Assembly (NCBI GenBank): GCA_012031415.1
Contig: JAAUTN010000002.1
Span: 1-64,000 of the forward strand
Direction of reading: 5' to 3'
Source of the DNA: Leptolyngbyaceae cyanobacterium SM1_4_3
GTDB lineage: Bacteria; Cyanobacteriota; Cyanobacteriia; Elainellales; Elainellaceae
DNA length: 64,000 bases
Each line of letters begins with the position of its first letter. Positions within the stretch are counted from its first letter, which is position 1. Below are positions 1 through 64,000 of this stretch, one piece after another. The position numbers and the translations under genes were made by a program. The notes beneath the pieces are model-generated. The model was not told where the DNA came from. It searched no databases and was given only the letters and a program-made list of their open reading frames with translations.

Positions 1-1449
1 GCTCCTTCACCTAGCCCCGCCGGAAGCAGCGTGTTGGTTTCGGTGCGACGTCATAATTTCGAGCAGGCGATCGCGCGATCGCAACGACAGCAAATCTCCC
101 TGAGTCACAGCAGCTAACAGTTTCGCCATATCTTCAGGACTGGTTGTGTTTTCTCCACCCAAATCAGGCAGAGGATTGCGAATGGCAGTCGCCGTCAGCC
201 CCCATGCTTGAAACCGCTGATTTAAAGAGGAAATTCCTCCTAGCCGCTTAATCAGCATATTGGTGGCTGAGTTATCGCTGATGATAATCATCTTGGTCGC
301 CGTCTCTAGCACACTGTATTGAGTGCCAGGTGGCTGATACTGCATATCGCCTGAGCCTTCCGCAATGTCAGAGGCTTCTAGCGTCAGAGATTCGTCCAGA
401 CGAATGTTTCCTGCATCCACTTCCTGGAGCAGCGCGACCAAAACGGGCACTTTAATAATGCTGGCAGAAGATAAAGTTGCTGTGCCGTTCAGGTCAAGAT
501 AAGCGCGAGTATCTAGATCAAACAAGTAGACTCCCGGATCTAAGTCTGGATGGCGGGCAGCCAGCATTTTTAGCGTATTGCCCAGGGCAGTCATTTCCTG
601 GGCAGGGGTAAGGGCTGTGGGTGATGCTTCCAGGGTAGTTGGTGTTGCATCTCGGCTCAGGGAGGTTGCGGCCGTTTGGTCCGTTTGAGAGGTTAGCCCA
701 ACTCCAGCGGCTGTTTGGGTGCTGTTAGTCTGCTGCGCTGTAGGGTTCCAGATTGCCAGAAAAGTTCCGGCGATCGCCCCAAACCCAACTCCCACAATCA
801 GTAGCCGCACGACATACACCAACGGCGACGCAGGACGGGCAGGGCGGCGCTCAGTTCGCCGTTCAAGAGCAGAGGCAAGGGTACGCTGTCGGCGCGATCG
901 CACCCGTCCTAATTTCAAAGGAATTGCTTCCCTGTGAGCAAGGCGACTTTCTGAATTCATTGAACGAACTAGCGCTCGATGTCGCCCAATGGTTGGAGGT
1001 GTACGCCGCAAGGGTTCTAGCCGAACTGCCGCACGAGAAGCTCTTGATGTAGGCTGAAAAGCCAGCGACGATTTGACTGGCTGATCGGTCGAGCGTATGT
1101 CAGCAGAACGTGACTGGAGCCGAGGCGGTAACTCTTTTCGAGAATTAGCGGCAGGTAAGCGAGGTGAGTTGCCAAATAGCAGATAGCGAACATTGAACCG
1201 AGTATCTGCTGGAGGCGAAATATTGGGATTAAAAGCGTGACGTGCAGATCGCCGAGTCCGAGGCAAATGCTCTGGTCGAGTTGGCACAGAACGACCCGGT
1301 TGCAGCGCTCCACCTCTGACAGCATCCCTTAACCCCTGCACCTGTTCTGAGCGACGTAGGGGAATCGGCTGGGGCGGCTGAAGACGCATCGGCTGTGAGG
1401 GCAAGCGACGACGGCGCGATCGCTCGGATTGACCATCAGATTCCAACAT
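1..1449 (-). CDS. Class A beta-lactamase-fold serine hydrolase, membrane-anchored (left-truncated, frameshifted)
   Basis: The start is the ATG at 1449. Residues 1 to about 205 are a very Arg/Pro/Ser-rich, probably disordered cytoplasmic segment. One transmembrane helix follows (around VVRLLIVGVGFGAIAGTFLA), then a Thr/Ser/Ala linker and a beta-lactamase-type domain. That domain shows the SxxK motif (ASIIKVP) and the SDN motif (ISDNSATNML), so it should be an active-site serine hydrolase outside the plasma membrane. The frame closes at 7-9, but the other frame reads NTLLPAGLGEG, the family's usual continuation. One extra base near 51 (ATG-A-CGTCGC on the minus strand) explains this. The KTG region lies beyond the window edge. 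The substrate is unknown; cyanobacterial members are often annotated only as serine hydrolase. Frameshift and truncation are seen directly; activity is inferred. Confidence 0.85.
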
Positions 1450-1604
1450 TACACGACACCTCTAGCAAAACTGACAAATGCCTGACTTCCAGGCAACAAC
1501 ATCCGAGCAGCGAACCGAGTTAAGTTTCTTCAGCTTCATTCTGGCATTGTATATCCAGAGGGTTTAGAAGGAGGGCCCAGGGACTGAGAGCTAGCCCCTT
1601 TCAC

Positions 1605-1636
1605 CCCTCATCCCTCATCCCTCATCCCTCATCCCT
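1605..1636. repeat. STRR heptanucleotide repeat (CCCTCAT)4+
   Basis: Four perfect tandem copies of CCCTCAT plus a partial fifth lie at the 3' end of the minus-strand methyltransferase gene and touch its stop codon. The same heptamer occurs near 17065, 19755 and 61918. Confidence 0.9.
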
Positions 1637-2394
1637 TACCTCTCATCCTTCCTAAAAACCATCAAATGCTGCTGCGGCAAGTCCTTCGTTTCCTGCCAAA
1701 CCAGCCCTACTGCCTGCATTTCTTTGCGAACCTGCCGCTGAGTCATTTTGTGCAACCCCTTAATGGGAATAAACGGATTTTCGCCCCGATATTCTGCTAA
1801 AACGACTCGTCCGTTGGGTTTTAGCGATCGCACAATTTCCTCCATCATCTCGCGGGGATACTCAAACTCATGGTAGGCATCGACCATCATCACCAGATCA
1901 ACCCCAGCAGCAGGTAAATTTGGGTTAGTTACATTACCTAAAACAGGCTCTACGTTATTAATTTGGTCTTCGTGTTTGAGGAAAGTAATAATATCGAGCA
2001 TTTCAGGCTGAATGTCTACTGCCAGTACCTTACCCTCTGGCACAAGCGGGCTGAGCCGAAAGCTGAAAAATCCCGTTCCCGCTCCAATGTCGGCAACCAC
2101 ATCGGTTGGGCGCAAATTGAGTGCCTCCACCAGTTGGGATGGACGCTCCTCCCACTCACGGCTGGGACGCTCTAGCCAGAACGCTCCCCGATGTCCCATG
2201 ACCTGAGCAATTTCCCTGCCCAGATAGAATTTACCAATCCCATCGCTATTGTGAACTGTGCGATGTTGATATACCCCATCTGTGACTGTTGTTCCTAGAG
2301 GTAAATGGGCGCAACTGCTCAGCAACATCCCCAGACAACCCACCAAGAGAACAAAGCTGCGAATCAGAAATTTTGAATTTGGTTTTGAGATCAT
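1636..2394 (-). CDS. Class I SAM-dependent methyltransferase, probable lipoprotein
   Basis: This 252-residue protein begins with a hydrophobic signal ending in a lipobox (GMLLSSC, Cys28), which predicts a lipid-anchored protein in the cell envelope. The core is a Rossmann methyltransferase: motif I is VVADIGAGTGFF, followed by an acidic strand end (VLAVDIQPEML) and a motif IV-like strand (VDLVMMVDAYHEFEYP). A lipidated methyltransferase is unusual because SAM is cytosolic, although similar proteins are annotated in other bacteria. The substrate is unknown. The gene stands alone between the serine hydrolase and a DUF4359 gene, all on the minus strand but with gaps of about 190 to 210 bp. Its 3' end abuts the STRR repeat. 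Confidence 0.82.
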   Translation of the reverse strand: MISKPNSKFLIRSFVLLVGCLGMLLSSCAHLPLGTTVTDGVYQHRTVHNSDGIGKFYLGREIAQVMGHRGAFWLERPSREWEERPSQLVEALNLRPTDVVADIGAGTGFFSFRLSPLVPEGKVLAVDIQPEMLDIITFLKHEDQINNVEPVLGNVTNPNLPAAGVDLVMMVDAYHEFEYPREMMEEIVRSLKPNGRVVLAEYRGENPFIPIKGLHKMTQRQVRKEMQAVGLVWQETKDLPQQHLMVFRKDER

Positions 2395-2607
2395 ACTGAA
2401 TAGTTTGGCTGAGCAAGGGACTTAAGCCTAATGGCACTCACTTAATCGCCTTGAGGTCAATCTCAGTCTCAAAGCTAAAAACCCGTTTTAGGTTAAATTC
2501 GGCTTGCTACAGAAGCTCAAACTTGTTTTAACGGACTTAAGCTTCTAGCCCGAACTTAGAGTTTAGGGCAAAGGCTTCATCCCCCACCCCGCATCCTTCA
2601 TCCTTTT

Positions 2608-2988
2608 CTACTGCTGTCTAGCCTTGTAGGTATAAAAATCTCGAAATACTCCAACCGTCTCAAACTCATAAGCAGGAAGCAGACTGCTCACCGACAAATT
2701 GGTTTTATAGACGCTTAGAATCAGGAAATTTTGGCGCTGTGTGCTTTCAGAAATCAATTCCTTGATCTCATCCTGGTTATCTTGTAGCAGTTCGACACAT
2801 TGAGTCTGAAGCGTATTACCCAGGAAACTAGGAGCTTTACTGCAAGCGTTTTCCTCTAAATATCGAGTCAACTCATCTGTTGCATAATCGTCATAGGCAG
2901 ATTGTTCAGGATTGGTCAGCGCCATTGCAGTTCCTACCCCGACCAGCACTAACCCAACTACAGAAGCCCCGAATGTTATACCTTTCAT
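2608..2988 (-). CDS. DUF4359-type small exported protein
   Basis: This 126-residue protein has an N-terminal hydrophobic segment (GASVVGLVLVGVGTAMALTNP) that looks like a signal peptide or signal anchor. A helical region follows with two cysteines (NACSKAP and TQCVELL) that could form a disulfide. The arrangement TNPEQSAYDDYATDELTRYL after the signal matches the cyanobacterial DUF4359 family as I recall it; no function is established for that family. The start at 2988 is the only ATG before the signal sequence. It is likely extracytoplasmic. It sits about 150 bp from tRNA-His on the opposite strand and shows no operon partner. Confidence 0.7.
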   Translation of the reverse strand: MKGITFGASVVGLVLVGVGTAMALTNPEQSAYDDYATDELTRYLEENACSKAPSFLGNTLQTQCVELLQDNQDEIKELISESTQRQNFLILSVYKTNLSVSSLLPAYEFETVGVFRDFYTYKARQQ

Positions 2989-3135
2989 GGGATCAAACTC
3001 AGATTCTCTCGCTAAGCCTAAGCGTTCTTTAGGTTAAATGACAAGCAAATCCGTAAACTATGTTCCGGTTGAGCGTTTTAGTATTTGAATCAGGTGCGAT
3101 CGCAATGCTACAATAGATAACGCAATATAATGCGC

Positions 3136-3209
3136 GGCGAGCGTAGCCAAGTGGTTAAGGCAGTGGATTGTGGTTCCACCACTCGCGGGTTCGAGTCCCG
3201 TCGTTCGCC
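3136..3209 (+). tRNA. trnH: tRNA-His (anticodon GTG)
   Basis: The sequence folds as a complete cloverleaf. The acceptor stem GCGAGCG pairs with CGTTCGC. The extra encoded G at position -1 lies opposite C73, the identity hallmark of tRNA-His. The anticodon loop TTGTGGT contains GTG, and the T arm is GCGGG-TTCGAGT-CCCGT. The CCA end is not encoded and must be added after transcription. A degenerate ABC gene and an IS-like element lie directly downstream. Confidence 0.97.
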
Positions 3210-3217
3210 CTATTAAG

Positions 3218-3615
3218 TCAAGTTTTAGCGGAAGAGATGGAATTTACGCAGGTGAAACGCGAAAGCAGGCGATCGCCCAAGATCCGCTCCAGAACTCTTG
3301 TCTTCAGTTCAGCGAAGGCAGCGCTTCCAGTGTCGCGGGGGCGAGGCAGCGTAACTTCCTGGTTGACCAGCAGCAACCCGTTTTCAATCACGATCACCCG
3401 ATCTGCCAAGTACACGGCTTCCTCACTAGTCCTGCCAGCAGTCGCAGCAAGGTGCTTTTGCCGCAGCCGCTGCGTCCAACGGTCGCCACAAATTCCCCTG
3501 GCGCAACTTCCAGGTTGATGTCGCGCAACACCTGAAGGGTGCCAAAGGATTTGCTCAGATTCCGAATGCTCAATTGAGTGCTAGCAGCACTGGACACTGT
3601 GGTTTTTCTGCTCAT
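3218..3615 (-). pseudogene. ABC transporter ATPase remnant (SsuB/NrtD/TauB type), internally deleted
   Basis: From 3615 the frame encodes a normal ATPase N-terminus with Walker A (GRSGCGKST) and continues to LLRLLAGLV. The sequence then jumps to the C-terminal end of the same family: [16 protein letters not shown] and onward to about 3218, in a different frame. Roughly the middle half of the protein (Q-loop, signature, Walker B) is missing. The N-terminal frame ends within a few codons of the junction. This is therefore a dead gene, formed by an internal deletion with the junction near 3430. Family homologues energise uptake of nitrate, taurine or alkanesulfonates; which one is not decidable here. 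No permease or binding protein gene remains nearby, so the transporter locus has probably been lost around the IS insertion. Confidence 0.88.
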
Positions 3616-3694
3616 AAGTTCCTCTCATTTGCTTGGTTTGCAGGTCTTGTGATGAGTGCCAGATCTGCGACTTCTTCGACTCGACTTTAGCCAT

Positions 3695-5058
3695 TCAGAA
3701 GGAGGAGGAGAGCAGATGGATCAACTGTTCACGTTCTGCTTGGGGGAATAAAGCCAGAGCAGGTTGGAGAGCAGGTCGTGAAAAAAGCCGAGCGTGCCAG
3801 AGCGCAGTGCGGACGGCTTGGAGTAGGTCAGCGAAGGTGAGTTCAGTTTTGGCATACCAAGCGGTGGTGCGCGGAGTAATTGGGGCGATGGCGTGGAGGC
3901 GATAGGCAATCAGGCAAGTTAAGGAACATAAGGCCAGCAGGACGGGTGTAGTGCGGGTGGTAGCGGCTTTAGACCATTGGCGTTGGGACTGAACGCCAAG
4001 ATCGGTTCGGGCTTCTTGGAAGGTGACTTCCAGACTCCAGCGCGAGACGAAGACCTCGACGATGGTTTGAGCCGAGAGCATCAGGTTGGTGGAGAAGAGG
4101 GCGGTGGGAGGCTGTTGCCCGGTGGGGTCAATCACCAACACCCAGCGCACGGGTAAGGGGGGATAGCCACTCACATTCCACAGGGCTGTGCCTGTAACCA
4201 ATTGCCGCAGGGCATGGTGTGCCACCATACCAGCGTAAGCGGTGAAATGCTCCAGACTCAAAGCGAAGGCAATCGAGGTGCTGTTGCATTGAGGGCAGAC
4301 GAGCGCCTTTGGTGCGCGGTCGTCCCGGATAGCGATGGGTGATCACTGGAGCAAAGTCATACAGGTTGGCTTTCCAGGGCAAGCGGGCGACCAAACTGGT
4401 GCCATGACGACGGCAAGCCCAGCCAAACTTGGCATTGCCAAAGCTGCCATCGCCCACACAAATCTAATGCCGCTTCAACCAACGGCTCACCTGACTCACC
4501 ATCTGAGCCGCCCAGTCTAAGCTCGTTTTGTAAGCGCGATTGCCGACTCTAGGCGTGGCTTGGGAGGACATCAGCACACTGGAAAAACGGCAGTCTCCAG
4601 ACGCGTTGACTCCAGGGCAAGGACACTAACACCTGCATCACTTGCCAGCGCACCCCGCTACTTTTCACCTTGTGCTTGTGGCTCGACTTCACCGGGTCTC
4701 GATAGATGCCCACTCCCCAAATCCGTTTGCCCCAGCGGCGCTCCAGGGTGTCATCAATGCCAATCACCACCGGTTGCCCCACCAGCAGCAGCGTCACAAT
4801 CAACCCCAGCAGGATGCGTGCCCCCGTCAACCCACTCCACCCCACCCGACTCAACAGGCGGTAGTAGTTGCCGTAGTGTCGCTCCTGCGCTAGTCCCATC
4901 ATGCTCAACACTCGACTCACGGTCCGCTTGCCCTAACACAACAGCCCTCCCACCAATAACGCTTGCCTCTTCTGCCAACTGCGCTGCTGCACAAACAAGA
5001 CTTGAAACGGAGATAAAACTTCCGATACCGCTTCTGGTAAACTCAACATCACTAACAT
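3695..5058 (-). pseudogene. Degenerate DDE-type transposase (IS701-like)
   Basis: Translation from the ATG at 5058 gives a plausible N-terminus (MLVMLSLPEAVSEVLSPF). It is broken by an in-frame TAG, then continues as SRVLSMMGLAQERHYGNYY and a DDE-like block (VVIGIDDTLERRWGKRIWG and GIYRDPVKSSHKHKVKSSG). A frame change near 4545, another in-frame TAG near 4463 and another frame change near 4260 follow. The last segment contains FVSRWSLEVTFQEARTDLG, the C-terminal Glu-bearing block of this superfamily, and stops at 3695. Two stops and two shifts make it non-functional. The IS701 assignment rests on recalled motif similarity. Confidence 0.85.
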
Positions 5059-5065
5059 AAAAAAC

Positions 5066-5108
5066 AATGGAGTAGAGCTTACCGCTTACCGCAAGGCTCT
5101 ACTCCATT
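5066..5108. terminator. Hairpin with T-tract beside the transposase start
   Basis: AATGGAGTAGAGC and its complement GCTCTACTCCATT form a 13-bp stem with a short AT/GC-mixed loop, followed by a T8 run on the plus strand. It looks like an intrinsic terminator or a subterminal IS hairpin and lies just upstream of the rhomboid gene. Confidence 0.5.
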
Positions 5109-5216
5109 TTTTTTACATTTTGATTCAAACTTGCCCTCCAAATGGCTAAAGTCGAGTCAAAGAAGTCGCAGATCTTGCTCCTTAAGTCCGCGATCGCTCC
5201 ACTTCTCGATCTTCTT

Positions 5217-6791
5217 ATGGATCTCAACGTTATCCTCATCCAGCTTGTTAGCTTTTCCTGCGTTTTGCTGCTGCTGCGGGCTTCGCGTCTGCCGCGCGGC
5301 TGGGTGATTGTTTCGGCAATCATTCTGCTGGTGCTGGCTGGGGCATATTACTTTGCGCCTGCCTGGGCGGGCTTTATCAGCGGCGGACTGTGGGGATTGC
5401 TGATTTTGCTGCCGATTGTCGGGTTTGCTCAGGTCAATCGTCTCGTTTCCCAGGAGAAGTACAGTCAGGCTCGTGGTTTGGCAATGGGGTTGCGCTGGCT
5501 TCACCCCGCCGACGGTTTGTTTGAATATCCGCAACTGCTGCGCGGCATGGAGCTAGGGCATCAGGGCAGGTTAGAAGAAGCAGCCCGAATTTTTGACCGC
5601 TATGGCTCTGCCAAAACCCTGATGGGGCGAACTGCTATTGCGCTGCTGTATCGAGCGGGTGCCCGCTGGGATGAGTTGCTGATTTGGGTTGAGCATCACT
5701 TTCAGCAAAAAATATTGAGCGAATCTACGCTGGCGGTCTACTATTTACGTGCTCTGGGGGAAACGGGAAGCCTGGAGCAGTTGATTCAAGAATTGGAGCG
5801 GTTTGAGCAGCGATCGCCCCGACGCACCGATCCCGTGACGCTAAATTTGGTGAGAATGTTTGCCTTGGCGTTTGGCGGTCAGCCAGAACAGGTGCAGCAG
5901 GTCTTTGATGACGCTCTGGCAACGCATCCGCCTAATATTCGTGAGTTTTGGCTAGCGACGGCTGAGTGGGCCGCAGGAAACGAGTCTGAGGCAAGGAAGC
6001 GACTGCTGGCACTGGGCGATCGCAGCGATGCGGTTTTAAGGAATGCGATCGCCTGGAGATTGTCCCATCCCCCTGCTGATCCTGAACGGGCGCTGAGTCA
6101 GCTTTCAAAGCAAATTCTTTCGCGCCTTGCAACGGACATTCAGCAAGAGTCGAGGTATGGCAGCACGGCATTTCTTAAAAACAAAGCCTATGCAACTTAC
6201 GCTTTAATTGCAGCAAACGTTGCCGTCTTTGCAGTGGAAATTTGGCAGGGCGGCAGCGAAGATTTGGAGACGCTATATCAACTGGGTGCGTTAGTGCCAG
6301 CGGTTGTCTTTGCTGGGGAGTGGTGGCGATTGCTCAGCGCTACTTTCCTGCACTACGGCGTTGCCCATCTGCTGATGAATATGGTCGGGCTATATTTTCT
6401 CGGCACGATCGCAGAAGCTTCCCTGGGCAGCAAAAAATTTCTGCTGGCTTACTTCTTCAGCGGTGTAGGTTCGATGTTAGTCGTCTCGCTCATAGCGATT
6501 AGGCTAGGCTCCTCCAATCAAATTGTCGTCGGCGCATCAGGGGCAATTATGGGGTTGCTGGGGGCGATCGGGGCAATTTTGCTGCAAGGCTGGTATCGAG
6601 AAAAAGCTAGAGTCGCGGCAAAACGTCTGCGAACCGTTTTGTTTATCATTGGGCTACAGATTGTGTTTGACCTGGCAACCCCGCAGGTAAGCTTTGTCGG
6701 GCACATTTCGGGATTAGTGCTGGGGTTTCTAGTGGGTAGTCTTCTGGCGATCGCCCCTCCTGAAACAAAATCCAGCGTAGAGCCGTTGTGA
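5217..6791 (+). CDS. Rhomboid-family intramembrane serine protease with long N-terminal helical domain
   Basis: The frame is open from an ATG at 5142, but that ATG lies inside the IS terminal repeat. The next ATG at 5217 (MDLNVILIQLVSF) opens directly into a membrane segment and is the better start. About 180 residues of helical, TPR-like sequence follow the first membrane helices (SQARGLAMGLRWL, LEEAARIFDRYG). The C-terminal half is a six-helix rhomboid core with HLLMNMVGLYFLG, the catalytic serine in GASGAIMG (Ser441 from the chosen start) and the catalytic histidine in GHISGLVLG (His496). It should cleave transmembrane helices within the plasma or thylakoid membrane; the substrate is unknown. 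recJ follows after 18 bp, probably co-transcribed. Its native promoter may have been replaced by the IS. Confidence 0.9.
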   Translation: MDLNVILIQLVSFSCVLLLLRASRLPRGWVIVSAIILLVLAGAYYFAPAWAGFISGGLWGLLILLPIVGFAQVNRLVSQEKYSQARGLAMGLRWLHPADGLFEYPQLLRGMELGHQGRLEEAARIFDRYGSAKTLMGRTAIALLYRAGARWDELLIWVEHHFQQKILSESTLAVYYLRALGETGSLEQLIQELERFEQRSPRRTDPVTLNLVRMFALAFGGQPEQVQQVFDDALATHPPNIREFWLATAEWAAGNESEARKRLLALGDRSDAVLRNAIAWRLSHPPADPERALSQLSKQILSRLATDIQQESRYGSTAFLKNKAYATYALIAANVAVFAVEIWQGGSEDLETLYQLGALVPAVVFAGEWWRLLSATFLHYGVAHLLMNMVGLYFLGTIAEASLGSKKFLLAYFFSGVGSMLVVSLIAIRLGSSNQIVVGASGAIMGLLGAIGAILLQGWYREKARVAAKRLRTVLFIIGLQIVFDLATPQVSFVGHISGLVLGFLVGSLLAIAPPETKSSVEPL

Positions 6792-6809
6792 GCAAAAAAG
6801 TGGTAAGTC

Positions 6810-9149
6810 ATGCCTGAACCTCAGTGGCAAGTCCAACCCGTTGCCGAATTGCCGACTGCCTTTGTGCAAGCGGTCAATCAGTGTGCCGCTGGGCTATCAG
6901 GATATGCGGCTCAACTGCTCTGGCAGCGTGGCATTCAAGACCCCAAGCAGGTAGCAGGGTTTGTTAACCCTGACCTACATCAGCCAACCAGCCCCTTTGA
7001 GTTTGGGCAGGAAATGCATCGGGCAGTTGAGCGGCTGCGACAGGCTTACGAGCAGGGAGAGGCGATCGCCATCTGGGGAGACTTTGACGCAGACGGCATC
7101 ACCGCCACCGCTGTACTGTGGGATGGCTTGGGGCAATTCTTTCCGCAAGATAAACAGCTTACCTACTTCATTCCCAATCGCCTCACCGAGTCTCACGGCT
7201 TATCGATTCACGGAATTGACGCTCTGGCAGCGCAAAACTGCCACCTGATCGTTACCTGCGACACGGGCAGCACCAACCTCCCCGAGCTCGAACACGCCAA
7301 AAGCCTGGGAATCGATGTGATTGTCACCGATCACCATACTTTGCCGAGCGATCGCCCCCCTGTTACGGCCATCATCAATCCCCGCTATTTTCCCCCAGAG
7401 CATTCCCTGGCGCACCTCTCCGGCGTAGCGGTTGGCTATAAGCTGATCGAGGCACTTTATCAGACGCTACCCGCCCCCGATCGCCCATTGGAAGGATTGT
7501 TAGATTTGGTGGCGATCGGACTGATTGCCGATTTGGTTCAATTAACGGGAGACTGTCGCTATCTGGCGCAACGCGGCATTGAGCAGCTTCAGAAGAACAC
7601 TCAAGGGACTCCGGCTCGTCCTGGAATTGCCCGACTGCTAGAACTCTGTAAGCGCAGTGGCGATCGCCCCACTGACATTTCCTTTGGCATTGGCCCGCGC
7701 ATTAACGCCATCAGCCGGATTCACGGAGATGCTCGCTTTGGGGTCGAGTTGCTCACCAGTCAAGATGCAGAACGCTGTCGCTATCTGGCAGAAGAAACCG
7801 AGCTAGCCAACGCCCGCCGCAAAGCCTTGCAAAAAGACGTAATGCAGCAGGTGACTGCCCGTTTAGCTCAGGTTGACCTGTCTACGACTAGCGTGATTGT
7901 GCTGGCTGATCCCCAGTGGCCAGTTGGTGTGCTGGGGCTAGTGGCAGGTCAAGTTGCTCAAACCTACGGTCGCCCTACAATCCTTTTAACGACTGAATTG
8001 GCTGTAGAAACAGGTGTATTAGAAGGGGCGATCGCACGGGGATCAGCCCGCTCCGTCAATCAAATCGACCTGTACCAGTTGGTTAAGAAACAGTCGCATC
8101 TGCTGACCAGTTTCGGTGGACATCCCTACGCAGCCGGGTTAAGCCTACCCGCTCAAAATCTTCCCCTGTTTACCGAAGCGATTAACCGCCAGTTTCGGCA
8201 GCAGTTTGGCAGTGAACCCATTTCTAGTGTGATTCGGGCTGACCTGACCCTAACCGTCGCGGAACTGGGCAAAGACCTGTTTCGAGAACTCAAACTGCTA
8301 GAGCCTTACGGCATGGGAAATCCAATTCCCAGGCTGCTGCTGCAAAACTGCTGGTTTAGGAATGTCAGAAACCAAAACATCAAGGACTGGAAAGGGCGCA
8401 AAATTCGCTATATCAAAACTGAGTTTGACATTTGTGATGATTCATCCAGTCAAGGCTTTCCAGGAATTTGGTGGGAGCATTACCGGGATGAAATTCCGCT
8501 GGGGCGGTGTGATGCGATCGCCGAACTAGACTACAACACCTACAAAAAGCAGTACGAGATCCGCCTGATTGCCCTTCGCCCTCAGACTGCCGACAGCCCG
8601 ATTAGTACTACCACTCCAGCAAACTGGATTTTGGACTGGCGACAGGGAGAAATTTTGCAAGGGTTAGAACCAGAAGATGATCCGCTACAAATGGCGCACT
8701 GCCCCAGCAGTTGGGCTGAAATGCAGTCCTGGTTTCGCAGAGCGCTACAGGAAAACCGCAAGCTGGCGATCGCCTACTCTCTTCCCAGCCAAAACTCGCC
8801 CTCCCAAATCTGGCAGCAACTGGTTGGAATTGCCAAATACCTCAGCCGCACCGGACAAACCGCTACCCGAAAGCAGCTTCATGAGAAACTGGGGATTGGC
8901 GATCGCAGCCTTCAGCTTGGGTTTAAATGCCTGAAAGTCCTGGGATTTGAGGTGACTTCCTCGGAGCAAGGTTTCTGGATTGGTTGGCAGGGGGTAAAAG
9001 GGGCGATCGCCTCCGATCAACAAATGACCGAAGTAACCGCCCAATTTCTTTTAGCCATTCAGGAAGAGCAATTTCGCCAGCAGTATTTCTATGAAATTCC
9101 CCTTTCTGTGATTTGCTCAGTCGCCCAGCAAACCGAGCGTAACCATTAG
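6810..9149 (+). CDS. recJ: Single-stranded-DNA-specific exonuclease RecJ
   Basis: RecJ is the 5'-3' single-strand exonuclease of RecF-pathway recombination and of mismatch and base-excision repair. The 779-residue protein shows the DHH-family metal motifs DFDADG (residues 91-96) and DHH (174-176), then the DHHA1 region with FGGHPYAAGLSL, and an OB-like segment. It ends with a roughly 180-residue extension that includes a winged-helix-like stretch (SRTGQTATRKQLHEKLGIGDRSLQLGF). Such C-terminal tails are common in cyanobacterial RecJ. All catalytic motifs are intact. The start ATG at 6810 gives the expected N-terminus and lies 18 bp after the rhomboid stop. Confidence 0.96.
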   Translation: MPEPQWQVQPVAELPTAFVQAVNQCAAGLSGYAAQLLWQRGIQDPKQVAGFVNPDLHQPTSPFEFGQEMHRAVERLRQAYEQGEAIAIWGDFDADGITATAVLWDGLGQFFPQDKQLTYFIPNRLTESHGLSIHGIDALAAQNCHLIVTCDTGSTNLPELEHAKSLGIDVIVTDHHTLPSDRPPVTAIINPRYFPPEHSLAHLSGVAVGYKLIEALYQTLPAPDRPLEGLLDLVAIGLIADLVQLTGDCRYLAQRGIEQLQKNTQGTPARPGIARLLELCKRSGDRPTDISFGIGPRINAISRIHGDARFGVELLTSQDAERCRYLAEETELANARRKALQKDVMQQVTARLAQVDLSTTSVIVLADPQWPVGVLGLVAGQVAQTYGRPTILLTTELAVETGVLEGAIARGSARSVNQIDLYQLVKKQSHLLTSFGGHPYAAGLSLPAQNLPLFTEAINRQFRQQFGSEPISSVIRADLTLTVAELGKDLFRELKLLEPYGMGNPIPRLLLQNCWFRNVRNQNIKDWKGRKIRYIKTEFDICDDSSSQGFPGIWWEHYRDEIPLGRCDAIAELDYNTYKKQYEIRLIALRPQTADSPISTTTPANWILDWRQGEILQGLEPEDDPLQMAHCPSSWAEMQSWFRRALQENRKLAIAYSLPSQNSPSQIWQQLVGIAKYLSRTGQTATRKQLHEKLGIGDRSLQLGFKCLKVLGFEVTSSEQGFWIGWQGVKGAIASDQQMTEVTAQFLLAIQEEQFRQQYFYEIPLSVICSVAQQTERNH

Positions 9150-9184
9150 TACAATATGCAAGCACCCTGGAACCCTGGATTTCC

Positions 9185-9243
9185 TATGGAGCAGGCATCT
9201 TGCCTGCTTGATCTGGACGGGCAAGATGCCCATCCCACAGGAG
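9185..9243. repeat. Interspersed hairpin repeat (GGGCATCTTGCCC family)
   Basis: GCAGGCATCTTGCCTGC followed by GACGGGCAAGATGCCCATCCCACAGG forms nested inverted repeats. A related copy in the opposite orientation lies at 63156-63207. It occupies the gap between convergent recJ and the thioredoxin gene and may also act as a bidirectional terminator. Confidence 0.7.
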
Positions 9244-9274
9244 GTTTGAAGAAGCTGCACATCCAGCGTCAGTC

Positions 9275-9631
9275 TCAGGCTGTATAGCTGTAGCTTGTGA
9301 TCGCATCCAGCGTCATTTGCAGTTCGTCAGCGGCAATCCGCAGGTCATCCCGATTGCGGAACTTGTCTAGCCGATGCAGCACATTACCACCCGCAAATAC
9401 GATGACGGTTGGTAGATTTGTCAGTCGATAGGCATTCGCTAGCTTTAAGTTCTCATCTGCATTAATGCTGACTAATTTAATCTCAGCACCACATTCGGCT
9501 TGACATTTAATCAGCATCGGATTGATCAAGCGACACAGACCGCACCAGGGGGCCCAAAAATTGACTAAAACAGGAGTCGAGGCAGTTAAAACTTCTTCCT
9601 TAAATGTTTTTTCACTAACCGCTAGCACCAT
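9275..9631 (-). CDS. Thioredoxin-like protein with WCGLC active site
   Basis: The frame extends upstream to 9673, but the ATG at 9631 (MVLAVSEKTFKEEV) matches the cyanobacterial family start and gives a 118-residue, single-domain thioredoxin. The redox motif is FWAPWCGLC (Cys30 and Cys33), with Leu in place of the usual Pro of WCGPC, which should change redox potential and partner choice. The cis-proline follows LTNLPTVIVF. It is predicted to be soluble and cytosolic and to reduce disulfides in unknown targets. The variant motif argues against it being the main thioredoxin. The NnrU-like gene lies just upstream on the same strand with only a 43-bp gap, so co-transcription is possible. Confidence 0.88.
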   Translation of the reverse strand: MVLAVSEKTFKEEVLTASTPVLVNFWAPWCGLCRLINPMLIKCQAECGAEIKLVSINADENLKLANAYRLTNLPTVIVFAGGNVLHRLDKFRNRDDLRIAADELQMTLDAITSYSYTA

Positions 9632-9674
9632 GATCCCTCTAAATTTCTTGTTTAAAGTCTGCTTTGGGATCATG

Positions 9675-10388
9675 CTACCAGCCTATGCTCCCTGTGGCAC
9701 GGATCAAAATTGGATGTGCCCACCAAAGTAACAGCACAAAAGCCGTTACACCCACGTATGCAGGACGCAAAAACTCTTTAATATCAAGGGTTTGCCGTCC
9801 TTGAAAAATCGCCAGAAACGGGATGATCGAAGTTCGAGATTTTAAGGTTTCAAAAGACTCGCCATAGCGGGCTTGCAGACGGCGATCGCCATGCCACACG
9901 CCAAACAAATGATGCAGGATCAGCCCAACCGAAGTAACCACCATAAATGTCGTTCCCAGCCAGAGCGCATGGGCAACACACCAGATTATCTGCCCGACCA
10001 TCTGAGGGTGACGAGTAATCCGAATGATCCCCGTTTCAAACAGATGCACCTGAGGCTTTTGAACTGCCGCAATTTCTAACAGATTAAACGTGGCTGGATA
10101 GAGGAAAACAAAGGAAACTGCCGAGAGCGCCCACACCGCAGTTTCTACACCAGGAATGCCCTGCAACTGCCAAAGCTGCAACCCGTCGTAGCGGTGATTA
10201 ATGAAGTAGATGATCAAAATCGTCGCCAGGGGCAAACTCACCAGCGCAAAAAGAATCCGGTAGAGCCTCGCGCCAACCAGCTTCTCAGCACGGGGACGCA
10301 ACGCCGCCAGACCGCTGTGGGCGATCGCAAACCCAAACAATAGACCCAACATCACAAAATGACTGGGCGTTAGCCATTCATCAGACAT
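9675..10388 (-). CDS. NnrU-family membrane protein, Z-ISO (15-cis-zeta-carotene isomerase)-like
   Basis: This 237-residue protein has about six hydrophobic segments and the NnrU hallmark GIIRITRHPQMVGQIIW, with a second conserved block LILHHLFGVWHGDRRLQARYGE. Plant and some bacterial Z-ISO enzymes belong to this family and carry closely similar blocks. They are heme-dependent isomerases of 9,15,9'-tricis-zeta-carotene. By resemblance this may isomerise a carotenoid in the membrane; the older NnrU annotation relates to nitric oxide metabolism in proteobacteria. The assignment as Z-ISO is inference from recalled motifs. No other carotenoid gene is adjacent, although a CrtH/CrtI-like oxidoreductase lies at 38-39.6 kb. 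The start at 10388 is the only good one. Confidence 0.78.
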   Translation of the reverse strand: MSDEWLTPSHFVMLGLLFGFAIAHSGLAALRPRAEKLVGARLYRILFALVSLPLATILIIYFINHRYDGLQLWQLQGIPGVETAVWALSAVSFVFLYPATFNLLEIAAVQKPQVHLFETGIIRITRHPQMVGQIIWCVAHALWLGTTFMVVTSVGLILHHLFGVWHGDRRLQARYGESFETLKSRTSIIPFLAIFQGRQTLDIKEFLRPAYVGVTAFVLLLWWAHPILIRATGSIGW

Positions 10389-10431
10389 AGCAACTAACAG
10401 ACCCCTAGCAGCAATTAAGACTGCTATTACT

Positions 10432-12336
10432 CTAAAACAATAAATCGATGTCTAGCTGCATCAGATCAACGGTGTAGAGGTTGCCCCTCTCTCCGTCCCA
10501 GGTAGCGATGAGCAAATTGCTTTGATTAAATGGGGCGATCGCCGTAATGTGATCTGGGCCATCAATCCGACTAATTTGCTGACCTTCACGGTCTAGAAGC
10601 ACGATTTGCCCTTCGTTATCTGCCAGAATATAGCCCCAACGGGTAGCTAGCAAAAGCTCAGGCACAATTTCAATTCCGAGCCGCGCAATTCTGAAGGGTT
10701 TCAGGTCAATCAGCAGTATGGACTGAGGATTTTGTGAATCAGTTGCTAGCAGTTGATAAGGAACAGCCGTCGGAATCACTTGCCCAATTGGGACAGGCAA
10801 AACTAGAGAACCGAGGCGATCGCCCCGTCGAGTAAATCCTTCAATCAAAGTTGCCGAATAGTTCTGTTCTGACTTCGTAGACGGCAACGCCGAGCGAGAT
10901 AGCAAACCAGAAGCAACCGCAACATGACGAGAATCCAGCGCAATTAATTTAATACTAGACGGATGCCCTTCAAGAGCTAACTTGATTGGCTGCGTAGACA
11001 GCTTAAATCTAGAATTCACTTCTGAAAAGTGCCAAAACTCTAAAAGATTGAACTCAGCACTAGCAGAAATGGTCAGAGTCGCCAACCAATTTCCCTTCGC
11101 AGTGACGACAAAATCCTGGTCTGGTCGTGTCACTAACTGCGGAGCAGGATGAGCCGCCTGATTAAACAAAGGCAAGAAATAAACGGCTTCAAACGTGACT
11201 GCAAAACAGCCCTGAGAACACAGCCATAAATTTTGCACGGGTGAAGGCAAAACCGTGTGCCAGGTCTGGCGCAAATTACCCGCTCCGGTCAGCGTGTCGG
11301 CAGGAAGCAGTTGATGAGCAACCTGAGTGCCCGTTGTCCAACAAAGGTTAGCCAGTGGGATGGAGTGTGATCGCTGCAACGGCGTATTCACCTGGGGAGC
11401 CAGTGTCAGATGGGCGATCGCGTGTGGCAGCGGCTCACACTGCTGATAGCGAAACTCGCAAACGGGAGCAGGTCTTTTAGGTTGCAGCAATGGCACGTTT
11501 GCCTGAGATTCCAGCAAAGAGCCAAACCCTTGCTCTACCGCAACAATTTGCAAGGCAGACAGCATCTCAGCCGCAGAACGAAATCGTCGAGCCGAAAGCT
11601 TTTGTAGCGAAGTAATCAAAATCGGCTGCCACGCCGGAGGAATCGAGTCAGGCAACTTTAACGGATGATTCAAATGTGCTGACATTAGCTCCGCTGGCGT
11701 ACCCGAAAATGGGCGATGTCCAGTGATCAGTTCAAACAGCAAAATGCCTACTGAATAAAGATCCGAAGCAGGCGAATATTGCCCATAGAAGCGCTCTGGA
11801 GCCATGTAAGCAGGTGAACCCGTGTTCCCCGTTCCTCGCTCAACCAATTCTTGATTCAGCCGAGCAATGCCAAAGTCAGAAATTCGTGCCGTCCAGCCTG
11901 ATGGCTGCAAATTCAGCAAAATATTCTCTGGCTTAATGTCACAGTGAACAATGTTACGACTATGGGCATGGTCTAACCCTGCCAAAATGTCAGCCACTAG
12001 CTTCAGACTTTGAGGCAAATTTAAGAAACTATCCCCAGACATCAGGTTGCGAAGAGTGCCACCCTCACAGTAGTCCATTACCAGGTAGCGCCCGGTACGA
12101 GTATGTTCCAACGCTTGGCAGGTGACAATATTCTCGTGCTGCAAGCTCAGCAAAAACCGCAGTTCACGCAAAAACTTGTGCGTTGGAAATCGCTGATGCT
12201 CAAGATTCTTCAGCGCCAACAGACGACCCGTTTGCCGATGCACCGCGCAAAAAACGCGACCAAATTGCCCTTGCCCCACCAATCCGAGGAGCCGATACTT
12301 CGATTGCTTTAACTCACTTCCAAGTTGGCTGGGCAC
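10432..12336 (-). CDS. spkG: Serine/threonine protein kinase, SpkG-like, with C-terminal beta-rich domain
   Basis: Residues 14 to about 270 are a Hanks-type kinase: glycine loop GQGQFG (21-26), ATP-anchoring Lys43, catalytic loop HCDIKPEN (Asp133; HCD rather than HRD) and DFG at 154-156. The activation loop GTGNTGSPAYMAPERFYG is intact, so the kinase should be active. The remaining 360 residues are beta-rich, propeller-like sequence, perhaps a sensor. No transmembrane helix is evident. It lies last in a minus-strand series whose upstream members resemble Slr0144-Slr0147; in Synechocystis the operon slr0144-slr0152 ends with the kinase Slr0152 (SpkG). The name rests on this synteny. A 124-bp gap to the preceding gene leaves room for its own promoter. 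Confidence 0.85.
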   Translation of the reverse strand: MPSQLGSELKQSKYRLLGLVGQGQFGRVFCAVHRQTGRLLALKNLEHQRFPTHKFLRELRFLLSLQHENIVTCQALEHTRTGRYLVMDYCEGGTLRNLMSGDSFLNLPQSLKLVADILAGLDHAHSRNIVHCDIKPENILLNLQPSGWTARISDFGIARLNQELVERGTGNTGSPAYMAPERFYGQYSPASDLYSVGILLFELITGHRPFSGTPAELMSAHLNHPLKLPDSIPPAWQPILITSLQKLSARRFRSAAEMLSALQIVAVEQGFGSLLESQANVPLLQPKRPAPVCEFRYQQCEPLPHAIAHLTLAPQVNTPLQRSHSIPLANLCWTTGTQVAHQLLPADTLTGAGNLRQTWHTVLPSPVQNLWLCSQGCFAVTFEAVYFLPLFNQAAHPAPQLVTRPDQDFVVTAKGNWLATLTISASAEFNLLEFWHFSEVNSRFKLSTQPIKLALEGHPSSIKLIALDSRHVAVASGLLSRSALPSTKSEQNYSATLIEGFTRRGDRLGSLVLPVPIGQVIPTAVPYQLLATDSQNPQSILLIDLKPFRIARLGIEIVPELLLATRWGYILADNEGQIVLLDREGQQISRIDGPDHITAIAPFNQSNLLIATWDGERGNLYTVDLMQLDIDLLF

Positions 12337-12460
12337 GACGACGACAAACTTCTATCGCTTAATCTATAGAACCTAACAGAATTATTAGAAACTTAGTCTA
12401 AATAGCCGCTGAGTCTAAGTTGACCCACAACCCAGTGGACTTGATGGATGCAGATTTGGC

Positions 12461-13114
12461 TCAACTGGAAATTTGCCGCATTATAGCTTCGTGATCCAGA
12501 TTTGTAACCAGAGTTTCCGCAGGCTCTAGGCGCTTGGTCAAGCCAATCACAAATCGATTACAGTCAGATCCAAGAGATTCACAGGTTGTTTGGACGCAAT
12601 GCAATTCTCGTCCTGTCAGTTGACTGAAGAAGGCACTTAAAATTCCGGTTTCCAGGAAGCAACTGGGTTGTTTACCTTGAGGAGCCAGTTTAGCAAACGG
12701 AGAATTCCAAATTTTAATGACTAAAAAACCGCGATGCTGGTAGGTTTGGTCAAGCTCAATTTTGCCCCAGCCGTGAGTGATCCAGCATTGCTGCAAGGCT
12801 TGGAGAAAGTCAACCATTGGCATATTAGCAGGTGAGATGCTGTAGTAGTCTGTCAGTTGCTCACAAAAACGAACGTAGAAATTTTTGCCCCACCAGCGAC
12901 CGCAGTTAAATAACACCAAGCGCGATGCTTGCCCTGTTTCCTTATCTAGTCCAGCGTAGATGCCTTGAATTAGGGTCTCAGGGACAGCAAGCAGGCGATC
13001 GCCCTGACGGTTTTCCAGCAAGCCCAACTCCAGATCACCCCGCACATAGGCATCAGTTGCGAAGTAATTGCTAGGAATACGGTTATTTGTAAGTAAGTCA
13101 GCAACGGAAATCAT
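12461..13114 (-). CDS. V4R-domain protein, Slr0147-like
   Basis: The frame opens at 13195, but the ATG at 13114 (MISVADLLTNNRIPSN) avoids overlap with the upstream gene and is preferred. The protein has about 217 residues. Its C-terminal half is a V4R (4-vinyl reductase) domain: FLETGILSAFFSQLTGRELHCVQTTCESLG followed by CNRFVIG, with the cysteines typical of the fold (block shown in parts; key residues are the three cysteines). V4R domains bind small hydrophobic or tetrapyrrole ligands. Slr0144 and Slr0147 of the Synechocystis PAP operon are V4R proteins linked to photosystem II assembly, and a ligand of bilin type has been proposed. The role here is inferred from synteny and family. Confidence 0.82.
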   Translation of the reverse strand: MISVADLLTNNRIPSNYFATDAYVRGDLELGLLENRQGDRLLAVPETLIQGIYAGLDKETGQASRLVLFNCGRWWGKNFYVRFCEQLTDYYSISPANMPMVDFLQALQQCWITHGWGKIELDQTYQHRGFLVIKIWNSPFAKLAPQGKQPSCFLETGILSAFFSQLTGRELHCVQTTCESLGSDCNRFVIGLTKRLEPAETLVTNLDHEAIMRQISS

Positions 13115-13154
13115 GTTTTCTGGGGGTGGAGAGTGAAATGACAAATAACAGAAT

Positions 13155-13637
13155 CTAATGCCTGGTGTCGGCGATTGCGGGTTGCTGTAGAGCATTTTGG
13201 GCTAGCAGCAGCATGGAACCCAGTAGGGCTAGATGTCTGGGGTTGAGGGCTTGCTTGAGGCGCTGATTGAGGAGTCGATATAGTACTGCATCAATGGAAC
13301 GGGTGTCGTAGACCTGAATAGTTTGGCTCAGCCAGCCTAATAACCTCTCTTGGACAAAGGCTTCATCGTTGAGCAGCATTCCCATCGCACAATAGCGCAA
13401 CATTAGCAGCGCATTTTTAATGCTGCGTTCGAGCATTTCAATGTTTGCTTGAGGCAGTTCTAGCTGAAGCTGGTCTGCAACCGACTGCATAATCTTGAGT
13501 TCGCGATCGCGCAGGCTGCGATAGGCTTCCAGCCGCTGAGGGAGGGAATCTACGTATTCACCCAGGAGGCTCAGTTCCTCTGGCTTGAGGTAGCGATTTT
13601 CTGCTTCGTCGAAGATGGTTTCGAGTTGTGGGTGCAT
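13155..13637 (-). CDS. Slr0146-like protein, possible phycobilisome-like globin fold
   Basis: This 160-residue protein is all-helical and soluble, without signal or membrane segment. Its pattern (YLKPEELSLLGEYVDSLPQR, LRDRELKIMQSVADQL, LRYCAMGMLLNDEAFV) resembles the helical layout of phycobiliprotein-like globins, but no certain bilin-attachment cysteine can be assigned. It sits third in the Slr0144-like series, between the 108-residue Slr0145-like protein and the second V4R protein. By synteny it corresponds to Slr0146, a PAP-operon product of unknown biochemical role. Fold assignment is tentative; the gene call is firm because length, start and spacing are good. Confidence 0.72.
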   Translation of the reverse strand: MHPQLETIFDEAENRYLKPEELSLLGEYVDSLPQRLEAYRSLRDRELKIMQSVADQLQLELPQANIEMLERSIKNALLMLRYCAMGMLLNDEAFVQERLLGWLSQTIQVYDTRSIDAVLYRLLNQRLKQALNPRHLALLGSMLLLAQNALQQPAIADTRH

Positions 13638-13712
13638 GGGGGGAGGGAGAAGAGTCAGGGATGACAGATGAGAGGGGATTGGAGGTGAATGGCTAGGGTT
13701 GGGAATGAGGAT

Positions 13713-14039
13713 TTAGAAGAGGTCAGAGAAGTCTTCCAGGGTGAAGTCTTCGGTGGAGGGTGTGGTAGAGGCGGTTAGGGAGGGCGTAGTGGCGATCGCG
13801 CTGCCATCCCAGGCGATCGCGCCGAAAAATTGAGTGACAGTTAGAGTCAAGCTGAGTGAGGCATCACTGCCCTGGAGAGCAGTAAGCTTGAGTTCCTGTA
13901 CTTCTGGAGAATGTCCTTCCCAGTTGAAGGCGGTAAAAAACTGATGGACAGTTTGCTGTAACCAGGAATCTTGGGTTGGTGTGGAGCCATTCATCCCATT
14001 CATCTTCCCGTTGGTATGGGCCAGGGTTGGGCTGCTCAT
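13713..14039 (-). CDS. Slr0145-like small protein of the PAP-type operon
   Basis: This 108-residue protein has no recognisable catalytic motif. It starts with a Ser/Thr/Asn/Gly-rich stretch, then a conserved-looking core (SWLQQTVHQFFTAFNWEGH, LTVTQFFGAIAWDG), and ends with an acidic aromatic tail (FTLEDFSDLF). The two FF-x-A-x-x-W blocks look like an internal repeat. The start at 14039 overlaps the stop of the upstream V4R gene by four bases, so translation is probably coupled. Position between two V4R genes corresponds to slr0145 in Synechocystis. Function unknown; a small adaptor in photosystem assembly is an inference from context only. Confidence 0.75.
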   Translation of the reverse strand: MSSPTLAHTNGKMNGMNGSTPTQDSWLQQTVHQFFTAFNWEGHSPEVQELKLTALQGSDASLSLTLTVTQFFGAIAWDGSAIATTPSLTASTTPSTEDFTLEDFSDLF

Positions 14040-14725
14040 CTCAACAGTTCTCCACCCCGCAAGCGTTTTTCAATGTCTCTAGCGGTTGCGCCTTCATTGA
14101 GCCAGAAGGAGGCTGCATCAATCCGATCTTGGCTGCCCAAAAGGAATTTACAGTAGGTTTCGCCCATTGAGTAACACTGGATTTCGATGCAGCCAAGCTG
14201 TTTTTTGACCAACTCGGTGAAGAAGCCTGCAAACAGTCCAGCGTAGATGTGGCAAACAGGCTTGCCTACATCGCCCAACGTCCGAGCAACGGCGGAGTCG
14301 AAGATATTGATGAACATAAAGCCCTGTTTGCGATCGCCCATGTCTACTTCCCACCGCCCCCAACCTTGAGAGGTGAAGGGCCACCACCAGGTTTCTAGGA
14401 GAAACAGCAGATTGGTTTGGCGAACGCTGCGGTCGTATTCTTTCTCAAACCACTTTTCAAAGGAAAAAGCGTCTTTTTGTCCCCATTCACAGCCGATGGT
14501 GTACATCGTGGCGGCAGAAGCGTCGCCTACTTCTTCTTCTAGACCTTCGACCAAGCCAATGATGAAGTCTTCGGTGGTGAAGATGTTTTGGCTACCGTTC
14601 CAGTCTGTAATCGTGCCTTTGTCAGGATCAAACTGAAAGAAATCACGAAATCCATAGTGATTGTGCTTCTTGGGGTTCCTCGATTTAGCTGGAACTTGAG
14701 AATTGGAGGGGGTTGCAGTCACCAT
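14036..14725 (-). CDS. V4R-domain protein, Slr0144-like
   Basis: The frame opens at 14788, but the ATG at 14725 (MVTATPSNSQVPAKS) gives a sensible N-terminus. The 229-residue protein ends in a V4R domain: GKPVCHIYAGLFAGFFTELV, LGCIEIQCYSMGETYCKFLLG, with the cysteines near strand ends that mark the domain. The N-terminal half (GFRDFFQFDPDKGTITDWNG, YTIGCEWGQKDAF) is shared with Slr0144-type proteins. It is the first gene of the minus-strand series. Synechocystis slr0144 opens the PAP operon, which supports photosystem II assembly. A soluble, ligand-binding accessory role is inferred. The promoter should lie in the 14726-14940 gap. Confidence 0.83.
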   Translation of the reverse strand: MVTATPSNSQVPAKSRNPKKHNHYGFRDFFQFDPDKGTITDWNGSQNIFTTEDFIIGLVEGLEEEVGDASAATMYTIGCEWGQKDAFSFEKWFEKEYDRSVRQTNLLFLLETWWWPFTSQGWGRWEVDMGDRKQGFMFINIFDSAVARTLGDVGKPVCHIYAGLFAGFFTELVKKQLGCIEIQCYSMGETYCKFLLGSQDRIDAASFWLNEGATARDIEKRLRGGELLR

Positions 14726-14940
14726 AAGAGTTCTTTTGACTGGGTTGAATATCAGTAAAAGCTTGAGTAACCCAGGCAACAGACGCAATTTCTACAGGAA
14801 AATCCGTTGACATTGACAGGGCAATTTTACGGATTCGTTTACCTGGAGTTACTCTTGTCTTCAATATTCCCCTGATTCAGTCGATCTAACGGACATTTAT
14901 CCGTAGATTTTTGTGAACCTCAGTTGCTACGGTTAATTTT

Positions 14941-15585
14941 TTACGAGGCATTCACGAGTTGCAGGCTGTTAACGTGGGCAACGAAGTTAGAAAGGATTTG
15001 CAGCCCGGTGGTTGAGGATTTTTCGGGGTGAAACTGAGTTGCCATTAAATTTTGGCGGGCGATCGCCGCTGTAACCGTTTGACTACCATGTGTAATCGTT
15101 GCTGCGGTGATTTCAGGATCAGTTGGGTCAGCGTAATAAGAGTGAACAAAATATGCCCAGGGGTCAGCCAGAAGCTGTTGCCACAACGGTAGAGTAGGCT
15201 GGGTGAATTGAAGCTGATTCCAGCCCATGTGAGGAATAGTGATACCGGGTTCTGGACGAAAGCGGCGCACGGTTCCCGCAATGATTCCCAGTCCTGGTTC
15301 GTCACCTTCTTCGCTGTTTTCTAGAAGAATCTGTAAGCCCAAACAGATTCCCAGGAAGGGTTTGCCGCTGGCGACGATGTGTTTGATGGGTTGAATCAAG
15401 TCGCGCGATCGCAAATGCCGAATTGCTGGGTCAAATGCGCCTACTCCAGGCAAAACTACCGCATCGGCTCGTTCTAGCTCCTGAGCAGAGTCGGTAATTT
15501 TTGGAGTAGCGCCTGCTTTCTCTAAGCCTTTGCAAGCAGAGTGCAGATTTCCCATGTCGTAATCGACAACGGCAACAACAGTCAT
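14941..15585 (-). CDS. hisH: Imidazole glycerol phosphate synthase, glutamine amidotransferase subunit HisH
   Basis: HisH releases ammonia from glutamine and passes it to HisF in the fifth step of histidine synthesis. The 214-residue length is normal. Landmarks are the N-terminal VVDYDMGNLHSACKGLEKAG, the oxyanion-strand PGVGAF, the nucleophile Cys81 in GICLGLQ and the His-Glu pair in TQFHPEKSS. All catalytic residues are present. It is monocistronic here; hisF is not in the window, while hisG lies about 48 kb away, in line with the scattered his genes of cyanobacteria. A short DUF4058 remnant lies immediately upstream. Confidence 0.97.
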   Translation of the reverse strand: MTVVAVVDYDMGNLHSACKGLEKAGATPKITDSAQELERADAVVLPGVGAFDPAIRHLRSRDLIQPIKHIVASGKPFLGICLGLQILLENSEEGDEPGLGIIAGTVRRFRPEPGITIPHMGWNQLQFTQPTLPLWQQLLADPWAYFVHSYYADPTDPEITAATITHGSQTVTAAIARQNLMATQFHPEKSSTTGLQILSNFVAHVNSLQLVNAS

Positions 15586-15618
15586 TTCCTGCTCCTGGAA
15601 GTGATGGCTTTCTCTATC

Positions 15619-15678
15619 CTACTCGTTAAGTCCAAGATCTTCTAAATAGGGATTCATTCCCGGAAATGGAGAAGGCAT
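15619..15678 (-). pseudogene. DUF4058 family remnant (N-terminus only)
   Basis: The minus strand reads MPSPFPGMNPYLEDLGLNE and stops. MPSPFPGMNPYLE is the characteristic opening of DUF4058 proteins, which are normally about 250 residues and abundant in cyanobacteria. Everything after residue 13 is absent, so this is a decayed fragment squeezed between hisH and the gene at 15771. Confidence 0.75.
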
Positions 15679-15770
15679 AACGATACCTCGAATTGACTAA
15701 TGGTAGAAGTACGGCTCAGATAGATATATTCTTATGGTAAGGCTTGCGCTTTTAGTCTTTGTTAAATTCT

Positions 15771-16316
15771 GTGACTCAAATCTTACTCACTTCTTTTACA
15801 ACCTGGAAAGCACATCAGCGATCGAATGCATCGGATGATTTGCTGATAGAAATCCAGAAGAATTCTTCATCAGATCTGGTTTTTTTGAGGCAGCTTCCGG
15901 TTGATTTTCGATTGGCACCAGAGCAGGCGATCGCCCACATTAACAAACTTCAACCAGATGCAATCATTCTGTGCGGTATGGCGGAGTCTCGTCAGAAGTT
16001 GACTGTGGAATCGAGGGCGATCGCAGGAGAAACGATCTTTCATACAAAAGTTGATCTGGAGAAACTCGTTAAAGGACTGGAGTTTACTGAAATCAGCCAG
16101 GACGCAGGACAATTTGTTTGCGAAGCATTGTATTTTGCGACACTAAAACATTTACAGGAGGCTAGTTCAGACTGCCTCTGTATGTTTGTGCATGTCCCTA
16201 TTTTGACTCCAGCAAATTCTCAATTAGTCACTCAAGATTTTCAGGCAATGATTGAGTCTGTTCGTGGTGAAGTTTGTCAGGCAAAGGCAAAGGCTGACAT
16301 ACTAAAAACACCATAG
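15771..16316 (+). CDS. Peptidase C15 (pyroglutamyl peptidase I)-like protein
   Basis: The frame is open from a TTG at 15759; the GTG at 15771 gives the family start TQILLTSFTTWK. The 181-residue protein resembles the pyrrolidone-carboxyl peptidase fold: LLTSFTTWKAHQRSN, LQPDAIILCGMAESR and the nucleophile block GQFVCEALYFATLKHL. The catalytic Cys is present, and a His in MFVHVPILT could complete the site. Classical members remove N-terminal pyroglutamate; the cyanobacterial group is divergent, so peptidase activity is probable but not certain. Its last 40 bp overlap the end of the convergent LigB-like gene. Confidence 0.8.
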   Translation: MTQILLTSFTTWKAHQRSNASDDLLIEIQKNSSSDLVFLRQLPVDFRLAPEQAIAHINKLQPDAIILCGMAESRQKLTVESRAIAGETIFHTKVDLEKLVKGLEFTEISQDAGQFVCEALYFATLKHLQEASSDCLCMFVHVPILTPANSQLVTQDFQAMIESVRGEVCQAKAKADILKTP

Positions 16317-17056
16317 GTGAAACTAGAGTGAAGCTGGGTCGCTTTTGCTTCTGTGCCACCTGCTCCCATTGCAACAAACAGCGGCAAAAAATGCTCTTCG
16401 CTGGGATGATTTTGGGCAGCATGAGGAGCGTGGCGATAGTCTAACAGGTCGTCAACACGCTGGTGAGTCACGGACTCCGTTAGCCATTGGTCAAACTGAG
16501 TCACCCAGTCCGGTGGAGATGCCTCGAATGGGTAAGTGCCAAACATCCGTAGGTTGTGTGTTGCGCCACCGCTGCCCACGATCAACACGCCAGACTGACG
16601 CAACGGTGCCAGAGCTTGCCCAATACGGAGATGATGGGCTGTACCCAAGTGCGGCTGAAGCGAAAGCTGCGTTACCGGGATGTCTGCATCAGGATACATC
16701 AACATTAGCGGTGTCCAGGCACCATGATCTAAGCCATGCTGGGAGTTGATTTCACTGTCGAATCCGGCTTGGTCTAGCAATTTATTTACCTGTGCAGCCA
16801 GTTCAGGCGCACCGGGAGCCGGATACTTGAGCCGATTCAGCTTGGGGGAAAAGCCATAAAAATCGTAAATGGTTTCGGGCTGGGTTGCTGCGCTGACGGT
16901 AGGGCGGCGAGACAGCCAGTGTGCGGAGATGCAGAGAATGGCTTTGGGTTGCCCCAGGTTAGAGCCAAGCTGTTTCAAGAAATCCGTTACAGGTGCAGAT
17001 TGCAGCGGCAATTCTGGAGAACCGTGTGAGATGAAGACGCTAGGGAAGGTTGACAT
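16277..17056 (-). CDS. LigB-family class III extradiol dioxygenase (DODA type)
   Basis: This 259-residue protein is a single LigB domain of the 4,5-DOPA-dioxygenase group. The metal-binding His residues are in VFISHGSPELPL and CISAHWLSRRP, with further conserved histidines in SQHGLDHGAWTPLMLMYP and GSGGATHNLRMFG. It should open catechol-type rings using non-heme Fe(II) or Zn. The natural substrate in cyanobacteria is unknown. The start at 17056 follows a good family N-terminus (MSTFPSVFISHGSP). The gene is convergent with, and overlaps by 40 bp, the C15-like gene. An STRR repeat lies upstream of its start. Confidence 0.9.
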   Translation of the reverse strand: MSTFPSVFISHGSPELPLQSAPVTDFLKQLGSNLGQPKAILCISAHWLSRRPTVSAATQPETIYDFYGFSPKLNRLKYPAPGAPELAAQVNKLLDQAGFDSEINSQHGLDHGAWTPLMLMYPDADIPVTQLSLQPHLGTAHHLRIGQALAPLRQSGVLIVGSGGATHNLRMFGTYPFEASPPDWVTQFDQWLTESVTHQRVDDLLDYRHAPHAAQNHPSEEHFLPLFVAMGAGGTEAKATQLHSSFTYGVFSMSAFAFA

Positions 17057-17064
17057 AGGGTGGT

Positions 17065-17087
17065 AGGGATGAGGGATGAGGGATGAA
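17065..17087. repeat. STRR heptanucleotide repeat (GGGATGA)3
   Basis: Three tandem copies of GGGATGA lie a few bases upstream of the LigB-like start codon. This is the same heptamer (other strand) as at 1605. Confidence 0.85.
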
Positions 17088-17322
17088 GTCGAACCTTGCT
17101 GGTCGAGGCTTTGTTACGGGTTGCCTAGTCTAAATACTCTTCGTATTGCCATTTGTATTGCCATAAACTCATGCCTCCAAATGGCTACTGCGGAGATAAG
17201 GTTTGTTTGATTTCTTATTGTACTAACTCTTACAATTTATTTCTACCACAGGTGGGGTGTAGGGTGTTCCTTCTCTCTGTCAAGGTGATTAGGATGTGAG
17301 AGAGTAACGCAAAGAAGCAATC

Positions 17323-18149
17323 ATGCAAACGGTGAAGTTAGTGTCGGGTGCGGTGATGCCTGTGCTGGGGCAGGGCACCTGGCGAATGGGGGAGAGCAGT
17401 GGGCGACGCAGAGAAGAGTTGAAGGCTTTGCGGTTTGGCATTGACCTGGGGATGAGGCTGATCGATACCGCTGAGATGTATGGAGAAGGCGGTGCCGAGG
17501 AAATTGTGGGAGAGGCGATCGCCCCCAACCGCGACCAAATCTTCCTGGTCAGCAAAGTTTATCCCCACAACGCTACCCGTCGGGGCACGATCGCCGCCTG
17601 TGAACGCAGTCTGAAGCGACTGAAGACCGATCGCCTTGATCTATACCTGCTGCACTGGCGCGGCTCAACGCCTTTGGCTGAGACGATTGAAGCCTTTCAA
17701 GACTTGCGGCAGGCAGGAAAGGTCCGCGATTTTGGCGTGAGCAATTTTGACCGCAATGACATGGAAGAAGCCCGCGACCTGGATCAGGGGCTAACCACGA
17801 CAAACCAGGTGCTTTACAACTTGAGTCGTCGCGGCATTGAGTGGGATTTGCTGCCCTGGTGCCGTGAGCAAAATGTGGCGGTGATGGCTTATTCTCCATT
17901 AGAGCAGGGGCGAATGTTGAGCAATTCGTCGCTAAAAACGATTGCAGCGCGGCACAAGGCTTCTACGGCTCAGGTGGCGATCGCTGGTTATTGCAGCAAG
18001 GGGTTGTGGTGATTCCTAAGTCGAGCAATTGCGATCGCATCCAGGAAAATTATACGGCGCTTGACCTGAAGCTGACTGACGCTGATTTGACGGAACTGAA
18101 TCAGGTTTTTCCACCACCTAAACAGTCCAAACCGCTTGAAGTTCTCTAA
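17323..18149 (+). pseudogene. Aldo/keto reductase, interrupted by a one-base deletion
   Basis: The first 222 or so codons encode a normal (beta/alpha)8 aldo/keto reductase: [17 protein letters not shown] (catalytic Asp and Tyr), [12 protein letters not shown] (catalytic Lys) and [10 protein letters not shown] (His). After QVAIA the frame runs into GYCSKGLW and stops at 18012. One base later in phase, the sequence reads [15 protein letters not shown] and continues to LEVL and a stop at 18147-18149, exactly the family C-terminus with its NADP-binding IPKSS. One T is missing near 17985, directly after a HIP1 octamer. If the deletion is real the product lacks the cofactor-binding end; if it is an assembly error the gene is intact, about 276 residues. 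Substrate unknown. Confidence 0.88.
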
Positions 18150-18313
18150 ACTGCCCCTTGCAAATTTGGCAAAATAGTACAAAATTACTAATATCAAGGC
18201 TGATTTGAACCAGGCGCTCCAGGTAGGTTGGGGTGCAAGGCCTAGTGCCTGCATGGGTTACGCTATCGCTAACCCATCCTACGCGGGCTTGCTCAGTTGA
18301 GTAGAGAGAACTT

Positions 18314-18811
18314 ATGAGTACCATTGCCAGACGACCCTCGGTGGTTGAGTTAAGTCAACGCATTCTGGATATGGCGAAAACTGGTGTTTACCGGGAGTCG
18401 GTGTTTGAAGCGCTGTACCCTGTTGCGACTAAGAAGCAGATTCGAGAGGCGATCGCCCATGCCAAAAAGTTTGGGTTGCATTCGGTTGCCAGTTTGCGAG
18501 ACGAGGAGTTAGGCACTTATTACGAAGTTGATCTGGTCAAGCTGCGATCGCTAGAACACACGATTCTCTCTTCTGTTCCAGCCAGCAAATCAACAGAGTT
18601 AACGAAACAAACGACGGATGCGATTGTCACCATTCGGCTGATGTTGACAGCGGCGAAAGGAGCGGCGATCGCCCTCACCCTGATTGGATTTGCCTACCTG
18701 CTTACAGGCAAGCAGCAAGCCAGTTTTGGGCTATTTAGCAGTGCCGCCAGTGCAGCGGGGCTGTGGATGCTGCAAAAAGCGTTTGCCAAAAAAGTAGACA
18801 GTCAGAGTTAA
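18314..18811 (+). CDS. Hypothetical membrane-anchored protein
   Basis: No family is recognised. The 165-residue protein has a helical N-terminal part (VELSQRILDMAKTGVYRESVFEAL, residues about 11-34, then KKQIREAIAHAKKFG) that could be a small winged-helix-like or regulatory domain. Two membrane segments near the C-terminus follow (AAIALTLIGFAYLLTG and FGLFSSAASAAGLWML). The orientation would put the N-terminal domain in the cytoplasm. Codon use and HIP1 content match the neighbours, which supports a real gene. It starts with ATG at 18314. The upstream 165 bp contain a palindromic repeat rather than a partner gene. Confidence 0.65.
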   Translation: MSTIARRPSVVELSQRILDMAKTGVYRESVFEALYPVATKKQIREAIAHAKKFGLHSVASLRDEELGTYYEVDLVKLRSLEHTILSSVPASKSTELTKQTTDAIVTIRLMLTAAKGAAIALTLIGFAYLLTGKQQASFGLFSSAASAAGLWMLQKAFAKKVDSQS

Positions 18812-18898
18812 GTTGCAGTTTGTTGACCCGTCATCATAAAACGCCACAAAAGCGATCGCAGTGTGTAGCGTGGAATTGTTCCCGCGTGAGGTGCAGCT

Positions 18899-19774
18899 AT
18901 GGCGCAACTGAGTCAACGTCGTCCTCAAAACGTGAGTGGCGATTTCTACGTCGATCGCTCCTGCATTGACTGTGATACCTGCCGCTGGATGGCTCCAGAG
19001 GTCTTTCATGAAGCTGGAGATCAGTCTGCTGTTCACCATCAGCCGACGAACGAGGCAGAACGACTGCGGGCAATGCAGGCACTACTGGCTTGCCCAACCG
19101 CTTCGATTGGCACGGTAGAAAAACCGACTGACATTAAGCAGGCTCAGGCAAGTTTCCCGATTTTGGTCGAAGATTCGGTCTATCACTGCGGCTATCATGC
19201 CGAGAATTCCTTTGGCGCTGCCAGTTACTTTATTCAAAGACCAGAAGGAAACGTGCTGGTTGATTCGCCCCGCTTTGCCCCGCCCTTAGTGAAACGGCTA
19301 GAGCAACTGGGCGGAATTCGTTACCTTTATTTGACACATCAGGATGATGTCGCCGATCATCAGAAGTTTCACGATCATTTTGGCTGCGATCGCATTCTCC
19401 ACAAGGACGACATTAACCGGGGCACACAGTCGGTCGAGATTCAGCTATCTGGCACGGAACCCACACCGCTCACCGCTGATTTGCTGATTATCCCTGTTCC
19501 CGGCCATACCAAAGGGCACACGGTTTTGCTGTACGATAACAAGTTTTTGTTTACAGGCGATCACCTTGCCTGGTCAAACGAGCTAAACCACCTCTACGCC
19601 TTTCGCCGCGCCTGCTGGTATTCCTGGACAGAGTTAATCCGCTCAATGGAAAAGCTGGCAAACTACTCCTTTGAATGGGTATTGCCTGGTCATGGTCGCC
19701 GCTTGCATGGCGATCGCAAAATTATGCATCAGCAAATGCAGCAGTGTCTTGAATGGATGAAGGATGAGGGATGA
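18899..19774 (+). CDS. Ferredoxin-MBL fusion: N-terminal [4Fe-4S] domain plus metallo-beta-lactamase fold
   Basis: Residues 1 to about 75 form a single-cluster ferredoxin domain: SCIDCDTCRWMAP gives CxxCxxC and LLACPTASIG gives the fourth Cys. The rest, about residues 85-290, is a metallo-beta-lactamase fold with THQDDVADHQKF (an HxHxDH variant with Thr-His-Gln-Asp-Asp), PVPGHTKGH, FTGDHLAW and VLPGHGRR. The metal site is therefore largely conserved. Such fusions suggest a redox-linked hydrolase or oxygenase-type activity; the substrate is unknown. The gene starts at ATG 18899, after a GAGGTGCAGCT ribosome-binding region. Its last codons (WMKDEG) are made by the STRR repeat, so the original C-terminus may have been altered. 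Confidence 0.88.
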   Translation: MAQLSQRRPQNVSGDFYVDRSCIDCDTCRWMAPEVFHEAGDQSAVHHQPTNEAERLRAMQALLACPTASIGTVEKPTDIKQAQASFPILVEDSVYHCGYHAENSFGAASYFIQRPEGNVLVDSPRFAPPLVKRLEQLGGIRYLYLTHQDDVADHQKFHDHFGCDRILHKDDINRGTQSVEIQLSGTEPTPLTADLLIIPVPGHTKGHTVLLYDNKFLFTGDHLAWSNELNHLYAFRRACWYSWTELIRSMEKLANYSFEWVLPGHGRRLHGDRKIMHQQMQQCLEWMKDEG

Positions 19775-19788
19775 GGGATGAGGGATGA
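19755..19788. repeat. STRR heptanucleotide repeat overlapping a stop codon
   Basis: GGATGA-type heptamers (about four copies of GGGATGA) run through the 3' end of the Fd-MBL gene and supply its last residues and stop. An inverted partner (CCTCATCCC) sits at 19803, so the pair can form a hairpin. Confidence 0.85.
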
Positions 19789-19910
19789 AAGGCTGCTTCA
19801 TTCCTCATCCCTTTAAAGGTGCGGTAACTTCGACTCTTCAAGCCAGAAAATCAAGACTAGTATTGAAATGTGGCGATCGCCAGATAACCATCACTTTTGG
19901 GAAAAATCGG

Positions 19911-20264
19911 ATGCAAGACACACCAAACGCCTTTGATACAGACAAACGAAAGCTACTGTCAGCCCTTAGTCACGGCTCAATTTTTCTGAGTTCTTTGATT
20001 GCTTCTGTGGGCATCCCGATCGCAATTCTGTTTATCTCAGAAGATCCGGTGGTTAAAGAGAATGCGAAGGAAGCGATTAATTTTCACTTTAACGTGTGGC
20101 TGTATGGCGCAATCTTTGGTTTTCTGTGCATTTTCCTAATTGGCTATCCGCTACTGCTGATTCTGTTCATTGTGCATTGGACAATGCCTGTTTTGGCGAT
20201 TATGCACAGTTTGCGTGAGCCTTCACAGCCCTATCGCTATCCGTTCATTTTCCGCCTGTTTTAG
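19911..20264 (+). CDS. DUF4870 membrane protein
   Basis: The frame opens at 19785, but its first 42 codons run through repeat sequence; the ATG at 19911 (MQDTPNAFDTDKRKL) is the natural start. The 117-residue protein has the DUF4870 layout: SALSHGSIFLSSLI at the start of helix 1, the conserved VKENAKEAINFHFN turn, then two more membrane helices (WLYGAIFGFLCIFLIGYPL and ILFIVHWTMPVLAIM) and a YRYPFIFRLF tail. Function of the family is unknown. A strong hairpin follows about 75 bp after the stop and may terminate transcription. Confidence 0.88.
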   Translation: MQDTPNAFDTDKRKLLSALSHGSIFLSSLIASVGIPIAILFISEDPVVKENAKEAINFHFNVWLYGAIFGFLCIFLIGYPLLLILFIVHWTMPVLAIMHSLREPSQPYRYPFIFRLF

Positions 20265-20339
20265 GTGGCGAGGACGGAGAACCAGGGCACGCATTCTGTT
20301 AAAAAGTTTTGGTTTACGGATGTACCTGCATAGTTATAG

Positions 20340-20385
20340 GACAGAAAAAGGAGGTGTGGGCATAACCCTACCTCCTTTTTCTGTC
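20340..20385. terminator. 16-bp stem hairpin downstream of DUF4870 gene
   Basis: GACAGAAAAAGGAGGT and its exact complement ACCTCCTTTTTCTGTC flank a 14-base loop. The second arm carries a T5 run. It may be a terminator for the DUF4870 gene, or another mobile palindrome. Confidence 0.6.
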
Positions 20386-20401
20386 TTACAGCAGTTTTCA
20401 C

Positions 20402-20465
20402 CTGCATAAGACACAAATCCCTGTAGGGGCGATCGCCCGTTTGCCCCTACCTGTGGCTTATGCAT
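20402..20465. repeat. Miniature inverted-repeat element (TGCATAAG ends)
   Basis: The left end CTGCATAAGACACA and the complement of the right end (TGCATAAGCCACA) are near-identical. The centre is GTAGGGGCGATCGCCC...GCCCCTAC. The whole 64-bp unit is self-complementary and contains no gene. Confidence 0.65.
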
Positions 20466-20531
20466 TTGCAAGACGCTGTGAATCCACTTTTCTGTCTTAA
20501 AAACCAGTGGTAAAGTTCGTTCTTACTGAGA

Positions 20532-20624
20532 TATAGCTGTAGTCAGCTAGGTTAGGACATGGACATTTGGTGGCGCGGCTCCGCCGCGCCACCAAATGTC
20601 CTAATCAATATGGCTACCGCTATA
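20532..20624. mobile_element. MITE-like element, copy A (TATAGC..GTAGTCA ends)
   Basis: The ends TATAGCTGTAGTCAGCTAGG and, read from the other side, TATAGCGGTAGCCATATTGA are matching inverted repeats followed on each side by TTAGGACAT. The interior 20561-20601 is a 19-bp perfect stem with a three-base loop. A second copy with the same ends and different interior lies at 40532-40635. It is non-coding and could be mobilised in trans by a transposase elsewhere. Confidence 0.78.
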
Positions 20625-20827
20625 CTAAACCTGCAATCCGGAAGTGGCAGAGCGACAATTATTATGTTTAGCTCGACTGTGTTTGCCAAAGTCAACATTC
20701 TCGCCCCGACTACACTCGATTGCCGCGCCCTGATTATTGTTGAAACTTCATTGGAGATCGCCGAAACTCAGCAGTCCTAGAGAGCCAATTGTGGTCAGCG
20801 AATGGGATAATTACTGGAGGAAGCAGC

Positions 20828-21991
20828 ATGGATAACCTAAAGGTTGTAATTATTGGCGCTGGCATGGGTGGGCTAACAACGGCGATCGCCATGCGTCAGG
20901 CGGGCTATGAGGTAGAAATTTACGATCGCGTCAGTCAACTTCGCCCTGCCGGAGCCGGAATTTCGCTCTGGTCGAATGGCGTAAAGGTGCTAAATCGTCT
21001 GGGTTTAAGCAAAGAAATTGCGGCAATCGGTGGACAGATGGATCGCGTCACCTACTATAGCCAAATGGGTGAAAAACTCACCGACTTTAGCCTACAGCCC
21101 CTAGTTGATTGCGTGGGGCAACGCCCCTATCCGGTTGCGCGTACCGATTTGCAGAGTATGTTGCTGGATGCCTTTGGCGCAGAAAACGTCCAGCTTAATT
21201 CAAAATGTGTTGCGGTTGAGCAAGATGCAGATAGCGTCACCGCCATTTTTGAGGATGGACGTAAAGCCACTGGAGATGTGCTGGTTGCGGCGGATGGCAC
21301 GCATTCAATTACCCGCAGCTACGTGTTAGGTCATGTCGTTGAGCGGCGTTATGTGGGTTATGTAAACTGGAATGGGCTGGTCGCCGCTAGCGAAGATCTT
21401 GCACCTAAAGATAGCTGGGTGATTTACGTGGGTGAACATAAGCGAGCCTCAATGATGCCTGTGGGGGGCGATCGCTTTTACTTCTTCTTTGATGTACCGC
21501 TGCCCAAAGGCACCGTCAGCAGCCCTGAAACCTACCGCGAAGAGCTGGGCAGTTTTTTCAAAGGGTGGGCAGACCCAGTACAAACTCTCATTCAGCGGCT
21601 CGATCCGGCTAAGACCAACCGGGTAGAAATTCATGATATTGAACCGCTAACGACGCTGGTGCGCGATCGCGTTACCCTATTAGGCGATGCGGCCCATAGC
21701 ATGGCTCCTGACTTGGGGCAGGGGGGCTGTCAGGCGATCGAAGATGCTCTCGTGTTGGCGACTTGTCTACAGACCACTAACATCAGCGTTGTAGATGCTT
21801 TAAAGCGATATGAGTCGGCTCGGTGCGATCGCGTCGCCGATGTGATTGACCGTGCCCGCAAGCGATCGAACATGACGCACGGCAAAGACCCTGAAAAAAC
21901 ACAGCAGTGGTACAAAGAACTGAAATACGAAGACGGCACAGATATTCTAAATGCCATCTCAAGCACTATCCTGGCAGGGCCACTGCATTAA
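20828..21991 (+). CDS. hpxO: FAD-dependent urate hydroxylase HpxO
   Basis: HpxO oxidises urate to 5-hydroxyisourate with NADH and oxygen. The start ATG at 20828 follows GGAGG at 20817-20821. The 387-residue flavoprotein has the N-terminal VVIIGAGMGGLTTAIAMRQAG dinucleotide fold (key GAGMGG), the VAADGTHS motif, and the GDAAHSMAPDLGQGG FAD-binding block typical of class A aromatic hydroxylases. The tail WYKELKYEDGTDILNAIS is characteristic of the urate hydroxylase subgroup. uraH follows after 9 bp and uraD after 5 more, so the three genes form an operon that converts urate to S-allantoin. HpxO replaces the usual uricase. No downstream allantoinase is present in the window. Confidence 0.93.
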   Translation: MDNLKVVIIGAGMGGLTTAIAMRQAGYEVEIYDRVSQLRPAGAGISLWSNGVKVLNRLGLSKEIAAIGGQMDRVTYYSQMGEKLTDFSLQPLVDCVGQRPYPVARTDLQSMLLDAFGAENVQLNSKCVAVEQDADSVTAIFEDGRKATGDVLVAADGTHSITRSYVLGHVVERRYVGYVNWNGLVAASEDLAPKDSWVIYVGEHKRASMMPVGGDRFYFFFDVPLPKGTVSSPETYREELGSFFKGWADPVQTLIQRLDPAKTNRVEIHDIEPLTTLVRDRVTLLGDAAHSMAPDLGQGGCQAIEDALVLATCLQTTNISVVDALKRYESARCDRVADVIDRARKRSNMTHGKDPEKTQQWYKELKYEDGTDILNAISSTILAGPLH

Positions 21992-22000
21992 TCATCTCCT

Positions 22001-22357
22001 ATGGGAAAACTCACTACTCATGTTTTAGATACGGCTCACGGTTGTCCGGCTGCTGGCGTAACAGTAGAACTGTGGTTCTTGGGTGCGACGGGACAAAAGA
22101 TTCTACTCAAAACAGTGACGACCAATGCCGATGGGCGCACAGATTCACCCTTGTTAGCCGAGGGAGAACTCATCCCTGGACAATACGAACTGGTGTTTAC
22201 CGTCGGCGCATATTTTGAGCAAAAGATAGATTTATTGCCTAACCCGCCTTTTCTCGATCGGATTCCGCTCCAGTTTGGCATTGCTGACCCAACCAGCCAC
22301 TATCATGTGCCGCTGCTGGTGTCGCCCTGGTCATACAGCACCTATCGGGGCAGTTAA
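22001..22357 (+). CDS. uraH: 5-hydroxyisourate hydrolase (transthyretin-like)
   Basis: HIU hydrolase converts 5-hydroxyisourate to OHCU, the second step of urate degradation. The 118-residue protein is of normal length and has all family markers: [13 protein letters not shown] with the catalytic His at the N-terminus, the Arg of ADGRTD, the second His in [11 protein letters not shown] and the C-terminal signature YRGS. It is cytosolic and forms a tetramer in homologues. It lies between hpxO (9-bp gap) and uraD (5-bp gap), which agrees with pathway order. Confidence 0.97.
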
Positions 22358-22362
22358 GGAGA

Positions 22363-22872
22363 ATGATGCTTTACTCCCTTGAGCAACTTAACTGCATGAG
22401 TCAGGAAGAGTTTGTTGATGCATTAGGAGTCGTGTTTGAAGAGACTCCGGCGATCGCCCGTCGAGTTTATCATCAGCGTCCCTTTGCTAGCGTGATAGAA
22501 CTGCATCAGCAAATGGTTGCCGTTGTCAAGCAGATGAGTTCGGCAGAACAACTGGCTCTGATTTGTGCCCATCCCGACCTGGGCAGCAAGACCAAAATGG
22601 CAGAAGCTTCTGTGCAGGAACAGGCGGATGTTGGGTTAGACCAACTTACCGCTTCAGAGTTTGAGCGATTTCAAATTCTAAATTCTGCGTACAAAGCAAA
22701 GTTTGGGTTTCCTTTTATCATTGCCGTCAAAAACCAAACAAAGGACAGCATTTTAGAGTCATTCGCTCGTCGCCTCAACAACACCGCTGAAATAGAAGTC
22801 ACTCAATCGCTCACCGAAATTGCTCAAATCGCCCACTTTCGCCTGCTTAACCTGATTGACCAGCCGGAATAG
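22363..22872 (+). CDS. uraD: 2-oxo-4-hydroxy-4-carboxy-5-ureidoimidazoline (OHCU) decarboxylase
   Basis: OHCU decarboxylase gives stereospecific S-allantoin, the last of three steps after urate. The 169-residue, all-helical protein contains the catalytic His region ICAHPDLGSK, the QILNSAYKAKFGFPFIIAVK block with the conserved Phe-Pro-Phe and a C-terminal ARRLNNTAEIE stretch, all standard. Two ATGs (22363 and 22366) are possible starts, with GGAG a few bases upstream. It ends the hpxO-uraH-uraD operon. Only intergenic sequence follows up to the copper ATPase. Confidence 0.96.
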   Translation: MMLYSLEQLNCMSQEEFVDALGVVFEETPAIARRVYHQRPFASVIELHQQMVAVVKQMSSAEQLALICAHPDLGSKTKMAEASVQEQADVGLDQLTASEFERFQILNSAYKAKFGFPFIIAVKNQTKDSILESFARRLNNTAEIEVTQSLTEIAQIAHFRLLNLIDQPE

Positions 22873-23123
22873 CACCCCTCTCGTTGTCGCTGCCATTTTA
22901 GGTTCAATCCTGGCAATCGGTTAGCTTTGGGGAGAAACTTCTACCTCAGAATCTTCGACATCGCTTTTCATCCACACCATTGACTCACCTCACCGACTGA
23001 CAGCTTCAGATGGCGCGATCGCATCTCTGAAAAAATAGCTACGTTGTGGTCAATTTGGGGCTAATTCACCTACGCTCAAAGGAGAAACACTGTTTATAGT
23101 GAAAACTCTTAGCCGCGTTGTGT

Positions 23124-25577
23124 ATGCAAGTTAGCCCACCCCTTACTGATACGACTGCCACCGCTTCTGATGCCCGCTACACGGTTACTTTGGATGTCAG
23201 CGGAATGAAATGTGCAGGCTGTGTGAAAGCAGTCGAAAATCAGCTTGTTCAGCATCCTGGCGTGGTTTCAGCGACCGTCAACCTGGTGACGGAGAGGGCG
23301 ACGGTAGCGTGTGAACCAGGGCAGGTAGATCCTGCAAGTCTGGCAGAACGGCTGACCGAAATTGGTTTTCCTGCTCAGGCTCGTGCAGTCGAAGGGACAG
23401 CGATCGCCCCTACTGAGAGTCTTCCTGACTTAGCCGAACAGCAGCGATTGGCAACACGGCAGTATTTTCAGCGGCTGGCGATCGCCGCAACCTTGCTGCT
23501 GCTCTCTACCATCGGGCACCTGGATCACTTTGGCTGGGCCAAGATTCCGCTCCTCAGCAATATCTGGTTTCACTTTGGGCTGGCAACGCTGACGCTGCTC
23601 TTTCCCGGTCGCCCAATTCTGACAGATGGTTGGAAAGGGCTGCGGCACAATATTCCCAATATGAATACGCTGGTTAGCCTGGGGACTCTTACGGCTTACA
23701 CGGCTAGTACAGTGGCGCTGTTTTTTCCGCAGTTGGGCTGGGAGTGTTTTTTTGATGAGCCTGTGATGCTGCTGGGCTTCATTTTGCTGGGACGAACGCT
23801 AGAGCAGCAGGCTAGAAGTCGAGCGGCGATCGCCTTTCAATCTCTACTGGCGCTCAAGCCCGCGCTAGCAAGGCTGATTAAAGATACAGGCACCCAAATG
23901 ACGCAAGCGGACGCTGCATCAGAGCCATCTGCCGCGTTTGCTTTGCATCCTGAGAATAGCGTTGAAATTCCCGCTGAGCAGGTGCAGGTTGGCGCATGGC
24001 TACAGGTTTTGCCTGGAGAAAAAATTCCGGTTGATGGTGAGGTCGTAGCAGGTCAAACGACAGTCAATGAAGCGATGCTGACGGGTGAGGCGATGCCCGT
24101 ATTGAAGCAACCCGGCGATGCGGTGATGGCTGGCAGCTTAAATCAGTCGGGGGCGATCGCCCTAAAAGCGACTCGGACTGGCAAAAACACAACGCTAGCG
24201 CAAATCATTGCCCTGGTTGAAGCGGCTCAAACCCGCAAAGCCCCAATTCAACGATTGGCTGATACGGTTGCCGGATACTTTACCTATGGCGTAATGGCGA
24301 TCGCGCTGCTGACCTTTTTGTTCTGGTATTTTATTGGGGTTCCTCTCTGGGGTGAATCGGCCCTGGGGAGTGGGTACTGGGCGCTGGGTGGGCACAGCAG
24401 CAGAATGGCACATTCGTCAATGGCTCAGGCTGTCTGGGCTATGTCTCCGCTGCTGTTGAGCTTGAAGCTGGCGATCGCCGTTCTGGTCATTGCCTGTCCC
24501 TGCGCGTTGGGACTCGCTACGCCAACCGCAATTCTGGTCGGTTCAGGAATTGGAGCCGAGCGGGGACTGCTGATTCGAGGGGGGGATGTGCTGGAAAAGG
24601 TGCATCAGTTGCAGACCGTCGTGTTTGACAAAACTGGCACCCTGACCACCGGACATCCGAGGGTGACGGACTGCTTGCCATTGCTGGAGACGCTCTCGGA
24701 GTTGGGGCTGCTAGAGGTTGCAGCAGCGGTCGAGCGCGGCGCACGGCATCCTCTGGCTGAGGCGATTCAGCAGCAGTCCCAACAGCAAGGAGGCGCGTCT
24801 CTGCCTGCTCAAAACTTTTACACTGAACCAGGATTTGGGGTATCGGCTCAAGTGGCAGGGCAACAGGTCATCTTAGGAACTGACCGCTGGCTAACCCAGC
24901 AGTCGGTCGATATAACCGATGCGGCTCAACGGCAGGCACAAGCCTTGACAGCGGCAGGCAAAACGATTGTGTATGTGGCGATAGAGGGTAAACTGGCTGG
25001 GCTAATTGGCGTTCAAGATACGCTGCGCCCTGACGCAAAAGCAACGGTTGATCGGCTCCGGCAAATGGGCTTACGAGTGGTGCTGTTAACCGGAGATCAG
25101 CGGGCGGCGGCCGAAGCGATCGCCACTCCCCTCGGCTTGGCGGCTGAAGATGTGCTAGCAGAGGTACGGCCCGACGGAAAGGCAGCGGCGATCGCTCAAA
25201 TTCAGGCAGAAGGACAATTTGTGGCGATGGTTGGAGATGGCATTAATGATGCCCCGGCTCTCGCTCAAGCAGATGTAGGAATTTCCTTGAACTCGGCTAC
25301 CGATGTAGCGATTGAGGCGGCTGAGATTGTGCTGATGCGCGATCGCCTCACAGATGTTGTTGAGTCAATTCAGCTTAGCCGCGCCACCTTTAACAAGATT
25401 CGCCAAAATTTGTTTTGGGCATTTGCCTACAACACGCTGGGCATTCCGATTGCGGCGGGAGTGTTGTTGCCTTCTTTGGGAATCATTCTCAGTCCTGCTA
25501 CGGCAGGCGCACTGATGGCGTTCAGTTCTGTTAGCGTCGTCACCAACTCGCTGCTGCTGCGTCGCACGACCGCATAA
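23124..25577 (+). CDS. ctaA: Copper-translocating P1B-type ATPase, CtaA/PacS-like
   Basis: The ATG at 23124 is preferred over the TTG two codons upstream. The 817-residue pump has an N-terminal HMA domain (GMKCAGC; Cys30 and Cys33), the membrane CPC motif (458-460 in ACPCALGLATP), the phosphorylated Asp502 in DKTGTLT, the HP motif ARHPLAEA and the hinge GDGINDAPA. It moves Cu(I) across the plasma or thylakoid membrane, and cyanobacteria use CtaA and PacS in series to supply plastocyanin. The sequence LKLAIAVLVIACPCALGL and a His/Met-rich loop (HSSRMAHSSM) before it favour CtaA, but PacS cannot be excluded. It is single and preceded by a 250-bp gap without visible partner. Confidence 0.93.
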   Translation: MQVSPPLTDTTATASDARYTVTLDVSGMKCAGCVKAVENQLVQHPGVVSATVNLVTERATVACEPGQVDPASLAERLTEIGFPAQARAVEGTAIAPTESLPDLAEQQRLATRQYFQRLAIAATLLLLSTIGHLDHFGWAKIPLLSNIWFHFGLATLTLLFPGRPILTDGWKGLRHNIPNMNTLVSLGTLTAYTASTVALFFPQLGWECFFDEPVMLLGFILLGRTLEQQARSRAAIAFQSLLALKPALARLIKDTGTQMTQADAASEPSAAFALHPENSVEIPAEQVQVGAWLQVLPGEKIPVDGEVVAGQTTVNEAMLTGEAMPVLKQPGDAVMAGSLNQSGAIALKATRTGKNTTLAQIIALVEAAQTRKAPIQRLADTVAGYFTYGVMAIALLTFLFWYFIGVPLWGESALGSGYWALGGHSSRMAHSSMAQAVWAMSPLLLSLKLAIAVLVIACPCALGLATPTAILVGSGIGAERGLLIRGGDVLEKVHQLQTVVFDKTGTLTTGHPRVTDCLPLLETLSELGLLEVAAAVERGARHPLAEAIQQQSQQQGGASLPAQNFYTEPGFGVSAQVAGQQVILGTDRWLTQQSVDITDAAQRQAQALTAAGKTIVYVAIEGKLAGLIGVQDTLRPDAKATVDRLRQMGLRVVLLTGDQRAAAEAIATPLGLAAEDVLAEVRPDGKAAAIAQIQAEGQFVAMVGDGINDAPALAQADVGISLNSATDVAIEAAEIVLMRDRLTDVVESIQLSRATFNKIRQNLFWAFAYNTLGIPIAAGVLLPSLGIILSPATAGALMAFSSVSVVTNSLLLRRTTA

Positions 25578-25915
25578 ATCGTAACCTTGTTTAAGGAATT
25601 AACCCTAATTCGAGCGCTTAGCGGTTAGACTAATTTGAGCATCTTTGATCATCGGGGGGAGTTCGGTCGAGCAAAGACTTGAACTCTGGATAGGAAATAG
25701 ATATAACTACGGTTAAACAATTTTAGGAAAACCAAAAGTTCTGCCAATCTGCGGAATCTCTGGCGCGAATTGAGTAGAGGAAATAGGCTGCGTTAGTAAC
25801 CTGGTTCAGCTATGGGGGAGGAGCAACCTCCAGCTTTACAAATATCAACTTCTAATCTGGCACCTCTCCCTCTCGTTTTCTGTCCTAACTCGTTAGTCAC
25901 GCTACCAATTTCTCA
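25578..25915. other. Intergenic region upstream of the FHA gene pair
   Basis: No open frame with coding character, tRNA or strong hairpin is visible in these 338 bp. It presumably holds the promoter of the first FHA gene. The last 30 or so bases before the ATG resemble the bases before the second FHA gene, consistent with a tandem duplication. Confidence 0.5.
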
Positions 25916-26350
25916 ATGGCTTCAAAACCGCGACAAATCCATCTGCTAATCATTGAGGATGATAAAGGTCGTCAAGAATATCATCTAGACGGCTCGACTT
26001 ATTCGATTGGCAGAGATCCAAGTTGTGACATCCGACTTGTCTCGCACTTTGTATCGCGTCACCATGCCACCCTTAAACGGATAGAACATGATGACGACAC
26101 TTGCTCATACCAGATTTTGGATGGCAACTTTAAAGGAAAGCCAAGCTCCAATGGTATTTTTATCAACGGGCGTAGACTTCCAAAACGAGAATTGCAGCAC
26201 GAAGACAAAATCGTTTTTGGGCCACAGGTCTATGCAATTTATTATCTGTTAAAGCGAGATGCAATTATGACGATTCCTCCGGGCGAGTTTGATGACATTA
26301 CCTTGATCAACCCGCGCACGGCAGGTGAGCTAGAAGACGCTGCTCGTTAG
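25916..26350 (+). CDS. FHA-domain protein (first of tandem pair)
   Basis: This 144-residue protein is essentially one forkhead-associated domain: SIGRDPSCDIRL carries the phosphothreonine-binding Arg, FVSRHHATLKR the Ser-Arg-x-His block and SNGIFINGRRL the Asn-Gly turn. FHA domains read phosphothreonine marks placed by Ser/Thr kinases, so it probably works downstream of a Hanks kinase. No kinase adjoins it; the SpkG-like kinase lies 13 kb away. The tail ends with FDDITLINPRTAG. A paralogue follows after 202 bp with the same opening (MASxPxQxHLLIIEDDKGR). Confidence 0.93.
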   Translation: MASKPRQIHLLIIEDDKGRQEYHLDGSTYSIGRDPSCDIRLVSHFVSRHHATLKRIEHDDDTCSYQILDGNFKGKPSSNGIFINGRRLPKRELQHEDKIVFGPQVYAIYYLLKRDAIMTIPPGEFDDITLINPRTAGELEDAAR

Positions 26351-26552
26351 CCAATCAGCCTGTTTAACACTACTTAGCTTAAACATTGGCTTGAATAGGA
26401 TTTAACCGTTTAAACTGGGCTGATAGCTACAAGCAAGCGTTAAGTCACGATGAGAATCCCTTACGTTTTGCCATAGATGTCTCCTTGCAGGTCTACCGAG
26501 CTAGCAAATTCTGTGTTCCTGAACTGTATTTAGTCGCACTACCGATTTTTCA

Positions 26553-26984
26553 ATGGCTTCAGAACCACACCAAAACCATTTACTTATCATTGAGGACGAC
26601 AAAGGGCGACGAGAGTTTACCCTCGATAGCCCTGTCTACTCGATTGGTAGAGATCCCAAGTGCGATATTCGATTGGTTTCTCAGTTTGTTTCTCGCCGTC
26701 ATGCCACGCTGGTACAGCTTCCACATGAGGATGGCGGCTACTATTACCGCATTGTGGACGGCAATCTCAAAGGCAAGCCCAGTGCGAATGGCTTATTGAT
26801 CAATGGTCGAAAGTTTCAGGCACACGACCTGACAGACGAAGATAAGATCGTGTTCGGACCAAATGTTCATGCCATTTATTACTTGCTGAAGCGGGATGCC
26901 GTTTCGACTGTGCCACCCGATGAGTATGACATCACGCTGATTAGCCCTGGTATGGTTGGAGACCCAGAGGATCAGGGGCGCTAA
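26553..26984 (+). CDS. FHA-domain protein (second of tandem pair)
   Basis: This 143-residue paralogue of the preceding gene is another single FHA domain, with SIGRDPKCDIRLV, FVSRRHATLVQ and SANGLLINGRK. The two proteins align end to end, including the shared tail YDITLISPG, so they arose by tandem duplication and have since diverged. The conserved Arg, Ser and Asn of the phosphothreonine site are kept in both. They probably bind different phosphoprotein partners. A hairpin follows the stop codon. Confidence 0.93.
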   Translation: MASEPHQNHLLIIEDDKGRREFTLDSPVYSIGRDPKCDIRLVSQFVSRRHATLVQLPHEDGGYYYRIVDGNLKGKPSANGLLINGRKFQAHDLTDEDKIVFGPNVHAIYYLLKRDAVSTVPPDEYDITLISPGMVGDPEDQGR

Positions 26985-27006
26985 AAAAACAGAAGATCAA
27001 TAGTTT

Positions 27007-27032
27007 GAGTTCAGGCATAAATTCCTGAACTC
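27007..27032. terminator. Hairpin after the second FHA gene
   Basis: GAGTTCAGG and CCTGAACTC form a 9-bp stem with an 8-base AT-rich loop, 22 bp after the FHA stop and before a convergent gene. It is consistent with a terminator, though a strong T-tract is lacking. Confidence 0.5.
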
Positions 27033-27162
27033 GTTTGGGCTTCCTGGAGCAATGTGGAATAGGCTTAATGGCAGAGACTAAAGCTTGCCTGCTCTCTCAC
27101 TTCAGCGTTCTGCAATTCAGTCTTCTTTGAATCCAGCACTCTTCAACTAGCATTGACGCGTC

Positions 27163-27510
27163 CTAACTTGCGGCACTTTCCACCAGATGCCACTGCCTGT
27201 TATTGGCGATCGCCTGATTAACCAGGTCAAACATTTGACGACAGTGATTGTTGGTTTGTAAGGGCAATTCCTCGTTTTTGACCACAAAACTCATCCGCAC
27301 CTCTTCCTCAGTGGTTGGAAATCTGTCGATCAGCACTTCTACAGTCACCAACTTGGCAAAAGAGACACCACCTGGCACTTCACGCGCCATCAGATAGTCT
27401 CCTGTATCATAAATTACATCCAAATTACACGAGGTTAGGATGTCGGTCAGCAACTGCCGAAGATGATCAAAGGGAACTTCGATTGTAAATAGACTGGTGT
27501 AGCGAGCCAT
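27163..27510 (-). CDS. Conserved hypothetical protein, 115 residues
   Basis: I do not recognise a named family. The protein is soluble, with an alpha/beta pattern: YTSLFTIEVPFDHLRQLLTD, CNLDVIYDTGDYLMAREVPG and VTVEVLIDRFPTTEEEVRMS. The C-terminal helix is HCRQMFDLVNQAIANNRQWHLVE. No signal or membrane segment is seen. The steady beta-strand register and length suggest a small alpha/beta sandwich; similar proteins occur in other cyanobacteria as far as I recall. It is convergent with the FHA pair and divergent from tmk, so has its own promoter. Confidence 0.7.
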   Translation of the reverse strand: MARYTSLFTIEVPFDHLRQLLTDILTSCNLDVIYDTGDYLMAREVPGGVSFAKLVTVEVLIDRFPTTEEEVRMSFVVKNEELPLQTNNHCRQMFDLVNQAIANNRQWHLVESAAS

Positions 27511-27979
27511 AGGAAACCCCGGGCGTGCAACAACGTAAACAACTCATACCGGCCTGAATTCAAGATTATAGTCAAGACTCAGACATAACAAAAGCAAAAT
27601 CAAGCTTTACCCCAATATTTGCTAGATAGCTTGAAGCCACTTATAGCATACTAGCCCCTTCTCTTTGTGAATAGGGCTACAGGAAAAACAGGTGAACAAA
27701 TTCGGGTCGCCATCCCTGATAGAAGGACATTTGCCTTACAGACTGTCTGACCGCTCTAGTGACAGAGTAAGGTCTGTAGAAATTTACGTCCATTGGGCTT
27801 GCTCTTCAGGCTACTAATTAATCCAATTTGCAGCAAGCTCAAAAAAAATTAGGTTCCGTCAATTAGTTAAACTACTACTTCTATATGACCTTAGCGAGAA
27901 TTGTTTAAAGACGCTTCTGTCTAGTTGCTGAAGCGAATGCCTCGAATGCTAACTAATTCCAACAAGTGCTGATGATCAA
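27511..27979. other. Intergenic region between divergent genes
   Basis: These 469 bp separate a minus-strand hypothetical gene from tmk. The centre is AT-rich (A8 run near 27840). I see no convincing gene, tRNA or long inverted repeat. Promoters for both flanking genes are expected here. Confidence 0.5.
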
Positions 27980-28663
27980 ATGCAAGGCAAATTAATCGTA
28001 TTTGAAGGGGTGGAAGGAAGTGGAAAAACAACGCAACTGCGGCGATCGCAGACTTGGTTGCTAGCTCATTCTTTGTTCAACTGCCTGCAAACTCAGGGTT
28101 ATATTTCTCACCTGCTGGTTACCCGACAACCGGGTGGTACTGAACTGGGTCAGTCTATTCGCCAACTTTTGCTAGATTCCGCCCAGTCTCCAATTCAAGC
28201 TAAGGCCGAGCTATTGCTCTATGCAGCCGATCGCGCTCAGCACGTAGAAGAGTTGCTTAAGCCACAACTTTATCAGGGAGCGCTGATTTTGTGCGATCGC
28301 TATACCGACTCCACAGTGGCTTACCAGGGCTATGGACGCGGGTTAGACCTGAATCTGATCGATCAGCTAAATCAAGTCGCCACAGGGGGCTTAGACAGCA
28401 ATTTGACTCTATGGTTTGATCTAGATGTAGAGCAAGGGCTAGCGCGTACTAAACTACGAGGCAGCGCCGATCGCATCGAGCAAGACAGTCTGGCATTTCA
28501 TCAGCGCGTACAGCAGGGCTTTCGTGAACTAGCCAGCGCTAACCCCAACCGGATTGTGCGGATTGATGCGAGTTGCAGTGAAGCTGAGGTGAGTGAACAA
28601 GTTCAGGTGGTGTTACAGAAGTGGTTAATGCAGTGGTATCCAGCGGTTTTGCTCCACTCGTAG
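27980..28663 (+). CDS. tmk: Thymidylate kinase
   Basis: Tmk phosphorylates dTMP to dTDP for DNA synthesis. The 227-residue protein has the P-loop GVEGSGKTTQ, the DR-Y motif (CDRYTDSTVAYQGYGRG), TRQPGGTELG with the substrate-binding Arg, and the LID region. The N-terminal helix after the P-loop is slightly longer than usual (LRRSQTWLLAHSLFN). All catalytic residues are present. Its last 43 bp overlap the start of holB, so the two replication genes are probably translated together. Confidence 0.96.
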   Translation: MQGKLIVFEGVEGSGKTTQLRRSQTWLLAHSLFNCLQTQGYISHLLVTRQPGGTELGQSIRQLLLDSAQSPIQAKAELLLYAADRAQHVEELLKPQLYQGALILCDRYTDSTVAYQGYGRGLDLNLIDQLNQVATGGLDSNLTLWFDLDVEQGLARTKLRGSADRIEQDSLAFHQRVQQGFRELASANPNRIVRIDASCSEAEVSEQVQVVLQKWLMQWYPAVLLHS

Positions 28664-29580
28664 GTCAGGCTCCAGCAGTGGAGCTATTGACCCGCGCAGT
28701 GACGCAAAACCGCATTGCCCCAGCCTATTTGTTTACTGGCTCACAGGGAGTTGGGCGCAGTTTAGCGGCACGATGCTTTGCCGAACTGCTGTTGTCCAAT
28801 CCTCGAAAGTCCTCTGCTTCCCTGCGCCACCGCATTGATCAGGGCAACCACCCGGATTTGCTCTGGGTTGAGCCGACCTATTCACACCAGGGCAAGCTGC
28901 TGAGTCCGGCTGAGGCAGCCGAAATGGGACTGAAGCGCAAGACCCCGCCTGTGATTCGATTGGAACAGGTGCGGCAAATTGCCCAGTTTCTCGGTCGTCC
29001 GCCTTTAGAAGCGCCTCGCTCGGTAGTGGTGTTAAATCAGGCAGAAACGATGGCAGAAGCAGCGGCAAACGGCTTGCTGAAAACGCTGGAGGAGCCAGGA
29101 CAGGCGACACTGATTTTGCTTTCACCCAGTGTGGATGCTCTGCTGCCGACGCTGGTGTCTCGCTGTCAGAGGATTCCGTTTTACCGTCTGAGCGAAGAAA
29201 ATCTGGCTCAGGTGTTGACTCAGGCGGGACAGGCAGAAATTTTGCAGCAGCCGCAGGTGTTGGCGATCGCCCAGGGCAGTCCCGGAGAGGCGATCGCCAG
29301 TTGGCAGCAGCTTCAAGCTATTCCTTCAGAGTTGCTCGACGCAGCTACCCAGATTCCTTGTTCGGTGCGGGCAGCTTTAGAATTGGCGCGGCAAATTGAC
29401 AAAGCCCTAGACACAGAAACCCAGCTTTGGCTGATTACCTACCTCCAGCATCGCTACTGGCAGGCTCAAGCCAAGCCCGGTTTATTGCAGCAGCTAGAAA
29501 CAGCCCGTCGTCACCTGTTAAACAGTGTCCAGCCGCGTCTGGTCTGGGAAGTGACGCTGATGGCAATGGTAGATCTCTAA
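28621..29580 (+). CDS. holB: DNA polymerase III delta' subunit
   Basis: Delta' is part of the clamp loader. The 319-residue protein has the AAA+ layout: LVGQAPAVELLTRAV, the degenerate P-loop TGSQGVGRSLAAR (Arg where a catalytic P-loop has Lys), VVVLNQAETM as Walker-B-like strand, the SRC motif (LVSRCQRIPFYRL) that supplies the arginine finger, and a helical collar domain. The start is GTG at 28621 within the tmk end; a GTG four codons later is equally possible. The overlap with tmk implies an operon. Confidence 0.93.
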   Translation: MVNAVVSSGFAPLVGQAPAVELLTRAVTQNRIAPAYLFTGSQGVGRSLAARCFAELLLSNPRKSSASLRHRIDQGNHPDLLWVEPTYSHQGKLLSPAEAAEMGLKRKTPPVIRLEQVRQIAQFLGRPPLEAPRSVVVLNQAETMAEAAANGLLKTLEEPGQATLILLSPSVDALLPTLVSRCQRIPFYRLSEENLAQVLTQAGQAEILQQPQVLAIAQGSPGEAIASWQQLQAIPSELLDAATQIPCSVRAALELARQIDKALDTETQLWLITYLQHRYWQAQAKPGLLQQLETARRHLLNSVQPRLVWEVTLMAMVDL

Positions 29581-29664
29581 TTTGCTCCTCCGAAAGATGG
29601 CCATTTCGAGTAGAAAAGCTAATCTACCGAAGTACCTGTAACCAGCCATTTGAGGAGCCGTTTT

Positions 29665-30471
29665 ATGAAGGGATTGAAGGGCAAGAATGTTTTGGTGACG
29701 GGGGCAACATCTGGAATTGGGCAGGCGATCGCCGTTCGGTTTGCTCAGGAGGGGGCAAACGTCGCGCTTAACTACCGCAAAAGCCCAGAACATACGGAAC
29801 AAACGCAAGCCATGATTGACGAGGTATGCAGTCAGGTCAAGGGCTGCGGAGTCAAGGATTTTCCGGTGCAGGGAGATGTTTCCAAAGAGGAAGACATCAT
29901 CGAAATGGTAGATGAAGTGGTTGGACAGTTGGGTAGCCTCGACATTCTCATCAACAATGCCGGAATTCAAACCGAGTCGCCTTCCCACGAAATCGAGGCG
30001 GCTGACTTTGACCGAGTGCTAAATGTAAACCTGCGCGGAGCCTATTTGTGTGCCAGACAAGCCTTGAAACACTTCCTGGCAACTGAAAAACCTGGAGTGA
30101 TTATCAACGTCTCCAGCGTCCACGAAATTATTCCTCGCCCCCTCTATTTGAGCTATTCAATTAGCAAAGGCGGCATGGAGAATATGACCCGTTCGTTGGC
30201 GTTGGAATATGCCGATCGCGGCATTCGGGTGAATGCGATCGCCCCTGGCGCAACGATTACTCCCATTAACGAATCCTGGGTTAATGATCCCGAAGAGAAG
30301 TCAGTTGTAGAAAGCCACATTCCGATGAAACGGGCAGGCACCGCCGCAGAAATGGCAGCGATTACGGCCTTCCTAGCGTCCGATGAAGCTGCTTATATGA
30401 CGGGGCAAACGCTGTTTGTAGATGGTGGGCTGACTCTCTATGCCGATTTCCGCACCCCCTGGTCGGCATAA
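29665..30471 (+). CDS. SDR-family oxidoreductase (glucose 1-dehydrogenase-like)
   Basis: The ATG at 29665 follows a GAGGAG ribosome-binding site. The 268-residue protein has the classical SDR signature: TGATSGIGQAIA for NAD(P) binding, NNAG (INNAGIQ), the catalytic Ser in NVSSVHEII, and YSISKGG giving YxxxK. The Ser/Tyr/Lys triad is intact. The SVHE block is shared with the other SDR at 50539 and is typical of the glucose 1-dehydrogenase group, so a sugar or polyol substrate is likely but unproved. It stands alone between holB and a broken two-partner-secretion gene. Confidence 0.9.
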   Translation: MKGLKGKNVLVTGATSGIGQAIAVRFAQEGANVALNYRKSPEHTEQTQAMIDEVCSQVKGCGVKDFPVQGDVSKEEDIIEMVDEVVGQLGSLDILINNAGIQTESPSHEIEAADFDRVLNVNLRGAYLCARQALKHFLATEKPGVIINVSSVHEIIPRPLYLSYSISKGGMENMTRSLALEYADRGIRVNAIAPGATITPINESWVNDPEEKSVVESHIPMKRAGTAAEMAAITAFLASDEAAYMTGQTLFVDGGLTLYADFRTPWSA

Positions 30472-30621
30472 AAAACGCAAGGGCGATCGCCCGCCCCTGA
30501 AATAAACCAAAAGTGACAAAATTTTTAATTCCTTCCTCTATACGAACTCTACCTTCCGCGTCTATTCTGATAGCGACGGCGTTGAGGTCTGTTTAGACAC
30601 TGGAAATTTGTGGGAGGGAGG

Positions 30622-32654
30622 ATGCCTCACAGCAATCAAGAATGGCGATCGCACTGGCTTTCTAGCCTGGTGTTTGCTGGAGTATGGGCAGTATCAATTG
30701 AGCTATCTGGAACAGGTTGCCCTATCCAATTGAGTTTTGCTGAACGGGCGATCGCCCAAACGCCTCCTGATACTTCCACAAAAGCTGAATTGCCAGAAGC
30801 CCATCCACCTTCCATTCAAGCAGCAGATCAGCCAGAATCGTGGCTCCCCTCTTTGGATTGCAAATTTAATCAAGTAGGGTGTGTTAAGCAAAGCCGTAAC
30901 GCACCAGAAGCTTTCAGAAGGGTGCGTTACGCCGCACTAACGCACCCTACAAAAATTGCTGATTTAACCCACGATCCTTTAGAAGAGGAGTTGGAGATCC
31001 AGATAAGCCCCAGTCAACCTACCGAAATAGCTCAAGTCTCTGAACCGCCCTCACTAGAACCGCTGCCCGAACCTGAGCCACTGCAACCCCTGCCGCCCCC
31101 CGAAGAGTTACTAGAAACGCCCCCTGCTACTTCCCCCGACGGAATTCCAGGAGAATTACCAGAAACAATTACGGTGAGCGGCTTTGAGGTAGTTGGCAGC
31201 ACCGTTTTTGATGACGCAACACTGGCAGAAGCGACTGCCCCTTTCACCAATCGCCCGATTTCCTTTGCCGAATTGCTTCAGGCGCGATCGGCGGTAACGC
31301 AGCTATACATTGATGCGGGCTATGTCACCTCTGGAGCGCTGATTCCTCCTCAAACTCTGGAAGATGGAATTGTCACAATTCAAGTAATCGAGGGCAGCCT
31401 GGAAGAAATTGTCGTAACTGGAAATCGCCGCCTCAACTCCCGCTACATCCGAGAACGACTGGAACTGGCGGCTGAGCCACCGCTAAATGTGCCTCGTTTG
31501 TTAGAAGGACTGCAACTGCTGCAACTTGACCCGCTGATTGAGAATATTTCAGCAGAGCTATCGGCGGGTTTGCGTCCGGGCACTAGTTTGCTTCAGGTAG
31601 AAGTGACCGAGGCAGACACGTTTGCCGTGCAGCTATCGGCGGATAATGGGCGATCGCCACCGTTGGCAGCTTTCGCCGTCGTATCCAGGTAAGTGAGGCA
31701 AATTTGCTCGGCTTGGGCGATGGCTTGAGCATCGGCTACAGCAACACGGAAGGTAGCGATGGACTGGATGCCAGCTACACATTGCCGCTCAATCCTCGTA
31801 ACGGCACGCTCAATTTTAGCTATGGCACCACATCCAGTGAAGTAATCGAAGATCCGTTTAACTTTCTCGATATTCAGTCCGAGTCGCGCTACTACGAAAT
31901 TACCTATCGCCAACCGCTCATTCTCACGCCAACCGAAGAATTTGCCCTGAGCCTGACCGCCTCTCGCCGTGAAAGTGAGAGCGAATTCCTGGAAGAGCTA
32001 ATTGGAGAAGCGCTTCCCTTTCCCTCTTTGGGCGCAGATGCGGAAGGACGAACGCGGGTTTCAGCCCTGCGGTTTTCCCAAGAATGGACGCGCCAGGGTA
32101 GTCGTCAGGTGTGGGCAGCGCGATCGCAATTTAGCCTGGGTCTAGATGCGCTCAACTCTACTGTTAATGAAGACAACATCCCCGACAGCCGTTTCTTTGC
32201 CTGGCGCGGGCAGGGGCAGTATGTGCGGTTGCTGGCACCCGATACGCTGCTGCTGGTGCGGGCAGACATTCAGCTTGCGGATGAAGGGGTAGTGCCGCTG
32301 GAGCAATTTGGCATCGGCGGTCAGCAAACCGTGCGAGGCTATCGTCAAGACTTTTTACTCACCGATAATGGCGCATTGCTGTCAGCCGAGGTGCGTTTGC
32401 CAATTTTAAGAGTTCGCAACATTGATGGACTGCTGCAACTGGTGCCATTTTTCGACATCGGCACGGGTTGGAATGCAGGCGAAGATCCTGATCCCAATAC
32501 GTTAATTGGCATCGGGGCAGGGTTGCAGTGGCGGCAGGGCGATCGCCTCACCGCTCGGCTTGATTTTGGGCTTCCGCTGGTTTCAGTTGACTCTGAGGGC
32601 ACAACATGGCAAGAAGACGGCATATATTTTTCCATCGTTTACACGCCGTTTTGA
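30622..32654 (+). pseudogene. TpsB/ShlB/FhaC-type outer-membrane transporter, frameshifted
   Basis: The start ATG at 30622 follows GGGAGGGAGG. The product would have a signal sequence, a Pro-rich linker, a POTRA domain (ITVSGFEVVGSTVFDDATLA, then IEGSLEEIVVTGNRRLNSRY) and a 16-strand beta-barrel with LLGLGDGLSIGYSNTEG and GIGGQQTVRGYRQDF. At about 31658 the frame breaks: one frame reads GRSPPLAAFAVVSR and stops, while the phase-shifted reading VGSFRRRIQVSEANLL is the family continuation. A single missing base just after a HIP1 octamer accounts for it. TpsB proteins export large TpsA adhesins or hemolysins through the outer membrane. No TpsA is present; a damaged CHAT gene follows. Confidence 0.9.
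30874..30950. repeat. Inverted-repeat element inserted in the TpsB linker
   Basis: GTAGGGTGTGTTAAGC at the left and the complement of TAACGCACCCTAC at the right are matching ends, with an inner pair GTAACGCACC / GGTGCGTTAC. It lies in the non-conserved linker before the POTRA domain and the reading frame stays open through it (…QSRNAPEAFRRVRYAAL…). This is a common cyanobacterial repeat type. Confidence 0.78.
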
Positions 32655-33305
32655 AAGGGGAAAAAGGGAAGGGCGATCGCTTCTCAATTACCCCAATTGC
32701 CCGCTACTTTCTGCTGGCTACCCTGGCAGCACTGTTTTGCGCTTTGACTAAATCAATCAGTTCAGTTTGCTGGTTGAAACTGACCAGATTCCAGCCGCGC
32801 AAGCTCTGATCCCGCTCATCCAGTCTCAGTTAGACGACTTACCTGTTAGCCGCGCCAAAATTTACGCTCAGGTTAACTTTGCTCAAAGCTTGAATCGTCT
32901 AGGTCAAACGGCATCCTCATTGCCCAGCACCTATCCCGCTCAACTCCTGAGCATCGCCCGCACTGACGCTCAAAGTTTGGCAGACCCCAGAGCTGAATCG
33001 TTTGCGCTGGGCAGTTTTGGGGCGCTCTATGAACAGACTCAGCAGTGGGCGATCGCCAAGCTGCACTGGGACTAGCCGGAGTCGCCGTTAGAGCAGGCGC
33101 ACGCAGCACTCTAACTACCCTCTGGCAGGTCAGTGACGAAGCCACCGCCCTGCTCATGAGTCGCTTTTACTCTGAACTGGCAAACAGCACCGTCACTAAA
33201 GCCGAAGCACTGCGCCGCGCCCAGCTTTCCATTTTGGAAATTGACCGATTCCGCCGACATCCTTTCTACTGGGCAGCTTACGTCATGGTCGGCAACTGGC
33301 TGTGA
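32606..33305 (+). pseudogene. TPR-CHAT protein remnant with internal deletions
   Basis: An ATG at 32606, inside the TpsB end, opens a signal-like N-terminus (FSITPIARYFLLATLAALFC). The sequence soon shifts frame to a TPR-like stretch (LIPLIQSQLDDLPVSRAKIY ... ESFALGSFGALYEQTQQW). It then jumps to the very end of a CHAT caspase-like domain in another frame: GDRQAALGLAGVAVRAGARS, SDEATALLMSRFYSEL and HPFYWAAYVMVGNWL. The catalytic His and Cys and most of the TPRs are gone. The join at 33049-33056 is a HIP1 octamer. CHAT-TPR genes often accompany two-partner-secretion loci in cyanobacteria, so this is the decayed partner of the upstream TpsB. Confidence 0.87.
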
Positions 33306-33355
33306 CCTGTCGTAACAATTCCTTACAATAGAATCAGTTCCTTCACGAAAGCACC

Positions 33356-34129
33356 ATGCACTTAACCTGGTTAGATAGCAATTCCTGGCTGATTGAGATG
33401 GGCAGAAAGCGAGTTTTGCTTGATCCCTGGCTGGTCGGACCACTGGTGTTTGGCAACATGAACTGGCTGTTTAAGGGAGAACGAACATCGCCCCGCCCCA
33501 TTCCCGACTCGATTGATCTAATCCTGCTGTCTCAGGGTTTAGAGGATCACGCCCACCCTGCCACACTTCAGCAACTCGATCGCCAAATTCCTGTCGTTGC
33601 GTCTCCCAATGCCGCCAAAGTCGTACAAGGATTAGGCTACACCCAGATCACAACCCTGGCTCATGAAGAAACTACAGCAGTCGGAGATCTGGAAATCCGC
33701 GCAACCCCTGGCTCACCCATTGGACCACTGCTGACTGAGAATGGCTATTTGCTCAAAGATTTAACCACAGGCACCAAACTTTACTACGAACCACACGGAT
33801 ATCATTCAACTTCGATCAAAGAATTTGCTCCCGTTGATGTCGTGATCACTCCAGTCGTCACTCTAGAAATACCGCTGCTTGGCCCCGTCATTCAAGGCAA
33901 AAAAACTGTCTTAGAGGTTGTGCAATGGCTACAGCCCAAAGTGCTTTTACCCACCGCAGCAGGCGGAGATGTCGGATTTGAAGGCATTTTGCAGTCATTG
34001 TTACGGGCGAGTGGAAGTATTGAAGAGTTGCGATCGCTCCTAACTCAACACCAACTTTCTACCCAGGTGGTTGATTTGAGGCCAGGGGAGCGGTATGAAC
34101 CATTGGCGATCGCTACTTCAGGATCATGA
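33356..34129 (+). CDS. Metallo-beta-lactamase-fold protein (UlaG-like)
   Basis: This 257-residue protein is a single MBL-fold domain of the UlaG-like group: MHLTWLDSNSWLIEMGRKRV, LLDPWLVGP, the metal block SQGLEDHAHP (where the usual His-x-His is replaced by Ser-Gln-Gly-Leu-Glu before Asp-His), and YYEPHGYHS. The divergence of the first metal ligands leaves hydrolase activity uncertain; Asp-His and later His residues are kept. Homologues with this variant are found in plants and cyanobacteria as far as I recall. No membrane segment or signal. It is single, 50 bp after the CHAT remnant. Confidence 0.82.
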   Translation: MHLTWLDSNSWLIEMGRKRVLLDPWLVGPLVFGNMNWLFKGERTSPRPIPDSIDLILLSQGLEDHAHPATLQQLDRQIPVVASPNAAKVVQGLGYTQITTLAHEETTAVGDLEIRATPGSPIGPLLTENGYLLKDLTTGTKLYYEPHGYHSTSIKEFAPVDVVITPVVTLEIPLLGPVIQGKKTVLEVVQWLQPKVLLPTAAGGDVGFEGILQSLLRASGSIEELRSLLTQHQLSTQVVDLRPGERYEPLAIATSGS

Positions 34130-34171
34130 ATTGCATAAGATCAAGAAATCAAGAGGGGAAAAGGAGGGAAA

Positions 34172-34378
34172 ATGGTTAACACTTTACCTGTGCCACCCTT
34201 AGTGACTGATGCCTGGGTAAAAGCCACCTGGGAGGAGTTTTTAGCGCTGGCAGATTATCCAGAACTGGAGAGAGCCAGATTCTACTATGACAAAGGCTAC
34301 ATGAGGGCTGAGACAACGCCGACTGGCTCCGGACACAGTCAGGACAACACATTACTCTCTCGAACGGTTAGTCTTTGA
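34172..34378 (+). pseudogene. Uma2-family endonuclease fragment (C-terminally truncated)
   Basis: The ATG at 34172 and GAGG upstream look native. The 68 residues match a Uma2 (DUF820) N-terminus: WEEFLALADYPELERARFYY, then GYMRAETTPTGSGHSQDNTL. The sequence diverges and stops at 34378, where an intact protein would continue for more than 100 residues with the PD-(D/E)XK nuclease core. It abuts a similarly truncated toxin gene on the other strand. Confidence 0.82.
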
Positions 34379-34585
34379 GGATCCTAGCTGTCGTACTTCT
34401 TCTGGAAAAATTTCATGTTCGACTGCTAGAACACAGCGTCGAGGCTGCTCCTGTAGAGTAGCAATAGCATTCATCAATCCTCGAAACCAGCGATCGGCAA
34501 ACTCAGAATTGCGCTCTCGATACCAGCAGTAGGCTTGTTCAATCTGAGCTTCTGCAACTGGGGTGATTTCAACCTGAAATGTCAT
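34352..34585 (-). pseudogene. RelE/ParE-family toxin, C-terminally truncated
   Basis: The ATG at 34585 is the family start: MTFQVEITPVAEAQIEQAY, then YRERNSEFADRWFRGLMNAIA, LQEQPRRCVLAVEHEIFPEE and VRQL. The last strands (usually LLYGKRRGTYRILF and a terminal His region) are replaced by an unrelated tail GSSKTNRSRE. The catalytic C-terminal part is thus lost and the toxin is probably dead. The antitoxin gene overlaps the start by 17 bp. The break point near 34383 is also where the Uma2 fragment ends. Confidence 0.82.
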
Positions 34586-34832
34586 ACTTTTGCTGCATCG
34601 TTTGGACAAAATCCCCAATTGGGCGAGTTTGTCCTGCATCAACCTCGTCAAAACCTTGCTGAATACCTGCAATAGTTTCTAGTTGGTCGATCAATTGGCG
34701 AAGTTTGCCTGGATCGATTTTGCCAGAATCCAGAAAAGTAATGAGAACCTGGGTGCGATCGCTTACATTCTCAGGTAGCTCAGTCAGTTCAATTTGCCCA
34801 TTCCGATAAGTACCTTCGACCGTTTTGAGCAT
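34569..34832 (-). CDS. Antitoxin partner of the RelE/ParE-type toxin
   Basis: The ATG at 34832 (MLKTVEGTYRNGQIELTELP) is better than the one ten codons upstream. The 87-residue protein has a beta-rich N-terminus of the kind in small cyanobacterial antitoxins (TVEGTYRNGQIEL, NVSDRTQVLITFLDSG) and a helical C-terminus (GKLRQLIDQLETIAGI) ending in DISG. It overlaps the toxin by 17 bp, the usual order of antitoxin first. It would bind the toxin and repress the operon. With the toxin truncated, it is an orphan, possibly still able to neutralise related toxins. Confidence 0.78.
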   Translation of the reverse strand: MLKTVEGTYRNGQIELTELPENVSDRTQVLITFLDSGKIDPGKLRQLIDQLETIAGIQQGFDEVDAGQTRPIGDFVQTMQQKYDISG

Positions 34833-35042
34833 GGATTTATTGAAGTTAGTTACTCTATACAATTTTACTTGCTCTTCTCTATCCTTTGCTGATCTAATCT
34901 GCTAAATTTTCTGAGCAAAGATCTTCATAGTCGGCATAACAAGCCCCTTTTGAGATAGAAGCCACTTGTTGGCGATCGCCCCCTCGCCCATTCCAACCCA
35001 TAGTTGCGTAAGCTCTAAAGGTGTGGACTTTCTTCATCGGGC

Positions 35043-36347
35043 ATGACTTCTTCTCTAAAAAGCTTAGTCTCTAGCATTACCAGCGCTTTGATTGCCATCT
35101 GCCTCAGCCTTTGTCTGATTGCTCTAACGGGTTGTGCAGCAGAAAATCCAGACGCAGACGGCGTAATTCATCTAACGCTTTGGCATGGAGTTAACCCGCC
35201 GCCCAATCGAGATGTGTTGCAAGAACTGGTAGATGAGTTTAACCAAACCCATTCGACCATTCAGGTGGAATCGCTCTATGTTGGGCAGGGCGACCAGCAG
35301 ATGCCCAAAATTCTGGCGGCGGTTGTGGGGAATGCGCCGCCCGATATGCTGTGGTATGCGCCGACGATTACAGGTCAGTTGATTGAACTGGGAGCCATTC
35401 GCCCAATTGAGGAATGGCTGGCAGAGTCACCCATTCAGGAGCAGATTGATCCGGCGCTGTTTGAGTCGATGCAGCTAGAAGGGCATACCTGGTCTATTCC
35501 CTTTGGGACGAATAATGTAGGAGTTTTTTACCGTCCCAGTTTGTTTGAGGCAGCAGGAATTACTGAACTGCCAGCGACCTGGGAGGAATTTCGGCAGGTT
35601 GCCAAAACGCTGACTCGCCAGGTGGATGGGCGATCGCAGCACGGCATTTTGCTGCCTTTGGGTAAAGGGGAATGGACGGTGTTTAACTGGCTGCCGTTTA
35701 TGTGGAGCGGCGGCGGTGACATTGTGGCAGATAGTGCGGCTGATTTGAATCTGGTGAATTCGGGGGCGATCGCCGCTCTCCAGTTCTGGCGCAGCCTGAT
35801 TGACGATGGCTCAGCGATTCTCTCGCAGCCCGAACGTGGCTACGAGCTAGATGGCTTTTTGGCGGGACGAGTCGCGATGCAGCTAACCGGGCCGTGGACT
35901 CTGGGGCAGCTTCAGGCAACCGGGGTTGATTTTGCCGTGATGCCCATCCCAGTGCAGGAAAGAGCCGCAACCAGCGTCGGCGGAGAAAATCTGTTTGTCT
36001 TTAACACCACGCCTGCCCACGAACGCGCTGCTTTTACCTTTGCCGAATTTGTCGCCAGTGAGCGATTTCAAACGCAGTGGGCGATTGGCACGGGCTATTT
36101 GCCTGTGAATTTGCGATCGCGCCAAAGTCAGCCCTACCAGGAATTCATCGCCCAGCAACCTGCCGTTGAGGTGTTTCTCAAGCAGGCTGAGAATGGGCGA
36201 TCGCGCCCCATTTTTGCAGGCTACAGTCGGGTTTCTGAGAATTTGGGAAGGGCGATCGAAGCAACGCTGCTCGGACAAAGCACTCCCGAAGCTGCGTTAG
36301 AAACAGCCCAACAGCGGCTGAATCTGCTTTATAGCAATTCTAGATAA
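35043..36347 (+). CDS. ABC transporter sugar-binding lipoprotein (family 1, UgpB/MalE-like)
   Basis: This 434-residue extracellular binding protein has a lipobox LIALTGC (Cys31), followed by the family-1 fold: HLTLWHGVNPPPNRD, LVDEFNQTHSTIQVES, PDMLWYAPTITGQLIELGA, GHTWSIPFGTNNVGVFYRP and MQLTGPWTLGQLQ. Such proteins bind oligosaccharides or glycerol-3-phosphate for uptake. No permease or ATPase gene adjoins it, so it must share a transporter encoded elsewhere. The start ATG at 35043 gives the best signal. It is convergent with the next gene at a gap of only 4 bp. Confidence 0.93.
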   Translation: MTSSLKSLVSSITSALIAICLSLCLIALTGCAAENPDADGVIHLTLWHGVNPPPNRDVLQELVDEFNQTHSTIQVESLYVGQGDQQMPKILAAVVGNAPPDMLWYAPTITGQLIELGAIRPIEEWLAESPIQEQIDPALFESMQLEGHTWSIPFGTNNVGVFYRPSLFEAAGITELPATWEEFRQVAKTLTRQVDGRSQHGILLPLGKGEWTVFNWLPFMWSGGGDIVADSAADLNLVNSGAIAALQFWRSLIDDGSAILSQPERGYELDGFLAGRVAMQLTGPWTLGQLQATGVDFAVMPIPVQERAATSVGGENLFVFNTTPAHERAAFTFAEFVASERFQTQWAIGTGYLPVNLRSRQSQPYQEFIAQQPAVEVFLKQAENGRSRPIFAGYSRVSENLGRAIEATLLGQSTPEAALETAQQRLNLLYSNSR

Positions 36348-36351
36348 CTTG

Positions 36352-37254
36352 TCATCCCCTAAACAGCAGCCAAACCCCGCCTAACGCAATCAAAACGCCG
36401 AAAATGGCGCGGGGGCTGACGCGATCGCCCATCCACATTGCCACCGGAATCACAAACAGCGGACTGGTAGCACTGAGCGCCTGAGCGATTCCAGCGGCAG
36501 TAAATTTGAAAGCAGTTTGCTGAAGCCAGATAGCCAGATAGGTACTGAAGAATGCCGCAAGGGTGAGAATTGCTAGGAGACGGGGCGATCGCAGCGGTCG
36601 AAAGCCTTGCTTGCCGCGCTGCTGAAACACTGCCCAGACCAACAGCACCGCCACCCCTGCCGCCAATCGAATCAACGTACTCCAAAGCGGACTGATTTCC
36701 GTTCCTACCAGGGCTGCCCTAGACAGGACTGAGCCTCCCGCCTGCCCTAAAGCCGCAATCATGCCAAACCCCACGCCGCGCAACGGGCGATTGCCTTGCC
36801 CCGCATCAGGCACCCGCTCCACAATTACCCAGGAAACGCCCACAACCGTCAGCCCTATTCCTAGATAAGACAGGAGGGTTAGCTGTTCGCCCAAAAAAAT
36901 CAGCGCTAATAGTGCTGTAAGTGGCGGTGCCAGTGCTTCCATCAGTAAACAACGTCTGACTCCCAGGCAATTGAGCGCTTCAAAGAAAGCCGTATCGCCA
37001 AACCCAATTCCGATCGCCCCACTGAGAAGCAGCAATCCCACAGCCGCAGGAGTGGTATCTGGCAAAAAGTCGCCGCGTAGCCCTAGCGTCAGCAAAATCA
37101 GCAGAATAGCGATCGCACTTTTGCTCAAATTCAGCACCAGCGGCGGCAGTTGCTTGCCTAAGCGAATATAGATGATAGAAGCGATCGCCCAAATCAACGC
37201 TGCACTGAGAGCAGCCAGTTCACCCTGAAAATCGACAATAAGCGAATTTAGCAC
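36352..37254 (-). CDS. DMT-superfamily transporter with two EamA domains
   Basis: This 300-residue protein has ten predicted membrane helices in two EamA repeats, beginning with ALSAALIWAIASIIYIRLGK and GFGDTAFFEALNCLGVRR in the first half, and GMIAALGQAGGSVLSRAAL and FKFTAAGIAQALSATSPLFV in the second. Each half ends with the VIP or LGEQLTLLSYLGIGL motif typical of the family. It probably exports a metabolite across the plasma membrane; the substrate is not predictable. The start at 37254 gives a usual N-terminus. It is convergent with the binding-protein gene. Confidence 0.9.
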   Translation of the reverse strand: MLNSLIVDFQGELAALSAALIWAIASIIYIRLGKQLPPLVLNLSKSAIAILLILLTLGLRGDFLPDTTPAAVGLLLLSGAIGIGFGDTAFFEALNCLGVRRCLLMEALAPPLTALLALIFLGEQLTLLSYLGIGLTVVGVSWVIVERVPDAGQGNRPLRGVGFGMIAALGQAGGSVLSRAALVGTEISPLWSTLIRLAAGVAVLLVWAVFQQRGKQGFRPLRSPRLLAILTLAAFFSTYLAIWLQQTAFKFTAAGIAQALSATSPLFVIPVAMWMGDRVSPRAIFGVLIALGGVWLLFRG

Positions 37255-37440
37255 AAGAACTCTAATCAGATTGAGTTACTAGTCATTCATTATCTTGTTA
37301 GACCGCTCAATCTTGGTTAAAGACGAAAGCTTGGCTACCTAACTAGCATGGTGCGTGCAGTCTAATAATATTATCCGAATCGGACGAACAGCCCTAGAGC
37401 TAAGATGAAGGAAGCTCAAGACGTGATAAAGATTCATCCT

Positions 37441-37716
37441 ATGGCAGTCCGACAACCTCGATACAGCAAAGAAGAATTTGCTCAACGCGGCAATGAAATT
37501 TATGAAACTCAGGTGCGCCCTCAACTCGAAGTAGGTAATCGTGGCAAAATTGTGGCGATCGATATCGAAACTGGAGACTTTGAGGTTGCAGATGAACTGC
37601 TAGTAGCATCGAAACGGCTCTCGGCGCGGTTACCAGATGCTCAGACTTGGTTTATTCGCATTGGGCATCCAGCAGTTGATCACTTTGGTGCGCGGAGTTT
37701 AAGAATGAAGCAATGA
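37441..37716 (+). CDS. Small conserved protein paired with a retropepsin-like protease
   Basis: The frame opens at 37405; the ATG at 37441 (MAVRQPRYSKEEFAQRG) gives an N-terminus that matches similar small proteins I recall from cyanobacteria. The 91-residue product has an N-terminal helix (YSKEEFAQRGNEIYETQVRP) and a beta hairpin (GKIVAIDIETGDFEVADEL). It resembles an antitoxin-like or adaptor fold but no family can be stated firmly. Its stop overlaps the ATG of the next gene by four bases (ATGA), so the two products are translationally coupled. Function unknown; a complex with the protease is an inference. Confidence 0.72.
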   Translation: MAVRQPRYSKEEFAQRGNEIYETQVRPQLEVGNRGKIVAIDIETGDFEVADELLVASKRLSARLPDAQTWFIRIGHPAVDHFGARSLRMKQ

Positions 37717-38081
37717 TGCAAGGGCGCGTGAATCAGAGTTGTGAAGCGACATTATCGATTGTTATTAAGAATAGTGCGGCAACGCACCTAGTAGATGCCG
37801 TAATTGATACAGGGTTTTCTGGTTTTTTAACTTTGCCATCTGACACAATCTCAGTACTAGAACTTAGTTGGCAGGGTCGAGATATCGCAACTTTGGGAGA
37901 TGGAACTTCTTGTACTTTTGAGGTCTATACTGGGCTTGTCATTTGGGATGGTCAATATCGTGAAATTTACATCAACGAATCGGAGACAGTTCCTCTAGTT
38001 GGAATGCGTCTGTTGCGGGGTTACGATCTGCGGATTCAAGCAATCGAGGGCGGTGTTGTTACAATCGAAGCTTTGAAGTAG
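37713..38081 (+). CDS. Clan AA (retropepsin-like) aspartyl protease
   Basis: This 122-residue protein has the single Asp-Thr-Gly motif of clan AA proteases in VIDTGFSGFLTLP, followed by a flap-like stretch and the hydrophobic-Gly block VPLVGMRLLRGYDLRIQ, where the LVGM turn is the second family hallmark. Such single-domain proteins should act as homodimers, like retroviral protease. The natural substrate in bacteria is unknown. Four-base overlap with the upstream small gene suggests a two-gene module, present in many cyanobacteria as far as I recall. No signal or membrane segment. Confidence 0.88.
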   Translation: MMQGRVNQSCEATLSIVIKNSAATHLVDAVIDTGFSGFLTLPSDTISVLELSWQGRDIATLGDGTSCTFEVYTGLVIWDGQYREIYINESETVPLVGMRLLRGYDLRIQAIEGGVVTIEALK

Positions 38082-38141
38082 AGTAGGGCGGTTGGTGAGG
38101 TACGGTTTAGCAATTCAAACACAGCAGAACGAATGGAGTGA

Positions 38142-39644
38142 CTAATCAAGCAGTTCTGCGGTTTGCTGCGGCTTGACCAGCGTGTTAGCGCAGAGAATTC
38201 CAGAAGCGGCTACCGCTGGAACACCAATTCCAGGCATGGTGCTGTCCCCGACGCGATAAAGTCCGGGAACTGGAGTCTGGTTGCCGGGAAACATTCCCTG
38301 TCCTGCGGCGATCGCCGGCCCATACGTTCCCTGATGCCGACGCAAGAAGCGAGCGTGGGTGAGCGGCGTACCGATTAGCTCCAGCGTAATTCGTGAGCGC
38401 ACATCGGGGATCACTCGTTCGACCGCATGGAAGAGAGATTGCGATCGCTCCTGCTTTTGCGCCTCATAGCCTTCGCCCCGTTGCCAGTTTGCGTAAGGCT
38501 CCAGCGTGTAGGCATGAATCACATGATGACCTGCTGGCGCAAGGCTAGCATCCCACACCGAAGGGATTGAAATCATGCAGGTATTTCCGGGTGCGGTAAT
38601 ATCCCGTTCAGCACTGTGAACGACTACATGGTGTCCCGTCAAGCCTTCTAAACCGTTTGCTCGAATTCCGAGGTGCAGGTGCATAAAGCTGTCTACTGCT
38701 GGCGTGGCGAGTGCGGCACGACGATAATCGGCAGGTAAGTGTTCGGGCTTCAGCAGTTTGGTGTAGGTGTCCCACAGAGTCGCGTTGGAAATCACGATGG
38801 GCGCTTTCAGCGTTTCCCCCTGCTTGAGCCGAATTCCGACTGCCTTGCCCTGTTCAACTAGGATTTCTTCAACGTGAGCATTCAGGCGCAGTTTGCCGCC
38901 CCAGCGCTCCAGTCCGCGCACAAGTGCTTCTACGATCGCTCCACTGCCGCCTACCGGATAATCAATGACAGAGTGCGATCGCTCCCCAAACATGAAGGCA
39001 ACTTCAGGGGCGATCGTGCCGTGCGCCTTTAGCCCGGATAGCAAAAAACATTCCAGGTCAATCAGCCGCCGCACCCAGGGATCGCGCACCGATTGATCCA
39101 TCAGATCCCCAACTGAGCCTTGAATCACACCAAGTTGGGGCAATAGCTTCAGCAGTGCCAACGGATAGTGACCCAACAGCACCGGAATCAGGTTCAGATC
39201 TGCCCGTAGTGCCAAAGTAGGAATTTCTCGCAGCGCTTCATAGAGCGAAAGCAGTCGCTGTTCTAATTTGGCAAACTGCTGTGCTCCAGAGGGCGTGACT
39301 TGGGCGATCGCCGCTCGATAGCGCTCTGCGTTGCCATACACCGGAAAGGTGCCATCCGGAAAATGGTAGTGACCGAGCGGGTCATAGGGAATAGCAGCGA
39401 TCGATTCACCCAGCGCATCAAGCACCTGACGCAGCGGGTTGAGGGAGTGGCGATCGCTTAGCCCACAGTAAAACGACGGCCCAGAATCAAACTGAAACCC
39501 CTGCCGTGAAAAACTATGAGCCGCCCCACCCGGAATTGAATGGCTTTCACACACCAAAACCTTTCGCCCATAGCGCGACAGCAACGCCCCAGCAACCAGT
39601 CCACCCACACCACTGCCAATTACAATTACATCTGCGTCCTGCAT
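38142..39644 (-). CDS. FAD-dependent carotenoid desaturase/isomerase-like oxidoreductase (CrtH/CrtI/CruO type)
   Basis: The frame extends to 39758, but the ATG at 39644 (MQDADVIVIGSGVGGLVAG) is right at the dinucleotide-binding motif and is preferred. The 500-residue protein has the FAD fold GSGVGGLVAGALLSRYG, the PGGAAHSFSRQGFQFDSGPS block and the C-terminal GLYRVGDSTMPGIGVPAVAASG of the phytoene desaturase/CrtH superfamily. Members isomerise or desaturate carotenoids, or act on other isoprenoids. CrtH and plant CRTISO are the closest by my reading, but CruO or an unrelated retinol saturase-like role is possible. It is a stand-alone gene, divergent from the FKBP gene. Confidence 0.85.
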   Translation of the reverse strand: MQDADVIVIGSGVGGLVAGALLSRYGRKVLVCESHSIPGGAAHSFSRQGFQFDSGPSFYCGLSDRHSLNPLRQVLDALGESIAAIPYDPLGHYHFPDGTFPVYGNAERYRAAIAQVTPSGAQQFAKLEQRLLSLYEALREIPTLALRADLNLIPVLLGHYPLALLKLLPQLGVIQGSVGDLMDQSVRDPWVRRLIDLECFLLSGLKAHGTIAPEVAFMFGERSHSVIDYPVGGSGAIVEALVRGLERWGGKLRLNAHVEEILVEQGKAVGIRLKQGETLKAPIVISNATLWDTYTKLLKPEHLPADYRRAALATPAVDSFMHLHLGIRANGLEGLTGHHVVVHSAERDITAPGNTCMISIPSVWDASLAPAGHHVIHAYTLEPYANWQRGEGYEAQKQERSQSLFHAVERVIPDVRSRITLELIGTPLTHARFLRRHQGTYGPAIAAGQGMFPGNQTPVPGLYRVGDSTMPGIGVPAVAASGILCANTLVKPQQTAELLD

Positions 39645-39861
39645 AACCCTTAGTCGTCTGATTTCCCTTTGGGATTGTAACGACATTAGAACAACGCTCG
39701 CAGAGCAGGAATTCGGCAAGTGCGAACGATCACATTCAAAGAACTCTAGATTACGCAAGTTTTTAAATTGACATTAACGCAACTGGGAATTATTCACTTC
39801 CTTCGTTAAGGTGGGTGGAATGTTTCGACGTTCAAAAACTCCAGGACAAGGAGAAGAGTTC

Positions 39862-40290
39862 ATGACACACGCAAAACAAGGTGACACCGTAAAGGTTCAC
39901 TACACGGGCAAGCTAGAGGACGGCACGGTTTTTGATTCTTCGGTCAATCGTGAACCGCTAGAGTTTGCCATCGGCACCGGTAGCCTCATTCCTGGATTTG
40001 AGCGGGCGGTCATTGGGATGACCCCTGGCGAATCCAAAACTGAGCACATTGTGGCTGAGCAAGCCTATGGAGAGCATCGCGAAGATATGGTCTTGGTTGT
40101 CGATCGGCAGCAGATGCCCGAAGATATGCAGGTTGGGGTCGGGCAGCAGTTGCAGATCCGTCAGCAAACCGGACAAACCATTCCCGTTGTCGTAACGGAC
40201 GTTTCCGATTCACAGATTACGCTGGACGCAAATCACCCGCTGGCTGGGGAAGATCTAACCTTTGACATCCAGTTGCTTGAGATCGCTTGA
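39862..40290 (+). CDS. slyD: SlyD-like FKBP-type peptidyl-prolyl cis-trans isomerase
   Basis: The frame opens at 39811; the ATG at 39862 ([20 protein letters not shown]) is the natural start, after GGAGAAGAG. The 142-residue protein has the FKBP core [35 protein letters not shown], and the inserted IF (insert-in-flap) domain [20 protein letters not shown]. It then returns to the FKBP fold ([16 protein letters not shown]). It lacks the His-rich tail of E. coli SlyD. It is a proline isomerase with chaperone activity in the cytosol. Confidence 0.93.
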
Positions 40291-40309
40291 GAAACCAAGA
40301 TTAAATAAT

Positions 40310-40350
40310 TTGCGTAGGTTGGGTAAAGCAAAGCGGAACCCAACCTACGG
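40310..40350. repeat. Inverted repeat TAGGTTGGG..CCCAACCTA
   Basis: GTAGGTTGGGTAAAGC and its near-complement GGAACCCAACCTAC form a hairpin after the FKBP gene. The same sequence type occurs at 54791 and in part near 43740. It is a widespread cyanobacterial repeat and may double as a terminator. Confidence 0.65.
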
Positions 40351-40359
40351 TTAATGCAC

Positions 40360-40458
40360 TCACCGTTCACGTCTAACAATCCAGCCTAAGCCCAATAGCC
40401 CCAGCTCTATTGCGACACTCGGTTCGGGCACTGACTGGGTTGCCTGATCGCCTACCAG
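40360..40458 (-). pseudogene. PEP-CTERM sorting-signal remnant
   Basis: Read on the minus strand this reads GDQATQSVPEPSVAIELGLL, then GLGWIVRRER and stop: the PEP motif, a hydrophobic stretch and a terminal Arg cluster, as in exosortase-processed surface proteins. An in-frame TAG and the palindrome at 40470 lie just upstream, so the body of the protein is gone. No exosortase gene is in the window. Confidence 0.7.
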
Positions 40459-40469
40459 CTACAGAGAGC

Positions 40470-40502
40470 AGATCTGCGACTTCTTTGAGAAGTCGCAGAT
40501 CT
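40470..40502. repeat. 33-bp mobile palindrome (AGATCTGCGACTTCT family)
   Basis: AGATCTGCGACTTCT and its exact complement AGAAGTCGCAGATCT flank a TTG loop. The same arms appear at 3661, 5161-5175 and 60798-60830. Confidence 0.88.
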
Positions 40503-40531
40503 TAACCTCCCTTAAGTTGAAGATTAGGCAT

Positions 40532-40635
40532 TATAGCCGTAGTCATACAGGTTAGGACATTCCTATACGTGAAGTACTTGTCCCGTGAACAAGGGGCTCA
40601 AGCCCCTTGTCCTAACTTGAGTGACTATCGCTATA
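40532..40635. mobile_element. MITE-like element, copy B (TATAGC..GTAGTCA ends)
   Basis: The ends TATAGCCGTAGTCATACAGG and, from the other side, TATAGCGATAGTCACTCAAG are inverted repeats, each followed by GTTAGGACA. The inner hairpin is ACAAGGGGCTCAAGCCCCTTGT. The ends match those of the element at 20532, while the interiors differ. Confidence 0.8.
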
Positions 40636-40650
40636 AAAGGTCAAAGACAT

Positions 40651-41154
40651 TTAGCTTAAGTCATTCACTCTGTCTTGCCGCTTGACTCGGTAGTGGTCAT
40701 AAGCTGCACAAATCCATGCCCCGACTAGCATAAATACATTCTTGTCCCAGTTGCCTTGATTGTTGGGAAGTAACCCACCTGGACCAATTAGTCCAAACGC
40801 CAGGATAAAACTGAAGAGCATGAGCATGATGAGGATGCCAGCCCATCGAACCCAGCGGTTTATGACAAATGCGGCTCCTGCAATCATTTCAACTGCGGGC
40901 AGCAAATAGGCATAGGGTAGAGCCAGGAAAGCAGGTAAAGGACCCACTCCTTGAAACCCCCAGCCCCACAGGGCTAGTTTGCTTTGCGTTACGGTTTCAA
41001 AGAAACCGCCGGGAGCGTAAAAGTAAATGTAATTAGCGATTCCTGAAAGGATAAAGAAAATCCCCAAGAGAACACGCATAGTGGCGATCGCCATAATCAC
41101 CATACTGCGCTCGTTTTTTAGTCCGGTCCTTTGATCATAAGCATCCTGAAGCAT
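40651..41154 (-). CDS. DoxX-family membrane protein
   Basis: This 167-residue protein has four membrane helices: IATMRVLLGIFFILSGIANY, AYLLPAVEMIAGAAFVI, WAGILIMLMLFSFILAFGLI and NVFMLVGAWICAAYD, the DoxX/DoxD layout. It starts at 41154, though later Met codons are possible. DoxX proteins are found with quinone-linked or thiosulfate-linked oxidoreductases. Here the NDH-2 gene lies directly upstream on the same strand (58-bp gap), so the pair may act together at the quinone pool; this is inference from context. Confidence 0.85.
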   Translation of the reverse strand: MLQDAYDQRTGLKNERSMVIMAIATMRVLLGIFFILSGIANYIYFYAPGGFFETVTQSKLALWGWGFQGVGPLPAFLALPYAYLLPAVEMIAGAAFVINRWVRWAGILIMLMLFSFILAFGLIGPGGLLPNNQGNWDKNVFMLVGAWICAAYDHYRVKRQDRVNDLS

Positions 41155-41212
41155 TTGAAACTCTCCTAAAGTGACTACCAGTCTAGAAACCAGTTTTTGA
41201 TGAGTAGAAACA

Positions 41213-42646
41213 TTACTGATTTTGCTGAATTTGATCTAGCAAAACAGGTAAGCCTGTGGGTTGTAGCATTTGGTTAAAAAGACTGGGCTGAATCGTCCGC
41301 CAAAACAGCGCACCGCTGCTAAACACTACCAGGACAGCCGCAATATCTCCCAGCCGTTGCACCAGGTAAGAAGAGGGTTGGTTTGACAGGTTAGGATGGC
41401 TGTGGCGACTAAACACCTCGTCAGTGAGCCAATCTACAGTTGCCTTAAAGTTGTGAACAGGTGTTGGCAAAAGCTCTAAATAAGTGCCGTGACGAATCAA
41501 ATGTCCCGATCGCCCAGAGATGATAAAGCGATCGAATAAATTAGCCGCCGCTTCACCCAATCCTAGTTTCATCAAAGTTCCTCTCAGGGTGACTTTGACA
41601 GGCTTGAGCGGTGCGTCTTGCACCATTGCCATGATGTTGTAAGCGATTGTAGCTCCCTGCTGGTAAGCAACTTGTGCAGTTGCGGGTAACATCATGGCTA
41701 GCGTAGCGTTGTCGCCGCCTACAAATACTTCTGGAAAATCGGGGAGCTGCATGGTGGGTGTAATTTGCAAGCGACCAGAGCGATCGCGCAAACGATCGGG
41801 AATATCTAACTCCTTCAGTAAAGGATTCACGGCAGTTCCAGCCGTCCAGATGATTGTGGCCGCAGCAATAGTTTTCTGGTGTTCTTGCTGCTTGTACTGC
41901 AAACACTCTGGATGAATAGCGCTGACAGTTGCCTCAGTTACAAGCTTCACAGGAATTGTGCGCTGCTGTAATGCCTTCTCAGCCACTTGTCGCAGGTGAC
42001 TATTGATATCTCCTTTGAGAATTTCCTTGCTGCGGTTGAGGATAAAAATCTGAATTTCCTCAGGACTGCCACTGAGTTTGTGATACCACTGGGGCAACAA
42101 GTCTGCTAAGGTCGCAGCCATTTCTACACCGGATGGACCTGCCCCGGCGATCGCCACTGTTAACAGGGTACGACGACGCTCCAGATCATCAGTTTGACTC
42201 GCTTGCTGAAGACACGCTCGCAAATGTCGCCCCAACGATAAAGCATCCTCACCTGTGCGAAACGCAAAGGTATATTCTTCGGCTCCAGGAATGCCAAAGT
42301 AGTTGGTGGTGCTTCCTAATGCCAGCACCAGATGACCGTAACTATAGTGCAATCCAGAAGCTAACTTAACCTGTCGTTGATGCAGATCAATGCCTTGAAC
42401 TGTATCTTGCACAAATGTAATGCTGTCACAATCTAGCAGTTCTTCGTAACGGGGTTGAACCTGACTATCAGCCATTTCACCGCTCAACAACTCGTAGAGA
42501 AGCGGCTTGAACACAAATCGATCGGACTGTTCAATCAAGATGATTGGGCGAGAGTGGCGGTGATGGCAAAGGTGTAATGCCGTCAGCAATCCGGTGAAAC
42601 CACCCCCTAAAATCACAGTTGGACTTGACGGATTCATGATATCCAC
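41213..42646 (-). CDS. Type II NADH dehydrogenase (NDH-2)-like FAD oxidoreductase
   Basis: This 477-residue flavoprotein has the two dinucleotide folds of the NDH-2 family: FAD-binding GGGFTGLLTALHL at the N-terminus, LVLALGSTTNYFGIPG, NAD-binding VAIAGAGPSGVEMAATLAD, and EVFVGGDNATL for FAD. A C-terminal hydrophobic helix (LGDIAAVLVVFSSGALFW) probably anchors it to the membrane. It would pass electrons from NAD(P)H to plastoquinone without pumping protons. The ATG at 42637 (MNPSSPT) is an alternative start. It is followed on the same strand by doxX. Cyanobacteria have several NDH-2 enzymes, so the exact type (NdbA, B or C) is left open. Confidence 0.88.
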   Translation of the reverse strand: MDIMNPSSPTVILGGGFTGLLTALHLCHHRHSRPIILIEQSDRFVFKPLLYELLSGEMADSQVQPRYEELLDCDSITFVQDTVQGIDLHQRQVKLASGLHYSYGHLVLALGSTTNYFGIPGAEEYTFAFRTGEDALSLGRHLRACLQQASQTDDLERRRTLLTVAIAGAGPSGVEMAATLADLLPQWYHKLSGSPEEIQIFILNRSKEILKGDINSHLRQVAEKALQQRTIPVKLVTEATVSAIHPECLQYKQQEHQKTIAAATIIWTAGTAVNPLLKELDIPDRLRDRSGRLQITPTMQLPDFPEVFVGGDNATLAMMLPATAQVAYQQGATIAYNIMAMVQDAPLKPVKVTLRGTLMKLGLGEAAANLFDRFIISGRSGHLIRHGTYLELLPTPVHNFKATVDWLTDEVFSRHSHPNLSNQPSSYLVQRLGDIAAVLVVFSSGALFWRTIQPSLFNQMLQPTGLPVLLDQIQQNQ

Positions 42647-42725
42647 ATCTGGCTAAGTAACTCGCACAGGTTAGTAAAAGGATAAGAAGTAGGCTGGGTG
42701 GAACAAATACATAACTCAACGCGGC

Positions 42726-42888
42726 TACCGTGTACCCACAAGCTCTACTCCAACTTCAAAATCCTGCATTTTGCCCCCCAACCCCCCAAGATGGGGGACT
42801 TCCGAGCCGTGTGGCAGGGATTTCCAGTGGTTCAAAGTCCCCCAGAATGGGGACTTAGGGGGCTGAGAGGACTTGTGTGTACACCGTA
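42726..42888. mobile_element. MITE-like element with TACGGTGTACACACAAG ends
   Basis: The left end TACCGTGTACCCACAAGCTC and the complement of the right end TACGGTGTACACACAAGTCC match at 16 of 20 bases. The 163-bp interior holds C-rich and G-rich runs (CCCCCCAACCCCCC and GGGGGCT) that pair. It is non-coding and lies between the NDH-2 gene and the DM13 gene. Confidence 0.72.
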
Positions 42889-42894
42889 GTACAT

Positions 42895-43410
42895 CTACTG
42901 AATGCTAGCGCTGCTTGAACCTCCCAGGACGGCGTAACCCATCGTTGCGTTAGCCATGCGACACCAGATTGATACTGATTTGAACTCTGATAAATCGACT
43001 GAATCTGGAATGGGATAACGTTGTTCACCCGTAACGCTTTGCAGTGCCCCCAAGTTTACAAAGCTGCCGAAATCAGTGTAGCTACCGGGTGGAACTTCAG
43101 ATGTTTCTAGCACAACGTGTAAATCAGGAGCCATATCAGTCGTGCTGAAGGCAGAATCTAGCACTACATACCGCTGTCCGTCTTCTTCAATGATTTGAGC
43201 AGTTCCTGTGGTGGGAGCCTCCGCTGCAACAAAAGTTCCGGCAAGGGCAATGACAGACTCACTTTGAGCAACTAAGCTCTCAGTTGCAGTAACCGATCCG
43301 AGAGTTTCATGGACAGGATTAGCAATAGCAGCAGCAATTGAAAGCGCTGAAGCCAAAACTGAAACCATGCCAATCACAATTGAATGACGCTTAATTGACT
43401 TGAGCTTCAT
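42895..43410 (-). CDS. DM13-domain exported protein
   Basis: This 171-residue protein has an N-terminal signal (IGMVSVLASALSIAAAIANP) and one DM13 domain: AGTFVAAEAPTTGTAQIIEE, YVVLDSAFSTTDMAPDLHVV, QRYPIPDSVDLSEFKSVSIW with the conserved Cys in WCRMANATMGYAVL. DM13 is proposed to be a redox (electron-transfer) domain with its Cys residue as the key site. It is probably periplasmic. A second DM13 gene lies at 47912, and an NDH-2/DoxX pair lies next door, which fits an electron-transfer theme. The start at 43410 is unambiguous. Confidence 0.87.
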   Translation of the reverse strand: MKLKSIKRHSIVIGMVSVLASALSIAAAIANPVHETLGSVTATESLVAQSESVIALAGTFVAAEAPTTGTAQIIEEDGQRYVVLDSAFSTTDMAPDLHVVLETSEVPPGSYTDFGSFVNLGALQSVTGEQRYPIPDSVDLSEFKSVSIWCRMANATMGYAVLGGSSSASIQ

Positions 43411-43828
43411 GCTAGAAACCTCTCTTAGTTAGAATATTGCTGGAATAAACTACCGTTTAGGCGATCGCACTAACCGATGAATGGATGGCAAAAATGAGGG
43501 TTGCCTGAGTTAGCCTTGAGAATTCTCAGAAAGGAGCGTCAAATACAGGAAGCTTTTATCTTTCCTTGCGGATACAAGCAGCCTTGAGGTAACGCAAAAC
43601 TCACAAGACTTAAACGAAGTATCTGTGCTGGAGTCAGTTTTGTGGAAAAAGATGGTATTGAAGTTAAGAGAAAACTTATGTTTAATATATCGATCTGGCG
43701 TGTAACATCGTACTAAATTGCTTTCCAGGAGAAGCTGTAGGCTAGGTTGAGGTACGAAACCCAACGTGAATTCCTATGAGTGTCGGATTCGCTATGCTCA
43801 ATCCAGCCCAGCCTACTAAGGGCAATCG

Positions 43829-44099
43829 CACCTCTAAGTGAGGATAACATCACTTAAAACTACGTGAACGTCGCTTAGAACTGCGTTATCGTACTTTCAA
43901 GTGAGGAACACGTTGCTTAGAACTGCGCGAACGTTACTTAGAACTGCGCGAACGTTACTTAGAACTGCATGAACGTCACTTAGAACTGCGTGAACGTCAC
44001 TTAGAACTGCGTGAACGTACTTTCAAGTGAGGAACACGTTGCTTAGAACTGCGCGATCGCACTTCTAGGTGAGAATAACATTATTTAAAAACTACGCAA
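43829..44099. repeat. Tandem array of about 13 units of about 21 bp
   Basis: Two alternating unit types share length and the ACTT start: type b, ACTTAGAACTGCGTGAACGT, and type a, ACTTTCAAGTGAGGAACACGT. The order is a-b-b-a-b-b-b-b-b-a-b-a-b, with the central b units nearly identical and both ends degenerate. It occupies much of the long gap 43411-44196 upstream of the cellulose-synthase-like gene. A 21-bp step equals two DNA turns and seven codons, and one frame of the centre reads LELRERH-type heptads without a start. It is not a CRISPR: there are no unique spacers. Confidence 0.85.
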
Positions 44100-44196
44100 A
44101 TAAGTTTACCCTTAAAGTTTTCCTTATCTTCAAGTGCAAGATAGACCTGAGCAATAGGAATATTTGACAGAATTCTGGGAAGCTCTGGGTAAATCG

Positions 44197-46470
44197 ATGA
44201 CTGTAGAACCTCGCCGTTCCATCTCTATTCTGCGTCGCTGGAGAATGTCATCTCCTCACTTTGCAACCCTGCTAATGTTAGGGATTGTTGCTTTGTCAGG
44301 CATCATTACGGCTGCTTGGTTTGCTGGAGAGGGCACGATTAGTACCCTTTTTCAACGATTGGATCAGCTTCAGGCAAGCTCACCGATGTGGATTGAAGCG
44401 CCAATGATGGTTGGAAGCTATCTGCTGTTTTGGACGGTAGCACTGATGCTCGTCGTGATTGCAATCACAAAAATATCTCCACGACCGCGTACCTGGTCGA
44501 GAACGATAGTCGTGGGCATTCTGTTAATTCTGGCTATACGTTATTTGCTGTGGCGATCGCTCTCCACCCTCAACCTCAGCACTCCCCTGAACGGAGTGTT
44601 TAGCATTGGATTATTTTTAATGGAGTTACTGTTGCTGAGTGGCGGCATTATTCAACTCATGTTGCTATTGCGAACTCACGATCGCCGTCCCGAAGCCGAC
44701 CGCCTCTCACAAGCAGTCATTCACAAAACCTATCTGCCCACCATTGACATTCTAATTCCCACCTATAACGAACCTAACTTTATCTTGCGCCGCACTGTGA
44801 TCGGCTGTCAGGCGTTGGACTATGAGAAAAAAACAATTTATTTGCTTGATGACACTCGAAGACCAGAAGTGCAGGCATTAGCAGAAGAGTTGGGCTGTGA
44901 ATATCGGACGCGCCCCGACAATCGCCACGCCAAAGCCGGAAACTTGAACGATGCGATCGCCCACATCAGCGGCGAACTCATGGTTATCTTTGACGCTGAC
45001 TTTGTGCCGACTCGAAACTTCCTGACCCGCACAGTTGGCTTCTTTCAAGACCCACAGGTGGCGTTAGTGCAAACCCCTCAAACCTTCTACAATCCTGACC
45101 CGATCGCCCGCAACCTGGGTTTGGAAAATACACTGACACCCGATGAAGAAGTATTCTATCGACAGATTCAGCCGATTCGCGATGGTGTTGGGGGAGTGAT
45201 TTGTGCGGGAACATCATTTGTCGTGCGACGCTCGGCATTGACCGCAACCGGGTGCTTTGTCACCGAATCTCTAAGTGAAGACTATTTCACTGGAATTCGA
45301 CTGGCGGCAAATGGCTATCGAGTGCTTTACCTGAATGAAAAGTTAAGTGCAGGGCTAGCGGCTGAGAATATTGCGGTTCAGGCACTTCAGCGGACACGCT
45401 GGGCCCAGGGAACCTTGCAAGCCTTCTTCATTCAGTTCAACCCACTCACCGTTCCAGGGTTAGGGCCACTGCAACGGCTAGCGCACCTGGAAGGCTTGCT
45501 GCACTGGTTTACCAGCCCGGCCCGGGTAGGACTATTGTTTATCCCTCTCGCTTACGCTTTTCTAGGCGTGATTCCGATTCGGGCAACAGGCGCAGAGGTG
45601 CTGTATTTCTTCATTCCCTTCTACCTGGTGCAGCTTAGCGCATTCTCCTGGCTCAACTCACGTTCACGCTCTGCGGTGCTATCGGATGTTTACTCACTGG
45701 TGTTAGCCTTTCCGCTAGCAGTCACTGTGGTTAAAGTCATGCTTAATCCTTTTGGTAAAGGCTTTAAGGTGACTCCCAAAGGAGGGGTGAGCGATCGCTT
45801 CTCCTTTAACTGGCAGCTAGCCTTTCCGCTAATTGCCATGTTTGTTGTGACAGCAATCAGCCTGTGGACCAACCTGGGCACTTACCTACTCATGGGAAAC
45901 TGGCAGCCCAGTATGCCCCTAGAAGTGGCAGAACAGTTAAAGGGCATTGGTCTAGGCTGGGTTTGGAGTGCCTACAACTTGTTGATGTTGAGTATTGCTC
46001 TGCTAATTTTAGTGGATGTGCCCCGCACCAGTCCCTATGAATGGTATGATTTGCGGCGCACCACACGAGTTCAGGTCGGTGAGCAAACTTTTTGGGGATT
46101 CACCACTGCGATTTCAGAAATAGGTTTAGAAGTTACCCTGACTCAAACTCACTTTTTAGAAATGGGCGAAGTGAGAACGCTTCCAGTTCAAATAACGCTG
46201 ATGGAGGAAGAACTCACTTTTTCAGGACAGATCTCGCAGATTGATTTAGGTGGTGAATACCCGCTTGCAAAAGTTTTGTTTGCCCCCCTTAACTTACCTC
46301 AGCAACGGAGCCTGGTGGAACTGCTGTATTGCCGTCCAGGGCAGTGGAAGAATCGCTGCTCTCCCGGAGAGTTGGAATCTTTGGGATTGCTGCTTAAAAT
46401 CCTACTTAAACCGCGATTCTTGTTTGACCGTCAGGCAAACGTTAGGGCGATCGCCGTTTCCCACCATTGA
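44197..46470 (+). CDS. Cellulose-synthase-like family 2 glycosyltransferase with PilZ-like C-terminus
   Basis: The frame opens with TTG at 44164; the ATG at 44197 (MTVEPRRSISILRRW) is preferred. The 757-residue membrane enzyme has N-terminal helices, a GT2 catalytic domain with TYNEPNFILRRT, LLDDTRRPEV, the metal motif FDADFVP, SLSEDYFTG (SED where cellulose synthases usually have TED) and QRTRWAQG (the QxxRW motif). C-terminal helices follow, with a PilZ-like tail (RRTTRVQVGE, AISEIGLEVTL) suggestive of c-di-GMP control. It should polymerise a beta-glucan or similar polysaccharide. No bcsB or bcsC is nearby, so the polymer could also be something other than cellulose. The 21-bp array lies upstream. 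Confidence 0.9.
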   Translation: MTVEPRRSISILRRWRMSSPHFATLLMLGIVALSGIITAAWFAGEGTISTLFQRLDQLQASSPMWIEAPMMVGSYLLFWTVALMLVVIAITKISPRPRTWSRTIVVGILLILAIRYLLWRSLSTLNLSTPLNGVFSIGLFLMELLLLSGGIIQLMLLLRTHDRRPEADRLSQAVIHKTYLPTIDILIPTYNEPNFILRRTVIGCQALDYEKKTIYLLDDTRRPEVQALAEELGCEYRTRPDNRHAKAGNLNDAIAHISGELMVIFDADFVPTRNFLTRTVGFFQDPQVALVQTPQTFYNPDPIARNLGLENTLTPDEEVFYRQIQPIRDGVGGVICAGTSFVVRRSALTATGCFVTESLSEDYFTGIRLAANGYRVLYLNEKLSAGLAAENIAVQALQRTRWAQGTLQAFFIQFNPLTVPGLGPLQRLAHLEGLLHWFTSPARVGLLFIPLAYAFLGVIPIRATGAEVLYFFIPFYLVQLSAFSWLNSRSRSAVLSDVYSLVLAFPLAVTVVKVMLNPFGKGFKVTPKGGVSDRFSFNWQLAFPLIAMFVVTAISLWTNLGTYLLMGNWQPSMPLEVAEQLKGIGLGWVWSAYNLLMLSIALLILVDVPRTSPYEWYDLRRTTRVQVGEQTFWGFTTAISEIGLEVTLTQTHFLEMGEVRTLPVQITLMEEELTFSGQISQIDLGGEYPLAKVLFAPLNLPQQRSLVELLYCRPGQWKNRCSPGELESLGLLLKILLKPRFLFDRQANVRAIAVSHH

Positions 46471-46486
46471 TGTGAGTTTAAAGACT

Positions 46487-47863
46487 ATGGAAACCGCAGA
46501 TGTAATTGTGATTGGCAGTGGTCAGGGTGGCATTCCACTCGCGGCCGACTTTGCTAAGGAAGGGCGAAAGGTAGTCCTGTTTGAACGGGATGCGCTGGGT
46601 GGAAGCTGCGTCAACTATGGCTGCACTCCTTCTAAAGCATTTCTAGCGGCCGCCCATGCCGCAGGTCGTGCCCGTGCCGCCAAAAAGCTCGGCGTTCACG
46701 CTCAGATTGAGGTTGATTTTCCAGCAGTGATGGAGCGAGTTCGAGAAATTCGTCACCAGTTCAACCAGGGGTCAAAACGCCGCCTGGAAAGTGCAGGAGT
46801 CAAAGTCATTTGTGCGGAAGCTGCTTTTGCTGATTATCACACGGTTAAAGGCGGTGATGTCACCGTTGAAGCACCCATCGTCGTGATTAACACAGGCACC
46901 TCATCGTCAATTCCAAACATTCCTGGTTTAGCTGACACACCTTATCTTACGAATCGCAACTTTTTTGACTTAAAAGAATTGCCGCCCCGTCTACTGGTAA
47001 TTGGCGGCGGCTATATTGGGCTGGAGCTAGGGCAAGGATTAGCGCGTTTGGGCAGTGAGACGCATCTGATTGTGAGGGGCGATCGCCTGCTAGCCCAAGA
47101 GGAAGCTGATGTCAGCACCACACTAGCCGACGCATTTCGGCAGGATGGCATCTCCCTTCACTTCAATGTGAATACCCAAAAAGTGAATCACGCAGATGGT
47201 GTCTTTACTCTCACTTTGGACAATGGTGAAACCCTGCAAGGGGAAGCCTTACTAGTTGTGATTGGACGCAAGCCCAACACCAGTGCTTTGAATGTAGCCG
47301 CAGCCGACCTGGAACTGGATTCTCAGGGCTATGTCAAAGTTGATGACCAGTTTAATACCTCCAGTCCTGGCGTGTATGCGATCGGGGATGTGGCCAGACA
47401 ACCTGCATTCACTCATGTCTCCTGGGAAGACTACCGCCGCCTGAAAGCGATTTTGTGCGGAGATCAGCGCAGCCGAAGCGATCGCGTTTTAGGATACGCC
47501 GTTTACACCGAGCCGCAGGTCGGGCGCGTCGGCATGACCCTGGAACAAGCCCAGCAGCAAGGCATCAACGCTGAAGCTGTAACGATGCCAATGGCTCACA
47601 TTGCCCGCGCAATTGAGTGGGGACACGACCTCGGCTTTTACCGCATGGTGATAGACCGAACCACGGACCAAATTTTGGGTGCAACCCTGGTCGGCTACGA
47701 GACTGCCGAACTTGTCCATGTGTTTTTGTCTTTAATTGAGGCCAAAGCTACCTGGAAATTACTAGAGCAGTCGGTTCACATCCACCCCACCTATGGGGAA
47801 GCATTGCCCAGTTTAGCCCGACTGCTGATTGGAGATGATATGCCTTCCTGTCCCAATATGTGA
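46487..47863 (+). CDS. Pyridine nucleotide-disulfide oxidoreductase (mercuric reductase/lipoamide dehydrogenase family)
   Basis: The long frame starts at 46250 inside the upstream gene; the ATG at 46487 (METADVIVIGSGQGGIP) is right. The 458-residue flavoprotein has the FAD fold GSGQGGIPLAADFAKEG, redox pair GGSCVNYGCTPSK, NAD-binding VIGGGYIGLELGQGLARLG, the GDVARQPAF FAD block and a C-terminal HIHPTYGEALPS with the active His of the dimer partner. No N-terminal HMA or C-terminal Cys pair of true MerA is present, so Hg(II) reduction is doubtful. It may reduce a disulfide or quinone. It follows the glycosyltransferase by 16 bp and precedes a DM13 lipoprotein by 48 bp, likely one operon. Confidence 0.9.
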   Translation: METADVIVIGSGQGGIPLAADFAKEGRKVVLFERDALGGSCVNYGCTPSKAFLAAAHAAGRARAAKKLGVHAQIEVDFPAVMERVREIRHQFNQGSKRRLESAGVKVICAEAAFADYHTVKGGDVTVEAPIVVINTGTSSSIPNIPGLADTPYLTNRNFFDLKELPPRLLVIGGGYIGLELGQGLARLGSETHLIVRGDRLLAQEEADVSTTLADAFRQDGISLHFNVNTQKVNHADGVFTLTLDNGETLQGEALLVVIGRKPNTSALNVAAADLELDSQGYVKVDDQFNTSSPGVYAIGDVARQPAFTHVSWEDYRRLKAILCGDQRSRSDRVLGYAVYTEPQVGRVGMTLEQAQQQGINAEAVTMPMAHIARAIEWGHDLGFYRMVIDRTTDQILGATLVGYETAELVHVFLSLIEAKATWKLLEQSVHIHPTYGEALPSLARLLIGDDMPSCPNM

Positions 47864-47911
47864 TTTAATTTTCACCCTTTCAAGCTCATTCTACTTAAGA
47901 GGTTCCAACCC

Positions 47912-48433
47912 ATGAAATTCACTTCACTCCTTATCCTGTCCAGTCTTCTCATCTTCTCCGTAGGCTGTTCCCCGGAAGCCGCTCAGCAGCCTGCAAGTGA
48001 CACGACCAGCCCTTCTGCTGAGACTGAGGCTGAACCTGAGATTGCGGCTGAACCTGAAGCCGCTGAATCCGCAGAGGCAACTACAAAATCTGGCACCTTT
48101 GTGCCTGGAGAAGCCCCAACCGAAGGAACCGTTCAAGTTGTGACTGAAAATGGAGAAAGTTATCTAGAGCTAGATGAATCCTTTAAAACCAGTGACCAGG
48201 GGCCCGATCTGTTTGTAATTTTGCATCGTTCTGATGATGTGCTGGCGACTACCGAGCCACCCGCTTACCCCTTAGAGGAGGGAGATTATGTCATTCTGGG
48301 GCCCCTTGAGGAGTTCACTGGCGCTCAGCGCTATCCAATTCCTGCGGAGGTGAATTTAGACGATTACCAGTCTGCTGTCATCTGGTGCCGCCAGTTTAAC
48401 GCCACGTTTGGAGTTGCTAAGTTGGAAGGCTAA
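47912..48433 (+). CDS. DM13-domain lipoprotein
   Basis: This 173-residue protein starts with a lipobox (LIFSVGC, Cys19), then a Glu/Ala/Pro/Thr-rich linker of about 45 residues and one DM13 domain (SGTFVPGEAPTEGTVQVVTE, DESFKTSDQGPDLFVILHRS, QRYPIPAEVNLDDYQSAVIW, conserved Cys in WCRQFNATFG). It is a paralogue of the protein at 42895. The linker suggests it reaches through the periplasm from the membrane. A role as an electron carrier with the adjacent flavin disulfide reductase is plausible but unproved. It is probably the last gene of the BcsA-like operon. Confidence 0.88.
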   Translation: MKFTSLLILSSLLIFSVGCSPEAAQQPASDTTSPSAETEAEPEIAAEPEAAESAEATTKSGTFVPGEAPTEGTVQVVTENGESYLELDESFKTSDQGPDLFVILHRSDDVLATTEPPAYPLEEGDYVILGPLEEFTGAQRYPIPAEVNLDDYQSAVIWCRQFNATFGVAKLEG

Positions 48434-48537
48434 CACTCATTCTCTTTGAGGTTGAGCATTTTGGAGTGTGCCCTGGGTAAGCGAGGCGGTTCAAAAATGC
48501 TCAACTTCATGTAAAAACGGTATAACTGCACAAAAAG

Positions 48538-49902
48538 ATGATTGATCAGGCTCAAATAGCGCTCGAAGCTGCCATTCTCTACTATCGGGGTGAGCCGATC
48601 GGCACGATAGCCGCCAGTGACCCTGAAGCCGAAGCGCTGAACTATGACCAGTGTTTTGTACGTGATTTTGTTTCCTCTGCTCTTTTCTTTCTGATGCAGG
48701 GTAAATCAGACATCGTGCGTAACTTTTTAGTGACAGTGCTGGGGCTGCAAAGCCGTGAACGGCGGCTAGATTGCTTTCAACCCGGACAGGGATTACATCC
48801 TGCTAGCTTTAAGGTGGAAGTAGAGTCTGGGAAGGAATATCTGGTGGCTGACTTTGGAGAGCAGGCGATCGCCAGGGTTGCCCCCATCGACTCCTGTTTT
48901 TGGTGGTTGCTTCTTCTTAGGGCTTACGTCAAAGCAACAGGTGATTTAGCGCTCGCTCACCGTACCGACTTTCAGCAGGGCATTCAAATGGTTTTGCAGC
49001 TTTGTCTGGAAGCCCGATTTGACCTGTTTCCTACACTCCTTGTGCCAGACGGATCATTCATGATCGATCGGCGCATGGGAGTGTATGGGCATCCGTTAGA
49101 AATTCAGGCACTCTTTTATGCGGCTCTGCGGACGGCACGAGAACTGTTGCTGCCAGGAAATGCCTATCTTCAGGCAGTTGAGACTCGCTTAAATCACCTC
49201 ACCTATCATGTGCGGCAGTATTACTGGATTGACCTCCACCGTCTGAATCAGATTTATCGCTACAAGGGTGAGGAATTTGGCGATAGGGCGACAAATCGAT
49301 TCAATATTTATCCAGAGACTATTCCCTCATGGTTGATTGAGTGGTTGTCTAACACCAGTGGCTACCTGGCTGGAAACCTTGGTCCCGGGCAAATCGACTT
49401 TCGCTTTTTTGGGCTGGGCAATTTGCTGTCGATCATGACTTCTTTTGCAACGGGGCAGCAGTGTCAGGCGATCGCCAACCTGATCGAGCAGCGCTGGCAA
49501 GACTTAATAGGATATATGCCCTTTAAGATCTGCTTTCCGGCACTAGAAGATCAGGACTGGAGAATTGTGACGGGTTGCGATCCTAAGAACATTCCCTGGT
49601 CTTATCACAATGGTGGCAGTTGGCCCGTTTTACTCTGGCTTCTCACCGCAGCCATGTTAAAAGTGGGCAGAGATGACTTGGCTCACAAAGCGCTTGAAGT
49701 TGCTGAGAAACGCCTGCTGCAAGACCAGTGGCCCGAATACTACGACGGCAAAACTGGAAAACTCATTGGCAAGGAGGCAAGAAAATATCAAACCTGGACG
49801 ATCGCCGCTTTCCTGGTTTCTAAAGCACTGTTAGAGAATCCTGCTCACCTTGATTTGATTACCTTTGATGAAGATCCGAATGTAGATGCTTGTTTAACTT
49901 AA
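48538..49902 (+). CDS. GH100 alkaline/neutral invertase
   Basis: This 454-residue enzyme would hydrolyse sucrose to glucose and fructose. Family markers are [66 protein letters not shown], and [20 protein letters not shown] (in parts). These hold the acid/base and nucleophile Asp residues of the (alpha/alpha)6 barrel. Length and start fit cyanobacterial InvA. It is cytosolic and opens the sugar region that follows, but a gap and the convergent DUF2721 gene separate it from the SDR-GH63 operon. Sucrose is a compatible solute in cyanobacteria, so a role in turnover is likely. Confidence 0.93.
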
Positions 49903-49906
49903 AGGG

Positions 49907-49922
49907 TCATAAATGACCCAGA
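49907..49922. terminator. Short hairpin between convergent genes
   Basis: GGGTCA-TAAA-TGACCC is a 6-bp stem just after the GH100 stop codon and before the convergent DUF2721 stop. It may end both transcripts weakly. Confidence 0.4.
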
Positions 49923-49945
49923 CTTCCGATTCTAGTGCCAAAAAC

Positions 49946-50428
49946 TCATTTCCCTAATAAGGTAACTTGATGAACTTCATAGCAGATTGCTCGATGAGAC
50001 ATCCGAATTTCTAACCCAATAAGAAATATGCCCACCAGTAAAACACCTGTGCCAATTAGAAACAATATCAGCGCTATGCTTCCAACTATTCCAGCCTGGA
50101 GCGCAACAGAGAGCGCGATCGCAAACATCGTAAAGATGAAAATGGCGATCGCCCCGTAAGCTAACAACGCCGACCTTTGAATCAGCCGATGACGCAGAGT
50201 GAGGAGGGGCAACTGGCGATCGATTGCCTGTAGCCGTTCTAAATTAAACATATCTTCTTTGCCCGATCGCAACAGTTCAAACCGTTCATGAGATAGCGAT
50301 CGAATCCGCTGACCAAGGCTGGCATACCGTGCCAAAACCCCGTTCTGAAACAGCATGCAGGCTGTAATTAACACGACCGGAGCAATGATTAGTTGAATCG
50401 TTTGAGCAATATCCGCAGCACTCATCAT
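49946..50428 (-). CDS. DUF2721 membrane protein
   Basis: This 160-residue protein fits DUF2721: an N-terminal membrane helix (IQLIIAPVVLITACMLFQN), the conserved cytoplasmic RYASLGQRIRSLSHERFELL helix and DRQLPLLTLRHRLIQRSALL, then two membrane helices (YGAIAIFIFTMFAIALSVAL and VGSIALILFLIGTGVLLVGI) and a terminal EIRMSHRAI. Function of the family is unknown. It lies convergent with GH100 and divergent from the SDR gene, so interrupts the otherwise plus-strand region. Confidence 0.9.
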   Translation of the reverse strand: MMSAADIAQTIQLIIAPVVLITACMLFQNGVLARYASLGQRIRSLSHERFELLRSGKEDMFNLERLQAIDRQLPLLTLRHRLIQRSALLAYGAIAIFIFTMFAIALSVALQAGIVGSIALILFLIGTGVLLVGIFLIGLEIRMSHRAICYEVHQVTLLGK

Positions 50429-50538
50429 ATTCGTCCATCTGCTTAAGGAATCTGAAGAATTCGCCAGACTAAGTTTGAGTCAAAGACCACAAAGATTATC
50501 TCTATCGTAAGTGAATCAGCACTATTTTTGGAGTAAAT

Positions 50539-51321
50539 ATGAAACTAGAAGGAAAAGTTGCACTGGTTACGGGTAGCAGTCAGGGAATCGGACAGGCGAT
50601 CGCCATTCGTTTAGCACAAGCAGGCGCAAGCGTTGTGATTAACTACCGTTCTCATCCTGAAGGAGCGGAGGAAACTCTCTCAAAGGTAAAAGCGGCGGGC
50701 GGTCAGTGTCAGATGATTGATGGCTTCACGATTCAAGCGGACACGGGCATGGTTACTGACGTACAGCGAATGATTGCTGATAGTGTGACTCACTTTGGCA
50801 AGCTAGATATTTTGGTCAATAATGCCGGAATTGAGAAAAACGCTGACTTCTGGGACGTAACTGAGAAAGATTATGATGCCGTGATGAATGTTAATCTAAA
50901 GGGCGTATTCTTTGCGACGCAAGCTTTTGCCAAACATCTGTTGGAGACAAAACGGCCCGGTAAAGTGATCAACATCAGTTCGGTTCACGAAGAATTACCT
51001 TTTCCTCACTTTGCCGCCTATTGTGCTAGTAAAGGAGGTTTAAAAATGCTAACCCGCAATCTCTCGGTTGAGCTAGCGCCCTTTGGAATCACGATTAACA
51101 ATGTGGCTCCAGGGGCGATCGAGACACCCATTAACACCAAACTGTTAAACGATCCTGAGAAACTGGGCGCACTGTTACAAAACATTCCTTTGGGGCGGTT
51201 AGGTAAACCCGGAGATGTTGCCTCAATCGTCACTTTTTTAGCATCGGCGGAATCGGATTATGTCACGGGCACCACTTTCTTTGTCGATGGTGGATTGTTA
51301 TGGAATTACCAAGAGCAGTAG
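50539..51321 (+). CDS. SDR-family oxidoreductase (glucose 1-dehydrogenase-like)
   Basis: This 260-residue SDR has [20 protein letters not shown], the catalytic Ser in [11 protein letters not shown] and YCASKGG (YxxxK), plus [11 protein letters not shown] at the C-terminus: a complete, active enzyme. It is a paralogue of the SDR at 29665. The GH63 gene starts 5 bp after its stop, so both are co-transcribed. A substrate of glucose type would fit: the glucosidase liberates a sugar that the SDR oxidises. This link is inferred. Confidence 0.91.
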
Positions 51322-51326
51322 TAAGC

Positions 51327-53981
51327 ATGACTCCAGAAGAACTTCGATTGCAGCAAGATCGAGATCGTACTGCCTACTGGAAACGCTGGGGACCTTATTT
51401 GAGCGATCGCCAGTGGGGAACAGTGCGAGAAGATTATAGCCCTCATGGTGCAGCCTGGGATTACTTTTCGCATGAACAGTCGCGATCGCGCACCTATCGC
51501 TGGGGGGAAGACGGTATCGCGGGCATTTCAGATAGCCGTCAGCGCTTATGTTTTGCGATCGCCCTCTGGAATGGCAACGATCCCATCCTAAAGGAGCGGC
51601 TATTCGGCTTAACGGGCCCTGAAGGCAATCACGGTGAGGATGTCAAAGAATATTACTTTTATCTCGACAATACGCCTACTCATTCCTACATGAAGTGCCT
51701 GTACAAGTATCCCCAGCAGGCATTTCCCTACAGCCAACTCGTGGAAGAAAACCGCCGCAGAAGTAAAACTGAACCAGAGTTTGAGCTACTGGATACCGGA
51801 ATTTTTGCCGAGAATCGCTACTTTGATGTGTTTGTAGAATACGCCAAAGCCTCGCCCGAAGACATTTTGATTCAGGTGGCGATCGCCAATCGCAGTGCAG
51901 AAGCTCATACCTTACATCTGCTGCCAACGCTTTGGTTTCGCAATACCTGGGCTTGGCATCCGAAAAGTGAGAAACCCTTTATCAAAGTGGCAGATGAGAA
52001 ATTGGGCGTAATTGAAGCGGCTCATCCAACGCTGGGAACTCGCTGGCTTTACTGTGAAAGCGGTGCAGACTTGCTGTTTACGGATAATGAAACAAATTAC
52101 GAGCGATTGTTTGGGGTTTGCAACAAATCATCTTATGTAAAAGATGGCATCAATGATTATGTGGTGCAGGGACAAACGGATGCAGTGAATGGCGATCGCA
52201 TAGGCACAAAGTTTGCAGCTCACTACCAGTTATCCATTCCTCCCGGAGAAACAAAAACGATTCGCTTGCGTTTAAGCGATATTTCAACGGTTGCTGAACC
52301 GTTTGGTGCAGAATTTACTCATCTTTTTCACACCCGTAAACAGGAAGCCGATGAGTTTTATCAGCGAGTTTGTCCTTTTCCTCTATCAGAAGATGAGCGC
52401 AACATTCAGCGGCAGGCATTTGCAGGATTACTGTGGAGCAAACAATACTATCACTACGCCGTGCAAGACTGGCTGAATGGCGATCCGGGGCAACCATCAC
52501 CGCCCCCCGAACGCAAATCAGGACGCAATCGTGAGTGGCATCACTTGTTTAGTGAAGACATTCTCTCCATGCCCGACAAGTGGGAATATCCCTGGTTTGC
52601 CGCTTGGGATCTGGCGTTTCACCTCATTCCACTCGTGATCATTGATCCAGATTTTGTCAAGCTGCAACTCGATCGCCTCACTCGCGAATGGTATATGCAG
52701 CCTAACGGTCAGCTACCCGCTTACGAATGGGCCTTTGGGGATGTAAATCCGCCCGTGCAGGCGTGGGCAGCATTGCGCGTCTATCAGCTTGAGCAAAAGA
52801 CCTATGGGCGGAGTGACCGCCAGTTTCTCCAGCGAGTTTTTCACAAACTGTTGCTCAATTTTACCTGGTGGGTCAACCGCAAAGATATGGAGGGCAGAAA
52901 TGTTTTCCAGGGCGGCTTTTTGGGGCTGGATAATATTGGAGTGTTTGATCGCAGCAAGGAGTTACCCACAGGCGGCTATCTTAACCAGGCAGACGGCACT
53001 AGCTGGATGGGAATGTATTGCTTAAATATGTTGGCGATCGCCCTGGAGTTGGCAAAAGAAGACAATTCCTACGAAGACATTGCCAGTAAATTTTTTGAAC
53101 ACTTTCTCTATATTGCCGATGCGATCGATGGCATTGGTGATGCCGATATCTCACTCTGGGATGCCGAAGATGGGTTTTACTACGATGCGTTGAGAATGCC
53201 CGATAGCCGTCAACTGCTGCTCAAGGTGCGATCGATGGTGGGGCTAATTCCCCTTTATGCCGTCACGGTTCTGGAGTTAGAAACATTGGAGCAGTTTCCA
53301 GGTTTCAAGAAGCGAATGCACTGGTTTATCCAGAATCGCCCAGACTTGAAAAACAATGTTGCCTGCATGGAAACTCCAGGAATGGGAGCCAGACGGCTAT
53401 TGTCAATTGTGTATGGCGCAAAACTGCGGCGAATTTTGCAGCGAATGCTAGATGAAAGTGAGTTTTTCAGCCCTCATGGAATTCGAGCGATTTCCAAACA
53501 ACATCAGGAAAATCCCTACATATTAGAATGTCCTGGGGCTAAATATTACGTCCACTATGAACCCGCTGAATCTACGACAGGTTTATTTGGTGGCAATTCT
53601 AACTGGCGTGGCCCAATCTGGTTTCCGGTCAATTACCTGATTATTGAATCGCTCTGGCAGTTTTACCAGTATTTTGGTGATGAGTTTAAGGTGGAATGTC
53701 CAACAGGCTCTGGGCAGGAAATGACGCTCAAGCAAGTAGCGATCGCCCTTTCTCACCGCTTAGTTGCCTTGTTTGAGCAGAATGAGTCCGGCCGCCGTCC
53801 CATCTACGGGGGGACAGAGATGTTTCAATCCGATCCGCACTGGCGTAACTATATCCTGTTTCATGAATATTTTCACGGAGACAACGGTGCAGGCTTAGGA
53901 GCTAGCCACCAAACCGGATGGACAGGATTAGTTGCCGCGATGATTCTCCAGAATGCTGAGTGTCGGGCACAGGGAGGCTAA
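51327..53981 (+). CDS. GH63-type glucosidase (mannosylglycerate hydrolase-like)
   Basis: The ATG at 51327 ([19 protein letters not shown]) is preferred over the 51300 start, which lies inside the SDR gene. The 884-residue protein is typical of cyanobacterial GH63-like glucosidases: N-terminal beta-sandwich ([54 protein letters not shown]) and an (alpha/alpha)6 barrel with [39 protein letters not shown] and [17 protein letters not shown]. The acidic residues in these blocks are the likely catalytic pair. Related enzymes act on mannosylglycerate or glucosylglycerate, compatible solutes, or on alpha-glucosides. Followed by the channel gene after one base. Confidence 0.9.
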
Positions 53982-53982
53982 G

Positions 53983-54804
53983 GTGAATACGCTAAAGCAG
54001 CATTGGCCTGAATATCTGATGGAAGCGGCACTACTGGGTTTGTTTATGGTCTCTGCGGGAGTGTTTACCGTCATCTTTGAATATCCCAACTCACCCTTTC
54101 ATCAGGCGATCGCCAATGCTGACCTGCGCCGGTTTCTAATTGGCGTAGCAATGGGGATGACAGCGATCGCCCTCATCTATTCCCCCTGGGGCAAACAATC
54201 CGGCGCACACATGAACCCCGCAGTCACACTCACCTTTTACCGACTTGGCAAAGTAAAACGACAGGATACCGCATTTTACATTCTGTTTCAGTGTTTGGGC
54301 GGATTACTGGGGGTTTATCTGGTTGCCCTAATCCTAAGAGATGGATTCACTCAGCCGCCTGTTAATTACATTGTCACCGTACCAGGAGCGTTAGGCTGGG
54401 TTGGTGCGGCGTTAGGTGAGCTGGCGATCGCCTTCCTCATGATGTTCACCATCCTACTCACCAGCAACCACCAAAAACTCAGTCGCTATACAGGCATCTT
54501 TGCAGGCTGCCTGGTGATGCTCTACGTCTTCCTGGAAGCACCGCTCTCTGGGTTTGGCATGAATCCTGCCCGCAGCTTTGCCTCTGCCTTCCCCGCCCAA
54601 ATTTGGACGGACTTTCCACTTTATCTATTTGTCCCACTAATTGGGATGTTTTCCGCTGCTGAATTGTATCAGTCTTTATTGGGTCAACGTGCGGTTAAAT
54701 GCGCCAAACTCAATCATCATACCCACAGACGCTGTATCTTTCGCTGTCACTATAACCAGAAGGGTGAAGTTGAATTGAGCGATCGCCTCAGTAGGTTGGG
54801 TTGA
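53983..54804 (+). CDS. MIP-family channel (aquaporin/glycerol-facilitator type)
   Basis: The start is taken as GTG at 53983, one base after the GH63 stop and after GGGAGG; an ATG at 53953 lies inside that gene. The 273-residue protein has six helices and both pore motifs, GAHMNPAVTL and GFGMNPARSF. Water, glycerol or a small polyol may pass. The C-terminal 35 residues (HHTHRRCIFRCHYNQKGEVE) are unlike usual members, and the last codons run into a genomic repeat, so the tail may have been altered. Coupling to GH63 suggests release or uptake of a solute product. Confidence 0.85.
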   Translation: MNTLKQHWPEYLMEAALLGLFMVSAGVFTVIFEYPNSPFHQAIANADLRRFLIGVAMGMTAIALIYSPWGKQSGAHMNPAVTLTFYRLGKVKRQDTAFYILFQCLGGLLGVYLVALILRDGFTQPPVNYIVTVPGALGWVGAALGELAIAFLMMFTILLTSNHQKLSRYTGIFAGCLVMLYVFLEAPLSGFGMNPARSFASAFPAQIWTDFPLYLFVPLIGMFSAAELYQSLLGQRAVKCAKLNHHTHRRCIFRCHYNQKGEVELSDRLSRLG

Positions 54805-54891
54805 GCCTTGCGAAACCCAACGTCCACAAACTCCTGCAACTCAGCAAAATTCTACTCGTTGGGTTCCGCCTTGCTTTACCCAAACTACGTT
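54791..54891. repeat. Inverted repeat pair (TAGGTTGGGTT family)
   Basis: GTAGGTTGGGTTGAGCC, AAACCCAACG, then CGTTGGGTTCCGCC and TTACCCAAACTACG form two facing copies of a genomic repeat also present at 40310. It encodes the end of the channel gene and spans the gap to the GMC gene. Confidence 0.7.
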
Positions 54892-54916
54892 TTAGCTTTT
54901 TCTAAAAGTAATCTCC

Positions 54917-56485
54917 ATGACTAACACTCACTACGACATCATCATCATCGGTACAGGCGCAGGTGGTGGCACACTGGCTTATCGACTGGCTCCTACAGGC
55001 AAGAGAATTTTGATCTTAGAGCGTGGCGGTTTCTTGCCGCGTGAGAAAGCCAATTGGAATGCCAAAGAGGTTTATCAAAAAGAGCGCTATCACACCAATG
55101 AGATGTGGTACAACCTTGAGGGAAAATCTTTTCGTCCAGGAGTAGGATATTGTGTTGGCGGCAACACTAAAGTTTACGGGGCAGCACTCTTGCGAATGCG
55201 AGAACAAGACTTTGATGTAGTGACTCATCGTGAGGGGGTTTCTCCCGCCTGGCCACTTAAATATCAGGACTTCGAGCCATACTACACAGCAGCAGAAAAA
55301 CTCTACAGCGTACACGGCTTACAGGGTGAAGATCCGATCGAGCCACCCATGAGTGAGGGCTATCCGCATCCACCTGTGACTCATGAGCCTCGAATGCAAG
55401 AAATGAGTGATGGCTTTCAGCATCAGGGCTTACGTCCCTTTCATCTGCCCTTAGGAATTAAACTAGATGAAACCAACCCTGCATTCAGTCCTTGCATCCG
55501 ATGTGATACCTGTGATGGGTTTCCCTGTCTCGTTCATGCCAAAGCCGATGCCGATGTTGATGCAGTGCGCCCAGCCCAGCAATACGCAAATGTGACTTTA
55601 ATCACTCAAGCTAAAGCGGTGCGGCTCCATACCAGTCCATCGGGGCGAGAAGTGAGTGGCGTAGAGGCAGAAATTGAGGGCAATTTACAGCTTTTTAGCG
55701 GCGACGTTGTAGTGGTTTCCTGTGGTGCGATTAACTCAGCGCTTCTACTTCTTCGCTCTGCAAACGACCAGCATCCTAACGGTTTAGCAAATCGCTCAAA
55801 CCAGGTCGGACGCAACTTTATGAAGCATCTGGCAACGGCAATTTTAGCGCTCAGTTCTAAGTTGAATTCAGCAGTCTATCAAAAAACGATCGCCATTAAT
55901 GATTTCTATTGGGGCGAACCCGATTTTCCTTATCCAATGGGGCAAATTCAGAACACAGGTAATGTGCTAGGCGATATGATTCCGGCTGAAACTCCTCCTG
56001 CACTGATGCCTCTGGTCAATCTGGTTCCAGGGTTTGGGCTAGAGCGAATTGCCAGCCACTCAACAGGCTGGTGGCTTCAGTCTGAAGATTTACCTGATCC
56101 AAATAATCGAGTTCGGTTGATGGGTGACAAAGTATGCTTGGAGTACAAATCAAATAACACAAAAGCGCACGATCGCCTGGTGCAGCGCTGGCTCAAAGTA
56201 TTACATACAAGCGATCACTCGATGCAGCCCTATATTATTCCAATGGGTATTTATCCGCGCAACAGTATTCCCTTACAGGCTGTGGGACACCAGTGCGGCA
56301 CCTGTCGTCTGGGTGAAGATTCCGCGACCTCAGTGCTTGATCTAAACTGTCGCACCCATGATGTAGACAACCTTTATGTGGTGGATGGCAGCTTCTTTCC
56401 TTCTAACTCTGGGGTAAACCCTACGTTGACTATTATTGCAAATGCAATACGAGTCGCGGATCATCTGAAGCATCGGATGAAGTAA
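54917..56485 (+). CDS. GMC-family FAD oxidoreductase
   Basis: This 522-residue flavoenzyme has the GMC fold: GTGAGGGTLAYRLAPTGKR, GRxGVGYCVGGNTKVYGAA (seen as PGVGYCVGGNTKVYGAALL), and a C-terminal block with the active-site His in VGHQCGTCRLGED and NPTLTIIANA. A Cys-rich insert (CIRCDTCDGFPC) is unusual and suggests a metal or Fe-S site. GMC enzymes oxidise sugars, polyols or choline. In this operon-like series, a sugar or polyol substrate released by the GH63 or GH133 enzymes is likely. The start ATG at 54917 follows TAATCTCC, without a strong ribosome-binding site. Confidence 0.9.
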   Translation: MTNTHYDIIIIGTGAGGGTLAYRLAPTGKRILILERGGFLPREKANWNAKEVYQKERYHTNEMWYNLEGKSFRPGVGYCVGGNTKVYGAALLRMREQDFDVVTHREGVSPAWPLKYQDFEPYYTAAEKLYSVHGLQGEDPIEPPMSEGYPHPPVTHEPRMQEMSDGFQHQGLRPFHLPLGIKLDETNPAFSPCIRCDTCDGFPCLVHAKADADVDAVRPAQQYANVTLITQAKAVRLHTSPSGREVSGVEAEIEGNLQLFSGDVVVVSCGAINSALLLLRSANDQHPNGLANRSNQVGRNFMKHLATAILALSSKLNSAVYQKTIAINDFYWGEPDFPYPMGQIQNTGNVLGDMIPAETPPALMPLVNLVPGFGLERIASHSTGWWLQSEDLPDPNNRVRLMGDKVCLEYKSNNTKAHDRLVQRWLKVLHTSDHSMQPYIIPMGIYPRNSIPLQAVGHQCGTCRLGEDSATSVLDLNCRTHDVDNLYVVDGSFFPSNSGVNPTLTIIANAIRVADHLKHRMK

Positions 56486-56532
56486 AGTATCCCTCCATTT
56501 CAGGCAATTGTGTTCCTTCAAGAGCTAGAATA

Positions 56533-57618
56533 ATGCCAAGATTAGATAGGACACTCAAACGGGCCCTTCTCTCTTTTAGTGTAGTGGCGGCGATCGCCCT
56601 CTCTCAGGATTGGGCCATTTCTCAACCCCGCGCAACAACATCGTCCGTATTACTCACTCAAACCGCTACAGTACCTACTGTTGAAGCGGTTGCGAGTGTA
56701 GGAATAACGGTGTCAGATATGGATTCTCTCCTGGAATTTTACACCGAAATTTTACCCTTTCGCAAAATTTCAGATGTAGAAGTGTGGGGCAGTGAGTATG
56801 AACATCTGCAAGGTATATTTGGGGTGCGAATGCGAGTTGTGCAGCTACAGTTAGGTGATGAAGTCATTGAGCTGGTTGACTATCTCACTCCTGAAGGACG
56901 ACCGATTCCCATTGATTCGCGCAGCAACGATCACTGGTTTCAGCACATTGCGATTGTAGTGAGTGATATGGATGAAGCCTATCAATATTTACGCCAGCAT
57001 AACGTTCAACACGTTTCTACTGCTCCACAGCGTTTACCTGACTACATTCCAGCCGCCGCAGGCATTGAAGCGTTTTATTTCCGTGATCCAGAAGGACACA
57101 ATTTAGAAATTATTGACTATCCGGAGGGCAGAGGCGATCCGCGCTGGCAAGACTCTAATAATGGGTTGTTTTTGGGAATTGATCATACAGCGATCGCCGT
57201 CTCCAGTACACCCACTAGCCTCACTTTTTACCGCGATTTGCTGGGGCTAACCTTAGCAGGTGAAAGTGAGAACTACGGTACAGAACAGGAGCATCTGAAT
57301 CAGGTATTTGGGGCACGTTTGCAAATCAGCGGACTCCGCGCACCTGTGGGGATGGGTATTGAATTTCTGGAGTATCTTACGCCACCCGACGGGCGACCTT
57401 CACCCAACGATGCTCGTGCTAATGACCTGATAGGATGGCAAACTACACTGGTGGTTGAGGATGTGGAGGCGGTAGCGCGACGGGTGCGATCGGGTGGATA
57501 TGAGTTCGTCTCGTCCGGTGTAATTCAACTGTCAAATGACCAGTTAGGGTTTCGCAGAGGGTTTTTGGTGCGCGATCCTGATGGTCATTTAGTCCGAATC
57601 GTGGAAGCAACAAACTAG
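56533..57618 (+). CDS. Exported protein with two VOC domains
   Basis: This 361-residue protein has a signal peptide (LLSFSVVAAIALSQDWAISQP), then two vicinal-oxygen-chelate domains: VASVGITVSDMDSLLEFYTE to DPEGHNLEIIDYPEG, and GIDHTAIAVSSTPTSLTFYR to DPDGHLVRIVEA. Each has the His and Glu metal ligands (WFQHIAI, GHNLEII; IDHTAI). The protein is probably periplasmic. VOC proteins include glyoxalases, ring-cleaving dioxygenases and binding proteins, so the reaction is unknown. It lies 47 bp after the GMC gene and 12 bp before the GH133 gene, in the same transcription unit. Confidence 0.88.
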   Translation: MPRLDRTLKRALLSFSVVAAIALSQDWAISQPRATTSSVLLTQTATVPTVEAVASVGITVSDMDSLLEFYTEILPFRKISDVEVWGSEYEHLQGIFGVRMRVVQLQLGDEVIELVDYLTPEGRPIPIDSRSNDHWFQHIAIVVSDMDEAYQYLRQHNVQHVSTAPQRLPDYIPAAAGIEAFYFRDPEGHNLEIIDYPEGRGDPRWQDSNNGLFLGIDHTAIAVSSTPTSLTFYRDLLGLTLAGESENYGTEQEHLNQVFGARLQISGLRAPVGMGIEFLEYLTPPDGRPSPNDARANDLIGWQTTLVVEDVEAVARRVRSGGYEFVSSGVIQLSNDQLGFRRGFLVRDPDGHLVRIVEATN

Positions 57619-57630
57619 AGATCTGTTCCT

Positions 57631-59610
57631 ATGACTATTGAATTTGGACGAGAAGTTTGCGGTACGCTGCAAACAGCAGAATCGCGAGAATGGCTGGTGA
57701 CAAACGGAATTGGCGGATATGCCTCTGGCACAGTTGCAGGACTATTGACTCGCCGCTATCACGGTTTGCTCGTTGCTGCGCTAAATCCGCCTCTGGGACG
57801 CACATTACTTCTCACCAAATTTGATGAAATAGCTCACTACAACCAACAGTCTTACTCACTTTCAGCAAATCGTTGGGCAGATAGAACGGTGAGTCCAGAA
57901 GGATATCGTTACATCGAGCGGTTTTTCCTGGAGGGAACGACTCCTGTTTGGCAATTTAGCTTGAGCGATGCTCAGCTTGAGAAGCGAATCTGGATGGAGC
58001 CTGGATGCAACACAACTTATGTGAAATATACTTTGAGCCGCGCCACACAGCCGCTAAACCTGACGTTAAAAGCTTTTGTCAACTATCGTGACTATCACGG
58101 CAGCACTCAAAATGACGGTTGGCAGATGAGCGTTGAGCCGATCGCCCAGGGCATCCAAATCACGGCTTTTCCAGGCGCAACTCCCCTTTATCTACACAGC
58201 CATACTATCGTCACTCCCGCTCATGAGTGGTACTATGGCTTTGATTTAGCAGTAGAGCGCGATCGCGGACTGAGCGATCGTGAAGACCACCTCCATGCTG
58301 CGACTTTTACCGCTACCCTCAGTCCAGGAGCAGTTTTAACACTGGTTGCTAGCACTCAATCGCAGTCTGATCTGAGTGAAGATACCTTTAAACTTAGATC
58401 TAACTATGAGCAAAAGTTAATTCAACTCTTTGAAATTAATCGCCCGATTCATGCCGAAAAAACTCCTGACTGGATTCATCAACTGGTGTTATCTGCTGAC
58501 CAGTTCATCGTCGATCGCCCCTCATCTAGTGACCCCACCGGAAAAACCATCATTGCTGGATATCACTGGTTTGGCGATTGGGGACGTGACACAATGATTA
58601 GTCTATCGGGAATCACACTAGCTACAGGTCGGACAGAAATCGCCCGATCAGTACTTCGCACCTTTGCAAAATATGTCGATCAGGGAATGTTGCCCAATCG
58701 CTTTCCTGATGCTGGGGAAGCTCCTGAATACAACACCGTTGATGCAACGCTCTGGTATTTTGAAGCAATTCGCCAGTACTATTGTGCAACCGAAGATGAT
58801 GACCTGTTGCGCGATCTGTTTCCGGTGCTGGCAGAAGTGATTGACTGGCACTGTCGTGGCACTCGCTACAGCATTCACCTGGATGCGGCAGATGGCTTGC
58901 TCTACGCCGGAACAGCAGGTGTGCAGCTTACCTGGATGGATGCGAAAGTTGGCGACCAGGTAATCACACCTCGAATTGGCAAACCGATTGAAATCAATGC
59001 GCTCTGGTATAACGCTCTTCGCACAATGGCAAGGTTTGCCCGCCAAATCGGTAGACCCCATCAGGAATATGAGGCGATCGCCGACCGCACTCTAGCCAAG
59101 TTCTCTCGCTTTTGGAACGACACAGCAGGCTACTGTTACGACGTGATCGATACTCCTAACGGAAACGATAACTCACTGCGACCGAATCAAATCTTTGCCG
59201 TTTCATTACCCCAAAGTCCACTCACGTCTCTTCAGCAGCAGCAAGTGGTAGATGTATGTGGGCAAATGTTGCTTACCTCTCACGGGTTGCGATCGCTCTC
59301 TCCTGACCATCCAGACTATGCCGGATACTATCGGGGCAACGGAGCAGAACGCGATCGCATTTACCATCAGGGCACCGTGTGGGGCTGGCTAATTGGTGCC
59401 TTCGCTCTGGCACATCTGCGAGTTTACAACAATCCTGCTCTGGCACAACAGTTCCTAGAGCCAATGGCAAACCATCTCACTACACATGGCTTAGGAACCC
59501 TCAGCGAAATTTTTGATGGCAATGCTCCCATGCTTGCTGGAGGCTGCATCGCTCAGGCCTGGACGGTTGCAGAAGTTTTGCGGGCTTGGTTAGCGATCGA
59601 GGATTCATAA
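57631..59610 (+). CDS. GH133-type amylo-alpha-1,6-glucosidase (glycogen debranching family)
   Basis: This 659-residue enzyme has an N-terminal beta-sandwich with EWLVTNGIGGYASGTVAGLL and TRRYHGLLVAALNPP, and a C-terminal (alpha/alpha)6 barrel with YHWFGDWGRDTMISLSGITL and FPDAGEAPEYNTVDATLWYF. The Asp/Glu residues in these blocks are the proposed catalytic pair. It would hydrolyse alpha-1,6 or alpha-1,4 glucosidic bonds of glycogen or an oligosaccharide. It is cytosolic. It follows the VOC gene after 12 bp and closes the plus-strand sugar region. Confidence 0.93.
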   Translation: MTIEFGREVCGTLQTAESREWLVTNGIGGYASGTVAGLLTRRYHGLLVAALNPPLGRTLLLTKFDEIAHYNQQSYSLSANRWADRTVSPEGYRYIERFFLEGTTPVWQFSLSDAQLEKRIWMEPGCNTTYVKYTLSRATQPLNLTLKAFVNYRDYHGSTQNDGWQMSVEPIAQGIQITAFPGATPLYLHSHTIVTPAHEWYYGFDLAVERDRGLSDREDHLHAATFTATLSPGAVLTLVASTQSQSDLSEDTFKLRSNYEQKLIQLFEINRPIHAEKTPDWIHQLVLSADQFIVDRPSSSDPTGKTIIAGYHWFGDWGRDTMISLSGITLATGRTEIARSVLRTFAKYVDQGMLPNRFPDAGEAPEYNTVDATLWYFEAIRQYYCATEDDDLLRDLFPVLAEVIDWHCRGTRYSIHLDAADGLLYAGTAGVQLTWMDAKVGDQVITPRIGKPIEINALWYNALRTMARFARQIGRPHQEYEAIADRTLAKFSRFWNDTAGYCYDVIDTPNGNDNSLRPNQIFAVSLPQSPLTSLQQQQVVDVCGQMLLTSHGLRSLSPDHPDYAGYYRGNGAERDRIYHQGTVWGWLIGAFALAHLRVYNNPALAQQFLEPMANHLTTHGLGTLSEIFDGNAPMLAGGCIAQAWTVAEVLRAWLAIEDS

Positions 59611-59730
59611 AAACGAGTTTGGGCCTCGTTACCAAACCCCGGCTTGGTATAGCCTTACGCAAAAGGGTTAAGACAAGGGGCTTAAGATCCTTGTTAGAAT
59701 CGTGGATCAAATAACCTGTAAAACCAGAAT

Positions 59731-59767
59731 CTGTGTAGGGACATGGCATTGCCATGTCCCTACACAG
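59731..59767. repeat. 37-bp perfect hairpin after the GH133 gene
   Basis: CTGTGTAGGGACATGGCA and its exact complement TGCCATGTCCCTACACAG flank a single T: an 18-bp stem. The core GTAGGGACATGGCATTGCC is a common cyanobacterial repeat. It lies between two converging genes. Confidence 0.85.
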
Positions 59768-59840
59768 GAGAATTACACATTAATAAATCCACAATCCTTA
59801 GCGTGGCGATCGCTTGATTTGTGTTCCATCTGCGTAAGTT

Positions 59841-60218
59841 CTATTTAATCAATTTAATAACCGAAACCACCAGCAGAAATAATCCACACCAAAGCATCGC
59901 AACCAGCGTTTCTCCTAACTTTGGCGAAATAATGATGATAAATCCCTGATCTTTAATCAAAGCAAAGAAACTTGAAACACAAAACGGCATCAAATATAGC
60001 CTGAACGTTTGCCAATAATCGCGTTGATTAGATCTACCCGACGAGACGCTCAGCAATAAAGCCGTCCCGATCACAGCGCTGATGCCAACCGCGTTAGTCC
60101 AAATTTTGGGTGAAGGATCAAAGTAGAAATAGACAATGACGATATACCAGATCAAGTAGCACCATAGAATTGCTTTATTTAACTTGATCTCATAGAAATA
60201 CTGAATTAATCCTTTCAT
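59841..60218 (-). CDS. Hypothetical membrane protein
   Basis: No family is recognised. The 125-residue protein has four hydrophobic segments: AILWCYLIWYIVIVYFYF, AVGISAVIGTALLLSVS, LYLMPFCVSSFFALIK with QGFIIIISP, and LVAMLWCGLFLLVVSVIKLI. The C-terminus is short (KLIK). It is rich in aromatic residues and lower in G+C than its neighbours, with no HIP1 octamer inside, which suggests relaxed selection or recent acquisition. The start at 60218 gives a basic N-terminal end (MKGLIQYFYEIKLNK). Confidence 0.65.
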   Translation of the reverse strand: MKGLIQYFYEIKLNKAILWCYLIWYIVIVYFYFDPSPKIWTNAVGISAVIGTALLLSVSSGRSNQRDYWQTFRLYLMPFCVSSFFALIKDQGFIIIISPKLGETLVAMLWCGLFLLVVSVIKLIK

Positions 60219-60264
60219 ACTTCATTCAACACTGCTTAAAGGTTCTTCAACCTAGAATGAGTAT

Positions 60265-60644
60265 TCAAGGATGAAGCATTACAGCCGCTTCTATGGATAT
60301 AGGCTGATATCCTGCATCGGCAGGTGATACCACAGAAATGAAAATGAGTGGCTGATCTCCATCGTTGATTACACCGTGTACACAGCCAACCGGAGCAATG
60401 ACCACATCTCCAGCGGCGATCGCCCCCATCGCCCCCGTCTTATCCAGATAATATTTTCCGCTCCCCTTTAAAATCGTCCAGGTATCTTGCCCATTAGGGT
60501 GAAGGTGTGGGGAAATTTCCTGTCCAGCTTTGACATACCAGCAACTACAGTTGCATCCTTAGATTCTGTAATCACTGAGCGGATAGGTTCTTCATCTGCT
60601 GGCTGCAAAAACTGAGAACTGTTGAATATTCTATCTATACTCAT
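60265..60644 (-). pseudogene. Cupin-domain protein, interrupted by a one-base deletion
   Basis: From ATG 60644 the frame gives SIDRIFNSSQFLQPADEEPI and then VITESKDATVVA. One base later in phase it reads WYVKAGQEISPHLHPNGQDT, WTILKGSGKYYLD, GAIAAGDVVIAPVGCVHGVI and ends AAVMLHP with a stop at 60265. The metal residues of the cupin fold (HLH plus later Glu/His positions) are visible only in the second frame. A T is missing near 60540, where the codon for Trp (TGG) should begin. With one base restored the gene is exactly 127 codons long. It was not found as one open frame. Substrate unknown. Confidence 0.85.
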
Positions 60645-60795
60645 TCTTGCTCTTGACTCCGCTGGAAATAGGCTACACTCACCAAAACAGTGCTGTCTTT
60701 CAAAACTTTCTACGATTCGATTATTTCACTGAAAGCTTTGAAGCATTGTTTCATCGATAACCTTATACCAGTTTAGCTTTGAATCTTACACGAGT

Positions 60796-61170
60796 TCAGA
60801 TCTGCGACTTCTCAAAGAAGTCGCAGATCTCAGTAGACAAGCGTTCTGCCCACGTTTCGTTTTGCTCTAAAGTTAAAACAATCTTTTGGTAAAACTCATT
60901 TTTGAGATCAAGGACAAGATAATGGCGATCGCCCGTCACATACCAAAACTCTCTGCCGCGATCGCTGTAATAAGTGCCTGCCGCGATTAAACCAGGAATT
61001 TCCGTTCCAGGCATTCTATACTTCAGCCCAGAAGCAGAGGGTTTCTCAGTTGAAACTCGCTCAACGTGTTCCAACGGAATCTCAAAAGCGTAGTTAAACT
61101 GTAGCGTCAACAGTTTTTCTAGGAAAGATAGGTTTATTTTGAGGCGATCGCCCTCTATCTGCAAATTCAT
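60796..61170 (-). CDS. Hypothetical protein with PH-like beta sandwich
   Basis: This 124-residue protein has alternating beta strands (RLKINLSFLEKLLTLQFNYA, FEIPLEHVERVSTEKP, GREFWYVTGDRHYLVLDLK) and a final helix, like the bacterial PH-like domain proteins, but the family call is tentative. It begins right next to the ABC exporter stop (no gap) on the same strand, so it is probably its translational partner. The last ten or so residues (STEICDFFEKSQI) are encoded by the 33-bp palindrome at 60798, so the natural C-terminus was replaced by a repeat. Confidence 0.72.
   Translation of the reverse strand: MNLQIEGDRLKINLSFLEKLLTLQFNYAFEIPLEHVERVSTEKPSASGLKYRMPGTEIPGLIAAGTYYSDRGREFWYVTGDRHYLVLDLKNEFYQKIVLTLEQNETWAERLSTEICDFFEKSQI
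60798..60830. repeat. 33-bp mobile palindrome inside a coding region
   Basis: AGATCTGCGACTTCT-CAA-AGAAGTCGCAGATCT is the same element as at 40470, in the opposite orientation. It supplies the last codons and stop of the minus-strand gene at 60796. Confidence 0.9.
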
Positions 61171-63048
61171 TTAAGCCTCCAACATCTGTAGGCGATACAG
61201 GCTGGCATATAGTCCGCCCTGCTCCAGCAACTCATCATGACTGCCCGACTCCACCAATCGTCCCTGTTTCAGAACTAAAATCCGATCGACCTTGCGAATC
61301 GTCGAGAGGCGGTGAGCAATAATGATCGCAGTCCGACCCACCAGCAGTTTATCTAAAGCCTGCTGAATCATGGCTTCCGTCCCTACATCCAGGTTAGCGG
61401 TCGCTTCATCCAACACCAGGATGGGCGGATTACGGATTGCCGCCCGCGCAAATGCCAAAAGCTGTTTTTGCCCGCCCGACAGGTTAGTGCCTCGCTCTCT
61501 CAGCGGCGTATCGTACCCTTCGGGCAATTGCTCAATGAAACTGGCAACGTTGGTTTGCTCTGCCGCTGCTTTAACTTGCTCAATCGAGTAGGTTTCTCCT
61601 AAGGCAATGTTGCTTTTGACATCGCCTGCAAACAAGAAGCCATCCTGCAAAATCACAGCCATGCGGCGGCGCAGTTCTGCCTGGGGCATTTCTCGCACGT
61701 CAACGTTGTCCAACAAAATCTGCCCTCGATTAATTTCATACAGTCGGCAAAGCAAGCGGATAATTGAGCTTTTTCCTGCTCCTGTTGGCCCAACCAGCGC
61801 CACTTTTTCACCAGGGCGAATGGTGAAATCTAAATCTCGTAAAACATATTCATCGGGTTTATAGCCGAACCAGACGTGTTTGAAGCGAATTTCACCGGGA
61901 CGGGAGGAAGGGGAAAGGGATGAGGGATGAGGGATGAGGGATGAGGGATGAGGAGAGGAGAGTTTAGAGTCGGTTGAGGGGGGAGTGCGAAGAGTAGGGG
62001 GTTCGGGGTCGCGGATTTCGATGGGTTCGTTGAGGATATCGCTGACTCGCTCTAGAGCGGTAAATCCGGCTTGAATAGCGGTGAATCGTTCGGCAAATTG
62101 GCGCAGCGGATTAAATAGGCGTTGGGCAAAGAGAATGAAGGTTGCCAGGTCTCCCAGAGGTAAGCTATTTTGCAGCACAAGTAAGCCGCCCAGCCAGAGA
62201 ACGCCGCCGATCGCCACTAGCGCAATCCACTCTAGCGTAGCTGAAACGGCTGAGTCGTAGAAGATAGTTTTGTCAACTTCGGCAACGTACCGGCGGTTGA
62301 TGGTGCGAAACAGTTCAGAGTTAAATTGCTCTCGGCGAAAAAGTTGAACGACACCAATGCCAACGATATTTTCTTGCAGAGTAGAGTTGAGCGCAGAAAG
62401 TTCTTCTCGCGCTTTGTAGTTGGCGATGCGAAACTGATGCTGAAAGAAAATCGTCAGACCCGTCACCGGAATCAACATCAGCACTAGCATCAGGGCAAGC
62501 TGCCACTGTCGAGTAAACATGATGACGGTGATGACCAGCATCGAAAACAGGTCGCTGACGATGCCGATCGCCCCGGTTGAAAACACATCTCCTAGCGCAT
62601 CTACATCACTGGTGAGGCGCGTAATCAGTCGGCCGACGGGAGTGCGATCAAAAAATCGGGCGGCAAGGGACGTGACATGATGAAATAAATCATCCCGAAT
62701 TGCAGCCGTGATTCGCTGTCCGACCTTTTGAATCAGGTAGCCCTGCAAGCCGTCCAGCGTCAGCCGAACGGCGATCGTGAACATCAGCAAAATGACCAGG
62801 ATGTTAAGCCCTTGAGAGAGCGATCGCCCTTCCAAAAACCACATCACCGGGTCATCTCGCAGCAGAGAAACTGCCTGCCCCACTAGAATCGGCTGAACGG
62901 CTTCTGCTAAGGAAAGCGGCACGAGGAAAGTGAGGGCGATCGCCAACAATCGCTTATTTCGCAGCGCATAGGGAACTAGCCGCAGTAAAAGTCGCCAGTC
63001 TGTTTCTTGAACCCGCTTTTTCTGACCCTCTGTGGTCGTGCTGGTCAT
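61171..63048 (-). CDS. ABC exporter half-transporter (membrane domain fused to ATPase)
   Basis: This 625-residue protein has a six-helix type IV (exporter) membrane domain (starting LLRLVPYALRNKRLLAIALT) and a C-terminal ATPase with Walker A VGPTGAGKSSI, signature LSGGQKQLL, Walker B ILVLDEATANLD and the H-loop IIAHRLSTI. It would form a homodimer in the plasma membrane. The substrate is unknown; lipids, peptides or drugs are typical. An STRR heptamer repeat lies in frame in the linker between the domains and encodes SSPHPSSLIPHPSSLS. The ATPase motifs are intact. The downstream hypothetical gene starts immediately after the stop. Confidence 0.95.
   Translation of the reverse strand: MTSTTTEGQKKRVQETDWRLLLRLVPYALRNKRLLAIALTFLVPLSLAEAVQPILVGQAVSLLRDDPVMWFLEGRSLSQGLNILVILLMFTIAVRLTLDGLQGYLIQKVGQRITAAIRDDLFHHVTSLAARFFDRTPVGRLITRLTSDVDALGDVFSTGAIGIVSDLFSMLVITVIMFTRQWQLALMLVLMLIPVTGLTIFFQHQFRIANYKAREELSALNSTLQENIVGIGVVQLFRREQFNSELFRTINRRYVAEVDKTIFYDSAVSATLEWIALVAIGGVLWLGGLLVLQNSLPLGDLATFILFAQRLFNPLRQFAERFTAIQAGFTALERVSDILNEPIEIRDPEPPTLRTPPSTDSKLSSPHPSSLIPHPSSLSPSSRPGEIRFKHVWFGYKPDEYVLRDLDFTIRPGEKVALVGPTGAGKSSIIRLLCRLYEINRGQILLDNVDVREMPQAELRRRMAVILQDGFLFAGDVKSNIALGETYSIEQVKAAAEQTNVASFIEQLPEGYDTPLRERGTNLSGGQKQLLAFARAAIRNPPILVLDEATANLDVGTEAMIQQALDKLLVGRTAIIIAHRLSTIRKVDRILVLKQGRLVESGSHDELLEQGGLYASLYRLQMLEA
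61918..61952. repeat. In-frame STRR heptanucleotide repeat within the ABC exporter gene
   Basis: About five copies of GGGATGA run through the codons for the linker between membrane and ATPase domains. Three heptamers equal seven codons, so repeat gains or losses in multiples of three keep the frame. Confidence 0.9.
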
Positions 63049-63155
63049 GCCAACCCCTGAACATCAACCGCGTCGCTCAAAGCCACGCCTTCCAACTGTA
63101 ACGCAGGAGACTTTTTATTTGAGCATAACGCGATGTGCAACTTCGTCAAACCTTT

Positions 63156-63207
63156 TGTGGGATGGGCATCTTGCCCATCCGGGCAGGTGAGACACTCACC
63201 CCACAGG
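63156..63207. repeat. Interspersed hairpin repeat (GGGCATCTTGCCC family)
   Basis: TGTGGGATGGGCATCTTGCCC and, after a short spacer, CCGGGCAGG...CCCCACAGG form a hairpin related to the copy at 9185. It lies between hisG and the ABC exporter gene. Confidence 0.7.
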
Positions 63208-63224
63208 TCATCTAATCCGCAATC

Positions 63225-63869
63225 CTAAACTGGAACCAGCGTCACTGCTCTAATCTGCTCAATTCGTTCCTGTAAACCATCCTGATTGAGCCGATAGCTG
63301 AGGGGATGGGCAATCAGACGGGCTGTAGTGTCAAACAGGCGATCAATCTCCGTTAGATTGTTCTCCTTCAGCGTTCGCCCAGTTGCCACCAGATCGACGA
63401 TCGCCTCTGACATTCCTGTAATTGGCCCTAGCTCAACCGAGCCATAAAGCGGCACAACTTCCACAGGCAAATCCAGGTTTTGAAAATATTCGTAGGCGCA
63501 GCGAACAAACTTAGACGCAACCCGGCTGTGGGGCGGCAAATCTAGCGCCGAACGGTAGGAACTGGAAGCCTTGACCGCAACCGACATCCGGCAGCGCCCA
63601 AATCCTAAATCTGCGAGATGGGCGACTTGTGGCTGCTTTTCGCGCAAAATATCGTATCCAACAATTCCCAACTGCGCCTGACCATATTCGACATACACAG
63701 GCACGTCATAGTTTCGCACTAGCAGTGCTTTAGCCGTATGGCTAGCATCCCAAACCTCTAGCTGGCGATTAGAGGAATCTAGCAGAATGCTAAAGTCCAG
63801 CCCAACTTCTTTGAGTAAACGAACGCTGTCTTCTAACAGTCCGCCTTTAGGCATTGCAATCGTCAACAT
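63225..63869 (-). CDS. hisG: ATP phosphoribosyltransferase, short form
   Basis: HisG makes the first, committed step of histidine synthesis from ATP and PRPP. The 214-residue length is that of the short form, which lacks the regulatory C-terminal domain and needs HisZ for activity and feedback control. Landmarks are the N-terminal [19 protein letters not shown], the [18 protein letters not shown] block and the PRPP-binding stretch [19 protein letters not shown]. All are intact. hisZ is not in the window. The gene stands alone here, with the ABC exporter downstream. Confidence 0.96.
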
Positions 63870-63976
63870 AAAATCAAAACAGCAAATAGGATTGAGGTCG
63901 TCATCTGGATAGAGCGTATCACCAAGTAAATTCTTTCCAGCGGTTTTGGCGATCGCCTATTAAGGACAATTTTTTT

Positions 63977-64000
63977 ATGACCAACGGCAATCGATTGCAA
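63977..64000 (+). CDS. Possible start of a gene cut by the window edge
   Basis: AAGGA followed seven or more bases later by ATG begins a frame MTNGNRLQ that runs off the window. Only eight codons are visible, so no product can be named. Confidence 0.3.

Follow-up and report, generated by a model that had tools for sequence, protein, structure and literature searches.

A tandem array of inverted 21-bp units upstream of a cyanobacterial cellulose-synthase-like gene and its relation to constant-size bacterial satellites

Several bacterial repeat systems share features with short-period intergenic arrays. BIME and REP sequences of enterobacteria cluster between genes as palindromic units whose orientation alternates, and are candidate protein sites. 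Plasmid iterons are tandem sites of ~21 bp that lie on one face of the helix, 21 bp being two turns of the double helix. A third class, described by Subirana and Messeguer, comprises bacterial tandem repeats of constant size (20–21 or 52 nt) and variable sequence that are mostly non-coding (PMC8161180, which cites the same authors' 2020 paper in J Bacteriol). This class includes related 40–41-nt forms and several same-size families per genome, and has also been reported in Cyanobacteria (PMC8161180). In the published account the function of the 20–21-nt class is unexplained and there is no sequence conservation between species; its authors note that ~21 bp corresponds to two helical turns and propose either a protein that polymerises on DNA or small RNAs (PMC8161180). 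The 52-nt satellites of B. coagulans have RNA-seq evidence of transcription (PMC8161180, PMC8625621).

Here we describe an array within a 64,000-nucleotide stretch of DNA from Leptolyngbyaceae cyanobacterium SM1_4_3 (contig JAAUTN010000002.1; hereafter the window) that fits the 20–21-nt satellite class. Its 13 units of exactly 21 bp have the size and regularity of the class (20–21 nt, at least four units), and it is non-coding, with stops in all six frames across the whole array and no frame shared with related arrays. It also belongs to a set of several families, with differing consensus sequences at the same period in G001, the genome of another species of the same genus, and further arrays or matches at contigs C279, C600, C530 and C372 of the source genome (G000). 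Forms resembling the 40–41-nt repeats are present as well. Unlike the published class, the units show dyad symmetry and face both ways in a single array, their period is 21 or 42 bp exactly, and a core is recognisable within the genus and in other phyla; the lack of sequence conservation in the published account is its authors' description and not a criterion for membership. The array resembles BIME and REP clusters in being an intergenic cluster of palindromic units in alternating orientation, but its sequence is different, its period is fixed at 21 bp, and little dispersal of solitary units is seen. In contrast to iterons, its neighbors are DM13 and glycosyltransferase genes with no replication gene nearby, and it has no phage or plasmid match, so that an origin from either was rejected.

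Anatomy of the array and its locus

The array lies between two divergent genes. The features of the locus are as follows.

42895–43410, minus strand: divergent upstream gene for a DM13-domain protein
43737–43816, no strand assigned: short element with inverted repeats (GTAGGCTAGGTTGAG...CTCAATCCAGCCCAGCCTAC), belonging to a dispersed GTTGGGT-type family, separate from the array and in the same variable slot
43832–44104, no strand assigned: tandem array of 13 units of exactly 21 bp, in the order a-b-b-a-b-b-b-b-b-a-b-a-b
43832–43873, plus strand: first a-b dyad (CTCTAAGTGAGGATAACATCA / CTTAAAACTACGTGAACGTCG), further diverged than the interior
43895–43936, plus strand: second a-b dyad, part of model R1
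43916–44020, plus strand: five b units in direct succession (consensus CTTAGAACTGCGTGAACGTCA), more homogeneous than any other section
44021–44062, plus strand: third a-b dyad
44052–44059, no strand assigned: GCGATCGC, a perfect HIP1 octamer and palindrome at one b/a junction
44063–44104, plus strand: fourth and terminal a-b dyad, like the first (ATAACAT...TTAAAA..CTACG)
44164–46470, plus strand: downstream glycosyltransferase family 2 / cellulose-synthase-like gene (PF13641, PF03552), likely ATG at 44197

Cutting the sequence every 21 bp from position 43832 yields 13 units ending at 44104, in perfect register and with zero indels between units. This is exactly the unit order proposed in the initial annotation, which counted about 13 units. 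Tandem Repeats Finder reports periods of 21, 42 and 63 over 43846–44064, and the array reaches z ~13 in the periodicity scan. In the near-identical genome G002 all 13 units recur, with two substitutions and zero indels, and there is no obvious copy-number artefact of the kind that assembly collapse, raised as a concern in the initial annotation, would produce.

Cyanobacterial short tandemly repeated repetitive (STRR) sequences and HIP1 invite comparison, as they occur in the same genomes, 21 is three times seven, and GCGATCGC lies at the b/a junctions, perfect at one and in degenerate HIP1-like form at the remaining ones. However, identity within the array is 0.57 at lag 21 and 0.20–0.23 at lags 7 and 14. 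The array is therefore not a disguised heptamer repeat, and an STRR origin is ruled out by its lag-7 identity of 0.20. Heptanucleotide tandem repeats of the usual STRR type (TCATCCC, AGGGATG, TGAAGGA) are present elsewhere in the window, at 1601–1648, 17065–17086, 19750–19789 and 61909–61953.

The two unit types alternate as first reported, and are roughly inverted copies of each other rather than unrelated sequences. When the a consensus, TTCTAAGTGAGGATAACATTA, is set against the b consensus in reverse complement, the best circular phase gives 14 identical positions out of 21 (p = 0.0015, shuffled b reaching 14/21 in 0.15% of trials), versus 10 of 21 in direct comparison. Thus, a and b represent, for the most part, a single unit in opposite orientations, each a-b pair forming a 42-bp dyad. 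Because the unit resembles its own reverse complement, it is seen as a, as the roughly inverted form b, and as the 42-bp pair a-b. Dyad symmetry at 42 bp is not equalled in any of 300 shuffles of the phase-averaged profile. The first and last dyads are like each other and unlike the interior units, as expected if the array grew from the inside.

The distance from the end of the array to the gene is 60 bp if translation starts at the TTG at 44164, and 93 bp if it starts, as is likely, at the ATG at 44197. Comparison of the locus within the genus reveals that the array is lineage-specific. G002 is 99% identical over 3.3 kb. G001 retains the divergent gene pair, with 89% protein identity for the glycosyltransferase, as well as intergenic DNA on both sides, upstream as far as ~43687 and, on the gene-proximal side, from ~44096 onwards (89%), but ~198 bp of unrelated DNA stands in place of the array; this orthologous site shows neither a clean empty site nor a target duplication. 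The array thus shares a variable slot with the 43737–43816 element and is no conserved regulatory component of the cellulose-synthase-like gene. The element directly upstream of the array is of the GTAGGTTGGGT...ACCCAACCTAC type, with a second copy in the window near 40314–40344, and its GTTGGGT-type family has many copies dispersed in the genus. A second DM13 gene lies at 47912–48433, so that a DM13 pair flanks a glycosyltransferase / pyridine-nucleotide oxidoreductase pair.

Related arrays and a recurring core

A second array of 42-bp a-b units is present in the source genome (C279:12052–12270). A sequence-only model built from nine dyads of the window and C279 loci (R1) identifies a 42-bp array in G001 (C73:271160, E 4e-6) that is absent from the orthologous site in both G000 and G002. 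Adding this array to the R1 loci (model R2) reveals further arrays at G002:C322 and G000:C600, and a weak match in another genus (G027:C77, E 0.003). Among the best 150 candidates per genome, pattern and model searches return arrays and few isolated matches, all of them weak or coding. Two kinds of candidate were set aside: single dispersed dyads in the source genome, where matches to the pattern with three mismatches fall in coding or unrelated sequence, and similarity matches with E 0.001–0.1 in other genera, which, judged from the few inspected, look like chance similarity around GCGATCGC. By crude ORF calls, the related arrays lie between 31 co-directional, 10 convergent and 6 divergent gene pairs, making divergent, promoter-rich settings the rarest. 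Beside the C279 array (L061:11200–11400) lie other dispersed repeats of ~97 bp, whose copies number in the dozens in G001 and G002.

Degenerate periodicity at lags 4–90 was surveyed in parts of four relatives of the source genome (1.2 Mb of G001 and 0.4 Mb each of G010, G014 and G003). The 196 kb of non-coding DNA in the G001 sample contains 17 periodic non-coding stretches; lag 21 is the commonest (7/17), one stretch has a period of 42, one of 20/41, and the rest are spread over 7, 12, 14, 32, 40 and 51. Two more 21-bp arrays in G001 lie beneath spurious ORFs (L157, L211). The 21-bp arrays of G001 differ in consensus sequence, and the same geometry thus recurs with different sequences at many loci. 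The initial annotation held that the same array scattered at many unrelated loci would indicate a simple mobile repeat; the class is indeed scattered, but as arrays of constant period and variable sequence rather than copies of one mobile sequence. Lag-21 arrays are rare or absent in the other genera scanned, and the 42-bp arrays of G010, which are C/G-rich palindromic repeats of another kind, were rejected as members. Some G001 arrays show a 7-bp sub-periodicity (lag-7 identity 0.43–0.45). It is clear in a 21-bp array at L141:8904–9090 (G001 C73; CCTCAGAACTCGAAACTTTGA), which suggests that some 21-bp arrays derive from heptamers. This array is located ~700 bp upstream of the G001 paralogue of the glycosyltransferase next to the window array, with a small ORF between.

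Dyad symmetry is common among these arrays. With a column shuffle and the better of two tests, 14 of 17 arrays reach p ≤ 0.03 at 21 or 42 bp, individual p values being approximate as the shuffle ignores neighbor composition and each array is tested twice; the exceptions are C279, G001_128 and G001_214, which show no significant dyad symmetry. Most of the 17 were chosen by periodicity, not by symmetry. Unit length is also steady. Compared with their own consensus, 15 arrays contain 826 substitutions and at most 27 indels, of which 8 come from the window array and are an artefact of aligning a units to the b consensus. Homologous flanking intergenic DNA of G000 and G001 differs by 47 mismatches and 5 gaps. 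The ratio of 826:27 against 47:5 hints at a constraint on length, although the test is weak and counts taken from a consensus are not independent; homogenisation between units could mimic a low indel count.

A common profile close to GTTTGAAAC-AG-GAACGTTC-CA recurs in several arrays. This core, which can also be written approximately as GTTTGAAAC-NN-GAACNTTC-NN, occurs in arrays from Nostocales, Acidobacteriota, Neomarinimicrobiota and a Eubacteriaceae metagenome-assembled genome (MAG). A 30-base degenerate pattern of the core, for which we estimate ~0.2 chance matches under uniform composition, matches 47 stretches in the GTDB genome collection, of which cyanobacteria (mainly Fischerella, Pelatocladus, Nostoc and Calothrix) account for 37, and has no match in viral contigs. 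Most of the cyanobacterial matches, together with the Acidobacteriota, Neomarinimicrobiota and Eubacteriaceae MAG matches, lie in extended 21-bp arrays; the 21-bp spacing is partly built into a pattern that spans 30 bases, whereas the extension over 200–500 bp is not. Matches in Flavobacteriia and Bacteroidales fall outside extended arrays and may be due to chance. Arrays with the same core are found at L246:4019–4606 (Acidobacteriota MAG), L278:5230–5516 (Neomarinimicrobiota MAG) and L252:3781–4060 (Eubacteriaceae MAG), and may stem from transfer, convergence or binning.

Within the family of the source organism, the core with three mismatches is found 49 times in G001, 38 times in G002 and 12 times in G000, versus 2, 5 and 2 matches for a reversed control; the matches are about equally divided between the two strands, and half of 36 genomes have none. 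The window array does not match the core directly (p = 0.43), and its profile is tied to it through the intermediates G001_134, G002_322 and G000_600. Two features, dyad symmetry in the 21-nt units and the cross-phylum core, appear to be new, as no earlier description was found in open-licence papers.

Explanations for the 21-bp arrays

The explanation that we tentatively favor, at somewhat short of an even chance, is that the array is a non-coding constant-size tandem repeat that serves as a two-turn-phased track of dyads for a putative oligomerising DNA-binding protein. The array would grow by tandem duplication and by switching of orientation at palindromes. The two-turn spacing would be kept because dyad sites recurring every 10.5 or 21 bp all face one side of the helix, which would let a candidate oligomerising (nucleoid-type) protein line up along the array. 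Its role would be in local chromosome architecture or insulation, and not in switching the neighboring glycosyltransferase gene. Almost as likely is a neutral origin by copying at palindromes. The array would then be an inert minisatellite, gained and lost as quasi-palindromes give rise to slippage and template switching, and its two-turn spacing would be a copying bias. In favor of this reading, presence and absence at orthologous sites are lineage-specific in both directions, interior units are more alike than the ends as in slippage arrays, the variable intergenic slot holds several repeats, the array among them, beside an inverted-repeat element, and gene context shows no preference. The absence of the array from the orthologous G001 site, and hence of long-term conservation of the window copy, likewise argues against a protein track. 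Neutral copying accounts less readily for the same period across differing sequences, for the few indels despite ~20–40% divergence from consensus, and for a core common to distant phyla.

Other explanations carry far less weight. A transcribed repeat RNA, either a long imperfect hairpin or an RNA or protein sponge comparable to the Bacillus satellites, would accord with the published proposal and the RNA-seq data for the 52-nt B. coagulans repeats (PMC8161180, PMC8625621), and dyad units permit long hairpins. It is nevertheless unlikely, since folding is only slightly better than shuffles on the two strands (z -1.9 and -1.6), compensatory changes and covariation show no excess over shuffles, and an Rfam search of the array returns no match above threshold; an RNA element is disfavored on these grounds. 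Still less probable is a cis-regulatory array for the divergent DM13 / cellulose-synthase-like pair. Its position 60–93 bp upstream of the gene start and its retention in the closest relative, G002, are in keeping with such a role, but the orthologous G001 pair lacks it despite conserved flanks, related arrays adjoin unrelated genes in every orientation and lie mostly between co-directional or convergent ones, and a promoter and terminator scan of the intergenic region found nothing. A single small mobile element, palindromic and REP/BIME- or SDR-like, of which the units were copies, would explain dyads that alternate in orientation like BIMEs and scattered intergenic occurrences; with few solitary units among the candidates scored, matches that come as arrays each with its own sequence, and no clean empty site or target duplication at the orthologous locus, this is very improbable. 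A decayed or cryptic coding repeat for a heptad coiled coil is scarcely credible: 21 is a multiple of 3 and the b run contains short open frames, but the LELRERH and VLSDVHA heptads read earlier are not open over the whole array, no frame is common to the related arrays, and a and b are inverted relative to one another. Of the three interpretations originally offered, a structural element or a series of protein sites aligned along one face of the helix is still the best guess; regulation of the cellulose-synthase-like gene is not supported, and a coiled-coil gene is rejected.

A broader and more doubtful extension, suggested by sequence comparison, is that 21-bp dyad arrays with the recurring core are tracks for a widespread putative oligomerising protein in cyanobacteria, acidobacteria and other phyla. 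If true, the existence of such a binding protein would account for the fixed unit size in this enigmatic class of satellites. The constant 20–21-nt length of these satellites is an open puzzle in the literature, and dyad symmetry together with the cross-phylum core offers a concrete probe. If the protein is found, the arrays would represent a new kind of chromosome-architecture track; if there is none, the class is probably a by-product of palindromic DNA copying.
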